Shown here: positions 1 to 56,419 of the stretch, in pieces
How the letters are laid out: each line of letters opens with the position of its first letter
How positions within the stretch are numbered: the stretch's first letter is position 1
IMG/VR virus record: IMGVR_UViG_3300021354_000009
Coordinates: 1 to 56,419 of that record
Length of the DNA: 56,419 nt
Source: a virus
Direction: 5' to 3' (one strand)
The notes under the pieces: generated by a model
Seen by the model: the letters and a program-made list of their open reading frames with translations, nothing else
Database searches by the model: none
Told to the model about the DNA's origin: nothing
Translations under genes and position numbers: made by a program

Positions 1-314
1 GAGACAGCACTCACAGTGATTGGACGCTTGTGCGTTGGATCACCGTAGAAGTTATCGTGGAAGTGGTGAGGCACTACGATATCCAAGAGAGCGCCATTCT
101 TGCAGACGCGGTGCAGTTCCTTCATCAACGGGATGAAGCTCTCACCGATATGCTCAAGGATATGGTGCGCCCTGATCTCTTCAACAGAGTTGTCCTCAAA
201 GGGCAACTTAGCGCCCTCAATGTTAACTAGGTAATCTGGCTCAACCAATGGGTCATCATCGACGTTTACAAAACCCTCGATGCGTTTATACCCACTACCT
301 AAGTTAACCTTCAT
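1..314 (-). CDS. SAM-dependent methyltransferase, N-terminal part (gene cut by the window ends)
   Basis: This is the 5' part of a gene that continues at the other end of the window (56022-56419). The start ATG at 314-312 overlaps the stop of the upstream gene (ATGA). The N-terminus has a class I methyltransferase motif I, NLGSGYKRIEGFVNVD, as in the COG4627 type of small methyltransferases. Joined through the 126-bp overlap the protein is 192 residues, a normal size for this group. Bases 1-7 do not match the other copy, so the reading frame here is reliable only down to about position 8. The substrate is unknown. Its neighbours (APS kinase, sulfotransferase-glycosyltransferase, RCC1 proteins) suggest glycan or surface modification, but this is inference. 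Confidence 0.75.
   Translation of the reverse strand, partial: MKVNLGSGYKRIEGFVNVDDDPLVEPDYLVNIEGAKLPFEDNSVEEIRAHHILEHIGESFIPLMKELHRVCKNGALLDIVVPHHFHDNFYGDPTHKRPITVSAV
8..133. repeat. Direct repeat of the window ends, copy 1
   Basis: These 126 bases are identical to 56294-56419. The methyltransferase gene reads through the join in one frame, so the simplest reading is a circular assembly written out with an overlap, meaning a complete, circular or circularly permuted phage genome. A true direct terminal repeat is less likely, because bases 1-7 do not continue the match and the repeat lies inside a gene. The length is close to common assembler k-mer sizes. Confidence 0.9.
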
Positions 315-700
315 AGAGCATCCAAAGCGTCGTGAGTAGTGCAAGCATCAATTGCGGCTTGCTTAGTCAACATCGCTTGGCGTGCTGTCTCTACAGCATT
401 AGCATCATATGAATCAGGGTTACGGGCTTGTTGGTTCACAACTTGTTGGAACTCAAAACCAGCGTTAGCTCTCATGCCACCCTTGCGGTCATCAACAGAG
501 ATCTCGTATGTATCCCAGATGATTTGCACTGGATCAGCGTTGAGGTCATAGCGATGTGCTGTGTACCCTTGACGGCCAGCTTGGATTGACGGGCGAACCT
601 CGACGGCATTACGCCATCCGTTGTTGCCTACGCCTTCTGAGGGAGGTGTATCCCAGACCTGCTTTACTTCGTTTCCGACTACTTGAACATAATGTGTCAT
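311..700 (-). CDS. Small phage protein, possible fibre-assembly partner
   Basis: The product is 129 residues. I chose ATG 700-698 because it follows AAGGAG at good spacing; a longer frame upstream lacks such a site and runs into the RCC1 gene. The middle contains WDTPPSEG, NGWRNAVEVRP and IWDTYEISVDDRKGGM, and the C-terminal half is rich in Ala and Gln. The segment with DPVQIIWDTYEISVDDRKG resembles small proteins often encoded just after tail-fibre genes, some of which act as fibre assembly chaperones. It lies directly after the RCC1 genes and overlaps the methyltransferase gene by ATGA. No catalytic motif is visible, and the chaperone role is a guess from position. Confidence 0.7.
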   Translation of the reverse strand: MTHYVQVVGNEVKQVWDTPPSEGVGNNGWRNAVEVRPSIQAGRQGYTAHRYDLNADPVQIIWDTYEISVDDRKGGMRANAGFEFQQVVNQQARNPDSYDANAVETARQAMLTKQAAIDACTTHDALDAL

Positions 701-720
701 GTGTGACTCCTTGTAAAAAA

Positions 721-1887
721 TTAAACTGATGCAATTGCCGTTGTGTTGGCAGAAGATCCAGCCGATATTGCTGTCCAACTAGTTAATGTGCCAACTTGTT
801 TTGGTGCTGATAAATTAGTTGTGTTACCTTGCCCCAACTGACCACTACTATTTGGCCCCCAAGTATAAAGAGTGCCAATTGTTGTTAGTGCGCCAGTACT
901 GTAAAGGCCTGCGCTTATTTGCAACCAATTAGTTGCAGAACCAATTTGCTTGGGGGAAGAATAGCTGGTTGTATTTCCTAGCCCCAATTGACCAAATGCT
1001 CCTTGACCCCAAGACCACATAGTGCCATCTGTTTTAATGGCTATTCCATTACTATATCCTGCGTCAATTTTTGACCAAGTGGTTAATGCACCAATTTGTT
1101 TTGGTGAGGAATAATATGTTGTGTTCCCAAGCCCAAGCTGGCCTACACCATTGTTTCCCCAAGCCCACAGAGTGCCGTCGGTTTTAAGTGCCAATGTATT
1201 ACCTAAAAGACTTGAAACTTTAGCCCAAGTTGTTAATGCGCCAATTTGTTTTGGTGAGGAGTAGTTTGTTGTGTTGCCAAGACCTAATACCCCGCCACCA
1301 CCTGAACCCCACGCCCATAATGTTCCATCTGTTTTAATGGCAAAAGTAGATGTGGCGGCGCCAGCACTACCTTGAACAAAAGCCCAATTGGTTAAAGCCC
1401 CAATTTGCACTGGGGAAGAATAGTATGTTGTATTACCTAATCCCAATTGACCACTTTGATTTCTTCCCCAACCCCACAAAGTGCCATTTGTCTTTATTCC
1501 AAAAGCAGTATATTGTCTAAGAGAAATAAAAGACCAATTGGTTAATGAGCCAACTTGTTTTGGGGAAGAATAATTGTTTGTGTTTCCAAGACCAGTACTA
1601 CCAAAACCACTACCACCCCAAGCCCAAAGTGTGCCATCTGTTTTTGTAGCAAGATTAACTGAAGAACCGCAACTAATAAGATTCCATGTAGTAAGCGATC
1701 CAACTTGTTTTGGGGACGAATAACTTGTAATATTTCCAACACCAAGTTGGCCAGAAGCGTTATCACCAATAGTAAATAAATACGGCACTGGCTGGCTAGG
1801 CCAAGTCCCCAACGCCCTTGCATTGGCTACACTGCTAAGACTCCATGAGCCTGAGTATTGAACGCCTGATACTGTTGTTGTTGCCAT
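721..1887 (-). CDS. RCC1-repeat beta-propeller protein (pair B, second member)
   Basis: The product is 388 residues. After a short N-terminal segment (VSGVQYSGSW, then GTWPSQPVP) it consists of seven repeats of about 50 residues following the pattern KTDGTLWAWG-x-N-x-x-GQLGLGNTT-x-YSSPKQIGALT-x-W. Seven repeats match the seven-bladed propeller of the eukaryotic RCC1 family. The last repeat is the most divergent. RCC1 repeats serve as binding platforms; in a phage beside fibre genes the likely role is adhesion, receptor binding or fibre decoration, not chromatin regulation. Its N-terminus matches that of the protein at 4815-5990. The upstream RCC1 gene ends 4 bases before this start, and GAGATAA acts as a modest ribosome binding site. 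Confidence 0.85.
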   Translation of the reverse strand: MATTTVSGVQYSGSWSLSSVANARALGTWPSQPVPYLFTIGDNASGQLGVGNITSYSSPKQVGSLTTWNLISCGSSVNLATKTDGTLWAWGGSGFGSTGLGNTNNYSSPKQVGSLTNWSFISLRQYTAFGIKTNGTLWGWGRNQSGQLGLGNTTYYSSPVQIGALTNWAFVQGSAGAATSTFAIKTDGTLWAWGSGGGGVLGLGNTTNYSSPKQIGALTTWAKVSSLLGNTLALKTDGTLWAWGNNGVGQLGLGNTTYYSSPKQIGALTTWSKIDAGYSNGIAIKTDGTMWSWGQGAFGQLGLGNTTSYSSPKQIGSATNWLQISAGLYSTGALTTIGTLYTWGPNSSGQLGQGNTTNLSAPKQVGTLTSWTAISAGSSANTTAIASV

Positions 1888-1891
1888 TTGT

Positions 1892-3031
1892 TTATCTCAA
1901 AGCAAAAGATGAATTTAGCATGGCGGCAACGGTAGACCACGTTAAAACCGACCCAACTTGCTTGGGGCTAGAGTAAGCGGTTACATTGCCCAACCCAAGC
2001 TGACCATTGGAGTTATAACCCCACGCCCATAAAGAACCGTCAGTTTTGGTTGCCATAGTAAAACTAGATGCACCTTGCGATGCCGCCACCCACGTAGTCA
2101 ATAAGCCAACTTGCTTAGGCGAAGAATAACTTGTTCTATTGCCAAGTCCTAGCTGTCCACGGTTGTTGTAGCCCCATGACCACAGAGTACCATCAGTTTT
2201 TGTATTGGCGGCACAAGCATATCCAGCATTAACAGTACGCCAAGTGGTAAGAGCGCCAATCTGTTTTGGAGATGAATAATAAGTAGTATTGCCAAGACCA
2301 AGTTGTCCTTGGCTATTGCTACCCCATGACCACATAGTGCCGTCAGTTTTAATGGCAAACGTCATAGGGTCTAAGTATGCTGATGTAGAAATCTTAGACC
2401 ATGTAGTCAATGCTCCGATTTGCTTTGGCGAAGAATATGACGTAGTATTTCCCAAACCTAACTGACCTACGTTACCACTACCCCAAGACCACAATGTGCC
2501 GTCAGTTTTTAAAGCAATAGTTTGATTATAACCAGCGGCAACATTGAGCCATGTAGAAAGTAATCCAACTTGCACAGGACTAGACCGATATGTAGTATTG
2601 CCTTGACCTAACTGACCATTATTATTGCGGCCCCACATCCATAATGTTCCATCAGTTTTAACTGCGCCAGTAAATCCTTCGCCACAAGCTACCTGCGCCC
2701 AAGTAGTTAATGCACCAACTTGTATGGGGCTAGAATAATTTGTAAGATTTCCATTACCCAAGTTGCCATAGCCGTTATATCCCCACATCCACAAGGTTCC
2801 ATTGGGCTTTAAAGCCGCCGCAAATACATTGCCAGCAGAAGCAGAGACGCTTGCCCACTCACTAGTAGCTCCAACTTGTACAGGAGATGAATAGGCGGTA
2901 GTGTTGCCTAATCCCAACTGACCTTGTGCATTGCGGCCCCAGCTATACAAATCATAAAAAGTCGTACTCGTCTGCGTCCCAAGCGGATTAAAGCCGGGCT
3001 TGTTGATGGCCGCTACGTAGCGATTGCTCAC
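1892..3031 (-). CDS. RCC1-repeat beta-propeller protein (pair B, first member)
   Basis: I place the start at GTG 3031-3029. It overlaps the stop of the upstream sulfotransferase gene (GTGA), has AAGGAT upstream, and gives an N-terminus (NKPGFNPLGTQTS) that matches the paralogue at 5994-7121. The product is then 379 residues with seven RCC1 repeats, for example IALKTDGTLWSWG and GQLGLGNTTSYSSPKQIG. It is predicted to fold as one seven-bladed propeller. The codons for the N-terminal motif keep a 27-base stretch (2969-2995) identical to 7053-7079. It probably works with the next gene, since the same two-gene arrangement occurs twice. Its function as an adhesin or receptor-binding part is inferred. 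Confidence 0.83.
   Translation of the reverse strand: MSNRYVAAINKPGFNPLGTQTSTTFYDLYSWGRNAQGQLGLGNTTAYSSPVQVGATSEWASVSASAGNVFAAALKPNGTLWMWGYNGYGNLGNGNLTNYSSPIQVGALTTWAQVACGEGFTGAVKTDGTLWMWGRNNNGQLGQGNTTYRSSPVQVGLLSTWLNVAAGYNQTIALKTDGTLWSWGSGNVGQLGLGNTTSYSSPKQIGALTTWSKISTSAYLDPMTFAIKTDGTMWSWGSNSQGQLGLGNTTYYSSPKQIGALTTWRTVNAGYACAANTKTDGTLWSWGYNNRGQLGLGNRTSYSSPKQVGLLTTWVAASQGASSFTMATKTDGSLWAWGYNSNGQLGLGNVTAYSSPKQVGSVLTWSTVAAMLNSSFALR
2969..2995. repeat. 27-bp exact repeat in paralogous RCC1 genes, copy 1
   Basis: These 27 bases are identical to 7053-7079. They encode the conserved KPGFNPLGTQT segment near the N-terminus of the first RCC1 protein of each pair. The surrounding repeats differ at synonymous sites, so exact identity here is notable. 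It may reflect a recent duplication or a recombination point. Confidence 0.85.
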
Positions 3032-4800
3032 GAAACCATCCTTAGTTCTACTTTGTTCATGTTCAATCTCTCTTTGATTTTGTTGAACGGAGCATCCCAC
3101 TCACCAAACACTTCTTGACGCAACAGCTTCATGGTGTCGTAGTACGGGCACTTATCGCCATCTAAAGCATACAGGTAGTACCCCATCACAGGGATAACCA
3201 CCCAAGTCTCCACACCCATAGCCGCCGCCAAATGGCTCACGGACGTACATGAACTGATGACTAAGTCGCAGGATGCAACAGCGTTTTTAGTGTCTTCCCA
3301 AGTATTCAATGGTACTTGTTTTACCCACGTAGGGCAAGCATCTGCACCCTCATCGCGCTGTAAAGATATGAACTCATAGTCCGTGCCTCGCACTGCATCA
3401 AACAGCATTTGGTATGGGAAGCGTTTGTTATGGTCGTCCTCGAATTTGCTGTTACCTTGCCAACGCAGACCAATGCGTTTCTTGTAACCTTTGATGACTG
3501 CGGGCTTGTCAATATACGCATCCCCACGTAGGTCTGCCATCTCGTAGCCGAGGTAGTACGGAGCCACCATAGCAAAGCACCAGAAGTCGTGGTAGACGCC
3601 GTATTCCGCGCCGTGCTGAATGACAGCAGATACGCCTTCAATCTTATTGAACAAACCCACCAAAGCGCCTGAACAGCACACTACTACCTTGTTACCCCTC
3701 GCAACTAAGTCACGGGCGTAACGCACTTGGTGGATTTGATCGCCAAGGCCGTGATCGCAGTACAGCAGGATCGTGCCTTTTGTCTTGCCGTCCCACTCTG
3801 GGGCTGGGGTGTCTGGGAACTTCTCACCAATGATTCCACAGAAGCGCCCTCTGTTCATCTCTCTATAGCCCTCACCGACCTTGCCCTGTTTGAGCAAGTA
3901 CCAACTGCGGTTGTACGCGGCTCGGTGGTCATTGGGACGCTCGGCATTGAGCTTCTCTGAGAGTCTCCACCCTTCGGTAAAGTCACCCATCTTGCCAGCC
4001 GCGACTTGGAGGTCTAAGTCATCTAACTCAGGCATCGTGCGTGCGTTGTCATTCCAGAACTCTGGTTGGCAGAATTGGTTGTAGTGGTGCTTCAATAAGT
4101 CTTTGGACTTGTCATCGTGCTGTTTAGCCAAGACGGGCTTGACATCGTGCATACCAGCGTAGCCGTGTAGGTTCTCGTCGTCTTCCTTGACCGAACTGCC
4201 GTCGATGTTGCTGAAGTCGTAGGCGTATGGCTCCAGACCCAAGAACTCATGGATGCGGTCTAGTTGACCCTTTGGATCAGCAAGGAGTTCGTCATACACA
4301 ACGAATAGGAAGTTCTCTGGCATGGCTTTGTAGCCCGCTTCCAACGACAGATATGCCGCCTTTAGGTGGTCAGCCAACTGTCCAGAGTACATGAATTTAT
4401 CTAGATCATCAGGCTTTGCCACGCGCACGAACGACGCCATGCAATCAGGCACAGGACGCACGGTAGCGATCACCTTACAGGGACGATTCAGCACTTGGTT
4501 CATCGCACCCATGATCTGGGGGATAGGCCACCCACGGGACTTGTCAATGATGACAGGCTTGTCTGTGTCTTCGTAGAAAGCATCAATACAGCCACGCATT
4601 GTCTGCGCGAGCTTCTTGCGTTCAGGGTCGTTCTCGTTTAACAGGCCAGCCGAGTGCCATGTGTTGGCAAGCCCATCAAGGGCGTGGACAAGGCCAGATG
4701 TCGTAGAGACGTGGGTTGCGGGGTTTTGGTTCAGGATAGCCGCCAAGACGGTAGAGCCTGAACGTGGAATGCCAGAGAGGAAGTGTAGTGTTTTGTTCAT
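3028..4800 (-). CDS. Sulfotransferase-TPR-glycosyltransferase fusion
   Basis: The product is 590 residues. Residues 1 to about 265 look like a sulfotransferase: HFLSGIPRSGSTVL at the N-terminus is the 5'-phosphosulfate loop that binds PAPS, and ATVRPVPDCMASFVR fits the 3'-phosphate site. Residues about 270-325 form a TPR-like helical segment (AAYNRSWYLLKQGKVGEGY). Residues about 330-585 resemble the GT9-type C-terminal domain found on TPR proteins, with YCDHGLGDQIHQVRYARDL, IGLRWQGNSKFEDDHNKRFP and SCDLVISSCTSVSHLAAAMG. One chain may therefore bind or build a glycan and sulfate it. It sits between the two RCC1 pairs. The start ATG at 4800 has no strong ribosome binding site. Acceptor and activity are unknown. 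Confidence 0.8.
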   Translation of the reverse strand: MNKTLHFLSGIPRSGSTVLAAILNQNPATHVSTTSGLVHALDGLANTWHSAGLLNENDPERKKLAQTMRGCIDAFYEDTDKPVIIDKSRGWPIPQIMGAMNQVLNRPCKVIATVRPVPDCMASFVRVAKPDDLDKFMYSGQLADHLKAAYLSLEAGYKAMPENFLFVVYDELLADPKGQLDRIHEFLGLEPYAYDFSNIDGSSVKEDDENLHGYAGMHDVKPVLAKQHDDKSKDLLKHHYNQFCQPEFWNDNARTMPELDDLDLQVAAGKMGDFTEGWRLSEKLNAERPNDHRAAYNRSWYLLKQGKVGEGYREMNRGRFCGIIGEKFPDTPAPEWDGKTKGTILLYCDHGLGDQIHQVRYARDLVARGNKVVVCCSGALVGLFNKIEGVSAVIQHGAEYGVYHDFWCFAMVAPYYLGYEMADLRGDAYIDKPAVIKGYKKRIGLRWQGNSKFEDDHNKRFPYQMLFDAVRGTDYEFISLQRDEGADACPTWVKQVPLNTWEDTKNAVASCDLVISSCTSVSHLAAAMGVETWVVIPVMGYYLYALDGDKCPYYDTMKLLRQEVFGEWDAPFNKIKERLNMNKVELRMVS

Positions 4801-4814
4801 GGGATTAGTTTATA

Positions 4815-5990
4815 TCAGGTAGAGGCAATTGCTACTACATTATTTAAACTACAAGAAACAGATGACCAAGTTGTTAATGATCCAACCTGTTTAGGGGATG
4901 AATAGTTTGTTGTATTACCTGTACCTAGTTGTCCATAATTGTTTTGACCCCAAGTCCAAAGGGTTCCATCAGTTTTAGTAGAAACGGTAAAGTATCTACC
5001 CGATGCAATAGTTAACCAATTTGTTAATACACCAATTTGTTTTGGAGATGAGTAATTAGTTCTGTTTCCAAGACCTAATTCTCCAATACTATTTATTCCC
5101 CAAGACCAAAGAGTTCCGTCTGTTTTGGTGGCTAATGATGTGTATGGGCCTGCATTTGTAATAAGCCATGTGGTTAAAGCGCCAATTTGTTTTGGTGAAG
5201 AATAATTGGTGCTATTGCCAAGGCCTAATTGGCCACCTGCGCCTTGATAATTGGAATTCCAACCCCAAGACCATATTGTTCCATCGGTCTTAATAGCCAA
5301 GGCATGAAAAAACCCCGCAGTTATTTTTGACCAAGTTGTCAAAGAACCAACTTGTTTTGGAGAAGAATAAGATGTAGTGTTATTAAGACCTAGTTCGCCA
5401 TAATCATTTCTAGCCCATGACCAAAGCGTACCGTCGGTTTTAATAGCGTAAGAACTATATGCACCTGCGGCTGTAGTAAGCCAAGTGGTTAAACTGCCTA
5501 TTTGTTTAGGTGATGAATAATAGGTTATGTTTCCCAAACCTAATTGGCCAAAACCATTACCACCCCAAGCCCATAATGTACCGTCTGTTTTGGTAGTTAA
5601 AACATTGAAATATCCTACAGATATTTTTGACCAATTAGTTAAAGCTCCAACTTGTTTAGGTGACGAATAAGATGTTGTATTACCTAAGCCAAGTCTACCG
5701 CCGGGACCATAACCCCATGCCCACAAAGTACCGTCCGTTTTAATTACAAGAGATGCGCCTATTGATGTACCAGTTGGTAATACTGACCAGCTAGTAAGAG
5801 TGTCAACCTGCTTGGGGGATGAATAATTAGTCGTGTTACCTAATCCAAGCTGACCATTACTGTTTAAACCCCACGCATACAAATGCGGAGCAGGCTGAGT
5901 CGGCCAAGTCCCTGCCGAAATAGCAGAGTTAACCTGTTGCATTGTCCAGATGCCTGAGTATTGAACGCCTGATACTTGTAATGTTGCCAT
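4815..5990 (-). CDS. RCC1-repeat beta-propeller protein (pair A, second member)
   Basis: The product is 391 residues. The N-terminus VSGVQYSGIW and GTWPTQPAPHLYAWG is shared with the protein at 721-1887, which marks the two as paralogues. Seven RCC1 repeats follow; the fifth carries a short insertion (WNSNYQGAGGQ). The start ATG 5990 has AAGGAT upstream and lies 3 bases after the stop of the preceding RCC1 gene. Residues in the loop after WAWG or WSWG vary from blade to blade while the GQLGLGN and YSSPKQ parts stay constant, as expected for a propeller with a variable binding face. A surface-binding role is inferred. Confidence 0.85.
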   Translation of the reverse strand: MATLQVSGVQYSGIWTMQQVNSAISAGTWPTQPAPHLYAWGLNSNGQLGLGNTTNYSSPKQVDTLTSWSVLPTGTSIGASLVIKTDGTLWAWGYGPGGRLGLGNTTSYSSPKQVGALTNWSKISVGYFNVLTTKTDGTLWAWGGNGFGQLGLGNITYYSSPKQIGSLTTWLTTAAGAYSSYAIKTDGTLWSWARNDYGELGLNNTTSYSSPKQVGSLTTWSKITAGFFHALAIKTDGTIWSWGWNSNYQGAGGQLGLGNSTNYSSPKQIGALTTWLITNAGPYTSLATKTDGTLWSWGINSIGELGLGNRTNYSSPKQIGVLTNWLTIASGRYFTVSTKTDGTLWTWGQNNYGQLGTGNTTNYSSPKQVGSLTTWSSVSCSLNNVVAIAST

Positions 5991-5993
5991 GAT

Positions 5994-7121
5994 TTATCCT
6001 TGGGCAATAACATGATACTGGCCACCATCAAAAACACCCCAAGTTGTAGATACTCCCACTTGTTTTGGTGATGAGTAGCTTGTAGTATTTCCAAGACCTA
6101 ACTGTCCTTCTGTGCCACGACCCCAAGCCCAAAGCGTTCCGTCAGTTTTAGATGCAAGTGTAAATTCTTGACCGCCAACAGCAAGATTTAACCAGTTGGT
6201 TAATGAACCCACTTGTTTGGGTGAGGAATAATATGTCAGATTGTTAAGGCCTAACTGTCCTGTTTGATTTTGTCCCCACGCCCAAAAAGTACCGTCAGTT
6301 TTAACAGCTACGGTGTAATACGCACCACCAGAAACTTTTAACCAATTTGTTAATGCGCCAATTTGTTTGGGAGAGCTAAAGTTAGTTCTATTTCCAATCC
6401 CTAGTTGACCAACTGCATTATTTCCCCAAGACCAAATAGTTCCATCGGTTTTAACAGCATATGAATTTACCCTACCAGCAGAAACAGTTGACCAATTAGT
6501 TAAAGCGCCCACTTGTTTAGGAGATGAATAATATGTTGTATTTCCAAGTCCAAGTTCACCGTATGGATTTTGACCCCATGAGAATAATTGACCCGAAGTA
6601 TTGATTGCAACGCAATGCGCTCCTCCAAAAGCAATTTTGCTCCAAGTGGTTAATGATCCAACTTGTTTTGGAGATGAATAAGATGTTGTGTTACCAAGGC
6701 CTAATTGACCAGAACCGCCATATCCCCATGCCCATAACGTACCATCGGTTTTAATAACGTAAATTTGTGGGCCAAATCCTTGGGCAATATACGACCATGT
6801 AGTCAATGAACCGACTTGCTTGGGCGAAGAATAATATGTTGTATTACCAAGACCTAATTGGCCACTGCCATTCGAGCCCCATGCCCATAAAGTACCGTCA
6901 TTACGAATTGCATAAGAAGAATTTGTTGCGCCAACATTTGTCCAATACAAAGAACCAACTTGTTTTGGCGAGGAATAATTTGTTCTATTATTAAGTCCAA
7001 GCGCCCCATCTGCGCCACTACCCCAAGTAAATAGGTTATATGCATAGGAAGACGTCTGCGTCCCAAGCGGATTAAAGCCAGGCTTAATAATACTTCCCAG
7101 ATTTTGTTGGCGTAAGCTCAT
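5994..7121 (-). CDS. RCC1-repeat beta-propeller protein (pair A, first member)
   Basis: The product is 375 residues and starts MSLRQQNLGSIIKPGFNPLG, which aligns with the first member of pair B. Seven RCC1 repeats follow (for example YAVKTDGTIWSWGNN and GQLGIGNRTNFSSPKQIG). It is the first RCC1 gene after the fibre genes in the direction of transcription, so the propeller array sits where receptor-binding or fibre-tip genes are expected. There is no signal peptide or membrane segment, which fits a virion protein or cytoplasmic assembly factor. The close repeats make gene conversion between copies plausible. Confidence 0.85.
   Translation of the reverse strand: MSLRQQNLGSIIKPGFNPLGTQTSSYAYNLFTWGSGADGALGLNNRTNYSSPKQVGSLYWTNVGATNSSYAIRNDGTLWAWGSNGSGQLGLGNTTYYSSPKQVGSLTTWSYIAQGFGPQIYVIKTDGTLWAWGYGGSGQLGLGNTTSYSSPKQVGSLTTWSKIAFGGAHCVAINTSGQLFSWGQNPYGELGLGNTTYYSSPKQVGALTNWSTVSAGRVNSYAVKTDGTIWSWGNNAVGQLGIGNRTNFSSPKQIGALTNWLKVSGGAYYTVAVKTDGTFWAWGQNQTGQLGLNNLTYYSSPKQVGSLTNWLNLAVGGQEFTLASKTDGTLWAWGRGTEGQLGLGNTTSYSSPKQVGVSTTWGVFDGGQYHVIAQG
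7053..7079. repeat. 27-bp exact repeat in paralogous RCC1 genes, copy 2
   Basis: This copy is identical to 2969-2995 and lies in the codons for the shared N-terminal KPGFNPLGTQT segment of the first RCC1 gene in pair A. Confidence 0.85.
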
Positions 7122-7135
7122 TGGCTACTCCAAAA

Positions 7136-7510
7136 TTACGATATGACTTCGTATGAGATCGTGTAAGTGATTCCGCTTGCAGTACCCGATGTCACCGTGA
7201 TGGACTTGTCTTCCATCAAATAGATGGCAGTCGTTTTATCCACAGCAATCACTGACGCGCTTGCGGGCACAGCAATAGTGGAGATCACTGGGTAAGCAGT
7301 ACCACCACCTGCCGCTACACTGTTAATTGACACGGTAGCATTTACAGCCGAAGTACCGTTCACGTTAGCGCACACGATCTGGTTGATCTTGTAGACCTGA
7401 CCACTGGATGCGGCGTTAGATAGCAACACGTTAGCAGTTGTATTGGTAGGTGTTAAGTACGTGGTCGTGCCAGACGCTGTGGTCGCCGCAAGAAGATTTG
7501 GATTAGCCAT
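7136..7510 (-). CDS. Small Thr/Ser/Ala-rich virion protein candidate
   Basis: The product is 124 residues with no charged core and many Thr, Ser, Ala and Val residues, predicted to be beta-rich (for example SAVNATVSINSVAAGGG). Such composition is typical of phage fibre or decoration proteins. The start ATG 7510 has a strong AAGGAG site upstream. It lies between the fibre genes (7520-10230) and the RCC1 array. It has no motif that identifies a family with certainty. A trimeric head-like domain or collar protein is possible. Confidence 0.65.
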   Translation of the reverse strand: MANPNLLAATTASGTTTYLTPTNTTANVLLSNAASSGQVYKINQIVCANVNGTSAVNATVSINSVAAGGGTAYPVISTIAVPASASVIAVDKTTAIYLMEDKSITVTSGTASGITYTISYEVIS

Positions 7511-7519
7511 GTTAGCTCC

Positions 7520-8083
7520 TTAAATACTGAAGATAAAGTTGATCATTGTCGCTTTGGCTTGTGTGACGCCAGAAGCCGCGGGTGCAGACGATACCCAACC
7601 AGAACCGTTTGATGTCAACACGTTTCCGTTAGTTCCAGATGACGTCAAACCTGTACCACCGTTTGCGGCAATTAAAGTCCCCGCCAACGTGATAGCCCCA
7701 GTTGAACTGGTACTTGGCGTAAACCCTGTGGTGCCCGCGCTGAATGATGTCACACCACCAGTACTGGCCGCCCAAGTTGGTAAACCGCCAGACAATGTCA
7801 ACACATAGCCATTAGTGCCTACAGCCAACTTGCTTAGAGTATTTGTAGCCGATGCATATAGCAAGTCACCAGTGGTGTAGGTCGTCAGACCCGTACCGCC
7901 TGCGGTCGTTGGCGTTGTCTTCCAAGCGATAACTTGTACAGCGTTCGAATTGTCTTTGTAGAACAACTTACCATCGGTGACGTTGATCGCCAACTCACCA
8001 TTTGCAAGATTTGTGTTTACAGGAACGGAAGCCGCTGTAGTGCTGTAGTACAGCGAAATTGGGGTATAGCCTGATGCGGACAT
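7520..8083 (-). CDS. Short tail-fibre protein
   Basis: The product is 187 residues. The N-terminus contains NLANGELAINVTDGKLFYKD, a pattern seen at the N-termini of phage fibre and tropism proteins (Mtd_N-like), where it forms the attachment domain. The rest is Gly/Thr/Ser-rich repeat sequence (AGGTGLTTYTTGDLLYASA, NGGTGLTSSGTNGNVL) typical of a fibre shaft. It starts at an ATG that shares a base with the stop of the large fibre gene (TAATG), so the two are translationally coupled. One copy of the genome-wide palindrome CCAGTTSAACTGG lies inside it at 7698-7710. Confidence 0.75.
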   Translation of the reverse strand: MSASGYTPISLYYSTTAASVPVNTNLANGELAINVTDGKLFYKDNSNAVQVIAWKTTPTTAGGTGLTTYTTGDLLYASATNTLSKLAVGTNGYVLTLSGGLPTWAASTGGVTSFSAGTTGFTPSTSSTGAITLAGTLIAANGGTGLTSSGTNGNVLTSNGSGWVSSAPAASGVTQAKATMINFIFSI

Positions 8084-10230
8084 TAGAAAGTTCCTCCAGT
8101 AATGCCACCTGTAATTGTCCCATTAACGGCATTACAAGTTATTGATGAGTTTACCAATTCAGGTAGATTTCCGCTAGTAGCAGTTACAAAAGTTAAGTAA
8201 TTTGTTGCACCAGAAGATGCTGACGTAATACCCACATTAGTTGCGTTTGTTGCGGTTCCTGACGTCTCTGCGTTTAAGTTAGCCACTTGAGTTGTGGATG
8301 CAACCGTTAAAGGAGCCGTACCCGTGGCTATTGTCGAAATAAGCCTTGTACCTTGCACCGTCTGAGACGTAATAATTGCAGAGCCAGTGCTTAGTGTGTT
8401 TGTGCTCCAAGTGGTGTTTGCTGGCGCTTGGAAATGGGTGTCCCATGAACCTGCCGCTATTGCATTAGATAAAAGAGTTACATCAACAAATCCACCCGAA
8501 GGTACAGACACAATAAGTGTCCCTGAATTATTGTTGACTGTTATGGCACCACTGCTTTGGTTATTGTTGAATGTGTAATTAACACCATTTGCCAAAGTTG
8601 TTGCATTAGGTAATTGATATGTCTGCCCACCAGAACCAGTAACTACATAATTTGGTACAGATGCAACTGTTAATGTCGTGGTTGTACCAGTTGCGGCAAC
8701 ACTTAAATAACCTTGGCTAAGTGAATTTACAGAAATATTTTGATTTGCATCTTTAACAACAATGCCACTTGCACCGTTGGTTGCATTACCCAAAGCCGTT
8801 AATACACCAGTTCCAGTGGTTGTGGTGCTTGGAGCCACGCCTGCACCGCCCCCAATCATCAAAGCGCTAGCCGTTAAAACCGCGCTTGATGCCCATGTAC
8901 TTGCAGAACTGAAGTAAACAACACCGCCAGAGGTGCCTGCAACGGTCAAAGCAGGGGTTGTAGTTGGTGTTGCTACAGTAATTAAACCGCCAGTAAAACC
9001 AACGCTAGTAACCGTACCTGATGAAGTACTAATGGTTGCCCAAGTTCCATCACCTCGCAAATACGTGGTGGATGATGGTGTTCCTGAAACTGCACCAGAT
9101 AACGCTGTAACGCTAGAAATTAATGTGCCAGATGTTGGCAACGTAACTGCCGTATTTGCAGTTGCCGTAAAAGATTGTGTAAAAGCGCCTGAGTGCGTTA
9201 AGTTACCACCAATTGTGATCGTGCTTGATCCGTTGTTTACCCCAGTGCCACCACTTGCACCGCCTAGAGTACCACCCAAAGTAATCACGCCCGTAGTTGC
9301 AGTCGATGGCGTTAAACCACTTAAAGATGTTTGAAAAGAGGTAACCCCACCCGCAGAACCATTTGATGCAACAGTAATTTGACCTTGAGCATTAACAGTG
9401 ATGTTGGCATTTGTGTAGGAGCCTGCAACCACTGTTGTGTCAGCAATTGAAATAGTGCCTGTCGAGGTGATAGGGCCACCCGTAAGACCAGTTCCAGTTG
9501 CAACAGAAGTAACACCAGTACCCGTGGTAATTGAACCCCACACGCCATTTGCATAGCCTTCAAATGTTCCAGTAGTAGTGTTGTATCTAAGTTGGCCATT
9601 TGTGGCACTACCACGTTGTCCAGTAGTACCACTAGGAATTGTTATTGAAGCGGTGCCTGGCACCACTGGGTTAGACGCAATACCTATAGTGGGCGAACCA
9701 CCTATGCCGTTTCCATTGCTAACACTAATTTGATTAGTAGTACCAACGATTGTGGTAGCTGTAACAGTGTTTCCGTTAACAGTTAATAAACCAACCGCAC
9801 TTGTACTAGAAATGTTTTGTAAAAGTTGGCTTAAACCGATCAAAGGATTTGCAGAAACACCATCACCATTAGAGACGGTCATCCCTGAGCCAACCGTTAT
9901 TGAACGGTTTGTGACTGTGCTAGCGCTATCTTTGACAATAATTCCTGTACTTGCGCTATTCAAACTTGCTGACGCGCCAGTCATGTTGATTCGCAAAGTG
10001 GTGCCTGCGCCACCATCAGTTAAAGATAACCCAGTGCTAGTCGTTAAATAACGCGCTTGGGTCAATCCTGAAGTTGATCCAACAGTCAAAAACGGATAGT
10101 TCAGTGCGCCCGCACCAGAAATAGAGCTAGTAGTGGTTTGTACAGTTACACCGTTTTGAACAATAGGTACAAGCTCAGAACCCGTCAAGGCTGATGCGTT
10201 TGGTAGTTGGGTAATGGTTATATTGGCCAT
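8083..10230 (-). CDS. Long tail-fibre protein
   Basis: The product is 715 residues. It begins MANITITQLPNASALTGSEL, a start often seen in phage fibre proteins, and continues with beta-rich Gly/Thr/Ser repeats such as GASGGTGVNNGSSTITIGG and SSTTYLRGDGTWATIST, which are common in fibre shafts. No chaperone or peptidase domain is visible at the C-terminus. It is probably trimeric and forms the main host-contact fibre, with the 187-residue protein encoded immediately after. The gene starts 2 bases after the preceding stop. Confidence 0.8.
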   Translation of the reverse strand: MANITITQLPNASALTGSELVPIVQNGVTVQTTTSSISGAGALNYPFLTVGSTSGLTQARYLTTSTGLSLTDGGAGTTLRINMTGASASLNSASTGIIVKDSASTVTNRSITVGSGMTVSNGDGVSANPLIGLSQLLQNISSTSAVGLLTVNGNTVTATTIVGTTNQISVSNGNGIGGSPTIGIASNPVVPGTASITIPSGTTGQRGSATNGQLRYNTTTGTFEGYANGVWGSITTGTGVTSVATGTGLTGGPITSTGTISIADTTVVAGSYTNANITVNAQGQITVASNGSAGGVTSFQTSLSGLTPSTATTGVITLGGTLGGASGGTGVNNGSSTITIGGNLTHSGAFTQSFTATANTAVTLPTSGTLISSVTALSGAVSGTPSSTTYLRGDGTWATISTSSGTVTSVGFTGGLITVATPTTTPALTVAGTSGGVVYFSSASTWASSAVLTASALMIGGGAGVAPSTTTTGTGVLTALGNATNGASGIVVKDANQNISVNSLSQGYLSVAATGTTTTLTVASVPNYVVTGSGGQTYQLPNATTLANGVNYTFNNNQSSGAITVNNNSGTLIVSVPSGGFVDVTLLSNAIAAGSWDTHFQAPANTTWSTNTLSTGSAIITSQTVQGTRLISTIATGTAPLTVASTTQVANLNAETSGTATNATNVGITSASSGATNYLTFVTATSGNLPELVNSSITCNAVNGTITGGITGGTF

Positions 10231-10232
10231 AT

Positions 10233-10580
10233 TTACTGCCCCGGTGATGGACTCAAAGTATCAAGGTTTCCGTTATTAGAAGGCGTTTGAGTGTTTTGCT
10301 CAGGTGAAAGATCAAGTTGATTATCACCTGTTGTGATGATTGCGTCAGGATCCACAGCTACGCTAACGTCAGGACGTGGATACGCCAATGTAATGCGCTC
10401 AGTCTTGCGTGCAGGCAACCGATACGGATCCTTTTGATCAGCACAACCTTGTTGACAAACGCGAAGGCCTGGAAAATTTGGATCAGGCATTTCTTCAACA
10501 ATTGGTCTTTTCATCTTGCATCTGTCGCAAATGAAAATTGCAATTACTGCATTGCCTTCGGTGTTTAAAAAACGAGGCAT
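10233..10580 (-). CDS. Small zinc-ribbon-like protein
   Basis: The product is 115 residues. Residues about 17-47 contain CDRCKMKRPIVEE and RVCQQGCADQKDPYR, giving a C-x2-C and a C-x3-C pair that could bind zinc. The C-terminal 50 residues are Pro/Asp/Asn-rich and look disordered. GAGGTAAGA precedes the start. It lies between the adaptor-like gene and the fibre genes, so a structural or assembly role is likely, but I do not recognise a defined family. Confidence 0.65.
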   Translation of the reverse strand: MPRFLNTEGNAVIAIFICDRCKMKRPIVEEMPDPNFPGLRVCQQGCADQKDPYRLPARKTERITLAYPRPDVSVAVDPDAIITTGDNQLDLSPEQNTQTPSNNGNLDTLSPSPGQ

Positions 10581-10582
10581 TC

Positions 10583-11656
10583 TTACCTCGTGTACACGCT
10601 AATGTTTGGAGCAAAGTAGATTGGTGACTTATCACGCTCTTCTTGCTCCGCCATGATGAAGTACTTCTCCGCTTGGGCTTCCAAGTATTGAATCTTTGCG
10701 AGATCAATGGCAGGCAACTGTTGGCTCATTTGGTGAGCTAGCATATTCTGTATAGCCATCAACCAACGGTCTGGGATAGCCAATTGACCGTTCAGTGCAC
10801 CAACGTCTTCCACTTGGCTTGAATACCACACGGTCATTTGATAGAACGCGCTCTGTGGGGTTGGCCACAAAGTGATAGTTGCTTGGGGAATGGTACGGTT
10901 CAACCAGAACTGGAACGGTTGGTTTGCCGTAAAGTTCTTGTTTGGTAAGTTGGTGTAGTCATCACGGTTCAAACGAGCCATGGTGATTTCTGTTGAGTTC
11001 ACACCCAAGTACCACTCACGGATAGCCAAAGTAGTACCACCAAACGCTTGAATACGGTAGTACTGGACGTTTGCGCCTGGATCTATGTCTTGCCACAACC
11101 ACTGTCCATCCGTCACAGTAACCGCAGTTGCCGTGTACAGCGTCGTCCAAGTCGATCCATCGCTAGATGCTTGGTAGTAGTAACTCCACGTAGCAGAGCC
11201 TCCACCAGACACGTATGGCATCATGCCAATTGAGCCAATGTACTGAGGATTGTTTGTTCCGTAATTGACCACGATATTGCCATTGGCGCTACCTTGTTGG
11301 CAATAAGTTGCCACGTTGTCATCAGCCACGTTTTGGACGATACCGCCCGCACTCGTGGTGTACGAACCAATAGGTTGCGTCATCCAACGATACAAGGCGT
11401 TTAAAACGTCTACCCCACCCGTGGGTAGCAAGTACTCGTATTTGTTCGGCTGAAGCCCGTATACGTACTTCTTGATGGCAAAGTATTGGATACCTTGGTT
11501 GATCAAGTTGCTCAAGATCATGAAGAGAGACTGTTTTGAGGCTTGTACCTGTTCAACAGTCAACTCTTCCGCCAACTTGCCCGCGCGTCTAGCCCCATCA
11601 TCGATCAAGTTCTGAACGGTGATTACTGTTTGACCGACTGTTCCGCTAGTTGACAT
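10583..11656 (-). CDS. Head-tail adaptor (P22 gp4-like) with inserted beta-sandwich domain
   Basis: The product is 357 residues. The N-terminal 95 residues (LIDDGARRAGKLAEE, FMILSNLINQGIQYFAIKK) and the C-terminal 130 residues (RDDYTNLPNKNF, FWLNRTIPQATITLWPTPQ, IPDRWLMAIQNMLAHQMS) resemble P22 gp4-type and related adaptors that join portal to tail. Between them, residues about 100-225 form a beta-rich insert with WSYYYQASSDGSTWTTLY and QYYRIQAFGG, a pattern like discoidin (F5/8 type C) carbohydrate-binding domains. GAGGTAA precedes the start. The adaptor assignment is fairly firm; the sugar-binding idea is inference. Confidence 0.7.
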   Translation of the reverse strand: MSTSGTVGQTVITVQNLIDDGARRAGKLAEELTVEQVQASKQSLFMILSNLINQGIQYFAIKKYVYGLQPNKYEYLLPTGGVDVLNALYRWMTQPIGSYTTSAGGIVQNVADDNVATYCQQGSANGNIVVNYGTNNPQYIGSIGMMPYVSGGGSATWSYYYQASSDGSTWTTLYTATAVTVTDGQWLWQDIDPGANVQYYRIQAFGGTTLAIREWYLGVNSTEITMARLNRDDYTNLPNKNFTANQPFQFWLNRTIPQATITLWPTPQSAFYQMTVWYSSQVEDVGALNGQLAIPDRWLMAIQNMLAHQMSQQLPAIDLAKIQYLEAQAEKYFIMAEQEERDKSPIYFAPNISVYTR

Positions 11657-11665
11657 TGTTTACCT

Positions 11666-12061
11666 CTACCAATTGGGGCAATTCCACCGTTTTAGTGATG
11701 CTTTTGCTCTCGGTGCATCACCCTTTGCATGTTCTACAACGCCACTCATTCTTGCGCAAAAAGAGTCTTTACGGGCTCCGCCTTGAGGTTGTGGAGCCTT
11801 TAAATGGCTACCAGTCTCACGGTTGTACTTTGCACGACCTTTAGCGGTCAGACCAGCCCCCTTTGACTCTGGAAGCTTCTCACCCCTACCAATGGCAAGA
11901 GAGACGCCACCTTTGCTCATTTTGGCTGTTTTGGCTGACTCTTTAAACGCTTCAGCAGTTGGGGCACCTTTGCTACCAACTCTGCGCATTTTTTCGCCAG
12001 AGCCATTAGCAATTCTTTGCTGTTTTGCATGAATGTTTGCATATAGACCTTGTTTAGCCAT
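11666..12061 (-). CDS. DUF6321-like small basic protein
   Basis: The product is 131 residues, very basic. The segment with GLTAKGRAKYNRETGSHLKA, QGGARKDSFCARMSG matches the DUF6321 pattern known from phages and some bacteria. A SKGGVSLAIGRG segment adds a Gly-Gly motif seen in several other proteins here. Its function is unknown. It lies between the adaptor-like gene and the DUF6496-like gene, inside the head and tail region, so a virion or packaging role is plausible. Confidence 0.72.
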   Translation of the reverse strand: MAKQGLYANIHAKQQRIANGSGEKMRRVGSKGAPTAEAFKESAKTAKMSKGGVSLAIGRGEKLPESKGAGLTAKGRAKYNRETGSHLKAPQPQGGARKDSFCARMSGVVEHAKGDAPRAKASLKRWNCPNW

Positions 12062-12064
12062 AAA

Positions 12065-12499
12065 TTACCAGCAAGAGTTAGTTTTCTTAACCTTGCCACC
12101 CTTAGCTTTTTTCTGATGCATCTTTTCAAAGCCTTCACGAACTTTGCTCAAAAAATCCATGCCTTGTGCTTTGTTCATTGGCTTTTGTTTTGCCATGCGC
12201 GCCTGCTCTTGAAGCACTCTGCGATCTTGAGGAGTATCCATCCCAGTGCTTTCAAGAGGGGGTGGAGACTTCATACGTGACGAAGGACGCTTTTTCAAAG
12301 AAGCGTAGTAATCGACATCGCTATCGTATGAGTGTGGGCTGTAAGACTCAGGACGAACATCGCCACCACTAGCTTTTTTAGCCGCACGCTTGGTAGCGTA
12401 AGCGATGGCCACGGCTTGCTTTTGTGGCTTGCCTGCGTTCATCTCAGCCTTGATGTTTGACTTAAACGCCTTGTCAGATTTTGATTTGATTAAAGGCAT
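12065..12499 (-). CDS. DUF6496-like small basic protein
   Basis: The product is 144 residues and Lys-rich. The N-terminus SDKAFKSNIKAEMNAGKPQK followed by QAVAIAYATKRAAKKA matches the DUF6496 pattern found in many phages. Two Gly-Gly motifs (KASGGDVRPE and KAKGGKVKKT) flank a Ser/Pro-rich middle, and the chain ends in CW. Function is unknown. It is encoded 3 bases upstream of the DUF6321-like gene, in the same order of transcription. Confidence 0.72.
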   Translation of the reverse strand: MPLIKSKSDKAFKSNIKAEMNAGKPQKQAVAIAYATKRAAKKASGGDVRPESYSPHSYDSDVDYYASLKKRPSSRMKSPPPLESTGMDTPQDRRVLQEQARMAKQKPMNKAQGMDFLSKVREGFEKMHQKKAKGGKVKKTNSCW

Positions 12500-12501
12500 G
12501 A

Positions 12502-13134
12502 TTAAGCCAATCCAGAACTATTTTGGTTAAGCCAAATGGTGAATGTTGCACTAGCAGTTACTGAGTTAACAAGCAAAATTATTCCAGTTGCGCTTACTGA
12601 AGCAGTTCCAGAAGTGTTTGCTGTTTTTGATGTCAACGCAGTAATTGGTGTAGAAACTGAGTTTGCACTATGCACATATACATTTGCAAAAGTTTCATAC
12701 ACGGTGTAGTTGATTGTTCCAGTTATCGCAACCGTCATGCTTGCCGCCGCCGCTGAATTGGTCAGTGGAATTGTTGGGCTAATGGCGGTAACTGCAATAC
12801 CAACAGCCAATGTCAAAGCACCCATGGTGGCTGACGGTTGAATTGTTGATACAGTTTTAAAAAACTTGGTGCTTGTAACTGTTGATGCACTGGCGGGGCC
12901 AGCAATCGTCTCAGATATATCGTGACCATCGGGGTCTGTTCCGACAATCGTAAAATTGATACCAGCCAAAGTAGCTTGAGCAGGCGATGTGAGTGTCACA
13001 TAGTGCGCCAAACCATCTGTAGTCGATGTTGTAGTTGGGGCAGTCGCTACGCCCGTACTAGTAAATCCTTGGGCATTGAATGCCGTTGTTGAGGCTACCG
13101 CAGGCGTGTATGGCCCTTGTACTATTGGTCGCAT
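12502..13134 (-). CDS. Beta-rich virion protein candidate
   Basis: The product is 210 residues, rich in Thr, Ser, Ala and Val, with DPDGHDISETIAGPASAS as the only distinctive charged stretch. A similar segment (YGQSMSELITVVTAAT) occurs in the 328-residue protein at 14533-15519, so the two may share a domain. GGAGAAT precedes ATG 13134. Its place between capsid and tail genes suggests a capsid decoration or minor virion protein. I cannot name a family. Confidence 0.65.
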   Translation of the reverse strand: MRPIVQGPYTPAVASTTAFNAQGFTSTGVATAPTTTSTTDGLAHYVTLTSPAQATLAGINFTIVGTDPDGHDISETIAGPASASTVTSTKFFKTVSTIQPSATMGALTLAVGIAVTAISPTIPLTNSAAAASMTVAITGTINYTVYETFANVYVHSANSVSTPITALTSKTANTSGTASVSATGIILLVNSVTASATFTIWLNQNSSGLA

Positions 13135-13155
13135 TCTAATTCTCCAAAAATTAAA

Positions 13156-13178
13156 AGTAGGGGCACGTAGCCCCCACT
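13156..13178 (-). terminator. Stem-loop with U-rich tail (weak terminator or attenuator)
   Basis: On the minus strand a GGGGC/GCCCC stem with loop TACGT, extended by AGT/ACT, is followed by a U-rich stretch. It sits between the Gly-Gly repeat gene and the 210-residue gene. The tail is interrupted, so termination is probably partial. The GGGGGCTACG sequence is also present in the hairpin at 30635-30650. Confidence 0.5.
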
Positions 13179-13182
13179 TAGT

Positions 13183-14520
13183 TTACGCTTTTCCGCCACG
13201 TTTGCGAGGGGCTACCGTCACTGATTTCTCAGTTTTTGTAATGCTACCCGCAGGTGCTGGCTTGCTAGTAAAGTAATCCCGAATCTTTCCGTAGCCCTCT
13301 TTCATCATGCTCAAAGGATTCAAAGCTTCTTCAAGCTCACGACTCGCTTTGTCAGTAACTACTTTTGGATCACCAGATGGTGTAACAGAAGATCCGCTTT
13401 CATACTTTTTTACATTGCCACCTTTTGCATGACGACCTTTTAACAAAGAATGAATTGCTTTTGCTTCTTTACCACTAATCTTGCGACCAGATCGATTAGA
13501 ACTAGCAATTGATTTGTTAACAGCGTCTTCACTGTAAGACGAAGCAGGAGCATGAATTAAATTATGGCGCTCTTTTGGAGACATATTTAATTTTGCCCAA
13601 GGCGAAAATTCTTTTTCACCTTTTTCTTCACCACCATCTGCATGGTGGCTAACTTTTCCGCCTTTAGCAAAGGTGCCAGATTGCAAGCTGTTTGCCACTG
13701 GACGTGACATAGGCTTGCGTGGCATAGCGACGGGTTTGCCTGTATTAACAGTACCCCCCGTCGCGTAGGCTTTTTTTGTTGAACCGCCCTTCTTGAAGCC
13801 ACCACCGTTGCCGTTCTTTACACCACCAGTAGTAGTGTTTGAAACGCCACCATGTGCGGTATCAGCGGCTCGGTTCTCCCAATTGCCACCTTCAATAGCG
13901 CGACCTAGGCCAGGCACTTTTCCGCCCTTTTTGTAGCCACCGCCATTACCCATCTTGACACCAGAAGTACCAGAAGCTTTGTCAGTCTTGTCCCCGTCCA
14001 CCACTTTGGTGTTCATGAACTTGCTTGCATTGCCTTTGATAGTGCCACCGTTGGCATAACCGCCACCATTCTTTTCCTTGATGCCTTTGGTGCCATGAGC
14101 CTTATCGGTCTTGTCACCGTCAACAACCTTGGTATTCAAGAATTTGCTAGCGTTACCTTTGATGGTAGTTTTGGTTTCAGCACTGTCGATCTTGCCACCA
14201 GAAGCGAACTTCTTGCCTGCCATAGCCTTCTTGATCATTGCGCGATCTTGAGCGGCGTCTTCGTGCTTGTCCATTGAGCCACCTTTTTTGGCCATCATCA
14301 GAGGATTCATCGCTTTACGACGAGCCATCATTGGTGGACGCTTTGGTGCTATTCCCATAGGAGGTGCTGAAGCAACAGGCATTTGGGCAGGCATAGTGGA
14401 TTGCATAGGGGCAAAATCACCGCCCATAGCCATCTTGGATACTTTGCCACCCTTTTTAAGCTTCAGGATTACTGAAGGCTCTGTGGTCATCATTTTGACC
14501 ATTGGTTTGAATTGACCCAT
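13183..14520 (-). CDS. Lys/Gly-rich repetitive protein with many Gly-Gly motifs
   Basis: The product is 445 residues. It has about a dozen copies of a short motif of the form [KA]-x-G-G-[KTN]-[VI] (for example KKGGKVSK, ASGGKIDS, ANGGTIKG, AKGGNVKKY). Residues about 120-200 hold two copies of GNASKF-[LM]-NTKVVDGDKTDK. The DNA of the two copies differs mainly at third positions, so the protein repeat is under selection. Most of the chain is predicted to be disordered. AGGAG precedes the start. It lies between capsid-proximal genes, so it may be a packaged or assembly protein. No known function. Confidence 0.7.
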   Translation of the reverse strand: MGQFKPMVKMMTTEPSVILKLKKGGKVSKMAMGGDFAPMQSTMPAQMPVASAPPMGIAPKRPPMMARRKAMNPLMMAKKGGSMDKHEDAAQDRAMIKKAMAGKKFASGGKIDSAETKTTIKGNASKFLNTKVVDGDKTDKAHGTKGIKEKNGGGYANGGTIKGNASKFMNTKVVDGDKTDKASGTSGVKMGNGGGYKKGGKVPGLGRAIEGGNWENRAADTAHGGVSNTTTGGVKNGNGGGFKKGGSTKKAYATGGTVNTGKPVAMPRKPMSRPVANSLQSGTFAKGGKVSHHADGGEEKGEKEFSPWAKLNMSPKERHNLIHAPASSYSEDAVNKSIASSNRSGRKISGKEAKAIHSLLKGRHAKGGNVKKYESGSSVTPSGDPKVVTDKASRELEEALNPLSMMKEGYGKIRDYFTSKPAPAGSITKTEKSVTVAPRKRGGKA

Positions 14521-14532
14521 TGTGTTCTCCTC

Positions 14533-15519
14533 TTAGGAAACTAAGTTTTGGTTCACACCAAGAGCACCAGTGCGAGTCGCATTGGGGCCAACAGCGATGC
14601 CAGGGAGCGTCACAGCCATCACCGTGCGGATAATTCCGTTCGATGTAGTTGCAGGCGCGTAGGTTCCGCGAACGTCACCAGTGCCTGTTGTTGCTGTAGC
14701 AGTGTCTGCGGCGACAAACGTACCAGCGTCTTGCGCTAGTGTGTTGTTGCTCTTGACGCTTGCTACATACGCTACGTTAGCAACGCGAACTGGGATACCT
14801 AGGACATCACTTGTACCGATCACAACCGCAGTTGCAGAACCAGAAATCGTTGCACCAGAGATCTGATAGAACGCTTTTAAGCCAGTTACAGCAGTTGCCG
14901 CGGTGACCACAGTGATCAATTCACTCATGGATTGACCGTAGACGTCATAACCAGTAACGGTAAACGCACGAGCAGTTGTTGAAGAATTAACTTTAACAGC
15001 GCGTGGCACGTCTAACTGGATCACAGTTACGCCATCTTGACGAACAACAGACTTGGCTGATGTACCAGCAGTCAAAGTAACTGCTTGATTGGCAGTTGTT
15101 GTTGTTTGCGATAAAGCAATGTTGTTAGTGACTGGAGCTTGAGGAACGACGTCCCAAACATAGACACGACCAAGTGGGCCAATACCCAAGCTCATCGGAG
15201 ATGGATTGTCGTAAGGCTCTAGATCATGGAAAGTTAAAGCTGTTGTGTTAGCAATGTTAAGTGCTTGATTGAGTGTGTAAGTGCCTGTACCACCAGTACC
15301 AGTGCCAAATGCAGTGATATAGGTGCCATCAGTAACACTTGATCCATCAACATACATACCGAGAACAATTGGCGAACCAAAGTTCATCGCAGTTATTGTC
15401 AAAGTTGTTGATGAAACACTACCAGTACCACCAGTTGCGGTAGTAGAGTAGTTGCGAAGTCCCGTACCCATGTACGTTTGTGCAGGGCCTAAGAATAGGT
15501 CGTCGGAAAATTGAGGCAT
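14533..15519 (-). CDS. Beta-rich capsid-proximal virion protein
   Basis: The product is 328 residues starting MPQFSDDLFLGPAQTYMG. It is rich in Thr, Ser, Ala and Gly with several Ig-like-looking beta segments (AVTLTAGTSAKSVVRQDGV, FTVTGYDVYGQSMSELI). A strong AAGGAG site precedes ATG 15519. It is the first gene after the terminator that follows the capsid gene. Position and composition suggest a head fibre, decoration or vertex protein. I do not recognise a specific family. Confidence 0.65.
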   Translation of the reverse strand: MPQFSDDLFLGPAQTYMGTGLRNYSTTATGGTGSVSSTTLTITAMNFGSPIVLGMYVDGSSVTDGTYITAFGTGTGGTGTYTLNQALNIANTTALTFHDLEPYDNPSPMSLGIGPLGRVYVWDVVPQAPVTNNIALSQTTTTANQAVTLTAGTSAKSVVRQDGVTVIQLDVPRAVKVNSSTTARAFTVTGYDVYGQSMSELITVVTAATAVTGLKAFYQISGATISGSATAVVIGTSDVLGIPVRVANVAYVASVKSNNTLAQDAGTFVAADTATATTGTGDVRGTYAPATTSNGIIRTVMAVTLPGIAVGPNATRTGALGVNQNLVS

Positions 15520-15551
15520 TTGATCTTCTCCTTGAAAAGCTTGATCAGATT

Positions 15552-15586
15552 AAAAAAAAGGGGGTGTAATTTAGTTACAACCCCCT
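15552..15586 (-). terminator. Intrinsic terminator after the major capsid gene
   Basis: On the minus strand a GGGGG...CCCCC stem, extended by TGTAA/TTACA, is followed by eight U residues (15559-15552). It lies just downstream of the capsid gene stop at 15594. It would set the level of downstream fibre genes below that of the capsid, if termination is partial. Confidence 0.85.
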
Positions 15587-15593
15587 GTTTGCT

Positions 15594-16508
15594 TTAGACA
15601 CCAGCGGTGCCATAAGCACAACGTGGATCCGTAAAGCCTACGTCGTAACGCTCTGTAGCCTTGTAACGCATGGAGTCGGTTTCAAAATCACCTTCCATGG
15701 TCTTCTCAAGACGACGACGCATCAACAACTTGAAGCCTTCTGGAGCGTCAGTCTGCACCCACCATGCGGTAGATGAAGTCAAACGTGACAGAACTGCGGC
15801 ACCCTCGTCCAACAAGCCAATTGCCTTGATGGGGTTGATGTCGTTGTTTGCGTTGCCTGTACGTAGAACAGATTTCAACAACACTTCGGCTTGGAAGATG
15901 TTGCCTGGCGCCACGACTAATTGACGTGGAACCAAACGGATCTTCTTACCGTTGTTGTCAACAGCTTGACGAATCTGGATCAACATTTGCTCTAGTGACG
16001 TTTGCGACAAATTGGCTGATGTAGACAATTGGTTGCTAAACGTACCGTTCACGATTGGGTGAGCAGTGCTGATCAAAGAAACGCCATCACCGCCTGGGTA
16101 GGCAGAGTTGAACGATGTGTTTAACACGTTAGCTGACAACAACTCTTTGGTTTCCACCAAAGACTGTGCCAAGTGGCGTGCATAAACTTGACCGATACGG
16201 ATATGGTCGCCATCTTCAACAAGCACTTTGGTCAAAGCGAAGGCCAAGCCATACACTTTATACACATAGCGCTTTAAGAAGAGTACGCCACCCTGTTGAT
16301 ACGTAACGGGAGTACCGTCAGGCAACTGGGGTGCGGCACCAAATCCATAAAGGACAGGCTCTTCGTGGTAGTTACGTGGAATGCCGTCTTCTTCGCGGAA
16401 CACTCGGCTCCACTCGTCGGCACGTTGGTCATAGACTCCATCGAAGCATTCGTTGAGGATAGGTTCAACAATACTTCTAAAGTCCGTACTGCGCATTGGT
16501 GCGGCCAT
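15594..16508 (-). CDS. Major capsid protein (HK97 fold candidate)
   Basis: The product is 304 residues. Features of Mu gpT-like and related HK97-fold capsid proteins are visible: STAHPIVNGTFSNQLS, LEQMLIQIRQAVDNNGKKI, RQLVVAPGNIFQAEVLLKS, GNANNDINPIKAIG, and a C-terminal WWVQTDAPEGFKLLMRRRLE. These segments are typical of capsid proteins in freshwater and marine podoviruses. ATAAGGAG precedes ATG 16508. It is preceded by a decoration-like gene and followed by a strong terminator, the usual setting for a highly expressed capsid gene. No separate delta domain or protease is encoded nearby. Confidence 0.88.
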   Translation of the reverse strand: MAAPMRSTDFRSIVEPILNECFDGVYDQRADEWSRVFREEDGIPRNYHEEPVLYGFGAAPQLPDGTPVTYQQGGVLFLKRYVYKVYGLAFALTKVLVEDGDHIRIGQVYARHLAQSLVETKELLSANVLNTSFNSAYPGGDGVSLISTAHPIVNGTFSNQLSTSANLSQTSLEQMLIQIRQAVDNNGKKIRLVPRQLVVAPGNIFQAEVLLKSVLRTGNANNDINPIKAIGLLDEGAAVLSRLTSSTAWWVQTDAPEGFKLLMRRRLEKTMEGDFETDSMRYKATERYDVGFTDPRCAYGTAGV

Positions 16509-16524
16509 GATTTAGCTCCTTATA

Positions 16525-17124
16525 TTAAGCGATGGCCGTAAACGCGCCAAAGAATTGAGATTGTGCATTCACAACACGAACAATCGTGTATGAATCACCC
16601 CATGCATTGTCCACGTATGGAGCAATGTCAACAACTCGCATCTGACCTTGGGTTGTGTTACCAGCGGCAGTCGCAGAGCCTAAAGTAGCTTGCGATAAAC
16701 CAGTGGTAGAAGAACCCGCAGTAGTTGCAGTGAAGTTGTATTCATTGCCAATTGTGGTTTGTGCCATAGCGCCATCAGCTTGGATTTCATAAACGATGTT
16801 GTTGTCGTTATAGAAATAAGCTACGCACGAACCCGCGATATACGCAGTCGATGCAGGCCAGTAGTTAGATACGCGACGACGACCAGTTGTGTCAGTCCAC
16901 TCAACACCTGAGAACGCGCCAGACCATGCAACAGCAGATCCAGAAGCGGGGGCAGTAGTCAAGGGAATGATCACACCAGCAGACGCTGAGTAGGCAACAG
17001 GTTGCCCTTTCAGAATTTGGGTTCCATAACCCGATGTAATACCGCCAGCGAGCGCCTGTGCGCGATCCAGACCAGAAGGGTGGAACGCAGGACGCAAGCC
17101 GAACGGAGCATTAGTACTAGACAT
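16525..17124 (-). CDS. Capsid decoration or stabilising protein candidate
   Basis: The product is 199 residues. The N-terminus NAPFGLRPAFHPSG is a common start among small structural proteins encoded next to capsid genes in podoviruses. The chain is beta-rich (VAWSGAFSGVEWTDTTGRR, TQGQMRVVDIAPYVDNAWGD). TTAGGAG precedes the start. It is encoded immediately before the capsid gene. A role as a head decoration protein is likely but not proven. Confidence 0.72.
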   Translation of the reverse strand: MSSTNAPFGLRPAFHPSGLDRAQALAGGITSGYGTQILKGQPVAYSASAGVIIPLTTAPASGSAVAWSGAFSGVEWTDTTGRRRVSNYWPASTAYIAGSCVAYFYNDNNIVYEIQADGAMAQTTIGNEYNFTATTAGSSTTGLSQATLGSATAAGNTTQGQMRVVDIAPYVDNAWGDSYTIVRVVNAQSQFFGAFTAIA

Positions 17125-17141
17125 AATTTTCTCCTAAGAGG

Positions 17142-17687
17142 TTAACCCGAAAAGACGGGCGTTTTGCTTGGTTGATTATCAAGATTGCCAAGACCCTCAC
17201 CCTCAACATTCACAAGTGACTTGCCATTGCTATCACGTTGCCCTTGGAGACTTTCTAGTTGAACACGAACTTTGTCCGCTTCATCACGAGGTCTGTCATG
17301 GTGCATTTCCACCATGTAGTCCTGAAAGATATCCATTGGTAACTTAAATAACAACATCTCGTTACAAGAAATATACCCAACATGCTCACCCGATTTGACA
17401 TGGTAATCTTCATAGCCCGGTAACTCATCAGACTTAACTGGTACGTACCCTAGGCGAATCCGCTTATCAATTGAATCGTAGCTATTGGTTGTTGAAAGCC
17501 AGCAAGGATGCCACCCATCCATATTGGGTAGTTTTGGCAGTGCTGATTGCGTCCACTCATCGCTCCACATTTTTTTACGTTCCTGCGATGAAATGAACTT
17601 CTCTTCTGGTGCTTTGCGGGTGGCGTCCTCACTTGCGCGATCCTTGCGTCCACTAGCATTCAAAGATTTTTTAAGACGTGATTCCAT
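17142..17687 (-). CDS. Conserved hypothetical protein upstream of capsid
   Basis: The product is 181 residues. The N-terminal 35 residues are Lys/Arg/Glu-rich, followed by a Trp-rich globular part (KKMWSDEWTQSALPKLPN, GWHPCWLSTTNSYDSIDKR) and KSGEHVGYISCNEMLLFKLP. The segment from WHPCWL to FKLP looks like a compact domain. TTGGAGAATAA precedes the start. Encoded between the scaffold candidate and the decoration gene, it probably takes part in head assembly. I do not recognise a family with known function. Confidence 0.68.
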   Translation of the reverse strand: MESRLKKSLNASGRKDRASEDATRKAPEEKFISSQERKKMWSDEWTQSALPKLPNMDGWHPCWLSTTNSYDSIDKRIRLGYVPVKSDELPGYEDYHVKSGEHVGYISCNEMLLFKLPMDIFQDYMVEMHHDRPRDEADKVRVQLESLQGQRDSNGKSLVNVEGEGLGNLDNQPSKTPVFSG

Positions 17688-17704
17688 TATTTATTCTCCA
17701 AGTA

Positions 17705-18691
17705 TTAATTGCGGTTCTGACGGTCGTACTTCATGAAGCTTTCGACCATTGCTTTTTTGCGTGCTGGATTGTCCCAAGCGCCAGCTTCTTTCATTGCTTT
17801 AACCCTTTCAGGTGAAAGCACGAACTGGGAGGTGTTCCGTCCCCCATATGCCGCTGATGCTTCTCGTCCAGAACTTCCCACAACATTCCTCGGTTTACGA
17901 ACAATAGAATCACTGTCCGTTGATCCATTGTAACGGTGTGGTAGTGCTTTTTGCAAGCGACTATCTAACTCAGCCCAATAATCACGATCTGTTGGATCCC
18001 AACCTTCAGTGACCAGAGCCTCATCGTGTTTCTTGGCAATCAACACATCACGATCATTTCCGTTTGGGTCGTACCAAGAATTACGCTTCATCCACTCTGC
18101 GGCGTTCCGTTGTACGTCTGGATCAGGTGGAATAACTTCTTGTTGTTGTCTAGGTGGTGGCGCATTTGCCATGTTGTGCTTATAAGACTGAAGTTGAGCA
18201 ATTTCTTGCTTCGCTTGAGTAAAAAGCTCTTGTGCTTGCACCATAGACTCACCGTCATTGGTGTTTACAGCCTCAGCAAGCTTCATTTTTGCGTATTCCA
18301 AGCGTACTTGGCTATCTTCAATGGTCTTGTCAAGGCGTGCTACGTCGTTTTGGCGTGTACGGTCTTCCACACTTGACAAACGACGCTTAAATTCTTCGTT
18401 TTCACGCTGTAATTGCTGTAAACGAATGTCTTTTTCGCGGTTTGTCTTGTGAATTAGGTCACGTTTAGCCCTACGACGGTCACGTTTAGCCTGACTTAGC
18501 TCTTGGGTGTCATCAGGATGATCTGCATCATCTTTATCGACCTCACCACCCTCAGCTTTTTGTTCTTTAACTGGTGTTTCTTCTCTAACATCATCTTCAA
18601 TCTTCATGTCTTCTGGGATATCTACTACCGCAGAGCCATCTTTCTCTTCCATGATGTCTAAATCCATCTGTTCTTTTTTATCTGTAGCCAT
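17705..18691 (-). CDS. Scaffolding protein candidate
   Basis: The product is 328 residues, highly charged. Residues about 60-165 form a long coiled coil (REKDIRLQQLQRENEEFKRR, EYAKMKLAEAVNTNDGESM). The C-terminus holds a basic helix (SPERVKAMKEAGAWDNPARK) like the capsid-binding end of phage scaffolds. Near the N-terminus is DGSAVVDIPED, a motif also found twice in the portal N-terminus, and a Gly-Gly motif, KAEGGEVDK. Position between portal and capsid genes supports the scaffold call. AAGGGGG precedes the start. Confidence 0.78.
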   Translation of the reverse strand: MATDKKEQMDLDIMEEKDGSAVVDIPEDMKIEDDVREETPVKEQKAEGGEVDKDDADHPDDTQELSQAKRDRRRAKRDLIHKTNREKDIRLQQLQRENEEFKRRLSSVEDRTRQNDVARLDKTIEDSQVRLEYAKMKLAEAVNTNDGESMVQAQELFTQAKQEIAQLQSYKHNMANAPPPRQQQEVIPPDPDVQRNAAEWMKRNSWYDPNGNDRDVLIAKKHDEALVTEGWDPTDRDYWAELDSRLQKALPHRYNGSTDSDSIVRKPRNVVGSSGREASAAYGGRNTSQFVLSPERVKAMKEAGAWDNPARKKAMVESFMKYDRQNRN

Positions 18692-18700
18692 ATTGCCCCC

Positions 18701-19156
18701 TTAAACGTAAGCTTTGAACGACAAAGGATCGTCAGTGATCTTTGCAATCACTTCGTGGTCATTAATTGTCATAAAAAGCACTGGATCTTCGTTTTTATCT
18801 TCGTTTGGAACTGTGCGCTCCCAACGATCACCGCCCCATCGTGGTACACGAACAAAATCACCAACTTGTGCCCAAGTTCCCTCTGGCCAAAGCTCCATGG
18901 TGTCTCTGTTTTTGTACGCCAAAGGCCCAAGTGCCACGACCTTACCGATCATGTTGTTCCACTTTTCGTTTTCTTTGGTTTCGTCAACGATGATGATGCG
19001 TCCAGACGTCTTCTTGATGCGTCGTAGTTGGACAACTACGCGACCACCAAGAGGTGCTTGACCACAACTCACGTTGGGAAACGCCCAGTCCAGTTCAACT
19101 GGATCAGGCGTGCCTACGCTTCCCTCAATAGTAGGGATCTTCTCTTTCTCACTCAT
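18701..19156 (-). CDS. GroES-like co-chaperonin candidate
   Basis: The product is 151 residues. After about 30 N-terminal residues the chain follows the Cpn10 pattern: PLGGRVVVQLRRIKKTSGRI and IIVDETKENEKWNNMIGKV, then VVALGPLAY, TWAQVGDFVRVPRWGGDRW and LFMTINDHEVIAKI. These correspond to the Cpn10 opening strand, the mobile-loop region, the VxxVG strand, the KVGD turn and the final strand. It is longer than bacterial GroES (about 97 residues), with insertions. Phage co-chaperonins such as T4 gp31 replace GroES for capsid folding. Its place between portal and scaffold fits. Fold is inferred from pattern only. AGGAG precedes the start. One CCAGTTSAACTGG palindrome lies at 19090-19102. Confidence 0.65.
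   Translation of the reverse strand: MSEKEKIPTIEGSVGTPDPVELDWAFPNVSCGQAPLGGRVVVQLRRIKKTSGRIIIVDETKENEKWNNMIGKVVALGPLAYKNRDTMELWPEGTWAQVGDFVRVPRWGGDRWERTVPNEDKNEDPVLFMTINDHEVIAKITDDPLSFKAYV
19090..19102. repeat. Palindrome CCAGTTCAACTGG
   Basis: This is one of eight copies of CCAGTTSAACTGG in the window (also 7698, 25098, 27575, 37382, 37406, 37430 and 55430). It is embedded in codons of the GroES-like gene. Confidence 0.8.
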
Positions 19157-19234
19157 ACTAACTCCTAAAAAACACCATATTTCAGGTGCATCATTTAAAC
19201 GCTTTTCAGCGTGGCCTCAGTCCTTTAGGGGGAC

Positions 19235-19414
19235 TTATTCTTGGTTTCTCTCTTCATCTAACATACGGTTAATGGCATCAAGAGCGTATTGCAACCCTTG
19301 ATGTTCACCAACCATACGTTGATAGCTCTCCCAAGTTGAAGCATTTCCTTGGGCTAGCGACATACCTAACTCTCCTTGGCGCAACTTGATCACATTGATC
19401 AAAGGGCTAATCAT
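19235..19414 (-). CDS. Small phage protein, 59 residues
   Basis: The frame starts MISPLINVIKLRQGELGM and ends at TAA 19237-19235. The start ATG overlaps the stop of the upstream small gene by ATGA. A second start at Met18 has AAGGAG upstream and would give a 42-residue form. The sequence (NASTWESYQRMVGEHQGL, QYALDAINRMLDEE) is predicted helical and resembles short helical proteins encoded beside portal genes in podoviruses. Function is unknown. Between this gene and the GroES-like gene is about 78 bases with small hairpins and a T run. Confidence 0.72.
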   Translation of the reverse strand: MISPLINVIKLRQGELGMSLAQGNASTWESYQRMVGEHQGLQYALDAINRMLDEERNQE

Positions 19415-19569
19415 TTTTTCTTAGCCTGAGCCAAAGCACCTTGTGGCTTTTTGCCTTGTTGGTTTCCACCTTTAGGCTCTAAGCTAGTGCCATCCAGTTT
19501 TACGCCTTGAGCCATACGAGCGTGATAACGCACCATTGGGCCTTTTTGTTCTGCATCAGAAGTTGCCAT
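19411..19569 (-). CDS. Small basic protein, 52 residues
   Basis: This frame begins MATSDAEQKGPMVRYHARMA and ends in ALAQAKKK. AAGGAAATC precedes ATG 19569, which lies inside the 3' end of the portal gene (14-base overlap), and the stop overlaps the next start by ATGA. The overlaps on both sides and the clear ribosome binding site support it as real. It is Lys/Gln-rich and probably disordered. Function is unknown. Confidence 0.68.
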   Translation of the reverse strand: MATSDAEQKGPMVRYHARMAQGVKLDGTSLEPKGGNQQGKKPQGALAQAKKK

Positions 19570-22039
19570 TTTGATTTCCTTGAGGTTGTGGCATTGGTGC
19601 CATGGGGGGTGCCGCTTGTGCGACGGGTGGTGGCGTTGCCGCCAATTCGTTTGCGTGTTGAATCGTTTGATGAGTCAACTTTGAGTTTTCAATATCAATC
19701 TTTGTTTGGTTGTCCATGGCGTGCTGTTGCACCTCCGCGGCCAACTTAGCTTGATCGTACTGAACATCCGCTTGATCTTTAGTTGTCTTACGTTGTGTCT
19801 CTGCCATGCTTGTGTCGTGAACGACTTGGGCATCTGGTGGCAACACTTGCTTGGCTTGCTGTGCACGTTGTTGAGATTGTTGGATCAACTGTTGGAATGC
19901 GGGCACAAATTGCTCAAACACCTCTTTGGTGTCTAGCGTGATGTGTGCGCCAACTGTTGTGTACAACTTGTCCAACGCCGCGGTCAAGCGTGGATCATCG
20001 TAGTTCTCCACAGGCTTACCACCCTTAGCCTTAGCCACATAACCATTTGCACGGTTCAAGTACCACAGAGTCATGTGTTGCTTGATGTGCTCGATCAAGT
20101 GGTTCAGATAGGTTGGATCTGCAAATGGGGACTGTCCAAAGAATGGGTTTAAGCCAAATTGCAAGTGGTCTTGGATGTGCGCAATGTGATCTTGTTGCAT
20201 GTACGCATACGCTGGCTGTCCAAGAAGCATGGCCGCGTTCTCATCTGCCGACGTGCGTTGCTCAGGAGCAGGGGCGTCTTTCATCAACTCATTGATGTCT
20301 GGCACCTTCATCTGCTTTAAGAATCGCTCCAACACTTTGTTCATGTTGAACTCGTTTGGATGCTTCTCCGCTAAAGCCAATACCGCTTGGTTCTGAGCCA
20401 TGCGTTGAGTTTCAGAGAAGATATGGGGGTCAGAGACTGGCACAACATCCGTATTGCGTGCAAAGTCTTCACGGTTGATCTCTAGGTCAGCAACCACCTC
20501 AGACTTACGCATCTCATCAAAGTGCCAACGATTCAATCTGCAAAGAATCTTTAACACGCGACCTTGGCTCTCATGCAAACGTGCATGAATAGCGGAGAAG
20601 ACCGCCGCGCCCTGTTCAATCAACGCCTGTGTAGTGCCTACAGGGGCTTGTGAGGTCACATCAGCAATCTTCTCTTCACTGGTGCTCACCACGCCTTTAG
20701 CGGCGGTATCAAGCCATCCTAGGAGCTTAAATAGAACCTCAGACGGTGGGTTGAAAGGCATAGGCATAGCGATCTGGCGGATGTCCTGAACGCCTGGTGC
20801 GCCCTCTATCTCCACAATCTGCGTAACTTCTACCTGTTGGCTCTGTCCACTGATCTTCGCTCCTTTGAGCTTGAGCATGGTGGCTGAATTGTTGATGTGC
20901 GCAGAGTCGAGAAGCGCACGCAATGAGCCTGTGAGCGCCGCAGACAATCCACCAATTAAATGTGGCAAGCCAATAGCGTATGCACCACGCCATGGAATGA
21001 ACTTGAACTCCACAATCCAATCCAACTTGGTCATCGTCTCGTCTTGCTCTTCCCAATTACGGTACAAACCGACTACTTCGTGGTTTAGTTCGTCAATCAT
21101 TAAGATGTATGGAGCCATCTTGCCTTTGGTGTACTTGTCTTCTTCCATCTCCAAGTACGTATAGACGTGGTAAACCTTACGCAAACCGTCGTCGTTGTCT
21201 TCGTAGCTCTTGCCCTCGATCTTGTCGTTAGCCTTTTGAACCCTTGTAGGCTCAATTTGCATGGTGGCTTGGGTGAGGGTGATGTCACGGTACATGCCAC
21301 TAGCAATGCGACGATTGAACTCCCAATGGGTGATCTCGTGCATCTCCGCGGCGCGTTGTGCCGTGTAGAAGTTACTTGCCGCGAACGGCAGAATCACACG
21401 GTCAATAGGCAAGAACTCCACACATGGACGCTTCTTCTCCTCGTCAAACCACAACTTGAAGTACTGTGAGCCACCCAAAGGCAACTGAGTCAATAACTGT
21501 TCTTGCTCGTCACGGAACTCTTCAATCTGTTCAGTGATCTGCCAATTGAGGTAGTCACGCTTACGCTCTGCACGCTCACCTTTGAGGTCATCTATCTTGC
21601 CAATAATCTTGGTGCGAACTGGGCCATCGGGTGGGAACATCTCTTTGATAGCACGAGCCGCAAAGTCCACACAACCCTCAGCCATCGCGGGGTGCACCAC
21701 CTTAGACGCGCCCATGAAGGTAGCGCCGCCTGGCGCATCATTCCCCATACCAGTACGACGGATACCCTCTTCATACTGTTTGTCACGCTGTTCTCTGGCG
21801 TCTTTGTCTTTCTTCAGTAGATCAATGTACCGAGACGCTAACGTATTGAGTTCATACTCTTGATAGTCTTCCGCCATGTTGGAATAGAAGTCTGGGTTGA
21901 CCTCTGGGCCATCATCGGGCAAGTTAACTATGGCACTGCCATCAGGCAATTCCTCAGTGTCCATCTGAACTTCAGGCAGATCTACAAGAGCACTACCGTC
22001 GTCGTTCTCTGTGTATTGTGGGTCTAATTCATCCATCAT
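19556..22039 (-). CDS. Portal protein
   Basis: The product is 827 residues, a usual size for podovirus portals of the P22 and related types. The core has ASRYIDLLKKDKDAREQRDK, GGATFMGASKVVHPAMAEG, RKRDYLNWQITEQIEEF, LPLGGSQYFKLWFDE, and FKFIPWRGAYAIGLPHLIGG. The C-terminal third is helical and Gln-rich (QAKQVLPPDAQ), like a barrel or crown. The N-terminus carries two copies of DGSA-[LI]-V-[DN]-LP, also present in the scaffold. The start overlaps the stop of the upstream gene by ATGA. It forms the dodecameric DNA channel and contacts terminase. Confidence 0.85.
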   Translation of the reverse strand: MMDELDPQYTENDDGSALVDLPEVQMDTEELPDGSAIVNLPDDGPEVNPDFYSNMAEDYQEYELNTLASRYIDLLKKDKDAREQRDKQYEEGIRRTGMGNDAPGGATFMGASKVVHPAMAEGCVDFAARAIKEMFPPDGPVRTKIIGKIDDLKGERAERKRDYLNWQITEQIEEFRDEQEQLLTQLPLGGSQYFKLWFDEEKKRPCVEFLPIDRVILPFAASNFYTAQRAAEMHEITHWEFNRRIASGMYRDITLTQATMQIEPTRVQKANDKIEGKSYEDNDDGLRKVYHVYTYLEMEEDKYTKGKMAPYILMIDELNHEVVGLYRNWEEQDETMTKLDWIVEFKFIPWRGAYAIGLPHLIGGLSAALTGSLRALLDSAHINNSATMLKLKGAKISGQSQQVEVTQIVEIEGAPGVQDIRQIAMPMPFNPPSEVLFKLLGWLDTAAKGVVSTSEEKIADVTSQAPVGTTQALIEQGAAVFSAIHARLHESQGRVLKILCRLNRWHFDEMRKSEVVADLEINREDFARNTDVVPVSDPHIFSETQRMAQNQAVLALAEKHPNEFNMNKVLERFLKQMKVPDINELMKDAPAPEQRTSADENAAMLLGQPAYAYMQQDHIAHIQDHLQFGLNPFFGQSPFADPTYLNHLIEHIKQHMTLWYLNRANGYVAKAKGGKPVENYDDPRLTAALDKLYTTVGAHITLDTKEVFEQFVPAFQQLIQQSQQRAQQAKQVLPPDAQVVHDTSMAETQRKTTKDQADVQYDQAKLAAEVQQHAMDNQTKIDIENSKLTHQTIQHANELAATPPPVAQAAPPMAPMPQPQGNQNGNF

Positions 22040-25000
22040 TTAGCCTTTTTTTTCTTTAGTGTCAGAGTGGCTTGCATCTCATCCATTGATACATTGCCAC
22101 CTTTTTTGTAACCGTGTTTTTGTAAATGCGTCAAAAAGTCTTCGGTCAAATGTTGTGATGGAGTATTGCGAGTCAAATCCATAACGCCAACGTTACGTCC
22201 TTTTGTTTCTTTAATTTTCTTATGGAACTCAGGCAACATGATTTCTCGTGGGACTGGATGATACATCTGCCCTAAGTCTTCTCCATGCAACATGTGTGGG
22301 AACGCAGGGTTCAAATCTGGTTGTACAGAACGTTGACCACTCAATTGGAATAGGCGAGGGCCAATCGCGTGCGTTGGAGCACCAAGCAACTCAGGTTCCG
22401 TTGTATCAGATACCGTCTTGTCATAGTTGATGATCTGACCCTTCTTACCACCAACAGCCTTACCACCCATCAAGTCAGCCATGACTCGACGTTGGTCAAA
22501 CGTGTTTAAGTTTTTAAAGAAGTTCTTGCTTGAAATGTCTGGATTTCCAAACACTGGTTTACCTTCTTTATCGACAGCTATACCTAATTGCTCGTTAATA
22601 TTGTTACGCAACTCAGGAGTCATCTTGCCAGACTTAATTGAGTTCTTAAATTGCTTCATCAACATATCAAACACCATTTGGTTTGATGTGTGTTGGTTAG
22701 GCGCTCCAAGCAACGTAGACCATAGCGCTTGACCCTCTGGGTGCATAGCGTTGGCGTTAGCGATCTTGGACGCCGCCCCCGTTGAGTTCACACCCCACGC
22801 TACATCTTTATGTGATGGGTAGATGTGTTGTAGCCCTGAGAAGCCTGGCCCACCCAAGAATCCACCACCCACCTTTGTTCGGTCAGACTGAGTGACCTTT
22901 AAATGCTTTCCCTCATGCTTTCCTAGCGCCTCCGATGCTTTTGTTGCGGTAGGCTTAAATTTGTCTGGGCTCTTTGTCGTAGGCTTTGCAGTTCCACCTT
23001 CTTTGTACAACGTACGCTTTCCATACACAGGCTTCTTCGCCAAGACCAATGGGCCAATCTGCACTACATGCTCAGAGTGAGTAATAGGCTCCATCGTCTC
23101 ACGGTCATAGAAGTCTCCATGACGTCTTGGGTCGTAACCTACTTGACGGTAGTCAGGATGGCGCAAGTACTTCATCATGTGCTTGAGCGCTTTCTCTTCG
23201 TCTATGTGCTCAAGTTCACCCATGATCTTTGCGAACGGTGCTTTGTTCTGTTCACCAGTTGCAACACGAATGGCTTTGTTTGGAGTGCCTTGAAACTCAG
23301 CATTACGCACTGAGGAGACGGGGCCATAAGACGGGGGGAACTTATCTTTACCACTAGACTCATCATGTATGGAGTTAATCCACACACCATGACGCTCATA
23401 CGATGGGATGTCTAAGCGAAGGCCAACACGGTGACCTTCTGGCCAACTCTCATGTGTGCGATAACTTTCTTTTTGCTTTGGGATCAAAACGTTCATTGCT
23501 TGCTCATCCGTAGCGGGCATCGGTATAAAGTCATAAGGCTTTACAGGCTTTTCTTTGGCTACAACCTTGGCATAAGCCTTTTGCTTCATGTCGCCTTCCA
23601 TGAGCGCACGAGCCGCCTCTTCTATTCGTTCATTACGTCGAGTCGCCTTGTCATCGAACACAGTAGGGCGCACTTCAACTTTGCCACCCTTGGCTAACTG
23701 TTGGAAGTTGTCAATCGTGTAGTCAGTTGCTCCGTTGTCCATGTTCTGGTTGCTAACTGGTGGGCGATCATTGCTATCAGGCGCTTTGATAATCGTGGGC
23801 AATGGGTTTGGCTCTAAACCACCTTGGGAGAACTGGGGAACGCTTGGTGAGTTAACAGCACCAGTCATTTGTCCAAGAGTAGCAATACCGCCATTGGCCA
23901 TACCTTGTGGTTTCGGTGGTTGCATAGCCGACATAGCTTGACCTTGGGGCGTCATTTGCAAGATGTTGCTAGGTGGTTGAGCCATTGGGTTTGGCGCTCC
24001 ACCAGTTGGTGGCATTGGAGGCATACCGCCTTGTGGTGCACCTTGTGGTTGACCTTGTTGGGGTGGGGGAGTCATGTTAGGTGGCATCAACTGTTGTCCA
24101 CCTTGCTTACTCATATCAACACCGCCCATGGGCAATGGTTGGTTACCCATAGTCACGCCACCAATAGGCATGATCCCATCACGCTTTTGGTCTGGGTTGA
24201 TATACGCTTTGACGTCCATGTTAGGAGCTTCGTTAGCACCCACGTTCTCAATGTTGCCAAAGGCAGACTTACCGTTAGCCAATAGAGCTTGACGCATTTG
24301 GTTAATCGATGGAACTGCACCACCGATTGCTTTCTTGATCACCATCTGATTCAACTTCTTGCCAGTCTTCTCTTGGGTGAAGTAAGCGTTGTGACCCAAC
24401 TTGCGTAGAGCCATCTGTACTCGTGGGTCTTCTATGTGCTTGTAGCTACCTTGGGATAGCGTCTCACCTAAACGCTTGGATGCGTCAGGTAATTTGCTAA
24501 AGTCTTTGTGCTTGGCAACATGCTCAGATACTGATGCAACATGTTCAGGGTTCTCGTAATCAAATGGATTCACAGTGCCTCCTTCGGCTTTGCCTTTTGC
24601 TATTAATTTCTTTAATTCTTCATAACGTTGTGCGTAGCGTTTGTCCATGTCAACGTATTGCCTATCAAACTCGCCTTCATTGATGTCACCCAATGCTTTT
24701 TGCGCATCAAAAAGAATGCGTTGTGGCTCCATGCCAATGGATTTTTTAACCGCATTTGCAATGTGAGTTTTACCCATTTCCACATCGCTATCGTTTACAC
24801 CAGATGTTTTGATTGCCGAGCTTATGTTATTTAGTACAGCCTCATTCAAAGGGTTGTACACATTGTTCTCAAATTTCTTCTGAACCAATTGGCGGAACGG
24901 AAGCATAGCGTCCAAGCCACGATTGATGTGGGGGGCAATGTACCTATTAAATTGCTCAGGGATGGTGGGCGCTCTACCTTTAATCGCTTGCTGTAAATCA

Positions 25001-25287
25001 TTTAAGTCAATGCTATTGGAGCCACCATCTTCAAAGCTTCTAACGTTTCCACCCTTGTTCATCAACGCATAACGCATACTGTCCATGTCGGTAGACCCCA
25101 GTTGAACTGGGGCTTCGGTATCTGCTTGACCCAGTGGGCGCAATGGCTGAGTCTTCTTCATAGCGTCTTCCAAGTGCTGTTGCCCCAATTGGCGACGACG
25201 CTCCATCTCAGCACGCTTGGCGAACTCTTCACGTAGTTGCATTAGCTTTGCACGTGCTTCGGGTGATGGGCCTTGAGGTTCTGCCAC
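22036..25287 (-). CDS. Large protein with Gly-Gly motifs, unknown function
   Basis: The product is 1083 residues, starting at GTG 25287 with AAGGAAT upstream. The first 45 residues are a charged helix. Gly-Gly motifs recur (NKGGNVRSF, AEGGTVNPF, ANGGIATLG, AKGGKVEVR, KEGGTAKPT, KKGGNVSMD). Residues about 395-450 are Pro/Gln/Met-rich. Two globular parts stand out: about 590-790 (ESWPEGHRVGLRLDIPSYER) and about 800-1070 (HIYPSHKDVAWGVNSTGAAS, HAIGPRLFQLSGQRS, NVGVMDLTRNTPSQHLTEDF). I do not recognise these domains. Encoded between terminase and portal, it may be packaged or injected with DNA. Confidence 0.7.
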   Translation of the reverse strand: MAEPQGPSPEARAKLMQLREEFAKRAEMERRRQLGQQHLEDAMKKTQPLRPLGQADTEAPVQLGSTDMDSMRYALMNKGGNVRSFEDGGSNSIDLNDLQQAIKGRAPTIPEQFNRYIAPHINRGLDAMLPFRQLVQKKFENNVYNPLNEAVLNNISSAIKTSGVNDSDVEMGKTHIANAVKKSIGMEPQRILFDAQKALGDINEGEFDRQYVDMDKRYAQRYEELKKLIAKGKAEGGTVNPFDYENPEHVASVSEHVAKHKDFSKLPDASKRLGETLSQGSYKHIEDPRVQMALRKLGHNAYFTQEKTGKKLNQMVIKKAIGGAVPSINQMRQALLANGKSAFGNIENVGANEAPNMDVKAYINPDQKRDGIMPIGGVTMGNQPLPMGGVDMSKQGGQQLMPPNMTPPPQQGQPQGAPQGGMPPMPPTGGAPNPMAQPPSNILQMTPQGQAMSAMQPPKPQGMANGGIATLGQMTGAVNSPSVPQFSQGGLEPNPLPTIIKAPDSNDRPPVSNQNMDNGATDYTIDNFQQLAKGGKVEVRPTVFDDKATRRNERIEEAARALMEGDMKQKAYAKVVAKEKPVKPYDFIPMPATDEQAMNVLIPKQKESYRTHESWPEGHRVGLRLDIPSYERHGVWINSIHDESSGKDKFPPSYGPVSSVRNAEFQGTPNKAIRVATGEQNKAPFAKIMGELEHIDEEKALKHMMKYLRHPDYRQVGYDPRRHGDFYDRETMEPITHSEHVVQIGPLVLAKKPVYGKRTLYKEGGTAKPTTKSPDKFKPTATKASEALGKHEGKHLKVTQSDRTKVGGGFLGGPGFSGLQHIYPSHKDVAWGVNSTGAASKIANANAMHPEGQALWSTLLGAPNQHTSNQMVFDMLMKQFKNSIKSGKMTPELRNNINEQLGIAVDKEGKPVFGNPDISSKNFFKNLNTFDQRRVMADLMGGKAVGGKKGQIINYDKTVSDTTEPELLGAPTHAIGPRLFQLSGQRSVQPDLNPAFPHMLHGEDLGQMYHPVPREIMLPEFHKKIKETKGRNVGVMDLTRNTPSQHLTEDFLTHLQKHGYKKGGNVSMDEMQATLTLKKKKAK
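25098..25110. repeat. Palindrome CCAGTTGAACTGG (best copy)
   Basis: This copy extends to a perfect 17-bp palindrome, CCCCAGTTGAACTGGGG (25096-25112). It lies in codons of the 1083-residue gene. Eight copies of the 13-bp core occur in the window. Confidence 0.8.
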
Positions 25288-25341
25288 GGCTATTCCTTCA
25301 TTGTGGGATGCACCGATTATGCCTTCGGTATCGTTCTAAGT

Positions 25342-26772
25342 CTACGCCCCATATGGGTTCACCTTGTTGCGCTTGTTGAACTCCATAGCATCAATCAAAT
25401 CGTCTTCGTCGTAGTCTTCTCGTGGTGGTGGATCAATCGATATCCAACCTGAGTCACGTAAGTATCTAAGCCCTTGGCTAATACAGTCAACGAACTCGTC
25501 GTGTGCTGTCTCAGGGAACGCGCATATCTGGGACACCATGCCCTCAGCCCAATCCCTGACAAAGCCTTTGCGTATGCCAGACTCAGGCACCCACACTCGG
25601 CCTGCCCTGATGATGTTGGCAACGATGCTTAGTCTCTGTGTCTTGTCAGCGTTGCCAGGGTTGTACCCATACACAGGCAAGTGACCACGTTGCAAGTCTT
25701 GTATAAGACTGATACCCGCGGCCTTGTCTTCTACCAATATCAAGTCCACACGCTTCTTCTCTTTGCCTTCACCATACACCGTCTCATACTCTTCAATCAC
25801 CTTGGGGCGTAGGTCTGGGTACTGAAGCTTGTCTTGCCAACAGTCAATCACCATCACGCACATACCGCCATCCAATGGCTTAAACGCTCCAAGCGTTATG
25901 CACCCAGTAGGGTCGTTCTCTTTGCCATCTTTAAAGCCACAGTCATAGCTCTGGATGATGTACTCGAACTTGGGATAGGGCTTACCGTCTGGCCAGAGCC
26001 TAAACCAATCACGCTTGACGATGCCGAACTCTTCTCCATCTAGAAGCTCTGCGTGGATCTCTTGGCGTCCGAGCCTTGTGCCCTCATAGCTAAGGATCTG
26101 CTTCTGGAAGTTGCTAGATAGGTTCTTGATGTTGCTATACGTACTGGCGCGCGTGATCACCACGTCATCACCCTCACGCCCTACCAGATCCATTACTACG
26201 TCTTTAGGCTTGGGTGTAGTAGACGCAATGATCTTGGTCTTGGTGCCCAGTCGAACTGCGAACATGATCATGTCCCACGCTTCTTGTAGGTAGTCCCAAG
26301 CGGCCAACTCATCAAGCCAAGCGCCATGCCACTGACCACCACGGAAGCGATCAGGCTCCGATGCCGATATGCCTTTGATGAACGATCCGTTGTATAACGT
26401 GATCTCGTGCAAAGTCTTGTTGTAGTCTTTTACTAGCTTCTCAGGGATTATCTTCATCAAGCCTGATTCACCGTCAAAGCACGTACCACGCAAGTCACCA
26501 GACGTGGGGGCTGACACTAACCAACGTGTATTGGGTTCGTTCCATGCCCAAGACGCTAGAGTCTCTGCGGCGGCTCTGGTCTTACCCGCACCACGTCCAC
26601 CCAACAGCAACCACACATCCCACCAATCCCCCGATGGCTCTAGTTGGTGCTTGTGTGCTTGTTCGCTTACCCACTTCAGTTGCCAATTGATGGCCAACTG
26701 ATTCAGTATAGGTCTGCTACGGTACTCTTCTACAAACGTGGGATCGACCAGAAGCTCGTCTAGTACGCTCAT
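25342..26772 (-). CDS. terL: Terminase large subunit
   Basis: The product is 476 residues with both TerL activities visible. ATPase: Walker A GGRGAGKT (58-65), Walker B AWLDE (151-155) and a coupling motif in IIASTTPKPK. RNase H-type nuclease: SYDCGFKDG with Asp277, LILVEDKAAG with Glu348/Asp349, and HDEFVD with Asp429. The enzyme moves DNA into the capsid through the portal and cuts it. The start overlaps the small-subunit stop by ATGA. The C-terminal 30 residues are acidic. The packaging type cannot be told from sequence alone, although the circular assembly fits circular permutation. Confidence 0.95.
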   Translation of the reverse strand: MSVLDELLVDPTFVEEYRSRPILNQLAINWQLKWVSEQAHKHQLEPSGDWWDVWLLLGGRGAGKTRAAAETLASWAWNEPNTRWLVSAPTSGDLRGTCFDGESGLMKIIPEKLVKDYNKTLHEITLYNGSFIKGISASEPDRFRGGQWHGAWLDELAAWDYLQEAWDMIMFAVRLGTKTKIIASTTPKPKDVVMDLVGREGDDVVITRASTYSNIKNLSSNFQKQILSYEGTRLGRQEIHAELLDGEEFGIVKRDWFRLWPDGKPYPKFEYIIQSYDCGFKDGKENDPTGCITLGAFKPLDGGMCVMVIDCWQDKLQYPDLRPKVIEEYETVYGEGKEKKRVDLILVEDKAAGISLIQDLQRGHLPVYGYNPGNADKTQRLSIVANIIRAGRVWVPESGIRKGFVRDWAEGMVSQICAFPETAHDEFVDCISQGLRYLRDSGWISIDPPPREDYDEDDLIDAMEFNKRNKVNPYGA

Positions 26773-27119
26773 TCTGATTGGCGTTGTAGTCTGATGTTCT
26801 TGAGCAACTCACCAAACACGTCTACGTTGTGCTCAATCACCAATGGCTTCTCATCGTTACCAATGTGCTCGGTACGCGCCAACTTCGGTATGTGGTACTC
26901 CACCACCGATTGGAACATGTCGAATGCTTTGGCTGGATTTGGTGGCACCACGTACTCATCACCATCTGGCGTTTTCACTCCTTCAGCTACTTGGTCGAGC
27001 CATCCAGTGAGCCTGTGAGCGTTTGCGTCCACAAACAAGGCTATGGCTTGCCGAGCTTCGTTTGTGACCTTGTTGGGCGTTCCTGCCACCCTACCGCCTG
27101 TCTTCTTGCCCTCAGCCAT
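26769..27119 (-). CDS. Terminase small subunit
   Basis: The product is 116 residues, encoded directly before TerL with an ATGA overlap. The N-terminus KKTGGRVAGTPNKVTNEARQ is typical of small terminase proteins of the GRxxGTPNK group. Residues 40-95 are helical and probably form the oligomer core, and the C-terminus (LLKNIRLQRQSE) may contact TerL. AGGAG precedes the start. It recognises or positions viral DNA for packaging. Confidence 0.85.
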   Translation of the reverse strand: MAEGKKTGGRVAGTPNKVTNEARQAIALFVDANAHRLTGWLDQVAEGVKTPDGDEYVVPPNPAKAFDMFQSVVEYHIPKLARTEHIGNDEKPLVIEHNVDVFGELLKNIRLQRQSE

Positions 27120-27192
27120 GTCGCTCTCCTCTAAATCCGTCTACTGTAGATAGTATGTTAGTGGAGACTAACGTTGTTTTCTCTTCGGTCAT
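27112..27192 (-). CDS. Possible 26-residue leader peptide before terminase
   Basis: A short frame, MTEEKTTLVSTNILSTVDGF and six more residues, begins at ATG 27192 with AAAGGAC upstream and ends inside the first codons of the small terminase gene. Many genes here overlap, so this could be a coupled leader peptide. It is too short to judge from composition and may be chance. The interval 27193-27226 holds nothing else I can support. Confidence 0.35.
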   Translation of the reverse strand: MTEEKTTLVSTNILSTVDGFRGERHG

Positions 27193-27226
27193 GTTTCAGT
27201 CCTTTGCGCACAATCGTTTCAGTGCA

Positions 27227-27412
27227 TTACAGGTCTGAGTTTAACAATATATTTATTAAGTTGTCTAGCTTTGGTTCTATGAGTAGTGCTTCGTGTTCTT
27301 TGTCCGATACTATGAGAGCCCAAGACTTCATGGCTTTGCACCAATACAGTCCTGAGTTGTCATAGCCCATCATGAGGCTTTGGAGTTGTTGATACTTATC
27401 TAGGTTACTCAA
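27227..27412 (-). CDS. Small protein, 61 residues
   Basis: The frame starts at TTG 27412, overlapping the upstream gene by 8 bases, and reads MSNLDKYQQLQSLMMGYDNS and onwards to NILLNSDL. It looks like a compact acidic protein with GLYWCKAMKSWALIVSDKE as a beta-rich centre. It is the last gene of the early cluster before terminase. Function is unknown. The TTG start is supported mainly by the overlap. Confidence 0.55.
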   Translation of the reverse strand: MSNLDKYQQLQSLMMGYDNSGLYWCKAMKSWALIVSDKEHEALLIEPKLDNLINILLNSDL

Positions 27413-27647
27413 GGCTTGTACCCATTACACGAAGCTCCATGACTTTGTTTGCACGCTTGAGCTTTTGGTTCTCTTCTTTGAGGCGCAATATCTCTGATGT
27501 CATGTATGCGAGGCGACTTGATGCGTGATCTATCCAATCCTTTACTTCCGTAGGCATTGAGAACTGTTTGGACTCCAGTTGAACTGGGGTCTTCTTAGTT
27601 TTCTTTGCCACGGTCTTTTTGGCCACGATCTTTTTAGCTGTTGCCAT
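27405..27647 (-). CDS. Small protein with basic AKK tail and coiled coil
   Basis: The product is 80 residues. The N-terminus is a basic repeat (KKIVAKKTVAKKTKKTP) like histone H1 tails, which suggests nucleic acid binding. Residues about 38-75 form a coiled coil (SEILRLKEENQKLKRANKVM), probably a dimer. It overlaps the upstream gene by 14 bases. A palindrome copy lies at 27575-27587. Function is unknown; a DNA-binding dimer is plausible. Confidence 0.65.
   Translation of the reverse strand: MATAKKIVAKKTVAKKTKKTPVQLESKQFSMPTEVKDWIDHASSRLAYMTSEILRLKEENQKLKRANKVMELRVMGTSLE
27575..27587. repeat. Palindrome CCAGTTGAACTGG
   Basis: This copy lies in the codons for TPVQLE of the AKK-tail protein. 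It shares the 13-bp core with seven other sites. Confidence 0.8.
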
Positions 27648-27849
27648 TGTCTTGTTCCAGATAGTTAACGATACGTATCAATGAGGCGATCATATCTTTG
27701 GCTTGCGACTTAGTGATTATCATGTTAGCTCGTGCGTTTGGCACGTTCAAACTGATCCATACGCCATCTTCATCATATACGTCCACATACATGTAGTGGT
27801 TGTATTCTTTGCCTTTGATGCTTGTGTGAAATTCTTCTGTTGTGATCAT
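27634..27849 (-). CDS. Small protein, 71 residues
   Basis: I chose ATG 27849 because GGAG lies 6 bases upstream. An alternative ATG at 27861 shares a base with the preceding stop (TAATG) and adds four residues. The chain (YNHYMYVDVYDEDGVWISLN, then a C-terminal helix KSQAKDMIASLIRIVNYLEQ) looks like a small alpha/beta protein. No family recognised. Confidence 0.6.
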   Translation of the reverse strand: MITTEEFHTSIKGKEYNHYMYVDVYDEDGVWISLNVPNARANMIITKSQAKDMIASLIRIVNYLEQDNGNS

Positions 27850-27860
27850 GGTGTGCTCCA

Positions 27861-28463
27861 TTAAGTTTTGGTTAAAGATACTAATTTTGGACGTTGAATA
27901 ACGGTTTGCTTGACGCCATCACGCACGCCATGGTCTTTTACCGTGGCAATGATGGTGGCTGTCTCACCCTTCTCAGGAAAGCCTTTAGCGTTGCCTTTGT
28001 AAATGATGATGTTCTTGTCTGCGTCTTCACAGATGTTGATGTAAATGGTGCCAAAGTTGCTCTCGATATCAATGATGTGAACAACTTTGAGAGTCACTGT
28101 AAGCTTCTCGCCTACGGTGCCCAAGTGAATACGTGAAGCGTTCAAAGAAGCTTGCTTGTCTGCCCACTCTGCTTTGCGTGCTTTGTTCTTCTCAATGTTC
28201 TTTAGAACTGCATTTGCTTGGCCAGAAGTCAATTTGCCGTAGGTGTCATAAGCTTCTGCCAATGAGCCAACAAAACCTTCTTTGTAGCCAGACATGCCAC
28301 CGAAGTCGTCATAGGTGCGACCCATGGAAAGAAAATCCATCATGTCTTGGTGCTCTTTGGCATATGCCTTGGAAAATGTTTTTTGAGCATTAGCAACGAT
28401 GTTGCGCTTGATAGCTTTTTCGTAAGCTACTGGGTTCTCGATGTTTGCTAGTGTGTATGTCAT
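27861..28463 (-). CDS. OB-fold nucleic-acid-binding protein candidate
   Basis: The product is 200 residues. The N-terminal 100 residues are helical (SGQANAVLKNIEKNKARKAE). Residues about 110-195 follow an OB-fold-like pattern seen in phage replication proteins: GTVGEKLTVTLKVVHI, FGTIYINICEDADKNIIIYK, KGETATIIATVKDHGV and GVKQTVIQRPKLV. Such domains usually bind DNA or RNA. It has its own promoter of the early type (28503-28519), so it is probably made in quantity early in infection. Confidence 0.68.
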   Translation of the reverse strand: MTYTLANIENPVAYEKAIKRNIVANAQKTFSKAYAKEHQDMMDFLSMGRTYDDFGGMSGYKEGFVGSLAEAYDTYGKLTSGQANAVLKNIEKNKARKAEWADKQASLNASRIHLGTVGEKLTVTLKVVHIIDIESNFGTIYINICEDADKNIIIYKGNAKGFPEKGETATIIATVKDHGVRDGVKQTVIQRPKLVSLTKT

Positions 28464-28479
28464 CTTTTACCTTTTTAAA

Positions 28480-28497
28480 CACTGCGTCAGTGCAGTG
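28480..28497 (-). promoter_or_regulatory. Inverted repeat near the predicted transcript start
   Basis: CACTGC and GCAGTG are separated by 6 bases and overlap the predicted transcript start about 7 bases after the -10 box. It may form a 5' stem-loop protecting the mRNA or act as an operator. Confidence 0.55.
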
Positions 28498-28502
28498 AAG
28501 TA

Positions 28503-28519
28503 ACTATAACAGAAAATTA
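28503..28519 (-). promoter_or_regulatory. Early promoter (17-bp box, extended -10)
   Basis: The minus strand reads TAATTTTCTGTTATAGT. The TGT before TATAGT gives an extended -10, and no clear -35 is present. The same box occurs upstream of 31248, 34144 and, on the plus strand, 38488. It drives the OB-fold gene starting at 28463. Confidence 0.72.
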
Positions 28520-28541
28520 GATTATTTACTAGGTGTTTTCA

Positions 28542-28643
28542 CTAATCGTCCTGATCCATCATGAGCATGACCACGGCTACCAAGGCAAAGATCACAAAGC
28601 CCGATGTCATTAATAAAAATATCCAAGCAACTGTCTCTAGCAT
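28542..28643 (-). CDS. Single-span membrane peptide, 33 residues
   Basis: The frame starts at ATG 28643 with AGGAG upstream. It reads MLETVAWIFLLMTSGFVIFA followed by LVAVVMLMMDQDD. Residues 5-28 are a continuous hydrophobic span with an acidic C-terminal tail. It could be a small host-membrane effector. It is located between a gene of unknown function and the early promoter at 28503. The strong ribosome binding site supports translation. Confidence 0.62.
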   Translation of the reverse strand: MLETVAWIFLLMTSGFVIFALVAVVMLMMDQDD

Positions 28644-28652
28644 GATGTACTC

Positions 28653-29048
28653 CTAAAGTTGTAGTTCAAGTTGTCTGCTTTGGACTGGGCTGTTCTGCCA
28701 CCAGTGGATGCGTATCCTGAGCGATTTAACGTCCCTATGGCTGAGATATGGCACCTTGGTACGCTTCTGTTCATTCTCTTCAAAATAACGTCGTTTTAGA
28801 GCCTTTATGAAGATCTGTGGGTCTAGTCCTATTAGGCTTGCATAGGCGGAGAACATCGAGTCAGTGTTAAAGAAGAATTTCAATGAACCTATGGCATTAC
28901 GGTTCAGGTTGCAATGGTGGACTAGCTCGTCTTCTGTGGGCTCCACGCATAGGTCTTCTATGGCCAAAGCAATAACGCCAGCTATCAAGTGCGCAGAACA
29001 TCTTGTCTCCTCTTCTATGCCCTCATTAGTGCTTATAAGGTCAATCAT
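28653..29048 (-). CDS. Hypothetical protein, 131 residues
   Basis: I start at ATG 29048, which overlaps the preceding stop by ATGA. The chain is helical: SAHLIAGVIALAIEDLCVEP, HHCNLNRNAIGSLKFFFN, SAYASLIGLDPQIFIKALK. Its C-terminus is basic with several Trp and Arg residues. The helical pattern could fit a small DNA-binding protein, but no clear helix-turn-helix is visible. Function is unknown. Confidence 0.62.
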   Translation of the reverse strand: MIDLISTNEGIEEETRCSAHLIAGVIALAIEDLCVEPTEDELVHHCNLNRNAIGSLKFFFNTDSMFSAYASLIGLDPQIFIKALKRRYFEENEQKRTKVPYLSHRDVKSLRIRIHWWQNSPVQSRQLELQL

Positions 29049-29332
29049 GTGTTCTTCTCCATCGGTGGTGTGCAAGTGTGAATATGCCCATCGAAAAGGT
29101 ACTTGCCACAGCGTTGACAGAAGTTGCGCTCTGCCTCCAACTTAGCCAGTCGGTCACCCATTTCACGTATCAGTACACTGGCAACTGCTAGTTCTTCCAT
29201 GAGTCCAGTTACGGTCTTTGCGTACTCGGTATCAAAGTCATCATCAACCTTCTTACGCATAGCCCTGATGTATTCTTGTTTTATACGAGATTCCATCTCT
29301 ATGCGGTTGAACTCCTGATCTTCTGCGTCCAT
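29045..29332 (-). CDS. Coiled-coil protein with C-terminal zinc ribbon
   Basis: The product is 95 residues. Residues 1-65 are an acidic helix or coiled coil (FDTEYAKTVTGLMEELAVAS). The C-terminus FCQRCGKYLFDGHIHTCTPP has a C-x2-C pair and His/Cys residues suited to bind zinc. The gene ends in an ATGA overlap with the next. Function is unknown. Confidence 0.62.
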   Translation of the reverse strand: MDAEDQEFNRIEMESRIKQEYIRAMRKKVDDDFDTEYAKTVTGLMEELAVASVLIREMGDRLAKLEAERNFCQRCGKYLFDGHIHTCTPPMEKNT

Positions 29333-29334
29333 GG

Positions 29335-29580
29335 TTATTGCCTCTGGCTTGGTATACGGTTACGGATAGCATCACCAAGCTTCTCAATGTCCACGCACTC
29401 GTCTGCTAGCTTGGCGCACTCTTCTCTTTCAATCATGATGGCACGCTTGGTTGTCTCGATAGCCACCGTCATGATCTCCGCCTTGGCAATAGCCAGTTCA
29501 CCGTCAAACTCTTGTTGTGTAAAAAACTTCACATGTTCTTGGCCAAGTATTTGGCGTGCTAGTTGGCTTGTCTCTTTCAT
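29335..29580 (-). CDS. Small helical protein, 81 residues
   Basis: ATG 29580 follows GGAGG and overlaps the stop of the small membrane-protein gene (TAATG). The chain is mostly helical: ELAIAKAEIMTVAIETTKRA, EREECAKLADECVDIEKLGD. The segment REECAKLADE is common among small phage proteins of unknown function. A similar ERSGCIKVATDL pattern is encoded at 40713-40913. Confidence 0.62.
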   Translation of the reverse strand: MKETSQLARQILGQEHVKFFTQQEFDGELAIAKAEIMTVAIETTKRAIMIEREECAKLADECVDIEKLGDAIRNRIPSQRQ

Positions 29581-29744
29581 TACGGCCTCCAAATAAATAG
29601 ATCACAAATAACAACGGCCAAAGCGACTACAAAAATAATTGCCAACAAGATACCGAACTCAGATGGCTTCTTGTGGAACGGCCCCTCGATCACGGGATTC
29701 TTTTCTATGTTCCTTGGAAACATTTTGGTGGTCTGATTAAGCAT
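29580..29744 (-). CDS. Single-span membrane protein, 54 residues
   Basis: The frame starts at ATG 29744 with AAGGAG upstream, overlaps the upstream gene by 8 bases and ends in TAATG coupling to the next gene. The N-terminal 28 residues are polar (NIEKNPVIEGPFHKKPSE). Residues 31-51 are hydrophobic (GILLAIIFVVALAVVICDLF). It is probably a small inner-membrane protein expressed early. Function is unknown. Confidence 0.68.
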   Translation of the reverse strand: MLNQTTKMFPRNIEKNPVIEGPFHKKPSEFGILLAIIFVVALAVVICDLFIWRP

Positions 29745-30096
29745 AAGTTAACTCCTTTGCTGTGATATTACCTAGTGCAAGTTGCTCTTTATACGCGAGT
29801 AAAACGTATTCGTCCATGATGGTTTCTATGGCTCTTTCAGTGCTCTCATTTAGGTCACCGTATCGCATGACTTCACGCAAACCGTAAAGCTTGAACAGGT
29901 TTGCGAACTCACGAGCACGGTTCCATAGCCCGTTGTTGTACAAGTCATAGTACGCATTCACAGCCTTGCGAAAACGCTCTAGGTGCATGTTTTTTGTACG
30001 ACGGTAGGGTACGGCACCCACCATTGGAATCAACGCCTGTAGAGCCTTAGATTCTTCGTTGTACGTACCTCTGTCGTCCCAATATCGATTAGACAT
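29737..30096 (-). CDS. Hypothetical helical protein, 119 residues
   Basis: ATG 30096 has TGAGG upstream and overlaps the preceding gene by 8 bases; an upstream in-frame start lacks such a site. The sequence (LERFRKAVNAYYDLYNNGLW, NRAREFANLFKLYGLREVM) is helical and basic in the middle and acidic at the end. I do not recognise a family. It is part of the tight early cluster. Confidence 0.65.
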   Translation of the reverse strand: MSNRYWDDRGTYNEESKALQALIPMVGAVPYRRTKNMHLERFRKAVNAYYDLYNNGLWNRAREFANLFKLYGLREVMRYGDLNESTERAIETIMDEYVLLAYKEQLALGNITAKELTYA

Positions 30097-30361
30097 ATTC
30101 AACCTCATAAAATTTAGAAATAATCTTGCCAAGCACATGCATGGGTTCTGTGTCGCTAGACCCGTACTCAGACATGCGATCCATGAACTTGTCGCAAGCG
30201 CGAACAGCTTCCCTGAAGTCTTCTGTTGTGTTGAGAACCTGAGCTATGTTTAGGTTCAAGAAGTTAGCGGCATTGCTACTGCCTTTCATGTTGGTGTACA
30301 GATCCCAGTCTTCAGCAGTTAGCTCAAGCCTAATGTGCTTTGATATGGTTACGTTTTTCAT
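30089..30361 (-). CDS. Hypothetical protein, 90 residues
   Basis: ATG 30361 follows GAGG and lies one base after the preceding stop. The sequence begins MKNVTISKHIRLELTAEDWD and continues with helices (SSNAANFLNLNIAQVLN, EDFREAVRACDKFMDRMSEY). No motif recognised. Compact gene spacing supports translation. Confidence 0.62.
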   Translation of the reverse strand: MKNVTISKHIRLELTAEDWDLYTNMKGSSNAANFLNLNIAQVLNTTEDFREAVRACDKFMDRMSEYGSSDTEPMHVLGKIISKFYEVEYV

Positions 30362-30362
30362 G

Positions 30363-30620
30363 TTATGCCTCAAATACGATTAAACAGCCTGCGTTTTCCC
30401 ACTCGCAGTACAAGCCATGCTTCTTCAGAACTTCTTCCAACTTGGGGCTAGTGTTCTCACCCTTCCAACGTCCATCACCGTAAGCGTAGTAGTCAGCCCA
30501 CTTGTATGACTCTGGATCTTCTGCACTGATCAAGAATCGACCTTCGTAGTCACTACGCTCGAACACTGGGCAACCCAACTTCTTGAGTTCATTAAATGCT
30601 TTGATAAATGCGCGTTTCAT
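30363..30620 (-). CDS. Hypothetical protein, 85 residues
   Basis: ATG 30620 has AGGAG upstream. The chain is alpha/beta with KAFNELKKLGCPVFERSDYE at the start and EVLKKHGLYCEWENAGCLIV near the end. The layout (helix, strand, charged loop, helix, strand) resembles a small two-layer fold. Function is unknown. A strong hairpin lies just upstream (30635-30650). Confidence 0.65.
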   Translation of the reverse strand: MKRAFIKAFNELKKLGCPVFERSDYEGRFLISAEDPESYKWADYYAYGDGRWKGENTSPKLEEVLKKHGLYCEWENAGCLIVFEA

Positions 30621-30634
30621 GTTGTGCTCCTAGT

Positions 30635-30650
30635 GGGGGCCGTAGCCCCC
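30635..30650 (-). promoter_or_regulatory. Hairpin with UACG tetraloop between early genes
   Basis: GGGGGC-TACG-GCCCCC forms a perfect 6-bp stem with a C(UACG)G loop on the minus strand, among the most stable RNA hairpins. There is no U-tract after it, so it is more likely to block exonucleases or separate messages than to terminate. A related sequence lies at 13156-13178. Confidence 0.65.
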
Positions 30651-30656
30651 GTTTGT

Positions 30657-30923
30657 TTAGATGTAATCGCAATCTTCTTTGCGTTTGTCTTTGCCCAAAT
30701 TGAACTGGCGTAATGCTTCGTTCTTGTAGTAATCGGTGCCATGCTTTTGAATAAACTTAAGCAAGTCACGACGTACTTTAATTGGGTGCCAATATTCGCC
30801 TTCAGCGTGTAGGTCTAGCTCATGTAAACATACAAAACACATATCGTCTGCTGTACTGTGAACCATTGGATCAAAGTAAGTGATGTGCTCTACTTTTTTG
30901 AAGTCTTTGTTGATGTCAGACAT
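30657..30923 (-). CDS. Small protein with CxxC motif, 88 residues
   Basis: I use ATG 30923; a TTG nine bases upstream would add three residues. Neither has a strong ribosome binding site. The sequence contains MCFVCLHELDLHAEGEYWHP, with a C-x2-C and several His residues, which may bind a metal. It is basic at the C-terminus. No family recognised. Confidence 0.58.
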   Translation of the reverse strand: MSDINKDFKKVEHITYFDPMVHSTADDMCFVCLHELDLHAEGEYWHPIKVRRDLLKFIQKHGTDYYKNEALRQFNLGKDKRKEDCDYI

Positions 30924-30933
30924 GTCGCTCAAC

Positions 30934-31248
30934 TTACGCTGTTGGAGAAACTTTGATCACAGCGATTGAATCGCCACGGAACTGCTCTGCTTGCTCGGCT
31001 GTGATACCGAAGTGAGCCAACAATGCTTCCATGTCGATGGAGCCTTTGCGGTTCTCGATGGTGACGCGAACACCATACTTCTCACCACGGTGCTTGCCTT
31101 CGCCCAATGTGTTGGCGATGCTGTCTTTGAGAGACTTGGTAGTTACCGTCATCTCTTTGATCTGACGATCTAACACTGCAAGTGTGTCAATGTCGTTGGT
31201 GATGGACTCGACTGTTGCGAGGGCTTGGATCTGTGCTACTACTGTCAT
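30934..31248 (-). CDS. Small early protein, 104 residues
   Basis: ATG 31248 has AAAGGAAAC upstream and its own early promoter at 31293-31309. Residues 1-50 are helical (LDRQIKEMTVTTKSLKDSIA). The second half has GEKYGVRVTIENRKGSIDME and LLAHFGITAEQAEQF. This pattern, a helix followed by a V-R-V-T strand and a helix, resembles small replication-associated phage proteins. Function is unknown. Confidence 0.65.
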   Translation of the reverse strand: MTVVAQIQALATVESITNDIDTLAVLDRQIKEMTVTTKSLKDSIANTLGEGKHRGEKYGVRVTIENRKGSIDMEALLAHFGITAEQAEQFRGDSIAVIKVSPTA

Positions 31249-31268
31249 GATGTTTCCTTTAAGTTAAA

Positions 31269-31286
31269 ACCGCTATCTGTTGCGGT
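31269..31286 (-). promoter_or_regulatory. Inverted repeat near the predicted transcript start
   Basis: ACCGC and GCGGT are separated by 8 bases, beginning close to the predicted start of the transcript from 31293-31309. It mirrors the arrangement at 28480-28497. Confidence 0.5.
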
Positions 31287-31292
31287 AGAAGA

Positions 31293-31309
31293 ATCATAAC
31301 AAAAAATTA
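31293..31309 (-). promoter_or_regulatory. Early promoter (17-bp box, extended -10)
   Basis: The minus strand reads TAATTTTTTGTTATGAT, matching the boxes at 28503 and 34181 with small changes in the -10 (TATGAT). It would transcribe the gene starting at 31248. The upstream interval to 31386 contains no gene. Confidence 0.65.
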
Positions 31310-31386
31310 GAGTTTTGAGCACCCTAAACAGACTATTTTATTGGGACAAACCCTAATACATTACCCTAGTTTGTATACTTGTGTTT

Positions 31387-31659
31387 TCAATTTTGGTTTA
31401 TGTACTCGATGACGTTCTCAATTGTTTTGTTCAAAGCATCGATTTCGTCCATCTTTGCGATAGCCCATGCACGTCTCTCACCATGCCAACCCATCTTGCT
31501 ACCTTGGTGGCACGACTTACAAAGGGCCACCACCGTGTATTGCCTATGCTGTTTGACGTGGTGTGCATCGCTTGGTCCAGATGCTTCACATACGGAGCAT
31601 GGCATGAGCTTTACTAAGCCTACGTATGCTTTTTCTTTTGCGCTTAGTGTGTTATTCAT
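31387..31659 (-). CDS. HNH-like nuclease (Ref/DUF968-type candidate)
   Basis: The product is 90 residues. CSVCEASGPSDAHHVKQHRQ, VALCKSCHQG and WHGERRAW give the C-x2-C, His-His, C-x2-C and His-Gly pattern of small HNH-type nucleases such as phage P1 Ref and DUF968 proteins, which bind zinc and cut DNA, Ref with RecA. The start overlaps the upstream gene by 8 bases. It lies near a resolvase, which suggests a recombination or DNA-processing job. The family call is from pattern only. Confidence 0.7.
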   Translation of the reverse strand: MNNTLSAKEKAYVGLVKLMPCSVCEASGPSDAHHVKQHRQYTVVALCKSCHQGSKMGWHGERRAWAIAKMDEIDALNKTIENVIEYINQN

Positions 31660-32731
31660 TGCTTCCTACATATTCGTGGCAATAGCAAATTCTGTTTGCA
31701 TGTTTTTCCATAAGCTCTTTGGAATAGAACGTGTTGGTTTTATTCTTGATAGAACGTGCGTATTGTTTTGATCTGTCTTCCATGTTGTGCGTGGTAGCTC
31801 TCCAATTCTTGGATTTGTTTCTGTACTCACCCAACCGTAAGTGACCAGTCTTTGAGAAGTAACGTAACCCGTTCTGGATGTGTAGTTCGCCCATAGCATC
31901 GCTTAATCTCACGCCTAAGCCTAACCCTTGGAAGTCTGGCAATATCACTGTCCTATGGCCTTTCCATGCGTTTGTTAAGGATCCTGATGGAAGAGTGATA
32001 ACTGCGGTAAATCCAACAACCGTTCCTTCCCATGTTGCGATCCAACATCGTGAACTCTTATTGATGTTCCCTGTGAGATAGTGATGGTGGCGAAACATTT
32101 TCCAAGCTTCGATTGAACAAGGAAGTATTTCCAATTGAACTTCTGGCCGAACTGACCCCCTTCCGACTGTCAGTCGGTTTGTTGTTGTGTCGTACACCCA
32201 ATCAGGTTGCAACCATTCAATGATGTCGTAATGACACGACGCAAAGACTATGTTCTTTAACTTTGTGTTATCGACATAGCGCCTGATTGCGTATGCACAA
32301 GACTTTGCTACGTTTCTATCAACCACGCTCGTGAACTCGTCAATGATGGCGTTGTCTTTGAGCCTCATGGCCAAGTCAGCACGGAACTTCTCACCCGTTG
32401 ACAGTACGTGGTATGGCCTGAGCCATGACGGTATCGAGTTAAAGCCAACGGCACTGAGCTTTTCTTGTGCTTGGGTTGCATCTGAAAAGTGTGAGCAAAT
32501 TGCTTTGCTTTCGTCCCAAACGATTTGCTCTTCGCTTCCGAACTTTCCAAGCATCGATGACTTACCACTACCACTTGCTCCAACGATTAACCCAATGCCA
32601 TATTCCTTTGGAAGATCTGGCATGTACGGAACGTTGAACTTTGTTTTGCCCTCAAACTCATAGTCAAAAGATTGTGATATCTCTTTGGTTATGTCGTCTT
32701 GTATTACGCTTGATACCAATGTATTTGTCAT
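31652..32731 (-). CDS. ABC-type ATPase fused to GNAT domain (COG2401-like)
   Basis: The product is 359 residues. ATPase half: Walker A GASGSGKS (51-58), ABC signature-like LSTGEKF (110-116), Walker B AIIDE (128-132) and the switch His167 in SCHYD. GNAT half from about 200: CWIATWEGTVVGFTAVITLP, then the acetyl-CoA loop pattern ILPDFQGLGLGVRLSD (263-278) and RYFSKTGHLRL. This layout matches COG2401 (ABC ATPase fused to an acetyltransferase). Mu Mom, a GNAT-related enzyme that modifies adenine in DNA, is a distant analogue, so DNA modification is one option; protein acetylation is another. GGAG precedes the start. Confidence 0.78.
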   Translation of the reverse strand: MTNTLVSSVIQDDITKEISQSFDYEFEGKTKFNVPYMPDLPKEYGIGLIVGASGSGKSSMLGKFGSEEQIVWDESKAICSHFSDATQAQEKLSAVGFNSIPSWLRPYHVLSTGEKFRADLAMRLKDNAIIDEFTSVVDRNVAKSCAYAIRRYVDNTKLKNIVFASCHYDIIEWLQPDWVYDTTTNRLTVGRGSVRPEVQLEILPCSIEAWKMFRHHHYLTGNINKSSRCWIATWEGTVVGFTAVITLPSGSLTNAWKGHRTVILPDFQGLGLGVRLSDAMGELHIQNGLRYFSKTGHLRLGEYRNKSKNWRATTHNMEDRSKQYARSIKNKTNTFYSKELMEKHANRICYCHEYVGSNE

Positions 32732-32742
32732 GGGTACTCCAG

Positions 32743-33081
32743 TTAAGCAACTGATCTGTCCATGAGACGGTTAGACGCCTCTAATGAGCGCCAGACCTCT
32801 ACACGAGCTTGTGCCGATATCAACCCCCACCGAAAGCCTTCTGCGACTTCTACGGCTGTTCTGAGGTCTTCTAGGTGCTGTACGTACTTGGCGTCTGCAT
32901 AGGCTCTCATCTCTGCGTTTGCTACAGACCTAGCACCGTCAGACATGGCTTGTGTCATGAGCATAGCTTTCAAAGTCTTGCGGTACTCTTCCAAGTAAAC
33001 AAGGTTAGCCTTTGCTTGGGCGTACTTTTGTCCATGTGTGTAGATGTAATCTACTGCGTCGTTAATCTCTTTTTGACTCAT
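32743..33081 (-). CDS. Hypothetical helical protein, 112 residues
   Basis: ATG 33081 has GGAG upstream and overlaps the preceding 58-residue gene by 20 bases. The chain is helical throughout (YIYTHGQKYAQAKANLVYLE, MSDGARSVANAEMRAYADAK, EDLRTAVEVAEGFRWGLISA). Many phages carry a similar helical protein near recombination genes. Function is unknown. Confidence 0.66.
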   Translation of the reverse strand: MSQKEINDAVDYIYTHGQKYAQAKANLVYLEEYRKTLKAMLMTQAMSDGARSVANAEMRAYADAKYVQHLEDLRTAVEVAEGFRWGLISAQARVEVWRSLEASNRLMDRSVA

Positions 33082-33238
33082 CTGTTTCTCCAATAATTTT
33101 TAAATTTTGCAAATGTTTGTTGTATCCAACAATTTCACCGTAGTCATAACCCACATCCCATGCACTCTCCATGGCCGTGATAATTTTCTCTTCTACTCCT
33201 ACGCTTCTTAAAAGCGTAACCATTTCCTCCTTTTTCAT
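33062..33238 (-). CDS. Small protein, 58 residues
   Basis: The frame starts at ATG 33238, overlapping the RuvC-like stop by ATGA, with GAGG upstream. It reads MKKEEMVTLLRSVGVEEKII, TAMESAWDVGYDYGEIVGYN and KHLQNLKIIGETDESKRD. It is helical and acidic. The overlaps at both ends support translation. Function is unknown. Confidence 0.66.
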   Translation of the reverse strand: MKKEEMVTLLRSVGVEEKIITAMESAWDVGYDYGEIVGYNKHLQNLKIIGETDESKRD

Positions 33239-33693
33239 AACCCATACCTCGCAATTAAAGCCGCATCCGCTAACGCTTGGCCTTGACCTTTCTTATCCAA
33301 CTCTCTCCAATGTGGCCACATCTGTATCGCCAATGACCGAGCCGAATCCTTGTCCTTGTTTGTCAGGTGTGCACGCATCTTCCACATTTGTGGGGTGACA
33401 TAGGTAACAGGTATCTCAAACGCGCCTAGGACGCCCGAAATCACGCCACAAGAGTGTCCAAAGGAGAACATGCTTGATACCCCTTGCTTGGGCATAGCGT
33501 GCACTTGCTCGACATATGCAAATACTTTGCTGTCGTTTCCATAGCCACGAAGCAATGACGCCAATGCAACTGCGTTAACGCGGTTCTGGGATCCAATCTT
33601 CATCGTTGGCATCAAAGCCCACTCAACTGGGATGTTGTCTTCAAGCACAACGATTGCGCCCGAAATGCCTGGGTCTATTCCTATTCTTCTCAT
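33235..33693 (-). CDS. RuvC-like Holliday junction resolvase
   Basis: The product is 152 residues. RRIGIDPGISGAIVVLE carries the first catalytic Asp7, YVEQVHAMPKQGV has Glu62, and GQALADAALIARYG has Asp143, which fit the RNase H-fold active site of RuvC-type resolvases. The MFSFGHSCGVISGVLGAF segment and VTPQMWK are also typical. It cuts four-way DNA junctions formed during replication and so prepares DNA for packaging. The start overlap with the preceding gene (ATGA) couples translation. Confidence 0.88.
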   Translation of the reverse strand: MRRIGIDPGISGAIVVLEDNIPVEWALMPTMKIGSQNRVNAVALASLLRGYGNDSKVFAYVEQVHAMPKQGVSSMFSFGHSCGVISGVLGAFEIPVTYVTPQMWKMRAHLTNKDKDSARSLAIQMWPHWRELDKKGQGQALADAALIARYGL

Positions 33694-33974
33694 TTTTTAC
33701 CTTTCAGTTGTATCCAATCACATCTTTGCAAAATAAACTTTAACGACGGTTGAGGCTTACCCTTCCTATCAACGATTTTTGGGCAAGTTCCATGCTTCAT
33801 ATCAAATAACTTGCACTCAAAGCAAAGACGCCTATCGTCTTGGGGATCTGCGTCACGGTTAAACAACTTGTCCGCCAGTTCCCAAGCTTGTTCTTGAGCC
33901 ATCCCATGAGCCATGAACGCTTGTGTTCGCCTGTCGTGTTTGGCAGTTGCTATTTTGATCTCGTCTTCAGTCAT
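33690..33974 (-). CDS. Small zinc-binding protein candidate, 94 residues
   Basis: The N-terminal half is helical (HDRRTQAFMAHGMAQEQAWE). The C-terminal half has LCFECKLFDMKHGTCPKI and LQRCDWIQLKGKK, giving Cys residues placed for metal binding. Similar proteins occur in phages of Burkholderiales as hypothetical genes. ATGA overlaps join it to neighbours on both sides. Confidence 0.68.
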   Translation of the reverse strand: MTEDEIKIATAKHDRRTQAFMAHGMAQEQAWELADKLFNRDADPQDDRRLCFECKLFDMKHGTCPKIVDRKGKPQPSLKFILQRCDWIQLKGKK

Positions 33975-34144
33975 GCCCAGTTCGCAATCATGTGATCCAT
34001 AAATTCTTCAAACATGTCGCCACTCTCAACGATGCGCTCAACCTTTTGTTTAGTCCAAGCATCGCAACGCTCAGAGATAAATGCGTAGTACTCAGCATCA
34101 AAGTCACCACACTCAAATTGGCATTTAAACATTGACTCATTCAT
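33971..34144 (-). CDS. Small early protein, 57 residues
   Basis: ATG 34144 has AAAGGAG upstream and its own early promoter (34181-34197). The product starts MNESMFKCQFECGDFDAEYY and ends in a helix with DMFEEFMDHMIANWA. It is acidic. It is the first gene of the cluster carrying the resolvase. No family recognised. Confidence 0.66.
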   Translation of the reverse strand: MNESMFKCQFECGDFDAEYYAFISERCDAWTKQKVERIVESGDMFEEFMDHMIANWA

Positions 34145-34159
34145 CTTTTTCTCCTTTAC

Positions 34160-34173
34160 CCACAACATCGTGG
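34160..34173 (-). promoter_or_regulatory. Stem-loop near the predicted transcript start
   Basis: CCAC and GTGG separated by 6 bases begin at about the predicted transcript start from the promoter at 34181. It is the third minus-strand early promoter with this arrangement. Confidence 0.5.
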
Positions 34174-34180
34174 TGATCAC

Positions 34181-34197
34181 ACTATAACAGGAAATTA
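34181..34197 (-). promoter_or_regulatory. Early promoter (17-bp box, extended -10)
   Basis: The minus strand reads TAATTTCCTGTTATAGT, nearly the same as the box at 28503. It drives the gene starting at 34144. A run of eight T residues on the minus strand lies just upstream (34217-34210). Confidence 0.72.
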
Positions 34198-34199
34198 CA

Positions 34200-34495
34200 G
34201 TTACAAGTTAAAAAAAAGGCACCCACCCGTATTTCTTTTTGTCTTGCTTGGACTCCCTCAATACCTTTCACCCAAAGACCCCCCTACCCCCAGAGAGAGT
34301 AGAAAGGAGAAGGTGCTTCACCCCTGTAAACAGGATCATCATGCGAACGTAAGTTCTGCCCCCGACTTGATGATTCGACCAGTCGCACGGGTTGTTCGGG
34401 AACTGCCCCCTAGACTTGCGTCATACCGTGTACGCTTTCCTTCCGCGCCACCACGATTGAGGTGCTTGCTAACGTGCGGAGTACGGGTAAAGCAA
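34200..34495. other. Gene-free interval, G-rich on the minus strand
   Basis: About 300 bases between the ncRNA candidate and the early promoter contain no frame I can support. The minus strand is G-rich: G-tracts at 34255-34291 could form a G-quadruplex. CTGCCCCC occurs at 34356-34363 and 34403-34410. CCTG/CAGG and GGTG/CACC mini-hairpins are present. A plus-strand frame of 94 codons crosses it but lacks a ribosome binding site. It could be an origin of replication or a packaging or regulatory region. Confidence 0.5.
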
Positions 34496-34499
34496 AAAG

Positions 34500-34648
34500 C
34501 AAAAAACCCATTGGTGAACGAGCTTTAGGCTTGGTTGCCGCATAGAGAGGTGCCAAACCACGTTCTCTAGCTTTGACGAAGCCCGCTCACCAATGGGTTT
34601 GCGGATGTCGTTTGTTTGGAAACTACAACGGTTTACCAGACCGTTGAT
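34500..34648 (-). ncRNA. Candidate structured ncRNA 1
   Basis: A predicted RNA of about 150 nt runs from near 34648 to the U-tract at 34506-34501. It begins with a 7-bp hairpin (CAACGGT/ACCGTTG, 34626-34646). A 22-nt closing stem pairs 34579-34600 with 34504-34525; it is continuous only on the minus strand, where two positions are G-U wobbles that would be A-C mismatches on the plus strand. The enclosed part holds a TAGAGA/TCTCTA hairpin. The closing stem is followed by six U. A promoter lies just upstream (34655-34685) and no coding frame is supported. It could instead be only an elaborate terminator of the primase gene. Confidence 0.6.
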
Positions 34649-34654
34649 ATGCTG

Positions 34655-34685
34655 ATTATAGCTACGTTGTAGCAACTCGTGTCAA
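34655..34685 (-). promoter_or_regulatory. Candidate promoter for ncRNA 1
   Basis: On the minus strand TTGACA (34685-34680) and TATAAT (34660-34655) are separated by 19 bases, both perfect consensus hexamers although the spacing is long. It overlaps the last codons and stop of the primase-like gene. A GCTAC/GTAGC inverted repeat lies in the spacer. Confidence 0.55.
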
Positions 34686-35540
34686 TACCTCTTTTCGTAA
34701 ATCCATAACTTTTTTTACAACTGCCATCAAACCACGCTTATCGTGTAGATCATTGACGTCATATCCGACCTCATCTGCCATCGTCCAAGGCAACCCAGTC
34801 TCAATAGCAGACTTCTCACCAGTCTTGCTCACATCGTTGTCTGCAAAGATAAAACAATCGCCTTTGACTTGACTAGCAACTTGAACCATGTTGATGGCAG
34901 AAAAGCACACCATCACAGAACTGTTTAAACCGACGCTACGCAAGGCTTTATGCAAGGATAGACCTGTGGAGTAACCCTCGACCAACCACACCTCTGGAGC
35001 CTCTCTAGACCCCATCAAGAGCACCGCGTTCTTAGCACGCATACCGTGGAGCATCTTCTTGTTGTACTTGCGATTTGGTTCGTCCCAATAGATCTCTTGG
35101 TAACCTTGTAACTTACCCGTCACTACGTTACGCATAGGCACCAACAACTTACCGTCCAAAACATAGCCTTGCATGTCTTTAAAGCCTTTGATCTCCAAGT
35201 ATGGGTGGCTTTCCATCTTGGCAGAACGCAACGTGTTGGTAGCTTTCTCAGACGCCATGTCGTATGAACGGTTCTTGTCAGCATTTAACACTTGGCGCTT
35301 TGCCATCCAATCACGCTTCTCTTGTTCAGACCAAGGCTTGGCATTTGGGTCTTCGTACCAGATAACTCTGGCTTCTTCTGCCCAGTTCATCACCCACCCA
35401 CGTTTGCCATCGTAGAAGAACGCACCGTTGGTGGACTTAGGCTTATCAAGCGTCCCACACCGACGAATACGCTCAGATGGGTATAGGTTGTTTAAATCAA
35501 TCTCTACGCCATGGGCGCGTGCAAAGTTAATAAAGCTCAT
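34662..35540 (-). CDS. TOPRIM primase-like protein
   Basis: The product is 292 residues. Residues about 183-255 form a TOPRIM domain: WLVEGYSTGLSLHKAL with Glu188 and FIFADNDVSKTGEKSA with Asp234 and Asp236. The N-terminal part (NGAFFYDGKRGWVMNW) resembles phage primase and primase-helicase N-termini but lacks the usual zinc-binding cysteines. No helicase domain is fused; a separate helicase gene lies upstream with an ATGA overlap. It probably makes primers or assists replication restart. Confidence 0.8.
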   Translation of the reverse strand: MSFINFARAHGVEIDLNNLYPSERIRRCGTLDKPKSTNGAFFYDGKRGWVMNWAEEARVIWYEDPNAKPWSEQEKRDWMAKRQVLNADKNRSYDMASEKATNTLRSAKMESHPYLEIKGFKDMQGYVLDGKLLVPMRNVVTGKLQGYQEIYWDEPNRKYNKKMLHGMRAKNAVLLMGSREAPEVWLVEGYSTGLSLHKALRSVGLNSSVMVCFSAINMVQVASQVKGDCFIFADNDVSKTGEKSAIETGLPWTMADEVGYDVNDLHDKRGLMAVVKKVMDLRKEVLTRVATT

Positions 35541-37108
35541 TTACTACCTATCGCTTTCAAAAACACAGCCATATCACTGGGTGCTTTATTTGCTTTTTTG
35601 TACGCCATGTTGAATTGCATGATTTTGTTATGCACATTACGTGTAATCTCAACAGTTGGTTGAGTCGTAAATTTCCACATAGGATCTTGGCCAGTGATCT
35701 TTCTATACAAGTGATAAGCACGACCTTGTTGAGACTCTGGTTTAGAGTGTTTGCGTGCATAAGTCACCACTTGAGCCCATAGGTGTTCAGCGTTGTCAGC
35801 AAGCTTTTTTTTGTTCTTACCCTCACCAATAAAGATCTCAGACATGTGACCATCTTTGGCGTCTTCCATGAGCTTGGATGGTCGCTCATATCCACAACCC
35901 ATACAACGCTTAGTGAACGGTTTATACCCACACTTGGGGCAACCTTTCATCTCGTAGTCTTCGTCTTTACGGATCTTCTTATCGAGCTTCTCGCCCGTGT
36001 CTAGCTCTGCTAAACCATTGAAAAATATGTCAGTGAAGTCTTCGGCAAAGCGAATGATGTTGCCACTAAAGTCCAATAGGTAACAGTCTTTTTTATCATT
36101 CTCAGGAGACGACCGTAAGCCACGTCCCCACATCTGGATGGCAGTAGACAACGACTTACGCAATGGGCGTGCGTCACACACGCAACCCACGTCAGGTACG
36201 TCAAAGCCTTTGGCTAGTGCTTCCACGGAAATCAAAACACGCAAAACACTGTCTGGTCTACGGTACTCTTCCAAAAGCAATTCACGCTCTTTGTCGGTGG
36301 TTTGTGAAGTAAAGACCGCGGCCATAACGCCTTGGTCAATAAACGACCTACACAACTCCTCACAGTGCTTGATCGTCGCCCCAAACACAATGGTTTTGCG
36401 ATTCTCAGCAAATGTTAACCACTCGTTTACAACGTCACCGACGATGCCCATCTCACGCTCTTCTGCCGCCTTATCCGTCCACTCACCGCCCGCAGTATCT
36501 GCACCCTTCATATCGGGCTTTGTGCAAGAAAATATCCTCATGGGCACCAACACCCCTGATTCAGTCAGATCGTGCATCGTGGTGGCGTTTATGAGGTTTG
36601 TGAATATTTTGCCTAAGCCATTGGAAAACGGTGTGGCTGAGAGTCCAATAATCGCCGCACCACTTTGCAACGCATAGTCCGTCCACACCTTGTATTGGGT
36701 ATGCGCTTCGTCCACCACCAGAACGTCCAACTGTGGCCAGAACTCACGCTTTGCGATGGTCTGGGCGGACGCTATCTGCAATAACATCTCAGGGCTTTTG
36801 CGCCAATGGTTGGCTTGGATAATTCCATGCTCACTAAGCCCATAGGCGTCTGCCACTGTAGAAGTCTGGTTGATCAGAGTAGTACGGTCACACAGAAATA
36901 CCGCACGCTTACCCTTTTGCATGGCTTCATTACAAATTCTTAATCCAAGGTAAGTCTTGCCCGCCCCTGTTGGAGCCATAATCAATTGATTCTTATGGCC
37001 AGACTTAAACCCTTTACGAAGTTGCTCGTGGGCAGACAGTTGGAAAGGGCGTGGTTCAGGAAAAGTTGTTCCATCATCACACCCACTTGGTGCTAGGTTT
37101 TTGGTCAT
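35537..37108 (-). CDS. SF2 DNA helicase with zinc ribbon
   Basis: The product is 523 residues. Motif I APTGAGKT (45-52), motif II DEAH (133-136), motif III LSATP (156-160) and motif VI QMWGRGLRS (325-333) define an SF2 DEAD/H helicase. A zinc ribbon at residues 390-405 has CPKCGYKPFTKRCMGCGYE, and the C-terminal 110 residues are helical. It probably unwinds DNA at the origin or branch points, working with the primase encoded next. The start overlaps the ParB-like stop by ATGA. Confidence 0.88.
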   Translation of the reverse strand: MTKNLAPSGCDDGTTFPEPRPFQLSAHEQLRKGFKSGHKNQLIMAPTGAGKTYLGLRICNEAMQKGKRAVFLCDRTTLINQTSTVADAYGLSEHGIIQANHWRKSPEMLLQIASAQTIAKREFWPQLDVLVVDEAHTQYKVWTDYALQSGAAIIGLSATPFSNGLGKIFTNLINATTMHDLTESGVLVPMRIFSCTKPDMKGADTAGGEWTDKAAEEREMGIVGDVVNEWLTFAENRKTIVFGATIKHCEELCRSFIDQGVMAAVFTSQTTDKERELLLEEYRRPDSVLRVLISVEALAKGFDVPDVGCVCDARPLRKSLSTAIQMWGRGLRSSPENDKKDCYLLDFSGNIIRFAEDFTDIFFNGLAELDTGEKLDKKIRKDEDYEMKGCPKCGYKPFTKRCMGCGYERPSKLMEDAKDGHMSEIFIGEGKNKKKLADNAEHLWAQVVTYARKHSKPESQQGRAYHLYRKITGQDPMWKFTTQPTVEITRNVHNKIMQFNMAYKKANKAPSDMAVFLKAIGSK

Positions 37109-37941
37109 TTTTTACCTTTTAATTTGTCGTTTTCTTTCTGGAGTTTTTGGCACAACTTGATGCACTCGCTCTTCTCACGCATGATTGAGGCTATACGCAC
37201 ATCTTTTTGAGCCACCAAATGGTTCAGACGCTTGATGTCTTGGTATGCCGTAGCTAGCGCATCGTCAGACTCTAGAAGCTTGGTAATAGCATCCATGTCA
37301 GATTTCATGGCTAACTCATTGGCTTTTAACTCTTCATCGTCTGGGGCGTTACCGTCTAAAATGGATGGTTTGGGTTCAAGCCCAGTTGAACTGGACTCGG
37401 CACTACCAGTTGAACTGGACTCTTGACCCCCAGTTGAACTGGACTCGGTAGTGCCAGAAATCTTCTTTTGGTAGTGAGCTAGACGGTTTTGCTCTTGCTT
37501 TTTCCTGACCTCTGGGTTGCGCTCCGCGGCCACAAACGTCTCTGAAACTTCGCACAACTTAGCAAGTTGGATGTTGCTCAAATCCTTGTGACGGTCTTGG
37601 GATAAAGCCCATTGAACTTTGTTTTTCTTATCTTCTTTGGTCAAGCCAAAGCCATGATCTTTGTTGGCACCAAGTGCTAGGTCTTGAGCATCTTCTTTGG
37701 TGCCTGGCCGATACTCAATCTCTATTTCTACAACATCAAGCTTCTTATACGCATGGTAACGGTGAAACCCATTCCATAACCAATACTCAGAACCATCAAA
37801 CGTAACTTGCATGGGTGGAAAAACATCCCCGTCTTCCATGCACTCAGCATAATGATTTATGTTTTTTTGGACAATCTTCTTTCTAAATTGTGTTTCACCA
37901 TCAATACGTATTTGATCTAACTTCACAGTTCTTTTTGTCAT
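37105..37941 (-). CDS. ParB-like protein with HTH and coiled coil
   Basis: The product is 278 residues. Residues about 1-95 follow the ParB/Srx pattern (FPPMQVTFDG, WLWNGFHRYHAYKKLDVV, DLALGANKDHGFGLT). Residues about 120-141 form a helix-turn-helix (LSNIQLAKLCEVSETFVAA). Residues 166-187 contain three ESSSTG units, and the C-terminus (about 230-278) is a coiled coil. In phages such proteins act as DNA-binding CTPases, nucleases or replication factors. The three ESSSTG units are encoded by three palindromes spaced 24 bp. GGAG precedes the start. No ParA gene is present. Confidence 0.75.
   Translation of the reverse strand: MTKRTVKLDQIRIDGETQFRKKIVQKNINHYAECMEDGDVFPPMQVTFDGSEYWLWNGFHRYHAYKKLDVVEIEIEYRPGTKEDAQDLALGANKDHGFGLTKEDKKNKVQWALSQDRHKDLSNIQLAKLCEVSETFVAAERNPEVRKKQEQNRLAHYQKKISGTTESSSTGGQESSSTGSAESSSTGLEPKPSILDGNAPDDEELKANELAMKSDMDAITKLLESDDALATAYQDIKRLNHLVAQKDVRIASIMREKSECIKLCQKLQKENDKLKGKK
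37382..37442. repeat. Three palindromes CCAGTTGAACTGG at 24-bp spacing
   Basis: The 13-bp palindrome occurs at 37382-37394, 37406-37418 and 37430-37442, exactly 24 bp apart, within the ParB-like gene. The same 13-bp sequence (central base G or C) occurs at five other places: 7698-7710, 19090-19102, 25098-25110, 27575-27587 and 55430-55442. Spacing near two helical turns would place bound dimers on similar faces. Confidence 0.85.
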
Positions 37942-37952
37942 TCATTTCTCCA

Positions 37953-38056
37953 ATAAAAAAGCCCTAGACGAGACTCTCATTCTTGTGGAATGTTGGCGGA
38001 CACCGAGTAGGTGCAGAGTCTCGACTAGGGCTTACTCTAGACACGCCGCCAAGCGT
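37953..38056 (-). ncRNA. Candidate structured ncRNA 2 (possible pseudoknot)
   Basis: On the minus strand a 19-nt stem with one U-U mismatch pairs 38015-38033 with 37959-37977. The enclosed 37 nt form two hairpins, CACC/GGTG and CATTC/GAATG. Between them CCGCCAA (37993-37999) is complementary to TTGGCGG upstream of the stem (38046-38052), allowing a pseudoknot. The stem ends in six U. A promoter-like box ends at 38063. The element lies between the repressor gene and the ParB-like gene, so it may be a small RNA, a terminator or an antitermination element for the early operon. Confidence 0.58.
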
Positions 38057-38062
38057 TGAAAA

Positions 38063-38079
38063 ACTATATCACGAAAACA
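38063..38079 (-). promoter_or_regulatory. Candidate promoter for ncRNA 2
   Basis: The minus strand reads TGTTTTCGTGATATAGT, with an extended -10 (TGATATAGT). It matches about 12 of 17 positions of the early promoter box. It overlaps the end of the repressor gene. Confidence 0.45.
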
Positions 38080-38269
38080 AATCTGGTCGCAATTCCTTCT
38101 TGCTAACCAATTGCTGAGTTGCTTCTTCAATCCTCACGCACAACAATGGGGATGCTTGCTTTTTACCACTCATCAGTAGTGAAAGCCACGTAGGTGTGAT
38201 GCCAAGGTGCTCCGCCATCTCAAGCTTCGCCCCCCTTGGCTCTGTCGAAAAATATTCTGTCAGAGTCAT
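38069..38269 (-). CDS. Cro/YdaS-like repressor
   Basis: The product is 66 residues. Residues 13-38 form a helix-turn-helix (GAKLEMAEHLGITPTWLSLL, MSGKKQ), and the C-terminus ends KKELRPDLFS, the RPD-type ending typical of YdaS and Cro-like proteins. AAGGAC precedes ATG 38269. It is the first gene from the leftward promoter of the control region and most likely binds operators between the divergent promoters. No CI-like partner is visible, so it may simply time early transcription. Confidence 0.8.
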   Translation of the reverse strand: MTLTEYFSTEPRGAKLEMAEHLGITPTWLSLLMSGKKQASPLLCVRIEEATQQLVSKKELRPDLFS

Positions 38270-38352
38270 TGTTGTCCTTGAAGGGTGTTGGCAATGCGTC
38301 TCTCATAAAGCAGAGTGTTCGACTTCCTATGTATTTGCACAAAACGAGGAAG

Positions 38353-38371
38353 ATAAGGCGCTAACCCTTAT
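38353..38371. promoter_or_regulatory. Inverted repeat in repressor leader
   Basis: ATAAGG and CCTTAT separated by 7 bases lie between the leftward promoter and the repressor gene. It could be an operator for the repressor or a leader RNA hairpin. The rest of 38270-38391 is leader with no supported gene. Confidence 0.45.
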
Positions 38372-38391
38372 TACGCACTACCAACATTTGC

Positions 38392-38420
38392 ATTCTACAA
38401 TAACTCTTTGTTAGATTCAA
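38392..38420 (-). promoter_or_regulatory. Leftward promoter of the control region
   Basis: On the minus strand TTGAAT (38420-38415) and TAGAAT (38397-38392) are separated by 17 bases. It would transcribe the repressor with a leader of about 115 nt. Its -35 is one base away from the -35 of the rightward promoter. Confidence 0.65.
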
Positions 38421-38421
38421 C

Positions 38422-38452
38422 TTGACACGTTGTTTTAATTATGTGTTATAGT
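38422..38452 (+). promoter_or_regulatory. Rightward promoter of the control region
   Basis: TTGACA (38422-38427) and TATAGT (38447-38452) are separated by 19 bases. The -10 part belongs to a 17-bp box, TAATTATGTGTTATAGT, that matches the minus-strand early promoters. A CGGT/ACCG stem-loop (38460-38472) follows at the predicted transcript start, then the ribosome binding site of the SSB-like gene. Confidence 0.75.
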
Positions 38453-38487
38453 TGCCGTGCGGTATGTAACCGTTTAAGGAGTTTTAA

Positions 38488-39132
38488 ATGAGTTTTTTTG
38501 TTGAAAATAAAGGTAATTTTGAGTCAACCCCGTCAGGTTCTCACTTGGCAAGATGCTATCGAATCGTTGATCTCGGTACGCAAAAGACGGAGTACATGGG
38601 TGAGTCCAAGCTCCAACACAAGATCATGATTGGTTGGGAAATCCACGGAACGAATGAAGATGGCACCCCCATCAAAATGCGTGACGGACGCCCATTTGCC
38701 ATATTCAAGAACTACACCTTGTCATGGTCTGAGAAAGCCACCCTACGCATCCATTTGCAATCATGGCGTGGTAAGCCCTTCACCCAAGAAGAAATGCGTC
38801 GCTTTGACCTTAAAAACGTGCTTGGTGCATGGTGTATGTTGAACGTGATTGAGACTTCCAAAGATGGCAAGGTATACACCAACGTAGCTACCGTATCCCC
38901 AGTTCCATCGGTCATGAAGCAATCTGGTCTACCAGAGCCTGTTAATAAGAACGAACTGTTCGTACTCGATAAGCCAGACATGGAAATGTTCAACGGTTTT
39001 AGTGATCATTTGAAAACAAAAATTCAAGCATCACCAGAGTGGCAACAGTTGAATAGCAAGTCCAAGAAGATAGACGACATTGCTCCAAAGGTGGCTTCGT
39101 TTGATGAAGACGATAGCGATATTCCTTTTTAA
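38488..39132 (+). CDS. SSB-like single-stranded DNA-binding protein
   Basis: The product is 214 residues. The body is beta-rich (LARCYRIVDLGTQKTEYMGE, KIMIGWEIHGTNEDGTPIKM, GAWCMLNVIETSKDGKVYTN). The C-terminus ends FDEDDSDIPF, the acidic tail with terminal Phe characteristic of SSB proteins that recruit partners. TAAGGAG precedes the start. It is the first gene of the plus-strand block and is followed by a nuclease gene, which fits recombination and replication. The OB fold itself is not proven. Confidence 0.72.
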   Translation: MSFFVENKGNFESTPSGSHLARCYRIVDLGTQKTEYMGESKLQHKIMIGWEIHGTNEDGTPIKMRDGRPFAIFKNYTLSWSEKATLRIHLQSWRGKPFTQEEMRRFDLKNVLGAWCMLNVIETSKDGKVYTNVATVSPVPSVMKQSGLPEPVNKNELFVLDKPDMEMFNGFSDHLKTKIQASPEWQQLNSKSKKIDDIAPKVASFDEDDSDIPF

Positions 39133-39147
39133 AACAAAGGTATTAAC

Positions 39148-39393
39148 ATGAAATACATAGCACTCTTGGCGGTGGTGCTTGTTGGTTGCTCATCGGGCAA
39201 TCAGTACCCCACCCAACAACTATTGATTGACAGACAGGTTTCGGCTTTTAGTCGTCAAGAAGTCATCAACGCTATCCACGACTGCCAGACCAATGGTATG
39301 AGAGCAGTCATGGTGACATCTAAAAAAAACGTAAGCGGACACATAACAGACGTCATCAGCGATGTTACGTGTGCGCCCATGTATAAATACTAG
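39148..39393 (+). CDS. Small lipoprotein, 81 residues
   Basis: MKYIALLAVVLVGCSSGNQY is a signal peptide with a lipobox, LVGC, placing the lipidated cysteine at residue 14. The mature part is short (DRQVSAFSRQEVINAIHDCQ, GHITDVISDVTCAPMY) with two more Cys that could form a disulphide. It would be exported and attached to a host membrane. Lying in the early block and away from the lysis genes, it may block superinfection like T5 Llp, but this is inference. Confidence 0.75.
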   Translation: MKYIALLAVVLVGCSSGNQYPTQQLLIDRQVSAFSRQEVINAIHDCQTNGMRAVMVTSKKNVSGHITDVISDVTCAPMYKY

Positions 39394-39400
39394 GAAACAT

Positions 39401-40177
39401 ATGACAACAATCATCGCAAGGTCGGCTGAGTCCGTCCATTGGTATGGCAAAGATGGCTCACCACAGTACACCGTAAAGGCAAAGGATGGCTCAGACCGTC
39501 CTACGACCCTCAGAGACGCCCGAAAGTTCGACTTGGTACCCTCGGTTACCACCATCCTAAAAGTGTCTGCAAAGCCCAGTTTAGAAGTCTGGAAGAACGA
39601 GCAATTGTTGTTAGCGGCGCTCACTCTACCCAAGGTACAAGGTGAGACTGAAAAAGAGTTCATTGCTCGTGTGGTGTTTGATTCCAAGGAAACGGGCAAG
39701 CGTGCCGCAGAGCACGGCACCCGTATCCACGAAGAGATTGAAAAACACTTCGATGGCCAGAAGTCCCAACGTGGTATCAAGGTGGAAGAAGCTTTGTTCG
39801 AGCACTTCAAGCTTCACCCATTTCAAACTTGGTTGGTTGAACGCTCGTTTTCTAGCAACTTAGGGTTTGGTGGCAAGGTTGACTTGTATTGCAAGCCAGA
39901 CAAAGAAGCTCCACAAGGTCTAGTGGTTGATATCAAGACTAAAGACTTTGGGGTTGACGACAAGGTGGAAGCTTATGACGAGCATTTGATGCAACTCTCA
40001 GCCTATCGCTATGGCTTGGAAATCCCTCATGCACGGTGTGCAAACGTGTTTGTATCACGCACGCACGAAGGGTTAGTCAAGATCATCGAATGGTCTGAAG
40101 AAGACTTACAACGCGGTTGGGATATGTTCCAACATCTTCTTGGCTATTGGCTCCTCAAAAACAAATTTGGAGAATAA
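39401..40177 (+). CDS. PD-(D/E)XK exonuclease (RecB/Cas4-like)
   Basis: ATG 39401 follows AGGAAAC; a longer frame upstream overlaps the lipoprotein gene. The product is 258 residues. Catalytic residues of the RecB/Cas4 nuclease fold are visible: GTRIHEEIEKHF with His110, GFGGKVDLYC with Asp161, LVVDIKTKD with Asp177 and Lys179, and the QxxxY-type QLSAYRYGL. Such enzymes resect DNA ends or process replication intermediates, and pair with an SSB or annealing protein; the SSB-like gene is two genes upstream. Confidence 0.85.
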   Translation: MTTIIARSAESVHWYGKDGSPQYTVKAKDGSDRPTTLRDARKFDLVPSVTTILKVSAKPSLEVWKNEQLLLAALTLPKVQGETEKEFIARVVFDSKETGKRAAEHGTRIHEEIEKHFDGQKSQRGIKVEEALFEHFKLHPFQTWLVERSFSSNLGFGGKVDLYCKPDKEAPQGLVVDIKTKDFGVDDKVEAYDEHLMQLSAYRYGLEIPHARCANVFVSRTHEGLVKIIEWSEEDLQRGWDMFQHLLGYWLLKNKFGE

Positions 40178-40179
40178 AA

Positions 40180-40710
40180 ATGGAAAGATCAAATGAAAAT
40201 ATATGGTTGTCTAGGTTAAAAGAAGCGCAACAAAAGCGAGACTTGGGATTGGCCACAGGAATAACACCAGTTGAACCAAAGCCAACAAATCCATTAAAGA
40301 CAACAGAACCACCAAAGGCACCAGAACCCTTGGTACAAGAGACTGTTATGAATGAGATACAAAAGACTTTGTTAAATAAAGCATTGCGTTATCTTTCTAG
40401 TATTGGTTGTAAGTTTGCTGTGATTGACCTAGACGGAAATAAGCACGGTGATTTACCAACAATTGAAAAGAAAAAGAGAAAAATTAGAGCACCAAAAAAA
40501 TATGGGCATGGCATGGTGACTAACTATCTACGCCCATTTCTTTTAAAGCTCGACAAAGTGGGCGCAACTGTCGATATACCATTTGGCGAATTTGATTATG
40601 AAACTCTTGGTAGCACGTCCTCATCATGGGCATGTAAGAACTATGGCAAAGGCGCGGTTAAATACACAACGCTACATGATATAAAAATCATTCAACTACA
40701 AAGGATCTAA
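40180..40710 (+). CDS. Hypothetical protein, 176 residues
   Basis: ATG 40180 follows GGAGAATAAAA. Residues 1-60 are charged with a Pro-rich linker (GITPVEPKPTNPLKTTEPPK). Residues about 70-176 form a globular part (LRYLSSIGCKFAVIDLDGNK, EKKKRKIRAPKKYGHGMVTN). The basic patch in the middle of the globular part could bind nucleic acid. I do not recognise a family. Confidence 0.66.
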   Translation: MERSNENIWLSRLKEAQQKRDLGLATGITPVEPKPTNPLKTTEPPKAPEPLVQETVMNEIQKTLLNKALRYLSSIGCKFAVIDLDGNKHGDLPTIEKKKRKIRAPKKYGHGMVTNYLRPFLLKLDKVGATVDIPFGEFDYETLGSTSSSWACKNYGKGAVKYTTLHDIKIIQLQRI

Positions 40711-40712
40711 CA

Positions 40713-40913
40713 ATGACACCAGAACGCATGAACGAAATCTTCCGTGGTCTTAACCTAGAAGAGAACCACAATTTCCTTGAAGAAGACTTGAAACTACTTG
40801 CTGATGCTTACTTTGAAGAAGGCGCTAAAGAAGAACGCTCAGGTTGTATCAAGGTAGCAACTGACCTCAACCGTATAGTCGGTGAGAAGCTTGCTGAGGT
40901 ACGTGGTAAGTAA
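40713..40913 (+). CDS. Small acidic protein, 66 residues
   Basis: ATG 40713 lies 2 bases after the previous stop. The chain is helical and acidic (LEEDLKLLADAYFEEGAKEE, RSGCIKVATDLNRIVGEKLA). The EERSGCIKVA pattern is common in small phage proteins and resembles the protein at 29335-29580. It is the last gene of the plus-strand block. Confidence 0.64.
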   Translation: MTPERMNEIFRGLNLEENHNFLEEDLKLLADAYFEEGAKEERSGCIKVATDLNRIVGEKLAEVRGK

Positions 40914-40940
40914 AAAAAACCCCCACTGTTTAGGTGGGGG
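40912..40940 (-). terminator. Strong terminator at the convergent boundary
   Basis: On the minus strand GTGGGGG...CCCCCAC is reduced to a 7-bp stem, CCCCCAC/GTGGGGG, with loop of 7, followed by eight U (40919-40912). It ends the long minus-strand late transcript. On the plus strand the stem has no U-tract, so it works mainly leftward. Confidence 0.88.
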
Positions 40941-40980
40941 CGAATGGCTTCTTGCAAAAGAAAACAATTCTATTTAATCT

Positions 40981-42441
40981 TTATCGTATCCTATTTCCCA
41001 TAGGATCTACGTCTGTGTTTTCTAACACGTAATCTTCTGGGTGCTTCTTCAAATGGCGCAAGCGATCACTCGCCGCTAAATACAACGGTACAGCACCGCC
41101 AGCAACGGATAAAGGCCCAGATGCAACTCCACCTACAAATGGGGCTATCGTGCTAGCAGTTGTGCCCATGGCAGAAAGAGCGGCCTCGGCTGGCTGTTTG
41201 TCCACTACACGGTTATATACGTCAGCAACACCGTGTGCAACGTTGGCACCAGTCAATGCACCAAGTGCTGGATATTTTAAATAAGGCAAATACCCTTTGG
41301 CATAATTTGCCACAGTACCTAGCATGCTAGGAGCTTCTGCAACTGGCGTGGGAACTGGGGGGATAGGTACATTAGGCGCACCACCAAACCTAGGCGACGG
41401 GCCTCGTCCAGCGCTTTCTGGAACAAACAAATTAGCACGGTTAGGATCAGGACGCATCTCAGGTGCAATTCGTCTTATCTTGTCTTCCGCGGCCATAGCT
41501 TGGAGCTTCATTTGATGAGCTTCAGCTTTGTCTCTTGCGTTTAACCCTACGTCTGTGTATCGACCTTGTGTGTCACCAGACTTAACCCAATTTTGAGTTT
41601 GATAACCGCCTGCGGGCTCGCCTTGTAATGGGCCTTGCGCAACAGGCAATTCACCCGTACTAGCTTTGCCCTTCAAAACCATATCTAGCACCTCAGCAGG
41701 CGATTTACCAGACTTTAAAGCGCTTATAGCTTCTGGATAAGATGCAAGTATCTTGGCCACATCTGTCTTCATGTGTAAGCCAGCCGCACCCGCCCCAATA
41801 CCAGCACCAGCCGTAGCACCAGCGCCCGCGCCTATGTAACTAGCAATTGCTTTTGGTATATGTGTAGCAGACTTTTCTTCATCAGTGATGGGCTTAGAAG
41901 CCACGTCAACTTTTTTCTCAACTTTTGGTTCTTCTGCTTCTGGTGCAGAAAATAACGCAGAAGGCAAATCACCACCGTAGAACTTGCCAATGGCATGCAT
42001 GTGTTTGATGGTTTCATCTGGCAAATCAGCCAAACTTCCAGACTCATAAAACTTGTTGCGAGTCTCCGTGCTTGCGTTGTAACCAGCCAGTACCTTGTAC
42101 GGGTCACTGCCAATCTTTTCGTTGCTCACTAGTTCTTTGAGCAAAGATATACCGCCACGGATGTTTTGTTGCAAATCATTGGGGTCAACTTTTAAACCCT
42201 TTGCTGTTTCTTCCATCAATTGCATGACGCCTATTGCGCCTTTAGGAGATACAGTATCTTGACTGAACTTGCTTTCTTGCATGACCATAGGAAAAACAAA
42301 CTCAGGATTTATCCCTTGCTTCCTAGCTTCTTTGTCAATTGCCAAAGCAATCTGCAAGCGATCACCACTGATATTGTGCTTGTGCAAAAACTGCAACTGT
42401 TTGTCGCTCAGATCAGATACCGATGATGTTTCCAATTCCAT
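40981..42441 (-). CDS. Internal virion protein with lytic transglycosylase domain
   Basis: The product is 486 residues. Residues about 30-150 are a soluble lytic transglycosylase domain: FPMVMQESKFS with catalytic Glu56, KGAIGVMQLMEETAKGL (68-84) and VLAGYNAS (117-124). The rest is Ala/Gly/Pro-rich with a hydrophobic glycine-rich stretch (SYIGAGAGATAGAGIGAGAA) and another (VNVAHGVADVYN region) that could insert in membrane. In podoviruses such proteins are ejected into the cell envelope and open peptidoglycan for DNA entry. It is the last gene of the late operon. Confidence 0.85.
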   Translation of the reverse strand: MELETSSVSDLSDKQLQFLHKHNISGDRLQIALAIDKEARKQGINPEFVFPMVMQESKFSQDTVSPKGAIGVMQLMEETAKGLKVDPNDLQQNIRGGISLLKELVSNEKIGSDPYKVLAGYNASTETRNKFYESGSLADLPDETIKHMHAIGKFYGGDLPSALFSAPEAEEPKVEKKVDVASKPITDEEKSATHIPKAIASYIGAGAGATAGAGIGAGAAGLHMKTDVAKILASYPEAISALKSGKSPAEVLDMVLKGKASTGELPVAQGPLQGEPAGGYQTQNWVKSGDTQGRYTDVGLNARDKAEAHQMKLQAMAAEDKIRRIAPEMRPDPNRANLFVPESAGRGPSPRFGGAPNVPIPPVPTPVAEAPSMLGTVANYAKGYLPYLKYPALGALTGANVAHGVADVYNRVVDKQPAEAALSAMGTTASTIAPFVGGVASGPLSVAGGAVPLYLAASDRLRHLKKHPEDYVLENTDVDPMGNRIR

Positions 42442-42450
42442 GGTAGATCC

Positions 42451-43911
42451 TTATGGCAATAAGCCACGTTTTTTCATTTCAGCTTCAATAGACGCATTGC
42501 TTTGTGTTGCAGATTTATTTGGAATAGTTGTTTTTGTTGGAGCAACTGCTTTTTCATTCTTTACTGCGTTCTGTGATGCAGATGGCGTGTACCAACTTGG
42601 CATTGTTTTGAAATCCAATGGATCACTCTTAGCAAGTGCAATTTGCTCTTCACGCAATTTGTTTTCCAATGCTCGTGCTTGCGTTCCTGTAAGCAACTTG
42701 CGTGCAGGAATATTGCTTTCAATGCGTAAGTCGTGACGGTCAAGATCATGTTTAGCTTGCAAGCCCATTTGATCCAAGATGCCAACAAAGCCCGCCTGAG
42801 AATTAGCAAGGCTTGGTGATTGGTTGCTATTAAGCTCTTGGAACGCATTGGTTGGGTTAACGCTAGAGCCACGCAAGTTGACCTCTAAACGAGCAATACC
42901 TTTGATCAACCTATCTGCTTTTGCACGAGTTGCATCATCAGCGTTCTTTAGGTTCTCCATGGCCGCCGCAGTTAAGCCCTCAATAGCCGCCTGTGTGTTG
43001 CCAGGGTTCTTATCAAGGTAAGCGCGGAACATACCAATTGCATCACCGTTCTTAAACAGTGAGAACAATGGAGCCAACTTTGGCTCAACCGCTAACGTGC
43101 GAAGGTATGTCAGATCATTCAACAAGTTATCAGCGCTACGAGCAACAAAAGCAGACTTTTGTTCTTCATCCATGCCTTTCTCATTTAAACGGTTTGCATA
43201 CTCAGCAACAGCATTTTGTTTTGCAGTTATACCCATTGCGTTCCACTGAGAATCTGGCATGTCTTTAGGCTTGCCTGTGTTAAGTTCTGTTAAATAATTT
43301 TTAATTTGATCTGGTTGCGGATCGGCAACCGTTCCTTTAAACATTGGATCTTTAAGAATCAAAAATGGATTTTCTGCAACAGCTTTTTGACCTTTAATTT
43401 CTGTTTCTGTTGAGACGTTTGATGTGGTAGCAATTGAAGCTTTAGCATCAAGCTCTGCTTTTACAGCTTTTGCTTGCTCAGAATCTGGGCCAGCTAAACG
43501 CACAATTTCTCTATAAGACTCAGGAGTTGCACCTTTTTCTTTCAAAATTCTGTCGGCTTCTGACCGTTGAGTTAGACCAGTTTTTTTGGCCGCAATCTCA
43601 GAACGCATCCTGTAAATTGTTGGCTCAATAGCTCTTTGTTGCTCTACGTTCTCGCCCATTACATCCGCGGCGGAGCCTAGCGATGCAAGGAAACCACCAA
43701 GTTGTGGCTTGGCAAAAGCTCCCGCAATCTTGAACCAATTGGGTTGTGCAAAACGCTCTTGCAACGCTTTAACATATTGCTCATTTGCCGCATCAGTTTC
43801 GTTAAGAGCTTGGGCAACACGAGGTATTTCTTGACCTGCAGGATTAGTCTTTGCCCAATCAGATGGCGGTTTTGCGGCTTCTGGAAATTCAACGCCTTTA
43901 AAGTCTGCCAT
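42451..43911 (-). CDS. Internal virion (ejection) protein candidate
   Basis: The product is 486 residues, mostly helical with charged coiled segments (MRSEIAAKKTGLTQRSEADR, LRTLAVEPKLAPLFSLFKNG, NLKNADDATRAKADRLIKGI). It has no enzymatic motif. Its position between the transglycosylase protein and another virion gene, in the slot where podoviruses encode ejection proteins, is the main basis for the call. Confidence 0.66.
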   Translation of the reverse strand: MADFKGVEFPEAAKPPSDWAKTNPAGQEIPRVAQALNETDAANEQYVKALQERFAQPNWFKIAGAFAKPQLGGFLASLGSAADVMGENVEQQRAIEPTIYRMRSEIAAKKTGLTQRSEADRILKEKGATPESYREIVRLAGPDSEQAKAVKAELDAKASIATTSNVSTETEIKGQKAVAENPFLILKDPMFKGTVADPQPDQIKNYLTELNTGKPKDMPDSQWNAMGITAKQNAVAEYANRLNEKGMDEEQKSAFVARSADNLLNDLTYLRTLAVEPKLAPLFSLFKNGDAIGMFRAYLDKNPGNTQAAIEGLTAAAMENLKNADDATRAKADRLIKGIARLEVNLRGSSVNPTNAFQELNSNQSPSLANSQAGFVGILDQMGLQAKHDLDRHDLRIESNIPARKLLTGTQARALENKLREEQIALAKSDPLDFKTMPSWYTPSASQNAVKNEKAVAPTKTTIPNKSATQSNASIEAEMKKRGLLP

Positions 43912-43921
43912 GATCTACTCC

Positions 43922-45016
43922 TTACGGCTCGTATGTGTAATAAGTTGAACCATCATCTGGATTGGTGTGAGGATACAACTGATTGTTAGACCCATTAGGA
44001 TCAGAAAGAATATTATTTGCACTAGTATCTGGCAAACCAGTTACTGGATCATTAAAAAATCCTTTTATTGTGTCAAAGCCTTTTCCAAGCGCAGTTGACA
44101 ACCCAGAGTATGGAGTAACGCCCGCACTGTTTGGCGTAAACAGGCCTGCCGCGCCCGCTCCAACCGCACCAAGTGCCGACAATGGAGACATCTCTGCCGT
44201 TGTCTTTACTGTTGTTGGTGTTGTGTATCCACGTAGCAAACCAGACAACGTAGTCAAGTTTTGCAATGGGAACAATTGTTTGTTTTGTTCAATCGTTTGT
44301 TGTTGACCACCCAAAGTAGTCATAGCATTCAAACGAGCAAGCTCTAAGGCTTGATTTTGACCTGCAAGGCTAGACTGAGCGCCACCCAAAGTTGTTAAGT
44401 TTTGTTGACCCGAAGTTGCCGCGTTTGCGGCAGTGGAGCCCGCAGTGTTTGCAATCTGGTTCTGTTGAATTGCTGATTGCAACGCTGTGTTGTAACCAGT
44501 ATTCATAAGTTCTGCTTGCTTGTTCAAGATGTCACGGTTAGCGTTACTCAGAGTCTGTCCAAGCACCTCAGCACCACGCTTGGAGCCAAACTGACCACCG
44601 CCAACTGCTCCCGCAACAGCGCCTGGGGCCAAGTTCTGTGCAATGTTTCTTTGACCAGTTTCACCTAGCGCATTCACCACAGACGTGATGTATGGACTCA
44701 TGTACCCTTGAGCGGCGACCGATGGATTGGTCATTGCCGATGTCAAGTATGGGTTGGCCGCAGACAGTGGAGATGAAGAAGCTCCCGCCATGTTCAACGT
44801 ATCACCAGCCGTTGCAAGCGTTGGTTGATACGCTGACGTACCCACATCAGCTTCTCCAAAGGCCGAAGTCTGTAATGGTTGAGCACCAACGTATTGAGCA
44901 CCCGTTGTTGGATCTATCTGCGCAGTGCCTTGTTTGGCAATATTGCTTAGGTAGTCAGTGTAATAACTGGGGGTCGTGGTCGCTTGTGTTTGCGATGACT
45001 GTAAAAGATTTGCCAT
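43922..45016 (-). CDS. Internal virion (ejection) protein candidate
   Basis: The product is 364 residues, rich in Ala, Gln, Asn, Thr and Gly (AQNLAPGAVAGAVGGGQFGS, SAIQQNQIANTAGSTAANAA). It has a short Ala/Gly hydrophobic stretch (SALGAVGAGAAGLF). Low charge and long helices with Gln/Asn suit a membrane-active ejected protein. The neighbours are the other internal virion proteins. Confidence 0.66.
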   Translation of the reverse strand: MANLLQSSQTQATTTPSYYTDYLSNIAKQGTAQIDPTTGAQYVGAQPLQTSAFGEADVGTSAYQPTLATAGDTLNMAGASSSPLSAANPYLTSAMTNPSVAAQGYMSPYITSVVNALGETGQRNIAQNLAPGAVAGAVGGGQFGSKRGAEVLGQTLSNANRDILNKQAELMNTGYNTALQSAIQQNQIANTAGSTAANAATSGQQNLTTLGGAQSSLAGQNQALELARLNAMTTLGGQQQTIEQNKQLFPLQNLTTLSGLLRGYTTPTTVKTTAEMSPLSALGAVGAGAAGLFTPNSAGVTPYSGLSTALGKGFDTIKGFFNDPVTGLPDTSANNILSDPNGSNNQLYPHTNPDDGSTYYTYEP

Positions 45017-45019
45017 GTT

Positions 45020-48000
45020 TTAACCTTTCACCATCTTGAGATAGTCAAGAGGAGATTTTGCCTTTGGGGGTATTTTACTAGTGGGAGCCGATCTTTTGTG
45101 TGCTCTTATCGCTTCGCGCATCTTGTCTAGTATCCTTGCACCTTCTTTATTGTCACCCTTTCCTATGGCTGTGACAAATGAAGATGGAAACACGTACTCT
45201 CCGTCCGCGATCTTTGCGGGCACGGGTTGACCGCCTACAGAATGTTGATGCGGAACTTGACGACGGAACTTCTCCAAAGCTTCTGCGCCAGCTTTGCTTG
45301 AACCGTCTCCGAGAGCGGCCACCAAGTCCGCGTCTGCCACATAGTCTCCATCGTGGAGCATGGCGTCAATATCGTCGCTTTGGCCAGTTCCTTTGCCTGA
45401 TGCGTAGTACCCCGTCAGTCCAGTGATGAACTCAGGCTTATGACCTTCTGGTGTAGCCTCAGCATACTTTTGTGGCAAGCTACCACGAGCCAAGCCACCT
45501 ATAGCATGACCTGTAATACTTGCACGAATTTGTTTCAAAGCTCCAAGACGAGATGGAATATCTAACAGAGGCGCCGCGGAAATTAAATTTGCTCCGCTTG
45601 CCTTGGGCGTACTCGACGAAAGAATCGAGTTCATAGTATCAATATTTGAATTTACTGTTCCACCCGTAGCAACAAATTTTGTTTCCAAAGCTTTGTTATC
45701 AAGAATTTCTTTTGGCGTTTCTTCTTCATTTTTAGAAGTTTTTTTAGCAGTTTCTTCTTTAGGCGCTTCTTTGGGCGTTTCTTTAGGCGCTTCTTTAGCT
45801 GACTCGTCTTTCATTGCTAGCTCTTGTGGAACGTAAATACCACGATCTTGTAGTGCAGATACCAACTCAGGCGTCAACGTCCCAAATAACATCTCTAGCT
45901 CTTTAAGAATCTTTTTGTCTTTCTTGTTTTTGCTAGTTAGACCTCTTGGATCGCTTTCCAAAGTAGGAACTTCTGTACTTGTCAATGACAACGGTGCAGT
46001 CTGTGTTATTTCTTTAGGCGGTACATACGAAGTGTTAGTCGTTACAGACGTTAATGGTGATGTAGTCGTTGTTATAGGTGTAGTAACTGTAGTTGTGGGT
46101 GGTGTTATTACTGATGTCAATGGCGTGGTAACTGAAACGCTACCAGTATCAACTCCACCAGTTCCCGTACCACCTGTACCAGTTCCGCCAGTTCCCGTAC
46201 CACCAGTTCCTGTACCACCTGAAACACCAGAAAGTCCTCCTGTAATTGCACCACTATTACCACCAGTAGTGCCACCACTGCTAGTAAGTGGGCCAACTGT
46301 TATGTCATTACCTGAAGATGAATCTGATATAACTTTTCCAGTATTTCCATCAACTATGCGTGTTTTTCCATCGCTCATTACTTGAGTAACGGTACCATCT
46401 GGATTTTCTGTAGAAGAAACTGGTTTTACTTTAGTTGGAGAACCAAGACCACCGCCTTCTTTTGGATCAACATTAGGGTCAAATTGAGGCATCTTTGTGG
46501 TAGTTAAAACAGAACTACCTCCAGTTGCTCCTGACTCTTGGCTTAAATTACTCATTGAATAAGTAGGCAAACCATTTTCATCAAAACTTAATTCATACCC
46601 ACGTTTATCGTCTGGGTTATTTGGATTAGTCCACTCAACAGAATAAGACCCATCTTCATTTTTTGTTGCTTTAGATCCTTCTTGGAGAGAAAGACCACGC
46701 ACTTGTGGCAATGTGGGTGTAGTTCCGCCAAGACCATTTCCTGCGTCAGACACTACGCCACTGTTATTAGAAGCTAAAGTAAGGTCACTCAATGGCGCTG
46801 TACTAGATACGTTTGTTCCAGAAGGAGTAGACGTCGGGTTTCCATCTTTGTCATAGGTAATGGTGCTACCTGTTGATAGTGGCGCTGTAGTAGTTGTTGT
46901 TGGGTTAATTGCAGATGTTGCGTCACTTACAAGATTCTTTAACGTGGTTGATGCGCCTGGCACATTTGCATTAATAGATGAAAAAAGCTCTGCACCTGAC
47001 GTAGTAATCGCCGCTTGATTGCCTGAGTTGTATGCTTGAATGAACTTTGTCGCCGCGCCAGCAACTTTTAAATCTGGGCTATTAACAAGGTTACCCGCCG
47101 CTGTCATTAAAGCACCTGGGCTGTTTTTGTTGATTGCATCAACCGCCGCTAGCGTATTAGCCGCAATTGCCACCTCTGGCATCTTGTTAGCACCCGATAC
47201 ATTGGCAACCACGTTTAATATTGGGGCATAGTTTCCTTTGTCTGCCGCGTCTATCGCCACTAAAGAAGATGCAACCAACTTAGCTGTTGATGCATTTGCT
47301 AAAGCGCCCGTAACTGGGTTAGAAACATTTATATTGGGAACCTGTGCAACGTTGTAACCTTGATCTATTGTGTTGACATAGTTTGCACTGCTTGGGTTAA
47401 GCATGTCTGTGGCAGAAGCAGTTTGCAACCCTCCATAGCCAGATACAGCATTTACGGCAGTACCAAGATTAAACTTACCTTGCCCTATATCCGTTGCAAC
47501 ATCAACCAAAGCCAACTCTGGGTTGAACAACTTTGCAACAGTCCAAGCAGGCCCAAGATCTTTTAAACTACTGGCTATATCACTAGCCATGTTCTTAATA
47601 AAACCACCACCGCTTGTTGCTACTTGTTTGGGTTTTGCATTACCTTGTGCATCCCAACTTCCGTATACATAATGACCACCATCTAGCCAAGTAACAACAC
47701 GAGGATCACCTGAGTAACTTACAACTTTTCCGTTGGTGTCATACTGAGCAAACACAGGTACACCATTTACATACGTAGGTTTATTAGATGAAAAAGTTCC
47801 ATCTTCATTCATTTCTACACCAGATGTTTTTGGGGCACCACCTGACTGATATGTATATGGATTTCCATCTTCGTTATACGCTGTTTTTGTAACAACAGGC
47901 GTAAATTCCAACTGTGTTGGTATACCAGTCTTTGTTATATCTAAAGGCGTAAACAGTTGAACTTGATAGTCTTGAGTTTTTCCGCCAAAGTTTTCATTGG

Positions 48001-49159
48001 CCGTATATTGCGTAAGACCTTTAATCTGGTTATACGCATCAGGGCTAGCTAATTGAAGTCTTCCTTGGAACGTCTTTGCCAAGTCTAAATTAGCTTGTAC
48101 TTGTGCTTCAGTGTATGCACCGCCAGAAGCATCAGCTAATTGCTTAGCGGTAAGACCGTTCTGCGTAGCAAAGTCAGACAACCCCAATGGATTACTTACG
48201 TTTGACTTAACAACATTTTTAATAATTGATTGTTTAGAATTTAATATTTCTTTTATTGCATCAACACTGTATCCTGTAACCGATGCAATTTGTTCTGGCG
48301 TAAAGTTGTACTTATCTTCATAAGCTTGTATGGTGTTTGCTTCATCTAACGAAACGCTTTTATCTTTTAAAATATCTGAAAAAGTTGACTTTATTGTGTC
48401 TTTTTGCTGACCTAATTGATAATTTTGAAAGTATGTTGAGGCCACATCACTTGGGTGACTTTTTACATAATCACGAGCGGCATTTTCAAATACGCTATTA
48501 AAGTCTTTGGGGTTGACAGCGCCAGTTACTAACTGATTTTTCCAATATTTAAGACCTTCGTTATTGGCGTCAATAGTATTTGGATCAAGTCCCATCTCAG
48601 TAGCATAGGTATCTTTAACTATCTTGTCGTATTGAGCACTTGGGTCAGCCTGACGACCTTCTTTAGCCCCAAAAATTTGGTAATGCTCTGCGGCAAATTG
48701 CTCAGGGGTTAAACCATAATTATCAACAGCGTAAGCATCGGCAACATCTTTGTTTGCCGCCATATATGCACTGGCATTAAAACCTTCGGTTGCTGGTTTG
48801 TAACCAGTAGATTGCAATTCAGGAGTCGCGGCACGCAAAAATCCTTGCAATTTTGATACGTCAACATTTCCGCCAAAGTAATCATCCCATGCTTTTTCAA
48901 CTTCTTTATTTTCTGGAGCACGACCTAATACGCTCTGATAGACCTCAGCCGCTGTTTTAAATATAGGAGCAGTTCCATTAGAAGTCTCACGATTAGTTTC
49001 AACTATGTCTCTTTGTGGCGCACTTTCATACTGAGGGGGTGGTGGCGATGGTTGTGCAAGTGGCGGCAATCCATTTGCAAGCGCTGTGGTAAGTTCATCA
49101 ATTCCTGCCGTCGGATTGGATGCTAGCCATTGCGATACTTGATCTTCTGTATATGCCAT
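45020..49159 (-). CDS. Large internal virion protein, 1379 residues
   Basis: The largest gene. Residues about 70-115 have VYQSVLGRAPENKEVEKAWD like DUF4214, and residues about 130-170 have YMAANKDVADAYAVDNYGLT. The middle is low complexity, including five GGTGT units (near 46160-46215) and KEAPKETPKE repeats. The last 140 residues hold two copies of a motif of the form ML/KI-x-DGEYV-x-x-x-x-x-x-A-x-G-x-G (AMLHDGDYVADADLVAALGD and KIADGEYVFPSSFVTAIGKG), a domain seen at the ends of large phage virion proteins, with Gly-Gly motifs before it (HAIGGLARGS, HSVGGQPVPA). Probably ejected with DNA. Confidence 0.74.
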   Translation of the reverse strand: MAYTEDQVSQWLASNPTAGIDELTTALANGLPPLAQPSPPPPQYESAPQRDIVETNRETSNGTAPIFKTAAEVYQSVLGRAPENKEVEKAWDDYFGGNVDVSKLQGFLRAATPELQSTGYKPATEGFNASAYMAANKDVADAYAVDNYGLTPEQFAAEHYQIFGAKEGRQADPSAQYDKIVKDTYATEMGLDPNTIDANNEGLKYWKNQLVTGAVNPKDFNSVFENAARDYVKSHPSDVASTYFQNYQLGQQKDTIKSTFSDILKDKSVSLDEANTIQAYEDKYNFTPEQIASVTGYSVDAIKEILNSKQSIIKNVVKSNVSNPLGLSDFATQNGLTAKQLADASGGAYTEAQVQANLDLAKTFQGRLQLASPDAYNQIKGLTQYTANENFGGKTQDYQVQLFTPLDITKTGIPTQLEFTPVVTKTAYNEDGNPYTYQSGGAPKTSGVEMNEDGTFSSNKPTYVNGVPVFAQYDTNGKVVSYSGDPRVVTWLDGGHYVYGSWDAQGNAKPKQVATSGGGFIKNMASDIASSLKDLGPAWTVAKLFNPELALVDVATDIGQGKFNLGTAVNAVSGYGGLQTASATDMLNPSSANYVNTIDQGYNVAQVPNINVSNPVTGALANASTAKLVASSLVAIDAADKGNYAPILNVVANVSGANKMPEVAIAANTLAAVDAINKNSPGALMTAAGNLVNSPDLKVAGAATKFIQAYNSGNQAAITTSGAELFSSINANVPGASTTLKNLVSDATSAINPTTTTTAPLSTGSTITYDKDGNPTSTPSGTNVSSTAPLSDLTLASNNSGVVSDAGNGLGGTTPTLPQVRGLSLQEGSKATKNEDGSYSVEWTNPNNPDDKRGYELSFDENGLPTYSMSNLSQESGATGGSSVLTTTKMPQFDPNVDPKEGGGLGSPTKVKPVSSTENPDGTVTQVMSDGKTRIVDGNTGKVISDSSSGNDITVGPLTSSGGTTGGNSGAITGGLSGVSGGTGTGGTGTGGTGTGGTGTGGVDTGSVSVTTPLTSVITPPTTTVTTPITTTTSPLTSVTTNTSYVPPKEITQTAPLSLTSTEVPTLESDPRGLTSKNKKDKKILKELEMLFGTLTPELVSALQDRGIYVPQELAMKDESAKEAPKETPKEAPKEETAKKTSKNEEETPKEILDNKALETKFVATGGTVNSNIDTMNSILSSSTPKASGANLISAAPLLDIPSRLGALKQIRASITGHAIGGLARGSLPQKYAEATPEGHKPEFITGLTGYYASGKGTGQSDDIDAMLHDGDYVADADLVAALGDGSSKAGAEALEKFRRQVPHQHSVGGQPVPAKIADGEYVFPSSFVTAIGKGDNKEGARILDKMREAIRAHKRSAPTSKIPPKAKSPLDYLKMVKG

Positions 49160-49161
49160 AT

Positions 49162-49401
49162 TTACACCAAATAATTAATTGACATTGTGCCAAGCAAATG
49201 GTCTGCCCACTCTTGCCAAGTATTAAAACCACGATGATCGGCCACGCCTGAGTTTTGGAAATACCCAACACCAATCAAACCATCCACCCAATCTCTCCAA
49301 CGCTCTTCTGGAACATTGCCAAGTTGTTGTTGGGCGAACAGTTCTTCAGTCAGCTTATTCCACTGATCCCATGTCATGCCTCTTTGATCATATGTAACCA
49401 T
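49162..49401 (-). CDS. Small acidic Trp-rich protein, 79 residues
   Basis: The gene begins at the last base of the preceding stop (ATG 49401-49399). The product starts MVTYDQRGMTWDQWNKLTEE and has ten or so aromatic residues (EERWRDWVDGLIGVGYFQN). Such short acidic, Trp-rich proteins are found next to nozzle and ejection genes in podoviruses. Function is unknown; it may be a minor tail or assembly factor. Confidence 0.66.
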   Translation of the reverse strand: MVTYDQRGMTWDQWNKLTEELFAQQQLGNVPEERWRDWVDGLIGVGYFQNSGVADHRGFNTWQEWADHLLGTMSINYLV

Positions 49402-51425
49402 TATGGGTTGCCCGTTCCGCGTACATCGCCTGTATCAAGACTCAGAAGTACTTTACCCATAAAGTAATTGCCATTAAATGTGTTTGATCCAAAGCGTATA
49501 CGCATCTCACGTCTTTGCTCACGCATGTCTACCTTCAAGGTGTCGGGATCAAAGTAATATGGGTCTGACGGTCTATCTACATCGTCTGCATAGCCTTTAC
49601 CTGTCACAACCATATACATTTGCTCAGACTGAACAAAGTCAGGTTCAACTCTTTCGCATCGAGTCCATAGGTTGTCGCCCGGTTGTTGGCTTGCTCCCAC
49701 TAGACCCGTATAGGCGCCAAGAGCAGGCGTCTCAAAGTAAGAATCTATAGCGTCTACAAAGTTCAAATAGATTTGGTTAGTGCCTGTCTCGTGTTGCCAC
49801 AAGGTATAAGTACCAACATTGTTTACTTCGTTGCCCGCCCAAATTGGTTGACGGAAGACCTCAGAGAAGGTGCCCGCAGAGCGATACGCGCCAGGCGATT
49901 GGCCTGCGTCGTACCAAGTCTTCTCACGCACGTTGTACACAACAGCATCATTGCACTCTAATGAATCTCCGCGTGGGTAGAAGAACCAAATCTCACCCCA
50001 ACGAGGAATCTTAGTAACCCACACCTTTTGACGTTGAACATAGTTCAAGTTATCAAAGAACCAATTCATATTCTGTGTATTTGGTACTTCTTGCACAACA
50101 CCGTTGTACATCAAGAATCTGTCTACGCCAGCCCAGTAAAAGATACCGTCATACTCAATCACGCACTGTGATGACATGATAGAACTCTGACTGGTGATCA
50201 AGTCATATTTCCAATAGTAGTTAATGCCACCTACTGTTGATGGTGCATAAGTGACCCGTACTACGGAATCTAATGTCCAGAACAGGCCAGCAGGCGACGT
50301 CGTACCGCCACGCAAGGGCAGACCTTTGACTACCTTACCCGTAGAGACGTTGTTGGCGTTTGCATCCGCGGCGACCCAATTGCTAAAGTCACCCGCAGAA
50401 CTGTTCTGTATCAACCCATCATTACCGTACACAAATAGGTATGGATGAAGCATCACTACGCCACCAGAGACTGCAATGTTATTGTCAAACGTTAAAGTGA
50501 CTGCCGATGATGTGGCGGTTGCCGCATTAGAAAGCGTGACCTTCTGATACGTACCCAAAGTAAACACTAAACCAGTGGTTGTGCCCGCAGTCGTGGCAAT
50601 TGCACTACCACCAGATGTCAATGACAAAGTGAACGTTGTAGAGTTGTTGGTAGCAATGATGTAGTAAGTAATGCCAGAGACGATACCCGTAGCAGAACCA
50701 GTCAACGTGCCACCAACAGTTACTGTTTGGCCAACAAACAAACCAGATGTAATGGTGCAAGAACATTGACCTGAAGTTCCAGTCACTGCAACAGAAGCTA
50801 AGTTTGGAAAGTCACTAGCACTAGATACAACCGTTGTGTTAGATGGGATTCCTGTTCCTGTAACCGTTTGACCAGCCCCAATGCGTCCAGAAGTTGTGGA
50901 TAACGTAAGTGCTGTCAGACCATTTGTTGTTATTACAGAATTTGTGAATACACCAACTGGGCTTAGTGATGTACCTGTAAACGCACCATACAAAGGTCTA
51001 GTGTTTACTGTGCTATCAATAGCGCTTAGGTTTTGGCCAGGGTGTGCAACCAAGTTACTGATACCACCACCAGTTGAGTCGTATCCAATATCAAATTGCC
51101 ATAAGTTGTTGTTGTTTGCTGTAAACCCAGTCAACGTATAGTCAGTTGGACCAGATCCAATACCGTCATCGTTGTCAGTCAACCATTGTTGAAGTTTGTT
51201 ATTAGTTCCTGAAACAACATAGTTCAATCCATTGTTTGAACTCATAGTCATGCCACGAGAGATTCCAGAAGCATTTAAAAAGATGCCACGGTAACCCCCC
51301 ATCTTGCGAGGTAAACCATTTTGGAAACGACACCACTGTCCGTCTACATAAGTAGGAGCATTAAATAGTGTGCCATCCCGTTGGATGCCAGGCTTGATCT
51401 GTAAGGCAACAACTTTTGCCGTCAT
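49401..51425 (-). CDS. Tail nozzle / DNA-stabilisation protein (P22 gp10-like)
   Basis: The product is 674 residues. The N-terminus ALQIKPGIQRDGTLFNAPTY, GQWCRFQNGLPRKMGGYRG and the C-terminal RRMEMRIRFGSN-like end (QRREMRIRFGSNTFNGNYFM) fit podovirus nozzle proteins related to P22 gp10 in role and layout. The middle (about 150-320) is a Thr/Ser/Gly-rich insert that may be a surface-exposed domain. It closes the tail channel after packaging and contacts the adaptor encoded two genes upstream. The stop overlaps the next start. Confidence 0.75.
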   Translation of the reverse strand: MTAKVVALQIKPGIQRDGTLFNAPTYVDGQWCRFQNGLPRKMGGYRGIFLNASGISRGMTMSSNNGLNYVVSGTNNKLQQWLTDNDDGIGSGPTDYTLTGFTANNNNLWQFDIGYDSTGGGISNLVAHPGQNLSAIDSTVNTRPLYGAFTGTSLSPVGVFTNSVITTNGLTALTLSTTSGRIGAGQTVTGTGIPSNTTVVSSASDFPNLASVAVTGTSGQCSCTITSGLFVGQTVTVGGTLTGSATGIVSGITYYIIATNNSTTFTLSLTSGGSAIATTAGTTTGLVFTLGTYQKVTLSNAATATSSAVTLTFDNNIAVSGGVVMLHPYLFVYGNDGLIQNSSAGDFSNWVAADANANNVSTGKVVKGLPLRGGTTSPAGLFWTLDSVVRVTYAPSTVGGINYYWKYDLITSQSSIMSSQCVIEYDGIFYWAGVDRFLMYNGVVQEVPNTQNMNWFFDNLNYVQRQKVWVTKIPRWGEIWFFYPRGDSLECNDAVVYNVREKTWYDAGQSPGAYRSAGTFSEVFRQPIWAGNEVNNVGTYTLWQHETGTNQIYLNFVDAIDSYFETPALGAYTGLVGASQQPGDNLWTRCERVEPDFVQSEQMYMVVTGKGYADDVDRPSDPYYFDPDTLKVDMREQRREMRIRFGSNTFNGNYFMGKVLLSLDTGDVRGTGNP

Positions 51426-52648
51426 GGGAACGTTCCCCCAGAAATACCATTAGGAACCGCTAGTCCGCTTGAAGTCAGTGTCATCCCATTTGAACCTGAT
51501 GCAGAGAAACCTAGTTGCCCACTGGCCGCTAAATACAAGCCCGTAGTTGCATCTCCACTAAATGATAAAGATGGAGCCGCCGCAGACCCATTACCCAAAG
51601 TCAACGCAGTAATAGTGCTTGATGTTGATGTCTGAGCGTTGTATACGTTCGTTCCATCACAAATAGCAATAACCGTTTGACCTTGTGGCAAAACAACTGT
51701 TGTAGCTCCTATTGAAGTTGTTTTAAACGTCAACGTGAACGAGCCTGTTGTCTTGTTTTGCAAAGAGTACAGTTGAACCGTAGGGGGAAGAATCACAGTA
51801 CAGTTTGATGTCAATGTACCTGAGTATTCTTGAATCAAACTAGAAGCTTCAACCACGCTTAAAGTAACCGTACCACCAGTTACCACTTTGTTTAACTGTG
51901 TAAATACAAACGTGGCAGACTGTCCATAGCCATATGTGTTGTATCCATTTGAACCGTTTGAAACGATTACAAACGACTCTGACAATTGCAATTGTGCTTG
52001 GGAGTTGCTATCAATCGTGTCGCTACCCGCAGGGTAAACAGTCAAAATGCCCGTGCCATTATTACGAATGATGGCAAACCAATTATTTCCAACGCTTGCC
52101 GAAGAAGGCAAATTCATCCTACCCGCACCGCTTTGCCATACCAAAAATTGCGCTCTATCAGCGCTAGTCAATGTGTAGGTAGAGAAGATGCTTGTTAAGT
52201 TATAGGACTGATTGAGCGTGGTGCTGATCGCAGTTAGGCCATATCCAGCAAGGTCTGCCGAATTAGCCGCAGACGTTCCAGTTCCAAAAGTTACCGTTGA
52301 CCAACTACCGTATATCGTAGTGTTATTGGTTACATAAATGTACTCAGCAACTCCAGAAGGAACGGAAACAATAGTCGCTAAATTGGTGTTCTTAACTACC
52401 GTAAAAGGGTTAGAACCTACGTTACGGATCAATGCACTTTGACCATCCGAGACTTGGGTCGCGGGTGGCATTATCAGTTCTAGACCAGTAGTCGATGCTG
52501 AAACCTCAATGATGTTAGCTACAACATCAGATGTGTTTCCATTGATTGGCCACTGTAATTCAGTATCTGCCGTTAAAGCAATGTACTCATAACCCACTTG
52601 AGATGGGTTAATCGTCTGGCCAGTATAGGGATTGGTATATGTTGTCAT
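51422..52648 (-). CDS. Fibre-like tail protein, 408 residues
   Basis: The product starts MTTYTNPYTGQTINPSQVGY, a start common in tail-attached proteins that bind the nozzle, followed by beta-rich repeats (GYEYIALTADTELQWPING, ALIRNVGSNPFTVVKNTNLA). The C-terminal 90 residues are Gly/Ser/Thr-rich (SFSGDATTGLYLAASGQLGF), like fibre shafts. It overlaps the nozzle gene by ATGA. A second, shorter fibre or appendage besides the 715-residue fibre. Confidence 0.7.
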   Translation of the reverse strand: MTTYTNPYTGQTINPSQVGYEYIALTADTELQWPINGNTSDVVANIIEVSASTTGLELIMPPATQVSDGQSALIRNVGSNPFTVVKNTNLATIVSVPSGVAEYIYVTNNTTIYGSWSTVTFGTGTSAANSADLAGYGLTAISTTLNQSYNLTSIFSTYTLTSADRAQFLVWQSGAGRMNLPSSASVGNNWFAIIRNNGTGILTVYPAGSDTIDSNSQAQLQLSESFVIVSNGSNGYNTYGYGQSATFVFTQLNKVVTGGTVTLSVVEASSLIQEYSGTLTSNCTVILPPTVQLYSLQNKTTGSFTLTFKTTSIGATTVVLPQGQTVIAICDGTNVYNAQTSTSSTITALTLGNGSAAAPSLSFSGDATTGLYLAASGQLGFSASGSNGMTLTSSGLAVPNGISGGTFP

Positions 52649-52650
52649 GA

Positions 52651-53292
52651 TTAGGAGTCCACGGCTATGGCTGAACGATCACCAACACGGGCGACATCTT
52701 CTGTCTTCAGTGCGGTAATTGCTTCAGTATATTTCTGCTGAAAAATTGCACGCGCATCGTTCTTTAAAAACGGCATAGCTTGCAACAAGGTTCCGTATAG
52801 CATCGCGTTGGGCGCATACTGGGTAAGCCAATTGGTTTGGTTAGTTGAACTGAGAGGCGCTATACGCTCGTAGTACAACACCTCAAAGGTGTACGCTTGA
52901 TCTGGTGTTGGTGCTAGATACCAATGCTCATAGTCGGTGTCTGCATAGAAAAGAGGCGTACCAGTTTGAGTGACATTTGGCCAATAGTTCTTTAGATACT
53001 CAAACTTGCGCAAAAAAACAGGTTGCATGCTAGAGCCATTGTTGATGCTCATAGATACCGTTTTGCGCCAACGGGCGGGTTTGGCCAATGTTGGCTCATT
53101 TGGGGTGACAGTTGAATTGGCTACCGTCAATTGACCTAAAGTCTTGATCTCTTGCGCAATTTCAAATTCACACAAAGTGATAAATGTGGGAATGGCGGCA
53201 ACCACGGCAGGGTCGCTACGCTCAAGGTACTGAAGCACAGTACTCGTCAGTGAGTCGTATGTCATTACCCATGATGGATTTACTGTAGCCAT
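52651..53292 (-). CDS. Tail adaptor (SU10-type)
   Basis: The product is 213 residues. VMTYDSLTSTVLQYLERSDP, FITLCEFEIAQEIKTLGQL, PARWRKTVSMSINNGSSMQP and LYYERIAPLSSTNQTNWLTQ match the adaptor family described for podovirus SU10. It forms a ring under the portal. Its gene lies just upstream of a fibre-like gene and the nozzle gene, as expected for adaptor, appendage and nozzle. Confidence 0.78.
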   Translation of the reverse strand: MATVNPSWVMTYDSLTSTVLQYLERSDPAVVAAIPTFITLCEFEIAQEIKTLGQLTVANSTVTPNEPTLAKPARWRKTVSMSINNGSSMQPVFLRKFEYLKNYWPNVTQTGTPLFYADTDYEHWYLAPTPDQAYTFEVLYYERIAPLSSTNQTNWLTQYAPNAMLYGTLLQAMPFLKNDARAIFQQKYTEAITALKTEDVARVGDRSAIAVDS

Positions 53293-53314
53293 GTGTGCCT
53301 TTTTTGGACTTTAA

Positions 53315-53767
53315 TTACCTTGTATGATACTCTGCCTCAGTGAAAATTCCAACCTTGTACTTGCCTTCTGGCTTGAAGATTGTCAATTCCTGTTGACGCA
53401 TCTCAGGGGCAAACGATATGTGCATCCATCGCCCATACTCGTGAATCATCTGATCAAACTTAATACCAGCTTTTAAAACAATCTGACATAGCTCATAAGG
53501 AGCGTGAGTAGTAGAAGAGCAGTCAATAGCCCACCCGTCCATGTGACTGGATACTTTAGAGCCACCAACAGCCACATTAACATCGGGCAAGCGTAGCCAA
53601 GAATTAACACGAAGAGCGCCTGTGACATTGCGAACCTCCTCCAAATGCCCAGCAGCCGCCTTCATATTTGCTAGTTGGCGTTCGTCGGGCTGGTTGTTGA
53701 TGTTCATCCGTATAGCTGTCTCGCTATACGTGGCTTCATCGAGGGTAAAGTGTTCACTGAGGTTCAT
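53315..53767 (-). CDS. Endolysin, M15 peptidase
   Basis: The product is 150 residues. The zinc site of M15A D-Ala-D-Ala or L-Ala-D-Glu peptidases is complete: SSHMDGWAID gives His75 and Asp82, and IHEYGRWMHISF gives Glu110 and His116. No signal peptide is present, so it depends on a holin for export. The start overlaps the preceding small gene by ATGA. It cleaves peptide cross-links of peptidoglycan at lysis. Confidence 0.9.
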   Translation of the reverse strand: MNLSEHFTLDEATYSETAIRMNINNQPDERQLANMKAAAGHLEEVRNVTGALRVNSWLRLPDVNVAVGGSKVSSHMDGWAIDCSSTTHAPYELCQIVLKAGIKFDQMIHEYGRWMHISFAPEMRQQELTIFKPEGKYKVGIFTEAEYHTR

Positions 53768-53925
53768 TCGTCTTCATCCTCAATGCTATCTTGGATTAGT
53801 TGTTGCTTAACCAATTCCAAAGCACCAATAACTGTTGCCATGTACAGAGTTTCATCGTACTTGTGTACAACTTCAAGCAGTTCGTCTACCAAACCACCAG
53901 CCAGTTTTCCTTGGTTTAATATCAT
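53764..53925 (-). CDS. Small acidic protein, 53 residues
   Basis: The frame starts at ATG 53925 (ATGA overlap with the holin stop) and ends in an ATGA overlap with the endolysin start. It reads MILNQGKLAGGLVDELLEVV and HKYDETLYMATVIGALELVK with an acidic tail. Tight coupling on both sides supports translation. A regulator of lysis timing is possible but unproven. Confidence 0.68.
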   Translation of the reverse strand: MILNQGKLAGGLVDELLEVVHKYDETLYMATVIGALELVKQQLIQDSIEDEDE

Positions 53926-54377
53926 TTCTTACCCACTTTTTCTGTAATCTTTTCCATAGTCCGACCACCGAAGTAGAACGACATTACCACCATGCCCCAG
54001 TTTCCTAGTAACTCTACGTAGTTACCCCTAGTCTCATAGTCAAACATACTAGCAATAGCAAAGCCTGTATACGCAAGTAGGAGGAATATAAGCACCATTG
54101 GGCGGATGTTCTTGGACAACCAAGAGTCGGAACCCATATCTGCTTTTAGGCGCTCTGTGAGGTTGTTTTGCTCTATCTTGTAGTATTCCAGTTCCATCTC
54201 TGCTAGTTTTTGGGCAGCTTGTGGATCACCCGCAATAGCTTTAGCCACAGCATCAACGGAATCAGAAACACCAAACTTATTAGCCAAAGCGGTAATAGCA
54301 GCGCCACCCAAAGGGCCAGCCACAGCAGTTGCCAGCGTGGGTGCGACACCCTTGAGAAGATTGAGTAACTCATTCAT
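53922..54377 (-). CDS. Holin of the 3TM type
   Basis: The product is 151 residues. Hydrophobic spans are at about 12-32 (APTLATAVAGPLGGAAITAL), 92-111 (RPMVLIFLLLAYTGFAIASM) and 125-138 (GNWGMVVMSFYFGGRT). SWLSKNIRPMVLIF and FYFGGRTMEKI match the GTA_holin_3TM family. It opens the inner membrane so the endolysin can reach peptidoglycan. It is encoded directly before the small gene and endolysin. Confidence 0.85.
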   Translation of the reverse strand: MNELLNLLKGVAPTLATAVAGPLGGAAITALANKFGVSDSVDAVAKAIAGDPQAAQKLAEMELEYYKIEQNNLTERLKADMGSDSWLSKNIRPMVLIFLLLAYTGFAIASMFDYETRGNYVELLGNWGMVVMSFYFGGRTMEKITEKVGKK

Positions 54378-54541
54378 TTAGACTCCTTTAGTTCCCGTTT
54401 AAGTTTCCGCAATTCTTTGATCTCTTGCTTAAGCTGCGCCCTCATATATAGGGTTTCTACGTATGCCATCGAGGTTACTCCCACAATTACGCATATCGCT
54501 ACTCCTATCAGTATCCACCAGACAAGTTTTGTAGTTCCCAC
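54374..54541 (-). CDS. Spanin-like small membrane protein, 55 residues
   Basis: The frame starts at GTG 54541 inside the end of the upstream gene and ends in an ATGA overlap with the holin start. Residues 5-27 are hydrophobic (KLVWWILIGVAICVIVGVTS), followed by a basic coiled coil (RAQLKQEIKELRKLKRELKE). That is the layout of a short i-spanin or a holin partner. The GTG has a weak ribosome binding site; a later ATG (residue 25) would remove the membrane span. Confidence 0.6.
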   Translation of the reverse strand: MGTTKLVWWILIGVAICVIVGVTSMAYVETLYMRAQLKQEIKELRKLKRELKESK

Positions 54542-55149
54542 ATGATCCACCCAAAGAATGAAGATATAAATACCACGGCAACTACCCCACTTGTTAACTC
54601 AATGAACCTAATCTCATCTTGCTCCTTGCGCCATCTTGCCAGCCTAGCCCTACGAATCTGCTCTGCCCTTGCCCACTCCTGTTCACGTTCAATCTGAGCG
54701 TGCATCTTTAGGAATCGGCTATACAAGTCTTTCAACTCCATCGGTGCGTAAACCATTGCCTCTCGCACCTGATCCATCAACTTCTCTAACTGCAACTCAA
54801 TCAGCGCCCGCTCTATAGCCTTTTTGCTGTTGTTTTGCTCTGGGCTGTACTGGTTCTTCGATTGTTCTTCTAGTTCATGGTAGTGGTTCGAGATTGTTTG
54901 CTGAGTGTCAAAGAGCACTCCAAGATTTGCCCCGATCTCACTAACAAGTTTGAACTCAAGCTCTTCATAGGACTGTTGGGCTTTGGCGACTTTCTTTTGC
55001 GCCACAGGCTTGGGGGCATCGGAGGTGGGCTTGGTTGTGAACAGACCAACGAACCAGTCCCATACACCCTTGATGGCTTTGACGTCACCAATAGCTTGCT
55101 CAACAGTCTTCTTAGCCCCTTCGATCTCCATGCGACCTTGGTGCAACAT
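54508..55149 (-). CDS. Membrane-tethered coiled-coil protein (possible 5' frameshift)
   Basis: The product from ATG 55149 is 213 residues. It has long charged helices (IERALIELQLEKLMDQVREA, HAQIEREQEWARAEQIRRAR) and one membrane span near the C-terminus (SGVVAVVFISSFFGWIMWEL). In the same frame, upstream of the ATG, the sequence continues SLLLLAQSAVSAIKTGCD without a start codon. An ATG at 55217 (MDPF) is one frame away, and a slip or one missing T in GTTTTC (near 55205) would join them. The role may be in lysis or envelope interaction. Confidence 0.62.
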   Translation of the reverse strand: MLHQGRMEIEGAKKTVEQAIGDVKAIKGVWDWFVGLFTTKPTSDAPKPVAQKKVAKAQQSYEELEFKLVSEIGANLGVLFDTQQTISNHYHELEEQSKNQYSPEQNNSKKAIERALIELQLEKLMDQVREAMVYAPMELKDLYSRFLKMHAQIEREQEWARAEQIRRARLARWRKEQDEIRFIELTSGVVAVVFISSFFGWIMWELQNLSGGY

Positions 55150-55219
55150 GTCGCACCCTGTTTTAATGGCTGAGACTGCACTTTGAGCGAGGAGAAGGAG
55201 ACTGAAAACGGATCCATAT

Positions 55220-55414
55220 CTAGATGCCTAAAAGCTTCTTAACAAAATCAGCGGCAACGCCTGGGCCAAACAACACAGCCAAGATCACCGCATACAAGAT
55301 GTACTCAATACGTTGCATACGATCTTTGCCACTCTCCAATCGATCAGAGATGACTCGATATCTCTCCGAGCATATGGCTTCGTGGACTGCGAAATCTTTC
55401 TCTATGTCACTCAT
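55220..55414 (-). CDS. Holin candidate, 64 residues
   Basis: ATG 55414 overlaps the preceding gene by 8 bases. Residues 1-35 are charged (IEKDFAVHEAICSERYRVIS, DRLESGKDRMQRIEY), and residues 36-57 are hydrophobic (ILYAVILAVLFGPGVAADFV) with KKLLGI at the end. Small phage proteins with this ERYRVISDRLESGKDR-type helix and one span are usually annotated as holins. With the 3TM holin nearby it may be a second holin or antiholin. Confidence 0.65.
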   Translation of the reverse strand: MSDIEKDFAVHEAICSERYRVISDRLESGKDRMQRIEYILYAVILAVLFGPGVAADFVKKLLGI

Positions 55415-55562
55415 CTTTGGGCTTTTCGTCCAGTTCAACTGGGGGTTGATTCTTGGCTTCGGTCTGAATAGTCTCAATCATTTGGAACACCTCTTGATAG
55501 GGGCGTGTTCCAAGATAGCCAAGGATCTGGTTTACTAGTTCAACTGATAATTGCAATTTCAT
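55407..55562 (-). CDS. Small conserved phage protein, 51 residues
   Basis: ATG 55562 has AAGGAATAAC upstream. The product MKLQLSVELVNQILGYLGTR, PYQEVFQMIETIQTEAKNQP and an acidic tail matches a small protein often found before lysis genes in podoviruses. Function is unknown. The palindrome at 55430-55442 lies in its last codons. Confidence 0.7.
   Translation of the reverse strand: MKLQLSVELVNQILGYLGTRPYQEVFQMIETIQTEAKNQPPVELDEKPKDE
55430..55442. repeat. Palindrome CCAGTTCAACTGG
   Basis: This copy encodes PPVELD in the small protein at 55407-55562. It is the eighth copy of CCAGTTSAACTGG. Confidence 0.8.
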
Positions 55563-55572
55563 GTTATTCCTT

Positions 55573-56025
55573 TTATGCCAAACAAATCTCACGCATTAGC
55601 CAACTCTCTTTTGAGAGCTTCATCATCTTGGCAACTTCTTCTGCGTAGTACTGCATACTAAACGTGCCATTGACCCGAACATTGTAATTTTCTGGGGGTA
55701 CAAATAACTTGTTTGTATCTTCAAACCGACCCTCTTTGATGCGGTCTACCCATACAACAAAGTCAGGTGCAAACGCCTCTCTTGTCTCTGGCGTAGGGCA
55801 TACAAAGTCAGCAATCACATAAGCACCGTATCTAGATGCTATGTCGCACAACACGCCCATACGTCTGGCTTGCTCTAACCTGTCGGCTATGCTGAACCCC
55901 AAGTCTTTGTTGATCTCTTTGCGTATCTCGTCAGCATTGAAGTGGACGCACATAAGCTCCCTAGCCAAAGCCGTGGCCAGAGTTGTCTTGCCTGAGCCGG
56001 GCAAACCCATGATTAGTATCTTCAT
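55573..56025 (-). CDS. cysC: APS-kinase-like protein (PAPS-forming candidate)
   Basis: The product is 150 residues. GLPGSGKTTLATALARELM (7-25) is the P-loop. HFNADEIRKEINKDLGFSI and DRLEQARRMGVLCDIA match the APS-binding motif of adenylylsulfate kinases, and VIADFVCPTPETREAF and DRIKEGRFEDTN are typical. It would phosphorylate APS to PAPS, the donor for sulfotransferases. The host would supply APS from ATP sulfurylase. Its start overlaps the methyltransferase stop by ATGA. The sulfotransferase gene lies about 5.3 kb away on the circle. Other P-loop kinases of unknown substrate have a similar look. Confidence 0.78.
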   Translation of the reverse strand: MKILIMGLPGSGKTTLATALARELMCVHFNADEIRKEINKDLGFSIADRLEQARRMGVLCDIASRYGAYVIADFVCPTPETREAFAPDFVVWVDRIKEGRFEDTNKLFVPPENYNVRVNGTFSMQYYAEEVAKMMKLSKESWLMREICLA

Positions 56026-56419
56026 TTGACAGCCCTCATCTTAATCATTGTGTGCAAAGCGACGTTGTTGGCTTCACGCATCAAACGACGGAACATGAAC
56101 TGCTCGTCGTGCGTCATAGTGCCGTTCTCGGTCTTTTGCTTCATCATGTCTACCATGTTCTGGTAGAACGGGTCGTACTCAAAGTCGTACCATTCCATGT
56201 CAAAGTCGATGCCGTACTTCAAAGCCATGCCTGAACTGGAGCCATAGGCTTCCTTGTGCTCTTCGCAATGCTTCTTTGAGAATAGGTACATCCCACTCAC
56301 AGTGATTGGACGCTTGTGCGTTGGATCACCGTAGAAGTTATCGTGGAAGTGGTGAGGCACTACGATATCCAAGAGAGCGCCATTCTTGCAGACGCGGTGC
56401 AGTTCCTTCATCAACGGGA
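56022..56419 (-). CDS. SAM-dependent methyltransferase, C-terminal part
   Basis: This is the 3' part of the methyltransferase whose start is at 314. Residues include MKELHRVCKNGALLDIVVPH, HFHDNFYGDPTHKRPITVSG and EWYDFEYDPFYQNMVDMM. The chain ends RAVK and overlaps the APS-kinase start by ATGA. Joined with 134-314 it forms one 192-residue frame. The C-terminal basic helix (EQFMFRRLMREANNVALHTM) is usual for the group. Confidence 0.78.
   Translation of the reverse strand, partial: PLMKELHRVCKNGALLDIVVPHHFHDNFYGDPTHKRPITVSGMYLFSKKHCEEHKEAYGSSSGMALKYGIDFDMEWYDFEYDPFYQNMVDMMKQKTENGTMTHDEQFMFRRLMREANNVALHTMIKMRAVK
56294..56419. repeat. Direct repeat of the window ends, copy 2
   Basis: Identical to 8-133 over 126 bases. 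The copy here continues correctly into the methyltransferase gene, so it is taken as the true sequence at the join. Confidence 0.9.

Follow-up and report, generated by a model that had tools for sequence, protein, structure and literature searches.

A region of the window, by which we mean the whole 56,419-nucleotide stretch of viral DNA that was analysed (IMG/VR record IMGVR_UViG_3300021354_000009), probably encodes the cassette by which a tailed phage recognizes its host, that is, receptor-binding proteins of the tail-fibre tip in which the anchors are constant and the propeller heads exchangeable; this reading is drawn from sequence comparison. Modular receptor-binding proteins are already known, and what is new is the RCC1 type of head, the arrangement of the slots in pairs and the linked sulfotransferase. 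Phage genes annotated as 'regulator of chromosome condensation' had previously been guessed to be DNA organisers and lacked a supported function. The data would place phage RCC1 genes at the host-recognition tip and would explain their multiplicity.

Four propeller genes and their neighbours

All the genes described here lie on the minus strand. Slot A (5994..7121) consists of an anchor, MSLRQQNLGSIIKPGFNPLGTQTS, and a seven-blade RCC1 propeller, and slot B (4815..5990) of the anchor VSGVQYSGIWTMQQVNSAISAGTWP, with a helix predicted at residues 17-25, and a further propeller of seven blades. The sulfotransferase gene (ST, 3028..4800), in which an N-terminal PAPS sulfotransferase domain (PF13469/PF00685) is fused to a C-terminal half akin to phage TPR proteins, is followed by slots A' (1892..3031, anchor VSNRYVAAINKPGFNPLGTQTS) and B' (721..1887, anchor VSGVQYSGSWSLSSVANARALGTWP), each again with a seven-blade RCC1 propeller. 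The start of A' was corrected to the GTG at 3031, instead of 3100, which gives an N-terminus resembling that of its partner; this GTG shares four nucleotides (GTGA) with the ST stop codon, an overlap present in 29/47 cassettes. On the left the cassette is bounded by U124 (7136..7510), a constant 124-residue protein directly after which slot A stands in conserved cassettes, and on the right by DS155 (311..700), a likewise constant protein of 129 residues with no match in the Pfam search. Upstream of U124 are U187 (7520..8083), which is tail-fibre-like and weakly matches long tail fibre distal subunit families, and TF715 (8083..10230), a tail-fibre protein whose homologue in phage MW202545 is annotated as phage-related tail fiber protein. 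The window ends overlap by ~125 bp (circular junction); a methyltransferase-like gene (3..344, the rest at 56022-56417; PF08241, E 3e-5) runs over this junction, and an APS-kinase-like P-loop kinase is encoded at 55573..56025 (PF01583, E 4e-15).

An earlier note, made from the letters of the window, had claimed four genes of seven RCC1 repeats each, in two duplicated pairs around the sulfotransferase. The count held, as all 28 repeats, seven in each of A, B, A' and B', scored above the Pfam cut-off; exactly seven were also found in 239/241 complete RCC1 ORFs from related loci, which is far from chance. The pairs held in part: the N-termini match, the order of the members is the same and ST lies between them, but the propeller bodies are about equally distant from one another (56-63% amino-acid identity; third-base identity 0.31-0.40 at fourfold sites), so that no trace of a pair duplication is left and the pairing is visible in the N-termini only. 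Recent duplication or gene conversion among the window genes was rejected, since the repeat DNA is ~60-80% identical, with saturated fourfold sites and without long identical tracts; the only recent DNA sharing among the four genes is 46 nt of the B/B' N-terminus, at 85%.

Structure prediction of a single protein, proposed beforehand as a check, gave for B a closed seven-blade propeller (AlphaFold2 model, mean pLDDT 90, pTM 0.86). The best PDB matches of this model were UVR8, in first place, HERC1/2 and RPGR, with TM 0.80-0.84 to UVR8, HERC2 and RPGR (for UVR8, TM 0.80, rmsd 1.5-1.6 A, 28% identity). RCC1 itself ranked lower than UVR8/HERC, and the viral fold matches included Pseudomonas phage tail fibres. 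Across the relatives, per-position variability was concentrated in two loops per blade: the loop after WAWG is variable, as the note had claimed, but a second loop, made up of the three residues that follow the second conserved Gly of the blade, varies just as much. In the model both would lie on one face of the propeller (mean entropy 3.06 vs 1.17 bits, permutation p 0.001), and this face, with ~40 variable positions according to the topology of the predicted strands, may constitute the ligand surface. Tyrosine makes up 16% of the variable face vs 3% elsewhere. It is equally frequent in the few propellers taken as ST-negative (three loci, one with an ST fragment), so its enrichment is no specific pointer to tyrosine sulfation and was discarded as a mark of ST-bearing cassettes.

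Exchange of heads on constant anchors

The order U124-A-B-ST-A'-B'-DS155 recurs, with slot-specific anchors, in 25 complete four-propeller cassettes whose phage cores differ; the pair arrangement, the loss of which had been named in advance as a refutation, is kept. U124 is 72-90% identical in most close cassettes, and the identity of DS155 reaches 95%. RCC1 genes were found in 0/40 terminase-related records (many of them fragments), which argues against the cassette following the phage core. Some relatives bear glycine-rich (Gly_rich_2, PF21722), LamG-like or Kelch-like heads in these slots, on the same kind of anchor, and in others the A and B anchors are fused onto one propeller, which makes joint action of A and B probable. 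In MW202545, a complete relative (capsid 95%, portal 76% identical), tail-fibre genes occupy the cassette's place and the stretch that was read bears no annotated RCC1 gene, and in the cyanophages S-SRM01 and BUCT-ZZ01 RCC1 genes adjoin tail-fibre genes. The region displays two marks of modular receptor-binding proteins, location among tail-fibre genes and a constant N-terminal module joined to an apparently horizontally exchanged distal domain.

To describe this exchange we compared 28 pairs of cassettes with at least 90% nucleotide identity in ST. Anchors averaged ~85% identity, and propellers 0.645, the same as the background (0.645 +/- 0.017). At fourfold sites of identical amino acids, third-base identity in these pairs was 0.79 for ST, 0.78 for anchors, 0.36 for propellers and 0.36 for the background, and since the propellers are at background even at synonymous sites, they appear to have been replaced, not mutated. 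Transplants could also be recognized. The slot-A propeller of locus L134 is 91% identical to the slot-A' propeller of locus L146, with breaks at the propeller edges, while it is the two A slots that have flanks in common; similarly, B' of L230 matches an A'B' fusion of L237 at 97%. As far as such comparisons go, what is exchanged is chiefly the entire propeller, with the break where it meets its anchor, and not the single blade within the window. The recombining binding surface of the earlier note is therefore supported at its core, by the conserved arrangement and the exchanged propellers, and amended as to the unit that moves.

We propose that each of the four slots would dock on the tail-fibre or adaptor apparatus through its short slot-specific N-terminal anchor, as the position and constancy of the anchors suggest, and would display a head that can be exchanged, in the window a closed RCC1 propeller of seven blades, with A and B probably working jointly. 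Adsorption specificity would shift when recombination between phages or between slots replaces whole propellers, the anchors, ST and the borders remaining constant. The cassette can be regarded as a natural library, in which a large number of finished propellers sit on constant anchors and which would help in studying adsorption determinants in uncultured aquatic phages.

Other explanations were weighed against this one. The two hypervariable loops per blade could reflect accelerated point mutation, by positive selection or a diversity-generating retroelement, in place of replacement. This is extremely improbable, as the synonymous sites of framework codons are saturated to the level of unrelated propellers (0.36, next to anchors at 0.78) and whole propellers recur in other slots at 91-97%; hyper-mutation was rejected on the synonymous-site test, and no reverse transcriptase family was seen among the window proteins scanned, which took in some of the small ORFs, so the propellers do not qualify as retroelement targets either. 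The name and fold of RCC1 would favour intracellular DNA-organising or nucleotide-exchange proteins, as would the placement of the family under DNA metabolism in PHROGs and the inner-body proposal for phAPEC6, whose authors suggested, without a test, that its 11 RCC1-like proteins might order DNA (PMC7247149). We consider this very unlikely, given that the genes sit in tail-fibre clusters of several unrelated phages, that glycine-rich, LamG-like and Kelch-like heads can take the place of the propellers on the same anchors, that whole-domain turnover is unlike a housekeeping role, and that among solved structures the nearest, headed by UVR8, are RCC1-like domains that bind proteins. The several consecutive small genes of the structural region would also fit propellers that are secreted or displayed late in infection, for instance to block superinfection or coat debris, and that adjoin tail genes by operon position only. 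That, too, seems unlikely: in relatives these slots are occupied by glycine-rich and LamG-like heads of a kind typical for tail adhesins, inspection of the propeller N-termini by eye revealed no signal peptide, and the pattern of exchange is that of receptor-binding proteins.

The linked sulfotransferase

In 47 loci chosen by the upstream gene U124 only, RCC1 heads and ST were both present in 25 and both absent in 22 (25/25 vs 0/22, p 7e-14), a linkage that the earlier note had not seen and that stayed consistent when related loci were grouped into clusters at 90% and 80%. The APS-kinase-like gene follows and is linked to ST/RCC1 cassettes (9/11 vs 0/11); some cassettes are followed by heptose genes, which encode an HldE-like kinase and adenylyltransferase and an epimerase resembling HldD. 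The RCC1-ST linkage together with the APS-kinase-like gene suggests that sulfation is tied to RCC1 heads. The function of phage sulfotransferases has been described as unclear (PMC10580990), and a perfect linkage to one head type offers a direct, testable substrate hypothesis.

ST matches PF13469 (E 4e-15) and contains both PAPS-binding motifs, whose residues P12-R13-S14-G15 and R115/S123 are invariant in 17 relatives. Its best PDB profile match is TPST2, a weak one (E 3.6e-5, residues 5-190); there is also a weak NCBIfam match to NoeE, and the structure model is of low confidence (mean pLDDT 55). No relatives of ST were found in one-per-species bacterial genomes. The kinase is above the Pfam APS_kinase cut-off and scores 55 bits vs 138.7 for the NCBIfam equivalog apsK, over the N-terminal part only, so we filed it as APS-kinase-like.

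ST, given PAPS by the adjacent APS-kinase-like protein, would modify something needed only with RCC1 heads, most simply the propellers themselves. We put forward tentatively, as a possibility, that cassette phages sulfate, and might glycosylate, their own receptor-binding heads, the ST-TPR protein modifying residues of the RCC1 scaffold. The ST protein stays ~97% identical while all four head specificities change, which suggests that its substrate follows the head scaffold and not a particular receptor; were the scaffold itself modified, any swapped-in propeller would gain the same sulfated binding surface. The outcome would be a viral adhesin sulfated after translation, together with a modification enzyme that is dedicated to it and moves along with it. 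An alternative that competes with this part of the receptor-binding explanation only is that the host surface is the target of ST and the APS-kinase-like protein, which would sulfate LPS or capsule and so mask the receptor after infection. The heptose genes hint at LPS-related chemistry, and NoeE, like other sulfotransferases, acts on glycans. We find it rather doubtful, in view of the constancy of ST under changing heads, its absence where the same slots bear other heads and its overlap with the A' start codon.

Relation to known systems

In T7/K1F and Klebsiella KP32-type receptor-binding proteins an N-terminal anchor bears an exchanged specificity domain, and the likeness lies in the constant attachment module, the horizontally moved distal domain and the synteny broken at the receptor-binding genes (PMC6872550). 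Here, however, the anchors have only ~25-45 residues and no match to known anchor families, the four slots form two A-B pairs, each head is an RCC1 propeller formed by one chain, no depolymerase was seen, and the cassette includes a sulfotransferase. The T-even-type glycine-rich adhesins (Gp38-like), which the heads may resemble, are small proteins of their own at the tip whose hypervariable segments can be exchanged; in relatives these slots hold Gly_rich_2 heads, borne by anchors of the same kind, but the hypervariable element of the window is a seven-blade propeller. For phi11, PRD1 P2 and PhiKZ gp131, receptor-binding domains with a beta-propeller fold have been proposed to recognize the host at the periphery of the virion (PMC4901313). 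The heads of the window resemble them in predicted fold; those propellers belong to other families, with five blades in phi11 and PRD1, and their description contains neither the RCC1 motif nor paired slots (PMC4901313). Within the collection of papers searched, none named both RCC1 and phage receptor binding.

UVR8, the HERC RLDs, RPGR and RCC1 have the seven-blade RCC1 fold predicted for the window. The GWRHT segments of UVR8 align with the variable columns of the phage propellers, as do, read off the UVR8 sequence, E43/D44/D96, which form its dimer interface (PMC8748919); neither a light-sensing Trp pyramid nor a GEF role is implied for the phage propellers. Tyrosylprotein sulfotransferases include a bacterial member, RaxST of the RaxX system (PMC6637879). 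ST resembles this class in its best profile match, which is to human TPST2, and in its invariant PAPS-motif residues, and differs from it by the extra C-terminal TPR-like half.

Architecture of the cassette

Since the two ends of the 56,419-base window (1-133 and 56291-56419) have ~125 bp in common and cut a methyltransferase-like gene in two, the window very probably represents a whole circular genome of ~56.3 kb, though linear in IMG/VR. Terminase, portal and head genes lie at 15-27 kb. Downstream of a minus-strand tail-fibre gene (8083-10230), the order on the same strand is U187 (tail-fibre-like, 7520-8083), the left border gene U124 (7136-7510), propeller genes A (5994-7121) and B (4815-5990), ST (a PAPS sulfotransferase domain fused to a C-terminal TPR-like half, 3028-4800), propeller genes A' (1892-3031) and B' (721-1887), the right border gene DS155 (311-700), the methyltransferase and an APS-kinase-like P-loop gene (55573-56025). 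We call the block from U124 to DS155 the cassette.

The seven RCC1 repeats that the earlier note had counted in each of the four genes were all recovered (28/28 above the Pfam cut-off), and the same number occurs in 239 of 241 complete RCC1 ORFs of related loci. An AlphaFold2 model of B (pLDDT 90) resembles the UVR8, HERC and RPGR propellers (TM 0.80-0.84, predicted structure against solved ones). The note had also told two pairs apart by matching N-termini. These short anchors are indeed slot-specific (MSIRQMFPGSIVKPGFNPL in A, GVQYSGIWTMQQVNAAIAAGTWP in B, MSFRYAAGINKPGFNPL in A' and GVQYSGIWNISSQANAKAAGTWP in B'), and the pair arrangement recurs in relatives: searching viral contigs with the four propeller proteins and with ST gave >120 loci, 25 of them with the full A-B-ST-A'-B' set. 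Some loci have a single gene in which the N-termini of A and B both precede one propeller; such fused genes occur on the second side in 10 loci, on the first in L111 and on both in L097 and L206, an arrangement that we read as evidence for joint action of A and B. A' starts with GTG at 3031, overlapping the ST stop by 4 nt; this distance of -4 is found in 29 of 47 cassettes and one of -1 in 10 further cassettes, so that the two genes are probably translationally coupled.

Exchange of propellers and mobility of the block

Between the window and the related locus L203, nucleotide identity is 93% in ST, 84% in U124, 92% in DS155 and 72-95% in the anchors, but 65-67% in the propellers. Where two cassettes have ST genes that are ≥90% identical (28 pairs), their propellers average 0.645, the same as the background between unrelated ones, and just 1% are above 0.8. 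Fast protein evolution of the propellers would keep synonymous sites as alike as in the flanks, and we rejected it: at fourfold third bases of codons for the same amino acid, ST and anchors have identities of 0.79 and 0.78, and propellers one of 0.36, the value also seen between unrelated propellers (0.36). Synonymous sites at background between flanks that are still alike show that the propellers have been exchanged. Donor-recipient cases were found as well. The slot A propeller of L134 is 91% identical to the slot A' propeller of L146, with breaks at the propeller edges, whereas the two slot A genes share an upstream flank (~90%) before divergent propellers; likewise, L230 B' and a fused L237 gene have a propeller in common at 97%.

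Blades are nearly identical within the propellers of one L231 RCC1 gene, which follows ST, and of three RCC1 genes in L233; the L233 blades also match out of register from gene to gene. This pattern suggests rebuilding by recent blade amplification, or assembly collapse.

The block itself moves from phage to phage, as its carriers differ in their core and as L203 has near-identical ST (98%) and DS155 (95%) proteins amid unrelated adjoining tail genes. Among 21 block-bearing records, the window terminase found one match at 51% and four at 33-38% over ~200 residues, and none in the remaining records, many of which are fragments.

Free-standing GIY-YIG-like ORFs lie at cassette junctions (U124/A, ST/A' or B'/DS155) in 26 loci (L134/L263, L135, L158/L257, L209, L211, L216, L230, L238, L313 and others); homing by them could help to spread the block and to convert its flanks.

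The sulfotransferase and linked enzymes

Of the loci picked by U124 alone, 47 extend 3.8 kb or more downstream; 25 of these carry RCC1 together with ST, 22 lack the two, and there are no exceptions (p 7e-14, the loci being related). When U124 is clustered at 80% identity, RCC1 and ST still occur together in 6 clusters and are both missing from 15. The APS-kinase-like gene is present in 9/11 RCC1 loci with enough sequence and in 0/11 other loci, and in RCC1/ST cassettes it recurs after DS155 and the methyltransferase. Of the solved structures, human protein-tyrosine sulfotransferase 2 gives the best profile match to ST (E 3.6e-5), and the PAPS-motif residues of ST are invariant. Because ST stays constant while head specificities change, and is gone from cassettes with other heads, we infer that the RCC1 scaffold is a likelier substrate for it than any one receptor. 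Tyr makes up 16% of the variable face and 3% elsewhere; its frequency does not separate ST-bearing from ST-negative loci (three taken as ST-negative, one with an ST fragment).

ADP-heptose genes (HldE-like kinase, HldE-like adenylyltransferase, HldD-like epimerase) and a cupin-like gene follow the cassettes of L211, L214, L217, L218, L231 and L238, pointing to putative phage-carried LPS-type sugar chemistry.

Other heads, the variable face and the role of the cassette

In the same U124-picked sample, the same anchor types precede glycine-rich, LamG-like (FNYVTMLLH) or ~690-residue YIEDVFSTYLYTG domains or Kelch-like repeats, not RCC1; Gly_rich_2, in L191, is Pfam-confirmed and the remaining labels were given by eye. 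L234 is mixed, its A head being glycine-rich and its B head RCC1. MW202545 (Manatee Spring), a complete circular relative whose capsid, portal and terminase are 95%, 76% and 73% identical, has tail-fibre genes at the cassette's place, and no RCC1 gene is annotated within the 50 kb of it that we read. In cyanophages S-SRM01 and BUCT-ZZ01, RCC1 genes independently adjoin tail-fibre genes, and a gene immediately downstream of one of the RCC1 genes is related to the C-terminal, TPR-like half of ST. Given the other heads in the same slots, the tail-fibre position in MW202545 and these cyanophage neighbours, host recognition is much the best reading of the cassette's role. In function it would resemble the receptor-binding proteins, built of an anchor and a specificity domain, that T7-like and Klebsiella phages carry (PMC6872550). 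Propeller heads have been described for phi11, PRD1 and PhiKZ (PMC4901313), and phAPEC6 carries 11 RCC1 propellers, for which DNA ordering was its authors' guess (PMC7247149). In the open-access literature that we searched, we found no account of a cassette of RCC1 heads that has paired slots and a sulfotransferase linked to it.

Across 1,673 blades, entropy is high at columns 10, 12 and 13, within WGxNxxG, and at columns 43-45, the three residues following the blade's second conserved glycine; insertions fall mostly within or beside the same two loops, and variation is alike in all seven blades. Argued from the strand order of the model (topology) and not from coordinates, the two variable loops are predicted to share one face of the antiparallel blade, opposite the conserved TDG and GALTT loops. 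UVR8 has GWRHT in the same columns, and by our reading of its sequence the variable columns also hold E43, D44 and D96, residues of its dimer interface (PMC8748919).

Other multi-propeller layouts were also seen. L159 and L165 have at least seven RCC1 genes in a row; their linkers are rich in proline and their N-termini are of a different type (MAFTxSGxx). A single ORF at L232:1-3600, adjoining ST, holds Fn3-like repeats and then 14 RCC1 repeats, two propellers in one chain. A marine parallel is MH319737 (Marine virus AG-345-E08), a single-cell virus record of 35 kb in which we found seven RCC1 matches as well as one to the TPR half of ST.

Follow-up and report, generated by a model that had tools for sequence, protein, structure and literature searches.

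Sulfotransferases have been described in the phages S-SRM01 and S-SKS1 and in an OM43 phage, and the function of phage sulfotransferases has been stated to be unclear (PMC10580990). The cysC genes (APS kinase) of freshwater phages have been read as agents of assimilatory sulfate reduction (PMC10914622), and a review from 2025 puts phage cysC among the genes 'not validated' (PMC12713726). A search of an open-access library found no paper linking a phage sulfotransferase with cysC or PAPS. Here we analyze a 56.4-kb IMG/VR phage record (the window, meaning the whole stretch of DNA) in which genes for an APS-kinase-like protein and for a sulfotransferase occur together in a cassette of adhesin genes, and we compare it with related phage loci.

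Gene organization and phage relatives

The window was treated as a circle, a reading justified by the exact 126-bp repeat at its ends (8-133 is identical to 56294-56419). Nearly all of its long genes, including every window gene located below, are carried by the minus strand. In the order of transcription, the tail genes and a small protein (7136-7510; a weak phrog tail match of 0.017, with the same place in relatives by synteny) are followed by RCC1 β-propeller proteins D (5994-7121; PF00415, 8.8e-68) and C (4815-5990; PF00415, 4.1e-67), a sulfotransferase-glycosyltransferase (ST-GT) fusion (3028-4800), and RCC1 proteins B (1892-3100; PF00415, 3.9e-77) and A (721-1887; seven repeats; PF00415, 1.8e-63). 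The fusion is thereby surrounded by four tandem seven-repeat RCC1 genes spanning 721-7121. Beyond RCC1 A lie a small ORF (311-703, within a listed ORF of 311-778), which synteny shows to be conserved in relatives, again after the adhesin genes and before the kinase, a methyltransferase-like gene running across the terminal repeat, and the kinase gene (55573-56025), each linked to the next by a 4-nt overlap. The N-terminal part of the methyltransferase-like gene occupies 8-314, with its ATG at 314, and its C-terminal part 56022-56419 (PF08241, Methyltransf_11, 7.2e-5), where a 4-nt overlap joins its stop to the kinase ATG. Small proteins, a holin and an endolysin are encoded downstream of the kinase. 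An initial annotation of this DNA placed the kinase and the sulfotransferase about 5 kb apart on the circle in the same direction, in agreement with starts 5.06 kb apart, 3.3 kb between the genes and a shared strand. It also placed a methyltransferase between them, which holds for the Methyltransf_11-like gene and is incomplete in that two RCC1 genes and the small ORF intervene as well.

The terminase (TerL) and the stabilization protein are respectively 73% and 67% identical to those of MW202545, an uncultured phage from a Florida spring and the nearest sequenced relative, and both are about 41-44% identical to those of Caulobacter phages. These identities make a freshwater alphaproteobacterium a plausible host. 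The region 1-12000 of the window showed no near DNA match in the phage collection searched.

The APS-kinase-like protein

The 150-aa protein predicted from 55573-56025 carries a P-loop, GLPGSGKTT, at residues 7-15 (55981-56007). Its best Pfam family is APS_kinase (PF01583, 4.3e-15; 56.5 bits against a cut-off of 21.1), with the match covering residues 3-84 only; it also matches phrog_10255 (4.4e-34), and its best match in a sequence search of the PDB is the APS-kinase domain of PAPSS1 (3.5e-9). An AlphaFold (AF2) model built on an alignment with 36 phage sequences reached a pLDDT of 94.9, and in a Foldseek comparison of this model with the PDB the best 50 of 176 matches (E<=0.001) were all APS kinases, with TMq up to 0.82.

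Individual residues were aligned with E. coli CysC and then interpreted with the help of the APS complex of M. tuberculosis CysC (PMC4373884). In this alignment the base Asp480, the phosphosulfate-binding Arg483, the adenine-stacking Phe492 and Arg497 of the mycobacterial enzyme correspond to D32, R35, F44 and R49 of the phage protein, with spacing identical to that of E. coli CysC. Across 36 phage kinases D32, R35 and R49 are invariant and F44 is present in at least 90%. Asp478, a Mg-water ligand and the first Asp of the DGD/LDGD motif, is replaced by Asn30 (FNAD), which is invariant across the phage family, and the ISP serine of APS kinases is Cys76. A lid of ~30 residues is deleted in the alignment, leaving Arg559, Lys562 and Phe576 of the mycobacterial enzyme, of which Lys562 is held to stabilize the transition state (PMC4373884), with no aligned partner. 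Judged by its sequence, the product is APS-kinase-like: the core that recognizes APS is complete, and the lid is shortened. Conversion of APS and ATP to PAPS is plausible for such a protein, while the missing lid residues and the change from Asp478 to Asn30 count against this step. The initial annotation had called an APS-kinase-like P-loop protein at this position, and the profile matches, the retention of R35, F44 and R49 and the closest folds all bear it out.

A long form of the kinase (262 aa; L016:9339-10127, L154-L184) has an added NMNAT-like HxGH nucleotidyltransferase domain, and both long and short forms keep the APS-binding Arg/Phe/Arg. The identification of this extra domain as an ATP sulfurylase is unsupported, its nearest solved relatives being NMN adenylyltransferases (1f9a, 2.4e-10). 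In the Stenotrophomonas phage Bhz60 the long kinase (L002:7556-8732) lies beside NADAR, MazG and DNA methyltransferase genes in a genome without a sulfotransferase, and its substrate there may be different from that used elsewhere.

Elsewhere among phages, members of this kinase family are joined to DUF2061 by a 4-nt coupling of the genes or, as at L040:6331-6948, by fusion. In a GTDB scan for this domain, 56 of 80 bacterial loci had cysD, cysN or cysC within the flanks retrieved; a plasmid search returned three matches, all unannotated. This bacterial neighborhood of DUF2061 associates the phage kinase with sulfate activation, and it suggests that DUF2061 itself has a role in sulfate activation or transport.

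The sulfotransferase-glycosyltransferase fusion

The 590-aa ORF at 3028-4800 combines a Sulfotransfer_3/TPST-like region (residues ~1-250) with a TPR and GT-B region (residues ~260-585). Its sulfotransferase matches (Sulfotransfer_3, PF13469, 4.1e-15, 57.1 bits against a cut-off of 27; Sulfotransfer_1, 3.3e-10) are limited to residues ~7-190, and like the kinase it scores above the Pfam cut-off. The PAPS 5'-phosphosulfate loop GIPRSGST, noted in the initial annotation, lies at residues 10-17 (4750-4773). Across 39 homologues P12-T17 (PRSGST), R115 and S123 are invariant, the latter two forming a candidate 3'-phosphate pair 8 residues apart. The SULT 3'-phosphate pair Arg130/Ser138 shows the same 8-residue spacing. 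The AlphaFold (AF2) model has a pLDDT of 83.5 overall and ~90 in the TPR/GT-B part; in Foldseek comparisons human TPST2 (2.9e-8) and TPST1 come first, followed by other sulfotransferases, among them glycan sulfotransferases (3-OST).

The initial reading of this protein as a sulfotransferase stands for the N-terminal domain and missed the C-terminal ~325 aa, which form a separate TPR/GT-B domain. A Pfam search found no match in this half, while Foldseek places it close to SPY (SPINDLY; 3.3e-5), TibC (3.4e-5) and an OGT homologue (1.7e-4), and a GT9/GT41-like motif can be recognized by eye towards its C-terminus. In many RCC1 phages where no sulfotransferase was detected, a separate homologue of the GT domain is kept, at ~36% identity. 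The GT domain is the usual companion of the RCC1 genes and the sulfotransferase an optional part. RCC1 arrays with a TPR-GT neighbor recur widely in the tail regions of phages (L365-L438), and have the appearance of a separate system of glycosylated adhesins.

Linkage of kinase and sulfotransferase

For the comparisons across phages, window-type (short-form) kinases were defined by the DLGF motif and the lack of an extra domain. Locus counts, including those for the GT homologues of RCC1 phages, use sulfotransferase and kinase profiles built from our own sequences, and whole-contig counts use Pfam. All samples were drawn by similarity from fragmentary records, and related contigs are not independent.

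Starting from the window-type kinase, a sulfotransferase lies upstream on the same strand in 57/57 unique informative loci. In 35 of these it is within 150 bp, mostly with the 4-nt stop/start overlap ATGA, and in the other 22 it is within 7 kb, as either an ST-GT fusion or a more distant sulfotransferase. The sulfotransferases adjoining kinases are only 22-31% identical to that of the window (about 25%), and match Sulfotransfer_3 at 1e-11 to 7e-20 in the examples scanned. Among whole kinase contigs Sulfotransfer_3 is found in 47 of 50, the remaining three being truncated contigs on which other genes of the cassette can still be seen. Starting from standalone sulfotransferases, a kinase follows directly downstream in 25/27 informative loci (12 short and 13 long), and the two kinase forms replace each other after near-identical sulfotransferases. 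When contigs are sampled through the RCC1 gene, which is blind to both partners, 11 have kinase and sulfotransferase, 1 the kinase only, 13 the sulfotransferase only and 25 neither (Fisher p=0.0006); the sole kinase-only contig is cut inside the fusion gene. This recurrence in dozens of contigs means that the pairing is not due to chance. The kinase tree implies at least 11 switches between standalone-sulfotransferase and ST-GT contexts, as read from few columns and with many unresolved forks.

The association has exceptions. Kinase relatives occur without any sulfotransferase in the Stenotrophomonas phages Bhz60 and DLP_6 and in T4-like phages, and none of 31 loci with S-SRM01-type cyanophage sulfotransferases has a kinase nearby. 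Phages with RCC1 and GT genes and no sulfotransferase lack the kinase, which, like the S-SRM01-type loci, speaks for the specificity of the pairing. Two contigs (L462, L463) have an L106-type sulfotransferase with no recognizable kinase downstream despite enough sequence. More elaborate arrangements are also seen: on a phage contig of 222 kb, two sulfotransferase genes stand in tandem with one kinase gene of each form, short and long, along with FkbM-like methyltransferase and carbamoyltransferase-like genes (L133:4513-11368), and in another locus (L094:10088-10817) the sulfotransferase-kinase pair precedes a cupin-like gene and an HldE-type CTP_transf_like gene, a hint of ADP-heptose or other sugar supply.

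Functional context and candidate acceptors

Standalone sulfotransferase-kinase pairs come directly after tail genes of the Lcl_C type and a gene of ~141 aa, and the ST-GT fusion sits between RCC1 genes. In MW202545 the place of the module is occupied by an endosialidase (tailspike) and a tail fiber, and no match to the fusion or the kinase was found in that genome. This placement among adhesin genes, together with the replacement in MW202545, indicates that the module travels with the receptor-binding cassette, which in turn points to an adhesin or a sugar on an adhesin as the likeliest acceptor. Judged by gene position alone, the phage's own adhesins or their glycans are likelier acceptors than the host surface. 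The initial annotation had named a glycan, a fiber or a host-surface molecule; the RCC1 and tail-fiber contexts favor the fiber or adhesin side of that proposal, and the host surface less.

We accordingly favor, at a probability of roughly 0.68, a sulfation module inside the receptor-binding cassette, through which host APS would become phage-made PAPS and then sulfate on adhesins or their glycans. As the window has no match to the ATP-sulfurylase or CysD families, APS must come from the host, where ATP sulfurylase would make it. The fold, the catalytic Asp, the APS-binding Arg/Phe/Arg and the genomic linkage suggest that the phage kinase phosphorylates the 3'-OH of APS to give PAPS. The earlier proposal of a phage sulfotransferase served by phage-made PAPS draws strong support from fold, binding residues and linkage, and would be confined to this last step of PAPS synthesis, the window also giving no match to PAPS reductase (CysH). 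The PAPS loop, the Arg/Ser pair and the TPST-like fold are consistent with a sulfotransferase domain that takes sulfate from PAPS, and the SPY/OGT/TibC-like fold with a fused TPR/GT-B domain that probably adds a sugar to protein. By position, the likeliest acceptors would be the RCC1 adhesins on both sides, or their sugars, and such modification may alter receptor binding or the surface charge of the virion. The kinase relatives without sulfotransferases, the sulfotransferases without kinases and the NMNAT-like long form count against a sulfation module.

In a more specific version of this proposal, the single ST-GT enzyme would both glycosylate and sulfate the RCC1 adhesins with phage-made PAPS, tuning receptor binding, with the sulfate carried either by sugars or by the tyrosine in a repeated NTTxYSSP motif. 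We offer this joint reading tentatively, at odds well short of even. The four RCC1 proteins of the window contain 25 copies of YSSP, which makes the tyrosine of the motif a weak candidate acceptor site. An association of tyrosine in RCC1 repeats with the presence of a sulfotransferase (Mann-Whitney p=0.014, with kinship ignored) is kept only as a lead; its exceptions include L377, with sulfotransferase and kinase and no tyrosine, and L412, with no sulfotransferase and a value of 0.8.

Sulfation of a host or secreted glycan such as capsule, O-antigen or exopolysaccharide, serving as a barrier to superinfection or as a means of remodeling the host surface, would draw on the same enzymes. Phages commonly alter the surface of their hosts; methyltransferase and GT-like genes are present in the cassette, and 3-OST-type glycan sulfotransferases appear below the TPSTs among the fold matches. 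The closest folds of both domains are nonetheless protein sulfotransferases and protein glycosyltransferases, the module recurs in unrelated phages with RCC1 or Lcl_C tail genes around it, and MW202545 combines different adhesins with no match to the module, all of which render a host-glycan target unlikely. A further doubt concerns the kinase, which might act on another 3'-OH, on a nucleoside or in an NAD pathway. The lost lid and the Asp478 replacement would fit such an activity, as would the NMNAT-like C-terminal domain of the long form (1f9a, 2.4e-10) and its NADAR/MazG context in Bhz60. Set against this, the top folds are all APS kinases, the APS-binding Arg/Phe/Arg is kept in both forms, which interchange after near-identical sulfotransferases, DUF2061 provides a link to CysDNC, and the short form found in the window lacks the NMNAT-like domain and always accompanies a sulfotransferase. 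We regard this alternative as quite improbable overall; for the long form, given its NMNAT-like domain, a nucleotide-pathway role may still apply.

Least probable, and by a wide measure improbable, is auxiliary assimilatory metabolism, in which the kinase would boost host sulfate reduction by supplying PAPS to CysH for cysteine synthesis and the sulfotransferase would be a coincidental neighbor. Both routes use APS kinase, and this is the published interpretation of freshwater phage cysC (PMC10914622). It is difficult to reconcile with the 4-nt coupling of sulfotransferase and kinase, with the place of the kinase in an adhesin cassette and with the Pfam counts for the kinase contigs, in which the PAPS reductase family is above its cut-off in 0/50 and a sulfotransferase present in 47/50. 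The want of PAPS reductase in these contigs and in the window argues against the assimilatory interpretation, and phage cysC genes of the window type probably serve sulfation, not sulfur nutrition.

Comparison with known systems

The proposed sulfation module, with its conserved and translationally coupled sulfotransferase and APS kinase in adhesin cassettes, ties phage cysC and phage sulfotransferases together. As phage cysC is common in virome surveys, the proposal, if true, changes the reading of a widely reported auxiliary gene: phages would make PAPS to sulfate something at their receptor-binding end, and sulfation would join the known phage modifications.

The genes of environmental phages that carry an APS kinase annotation (K00860; PMC10914622, PMC9529941), those of the former study from freshwater, were read as assimilatory, whereas the window type is linked with sulfotransferases and shows no such link with PAPS reductase. 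The sulfotransferases of S-SRM01, S-SKS1 and the OM43 phage (PMC10580990) belong to the same Pfam family as that of the window, and the S-SRM01 gene likewise lies beside RCC1 and TPR-GT genes; unlike the window phage, S-SRM01 and S-SKS1 have no APS kinase in their genomes. Relative to cellular APS kinases (CysC, the PAPSS1 domain, PF01583), the phage kinase is alike in fold, P-loop and the equivalents of Asp480, Arg483, Phe492 and Arg497, and differs in having only 150 aa, no lid, Asn in place of Asp478 and Cys in place of the ISP serine. The fusion resembles Sulfotransfer_3 proteins and TPST1/TPST2, its best Foldseek matches, in the PAPS loop and the Arg/Ser 3'-phosphate pair, but is phage-encoded, joined to a TPR/GT-B domain and only about 15-21% identical to the TPSTs. 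It shares the TPR and GT-B fold with the SPINDLY, OGT-like and TibC protein glycosyltransferases, from which its GT-like domain is set apart by being fused behind a sulfotransferase.

Follow-up and report, generated by a model that had tools for sequence, protein, structure and literature searches.

A putative structural RNA family of phages with a variable loop–loop contact, as predicted from comparison of homologues

We propose that a segment on the minus strand of the window, which is here the whole stretch of DNA that was analysed, an IMG/VR virus record of 56,419 bases, is a gene (termed RNA-1) for a non-coding structural phage RNA that acts in trans, rather than for an antisense regulator, a reading to which we assign a probability of about 0.6. 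As judged by the comparison of homologues, RNA-1 is a real RNA family and not a product of chance, and there is strong support for a small structured RNA under a (predicted) promoter of its own. Moreover, the covariation among the homologues is strong enough to establish as base pairing a variable loop–loop contact, termed PK2, between the hairpin loops L2 and L5. The family is well supported, and it is found neither in Rfam nor among the catalogued phages and the cellular genomes that were searched. While structured phage RNAs with kissing loops are already known, RNA-1 appears unusual for the hypervariable and self-complementary word that its loops carry.

Based on our proposal, a sigma70-type promoter would give a transcript that starts from the foot of hairpin P1 and that can end at the U-tract after stem P3. 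The RNA would form a compact body, in which the 22-bp P3 leads up to an invariant three-way junction that gives rise to the branches P4–P5 and P6, and the hairpins P1 and P2 would dock on P6 and P5, respectively, by loop–loop kissing. A partner, be it a protein or a ribonucleoprotein, of the host or of the phage, would probably recognise the invariant junction, while the L2–L5 kiss would be a Watson–Crick lock, the sequence of which is free to change while both sides match.

The genes encoded in the window include those for a terminase large subunit, a portal, a helicase, a ParB-like protein, a primase and a RuvC-like protein, and a search of the window for tRNA and tmRNA genes found none. The primase ORF (34662–35540, minus strand) and the next minus-strand ORF (33971–34180) are separated by about 480 non-coding bases. 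On the minus strand, starting within the last part of the primase gene, there are in order TTGACA, 19 nt, TATAAT, a 5′ hairpin, a small hairpin, a 22-bp stem with a branched core and UUUGCUUUUU. The initial annotation had placed a candidate RNA at 34500–34685 on the minus strand, with a TTGACA/TATAAT promoter at the end of the primase gene followed by a 5′ hairpin, a 22-nt closing stem enclosing a branched region, and a U-tract. The coordinates and the strand are correct, the promoter is present as a 12/12 match with its −35 box inside the primase ORF, and all of the structural elements can be located on the minus strand; overlooked were the P2 hairpin (34623–34610), both loop–loop contacts and the adjacent RNA-2. 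The features of the locus are as follows.

34680–34685, minus strand: −35 box TTGACA, in the 3′-terminal part of the primase ORF; with the −10 box a 12/12 match
34655–34660, minus strand: −10 box TATAAT; the spacer is 19 nt (suboptimal) and the start is expected at about 34648
34500–34648, minus strand: RNA-1, about 149 nt, with the 5′ end placed from the promoter and the 3′ end from the U-tract
34626–34646, minus strand: P1, the 5′ hairpin CAACGGU/ACCGUUG with loop L1 CUGGUAA; both-side changes occur among the homologues for 6/6 of the pairs modelled
34635–34638, minus strand: L1 segment UGGU, which pairs with the ACCA in the loop of P6 (contact PK1); conserved
34610–34623, minus strand: P2, the small hairpin GUUU/AAAC with loop L2; versions in homologues are GUU/AAC, GCU/AGC and GCA/UGC
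34614–34619, minus strand: L2 word CCAAAC, which forms the contact PK2 with GUUUGG of L5, from a per-sequence loop-pair search in 67 homologues
34579–34600, minus strand: 5′ arm of the closing stem P3, AAACCCAUUGGUGAGCGGGCUU; 96.7–100% of the cells are paired across the three P3 helices, and the top is invariant
34572–34578, minus strand: junction J3/4 CGUCAAA, unpaired core; 6/7 columns are invariant in 56 sequences and the remaining one is C or U, an invariance that comes partly from sequence selection because J3/4 belonged to the 19-nt search motif
34540–34571, minus strand: P4 and the apical hairpin P5 (GUG/CAC) bearing L5; both-side changes in 4/7 pairs of P4 and 2/3 of P5
34553–34558, minus strand: L5 loop GUUUGG, partner of L2, as given by the PK2 pairing in homologues
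34528–34539, minus strand: P6 GGC-AACCAA-GCC, the loop of which contacts L1; the stem is invariant and hence gives no covariation test, and the loop partner covaries in 3 sequences
34494–34525, minus strand: 3′ arm of P3 and the U-tract, a predicted 3′ end resembling an intrinsic terminator; GGGUUUUUUGCUUU or close variants occur in nearly all homologues
34210–34485, minus strand: RNA-2, the structured neighbour of RNA-1 with a terminator-like U8 at its 3′ end, from RNAalifold with 11 relatives

Via the primase, 34 viral loci were found, and by inspection nearly all of them have an RNA of the RNA-1 kind downstream. A 19-nt core motif matched 84 viral contigs in IMG/VR, where all the viral matches long enough to be judged carry the complete RNA-1, its second half included, and a second motif gave 7 further loci, bringing the family total to about 90 phage contigs; IMG/VR is thus nearly exhausted for RNA-1 of class A. 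The 6 matches of the core motif in 84,980 cellular species genomes come without the flanks or the second half and are attributed to chance. No match to RNA-1 was obtained by blastn against 50,697 catalogued phage records or in Rfam at the gathering threshold and at E up to 5, and a literature search, incomplete in coverage, did not find a description of the family. The label "freshwater" for these phages is our own reading of the sample types of the contigs and of the lake-type relatives of the RNA. With covariance model R1, the training set of which included the window's own RNA-1, the match at 34500–34657 (159.4 bits) is the sole strong one in the window record, and across the records the copy number is one. 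The weak second matches (about 26 bits) arise from reading each site on its other strand, the stem being self-complementary. A coding reading was also rejected, with every frame closed in most homologues and the most open frame open in 20/56.

Among 56 aligned homologues, both-side changes occur in 26 of the 54 pairs of the RNA-1 structure and 96.6% of the pair cells are standard pairs, it being noted that PK1 and PK2 were derived from the same sequences, by which the percentage paired is favoured while the both-side changes are independent of it. When the structure is slid by 1–3 columns the pairing drops to 26–48%, and the covariation score is 0.333 as compared with 0.125 for shuffles and 0.045–0.075 for the slid structures. 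The nested part of the structure is recovered by RNAalifold unaided. The 22-nt arms of P3 occupy 34600–34579 and 34525–34504 on the minus strand, and RNA-1 of the window folds with a minimum free energy of −63.8 kcal/mol (z = −6.0), with 0/200 shuffles being equally stable; the plus strand of the region likewise folds (z −4.6), because the P3 stem is self-complementary. The direction of RNA-1 is minus because two P3 pairs (columns 84/159 and 87/152) are G–U there, in 56/56 homologues, and A–C on the other strand, bearing out the strand argument that had been made initially from two G–U-only stem positions. As regards the check by covariance in related phages, which the initial annotation had recommended, RNA-1 is conserved with covarying helices in about 90 viral contigs and in many gene contexts. 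Stem-breaking changes in relatives, named beforehand as a refutation, were looked for, and the pairing is kept, leaving the structure standing. Of the two loop–loop contacts, PK1 is the weaker supported, changing jointly in three sequences only: UGGU/ACCA becomes UGGC/GCCA in L045, L064 and L078, i.e., one pair that is U–A in 53 sequences and C–G in 3.

It is noted that the promoter is a property of the family as well as of the window. In 64/68 distinct homologues, P1 is preceded at a fixed distance by a pair of boxes that resembles TTGACA/TATAAT (at least 9/12), as compared with 6.4% of shuffles, and the −10 box begins 21–23 nt upstream of the TGG of L1 in 63 of the 64 homologues with a promoter match. 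The spacers among the homologues cluster at 16 and 19, and the promoter of the window was missed by a scan with 16–18-nt spacers because its spacer is 19 nt. With their own promoter (64/68) and a conserved U-tract, the relatives carry in their sequences what is expected of a free-standing transcript. The gene that precedes RNA-1 is a primase, a terminase, a RuvC-like or an unidentified one, depending on the lineage, and the downstream genes differ too. One copy per record together with changing neighbour genes argues for action in trans, and RNA-1 probably acts in this way. Shortly upstream of the RNA-1 promoter, tRNA genes are seen in several relatives (L034:5877–5953, L047:8106–8182, L094:2914–2990 and L119:8315–8469). 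In L015, L027 and L033, more conserved non-coding stretches are present upstream of RNA-1, e.g., around CCAAGCCCGTGTGATTCGGGACAAAG and CAGTCCCCAGCCGTGTTGGT, which suggests strings of several non-coding RNAs between genes.

How far the transcript extends bears directly on the proposal, and against the structural-RNA reading it is noted that only a short U-tract (UUUGCUUU) comes after the last pair of P3 and that RNA-2 adjoins without a visible promoter, so that a longer RNA with two domains could make up much of the product. In that case RNA-1 would be the 5′ domain of a single RNA of about 440 nt comprising RNA-1 and RNA-2, with the U-tract as a linker or a processing site, which is consistent with RNA-2 lying 8–25 nt past the U-tract in nearly every RNA-1 of classes A, B and C and with a terminator-like U-run after RNA-2, before the next gene, in several relatives and in the window. 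However, the classes of RNA-1 and RNA-2 are freely shuffled against one another, L078, L092 and L098 carry RNA-1 without a recognisable RNA-2, and the stem followed by its U-tract is built like an intrinsic terminator; we regard the single RNA as a distinct possibility that falls short of even odds. Thus, of the free-standing RNA of about 150 nt that was claimed initially, the conserved promoter and the terminator-like end stand, while the separateness is called into question by the closeness of RNA-2, and the product may be a separate RNA of about 150 nt, the 5′ part of an RNA of about 440 nt, or both. It is very improbable, by contrast, that RNA-1 serves solely as an elaborate terminator for transcription of the primase operon, or as a cis-acting leader of the next gene. 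It does end in a stem with a U-tract and does follow the primase in the window, but it has its own promoter in nearly all homologues and neighbour genes that differ on both sides by lineage, its two loop contacts and conserved core are unnecessary for termination, and RNA-2 with its terminator-like end intervenes before the next gene. An ordinary small RNA that base-pairs with host or phage mRNAs would share with RNA-1 the size, the promoter and the U-tract that are typical of Hfq-type small RNAs. Nevertheless, the conserved bases of RNA-1 lie in the junctions and contact loops, leaving no free seed, the variable loops pair internally, and antisense matches to the remainder of the window reach at most 12 nt, the same as for shuffles, a comparison covering phage sequence only; this reading is thus considered improbable, and the initial idea of predicting targets on host mRNAs gains no support.

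We turn to the variable kiss. With the loop pair searched sequence by sequence, at least 6 contiguous PK2 pairs are present in 65/67 distinct RNAs, made up of 39 distinct words and containing 7 G–U among 405 pairs. The two exceptions are L050, which can pair with a bulge, and L098, where the contact is broken. The alignment score for PK2, 86.6%, is too low because MAFFT shifts L2 by 1–3 nt in some rows, which the per-sequence search corrects. Even with a cruder loop assignment, an RNA's own L2 and L5 give at least 6 Watson–Crick pairs in 45/67, versus 30/4,914 of the mixed pairings. With a word that varies widely and yet is almost always self-complementary, RNA-1 gives the impression of a structural RNA that carries its own lock or recognition tag. 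Among the class A RNAs, L2/L5 is clearly broken in L098 alone, which counts against our reading but might be explained by recombination or by chimerism of the assembly.

The rate at which the word changes is informative as well. RNAs that are 97–100% identical elsewhere have a mean PK2-word identity of 0.42–0.51, versus 0.36–0.40 for distant pairs. For the distant pairs, the divergence is explained by saturation under a constraint of pairing only, because P4 and the leader before P1 vary as much as the PK2 word does. Between close relatives, the flanks are 96% identical over 953 bp for L040 vs L116 and 95.8% identical over 991 bp for L077/L041 vs L116, and in these comparisons 2/6 PK2 base pairs are replaced on both sides with few other substitutions in RNA-1, while the flank rate predicts about 0.5 changes in the 12 bases of PK2. 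This excess points to either selection for change or the recombinational exchange of a block. Faster-than-neutral change of the kiss in close relatives, as suggested here, is not predicted by a mere internal lock.

Consequently RNA-1 poses the question of whether a natural 150-nt phage RNA has kissing loops for folding itself or for recognising its copies. We infer that the closing of the kiss within one molecule is somewhat the more probable and that between copies somewhat the less. Should the variable kiss link one RNA-1 molecule to another, the RNA would form dimers, rings or larger assemblies, and the hypervariable word would make the assembly of each phage self-only. The word being strictly Watson–Crick and differing between near-identical relatives is consistent with this, and analogous precedents are provided by the interlocking loops of pRNA (PMC5340915) and the intermolecular contact of ROOL (PMC12286853). 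However, recombination in a nearly invariant RNA could swap the P2–P5 block and so mimic fast change, and by a rough estimate intramolecular docking seems sterically possible too, and we put the joining of copies forward tentatively. More doubtful still is the reading of RNA-1 as a self-recognising barcode, by which copies from the same phage would assemble with each other and exclude the near-identical RNA that a co-infecting relative brings in. Were it true, it would mean a phage-specific RNA complex or exclusion between phages, and RNA-1 with RNA-2 would be a modular non-coding cassette with parts swapped between phages.

Returning to the structural RNA that we favour, its likeness to known systems is partial. 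The phi29-type pRNA (RF00044), with a size of 120–174 nt, is like RNA-1 phage-encoded and is built around a three-way junction, and its hairpin loops differ from phage to phage but stay complementary, as L2 and L5 of RNA-1 do. The phi29-type pRNAs share about 12% of their sequence, with the structure kept and the interlocking loops differing (PMC5340915). Unlike pRNA, RNA-1 has two loop pairs rather than one and has two hairpins outside the closing stem, and it gives no match to the RF00044 covariance model at the gathering threshold and at E up to 5. Moreover, the phage of the window encodes, unlike a phi29-type phage, a terminase large subunit; the presence of this gene and of a portal gene argues against a pRNA-like ring on the portal that would serve packaging with a phi29-type ATPase. 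GOLLD and ROOL are, like RNA-1, phage RNAs with kissing loops, with a role not established and often near tRNAs, and a covarying contact of ROOL that was first taken as tertiary proved by cryo-EM to be intermolecular (PMC12286853). Lengths beyond 800 nt are common for GOLLD, and the ROOL that was studied has 659 nt (PMC12286853), as compared with about 150 nt for RNA-1, which falls below the length of >500 nt expected of these RNAs and has no match to their Rfam models. Betaproteobacteria-1 (RF02932) adjoins RNA-1 as RNA-2 in L001 and L021 and is not itself RNA-1; its covariance model has no match in the window, the RNA-2 of the window included. 6S RNA and the Hfq-dependent small RNAs are of a size class like that of RNA-1 and have a long closing stem or a U-tract. 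RNA-1 differs from them in having no Rfam match and in its kissing architecture and conserved junction, where those RNAs have a free seed or mimic an open promoter.

From the arrangement of the loci, RNA-1 is read as the head of a two-RNA cassette. RNA-2 starts 8–25 nt after the U-tract of RNA-1 in nearly every locus of class A, B or C. For the window-type RNA-2, RNAalifold with 11 sequences gives 61 pairs, 17 of them covarying, and the single-sequence folding has z = +0.5. The slot of RNA-2 holds at least 6 unrelated sequence classes that are swapped between phages (those of the window, L001, L012, L019, L036, L047 and L118), with RNA-2 of L001 and L021 being RF02932 and the other classes checked against Rfam giving no match. 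A neighbouring slot with many unrelated structured RNAs suggests a swappable non-coding cassette in these phages. In L016, L041, L043, L073 and L119, a long insert, closed off by a stem such as GTGTGATTGATGATGG...CCATCATCAATCACA, stands in place of one RNA-2 hairpin; the inserts in some loci resemble a tRNA with an enlarged D-loop, and ARAGORN calls none.

The slot of RNA-1 itself is filled in relatives by RNAs of other classes, among them 26 of class C and 6 of class B, which likewise have a promoter and a 5′ hairpin and are closed by a stem that resembles a terminator. In all of them (26/26 and 6/6) the 5′ loop L1 pairs with a 3′ segment inside the stem by at least 7 Watson–Crick pairs. In the class C records that were searched, no class A RNA was found. 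Classes A and C have a shared logic, and a shared origin is possible; common descent was not accepted from the scores, as model R1 scores class C at 14–20 bits with E of 0.025–0.5.

Finally, we note two further observations. In L022, L026/L029 and L015, elements like RNA-1 but different in sequence come after a primase homologue, and in these too the loop of the 5′ hairpin seems complementary to an inner segment (e.g., GGCGG/CCGCC in L022). In the window at 34150–34210 on the minus strand, a promoter-like TTGTAA...TATAGT is followed by an inverted repeat, CCACGATGTTGTGG, upstream of the ribosome-binding site of the next gene, and a similar repeat, perhaps an operator, also occurs in L001, L002, L003 and L007.
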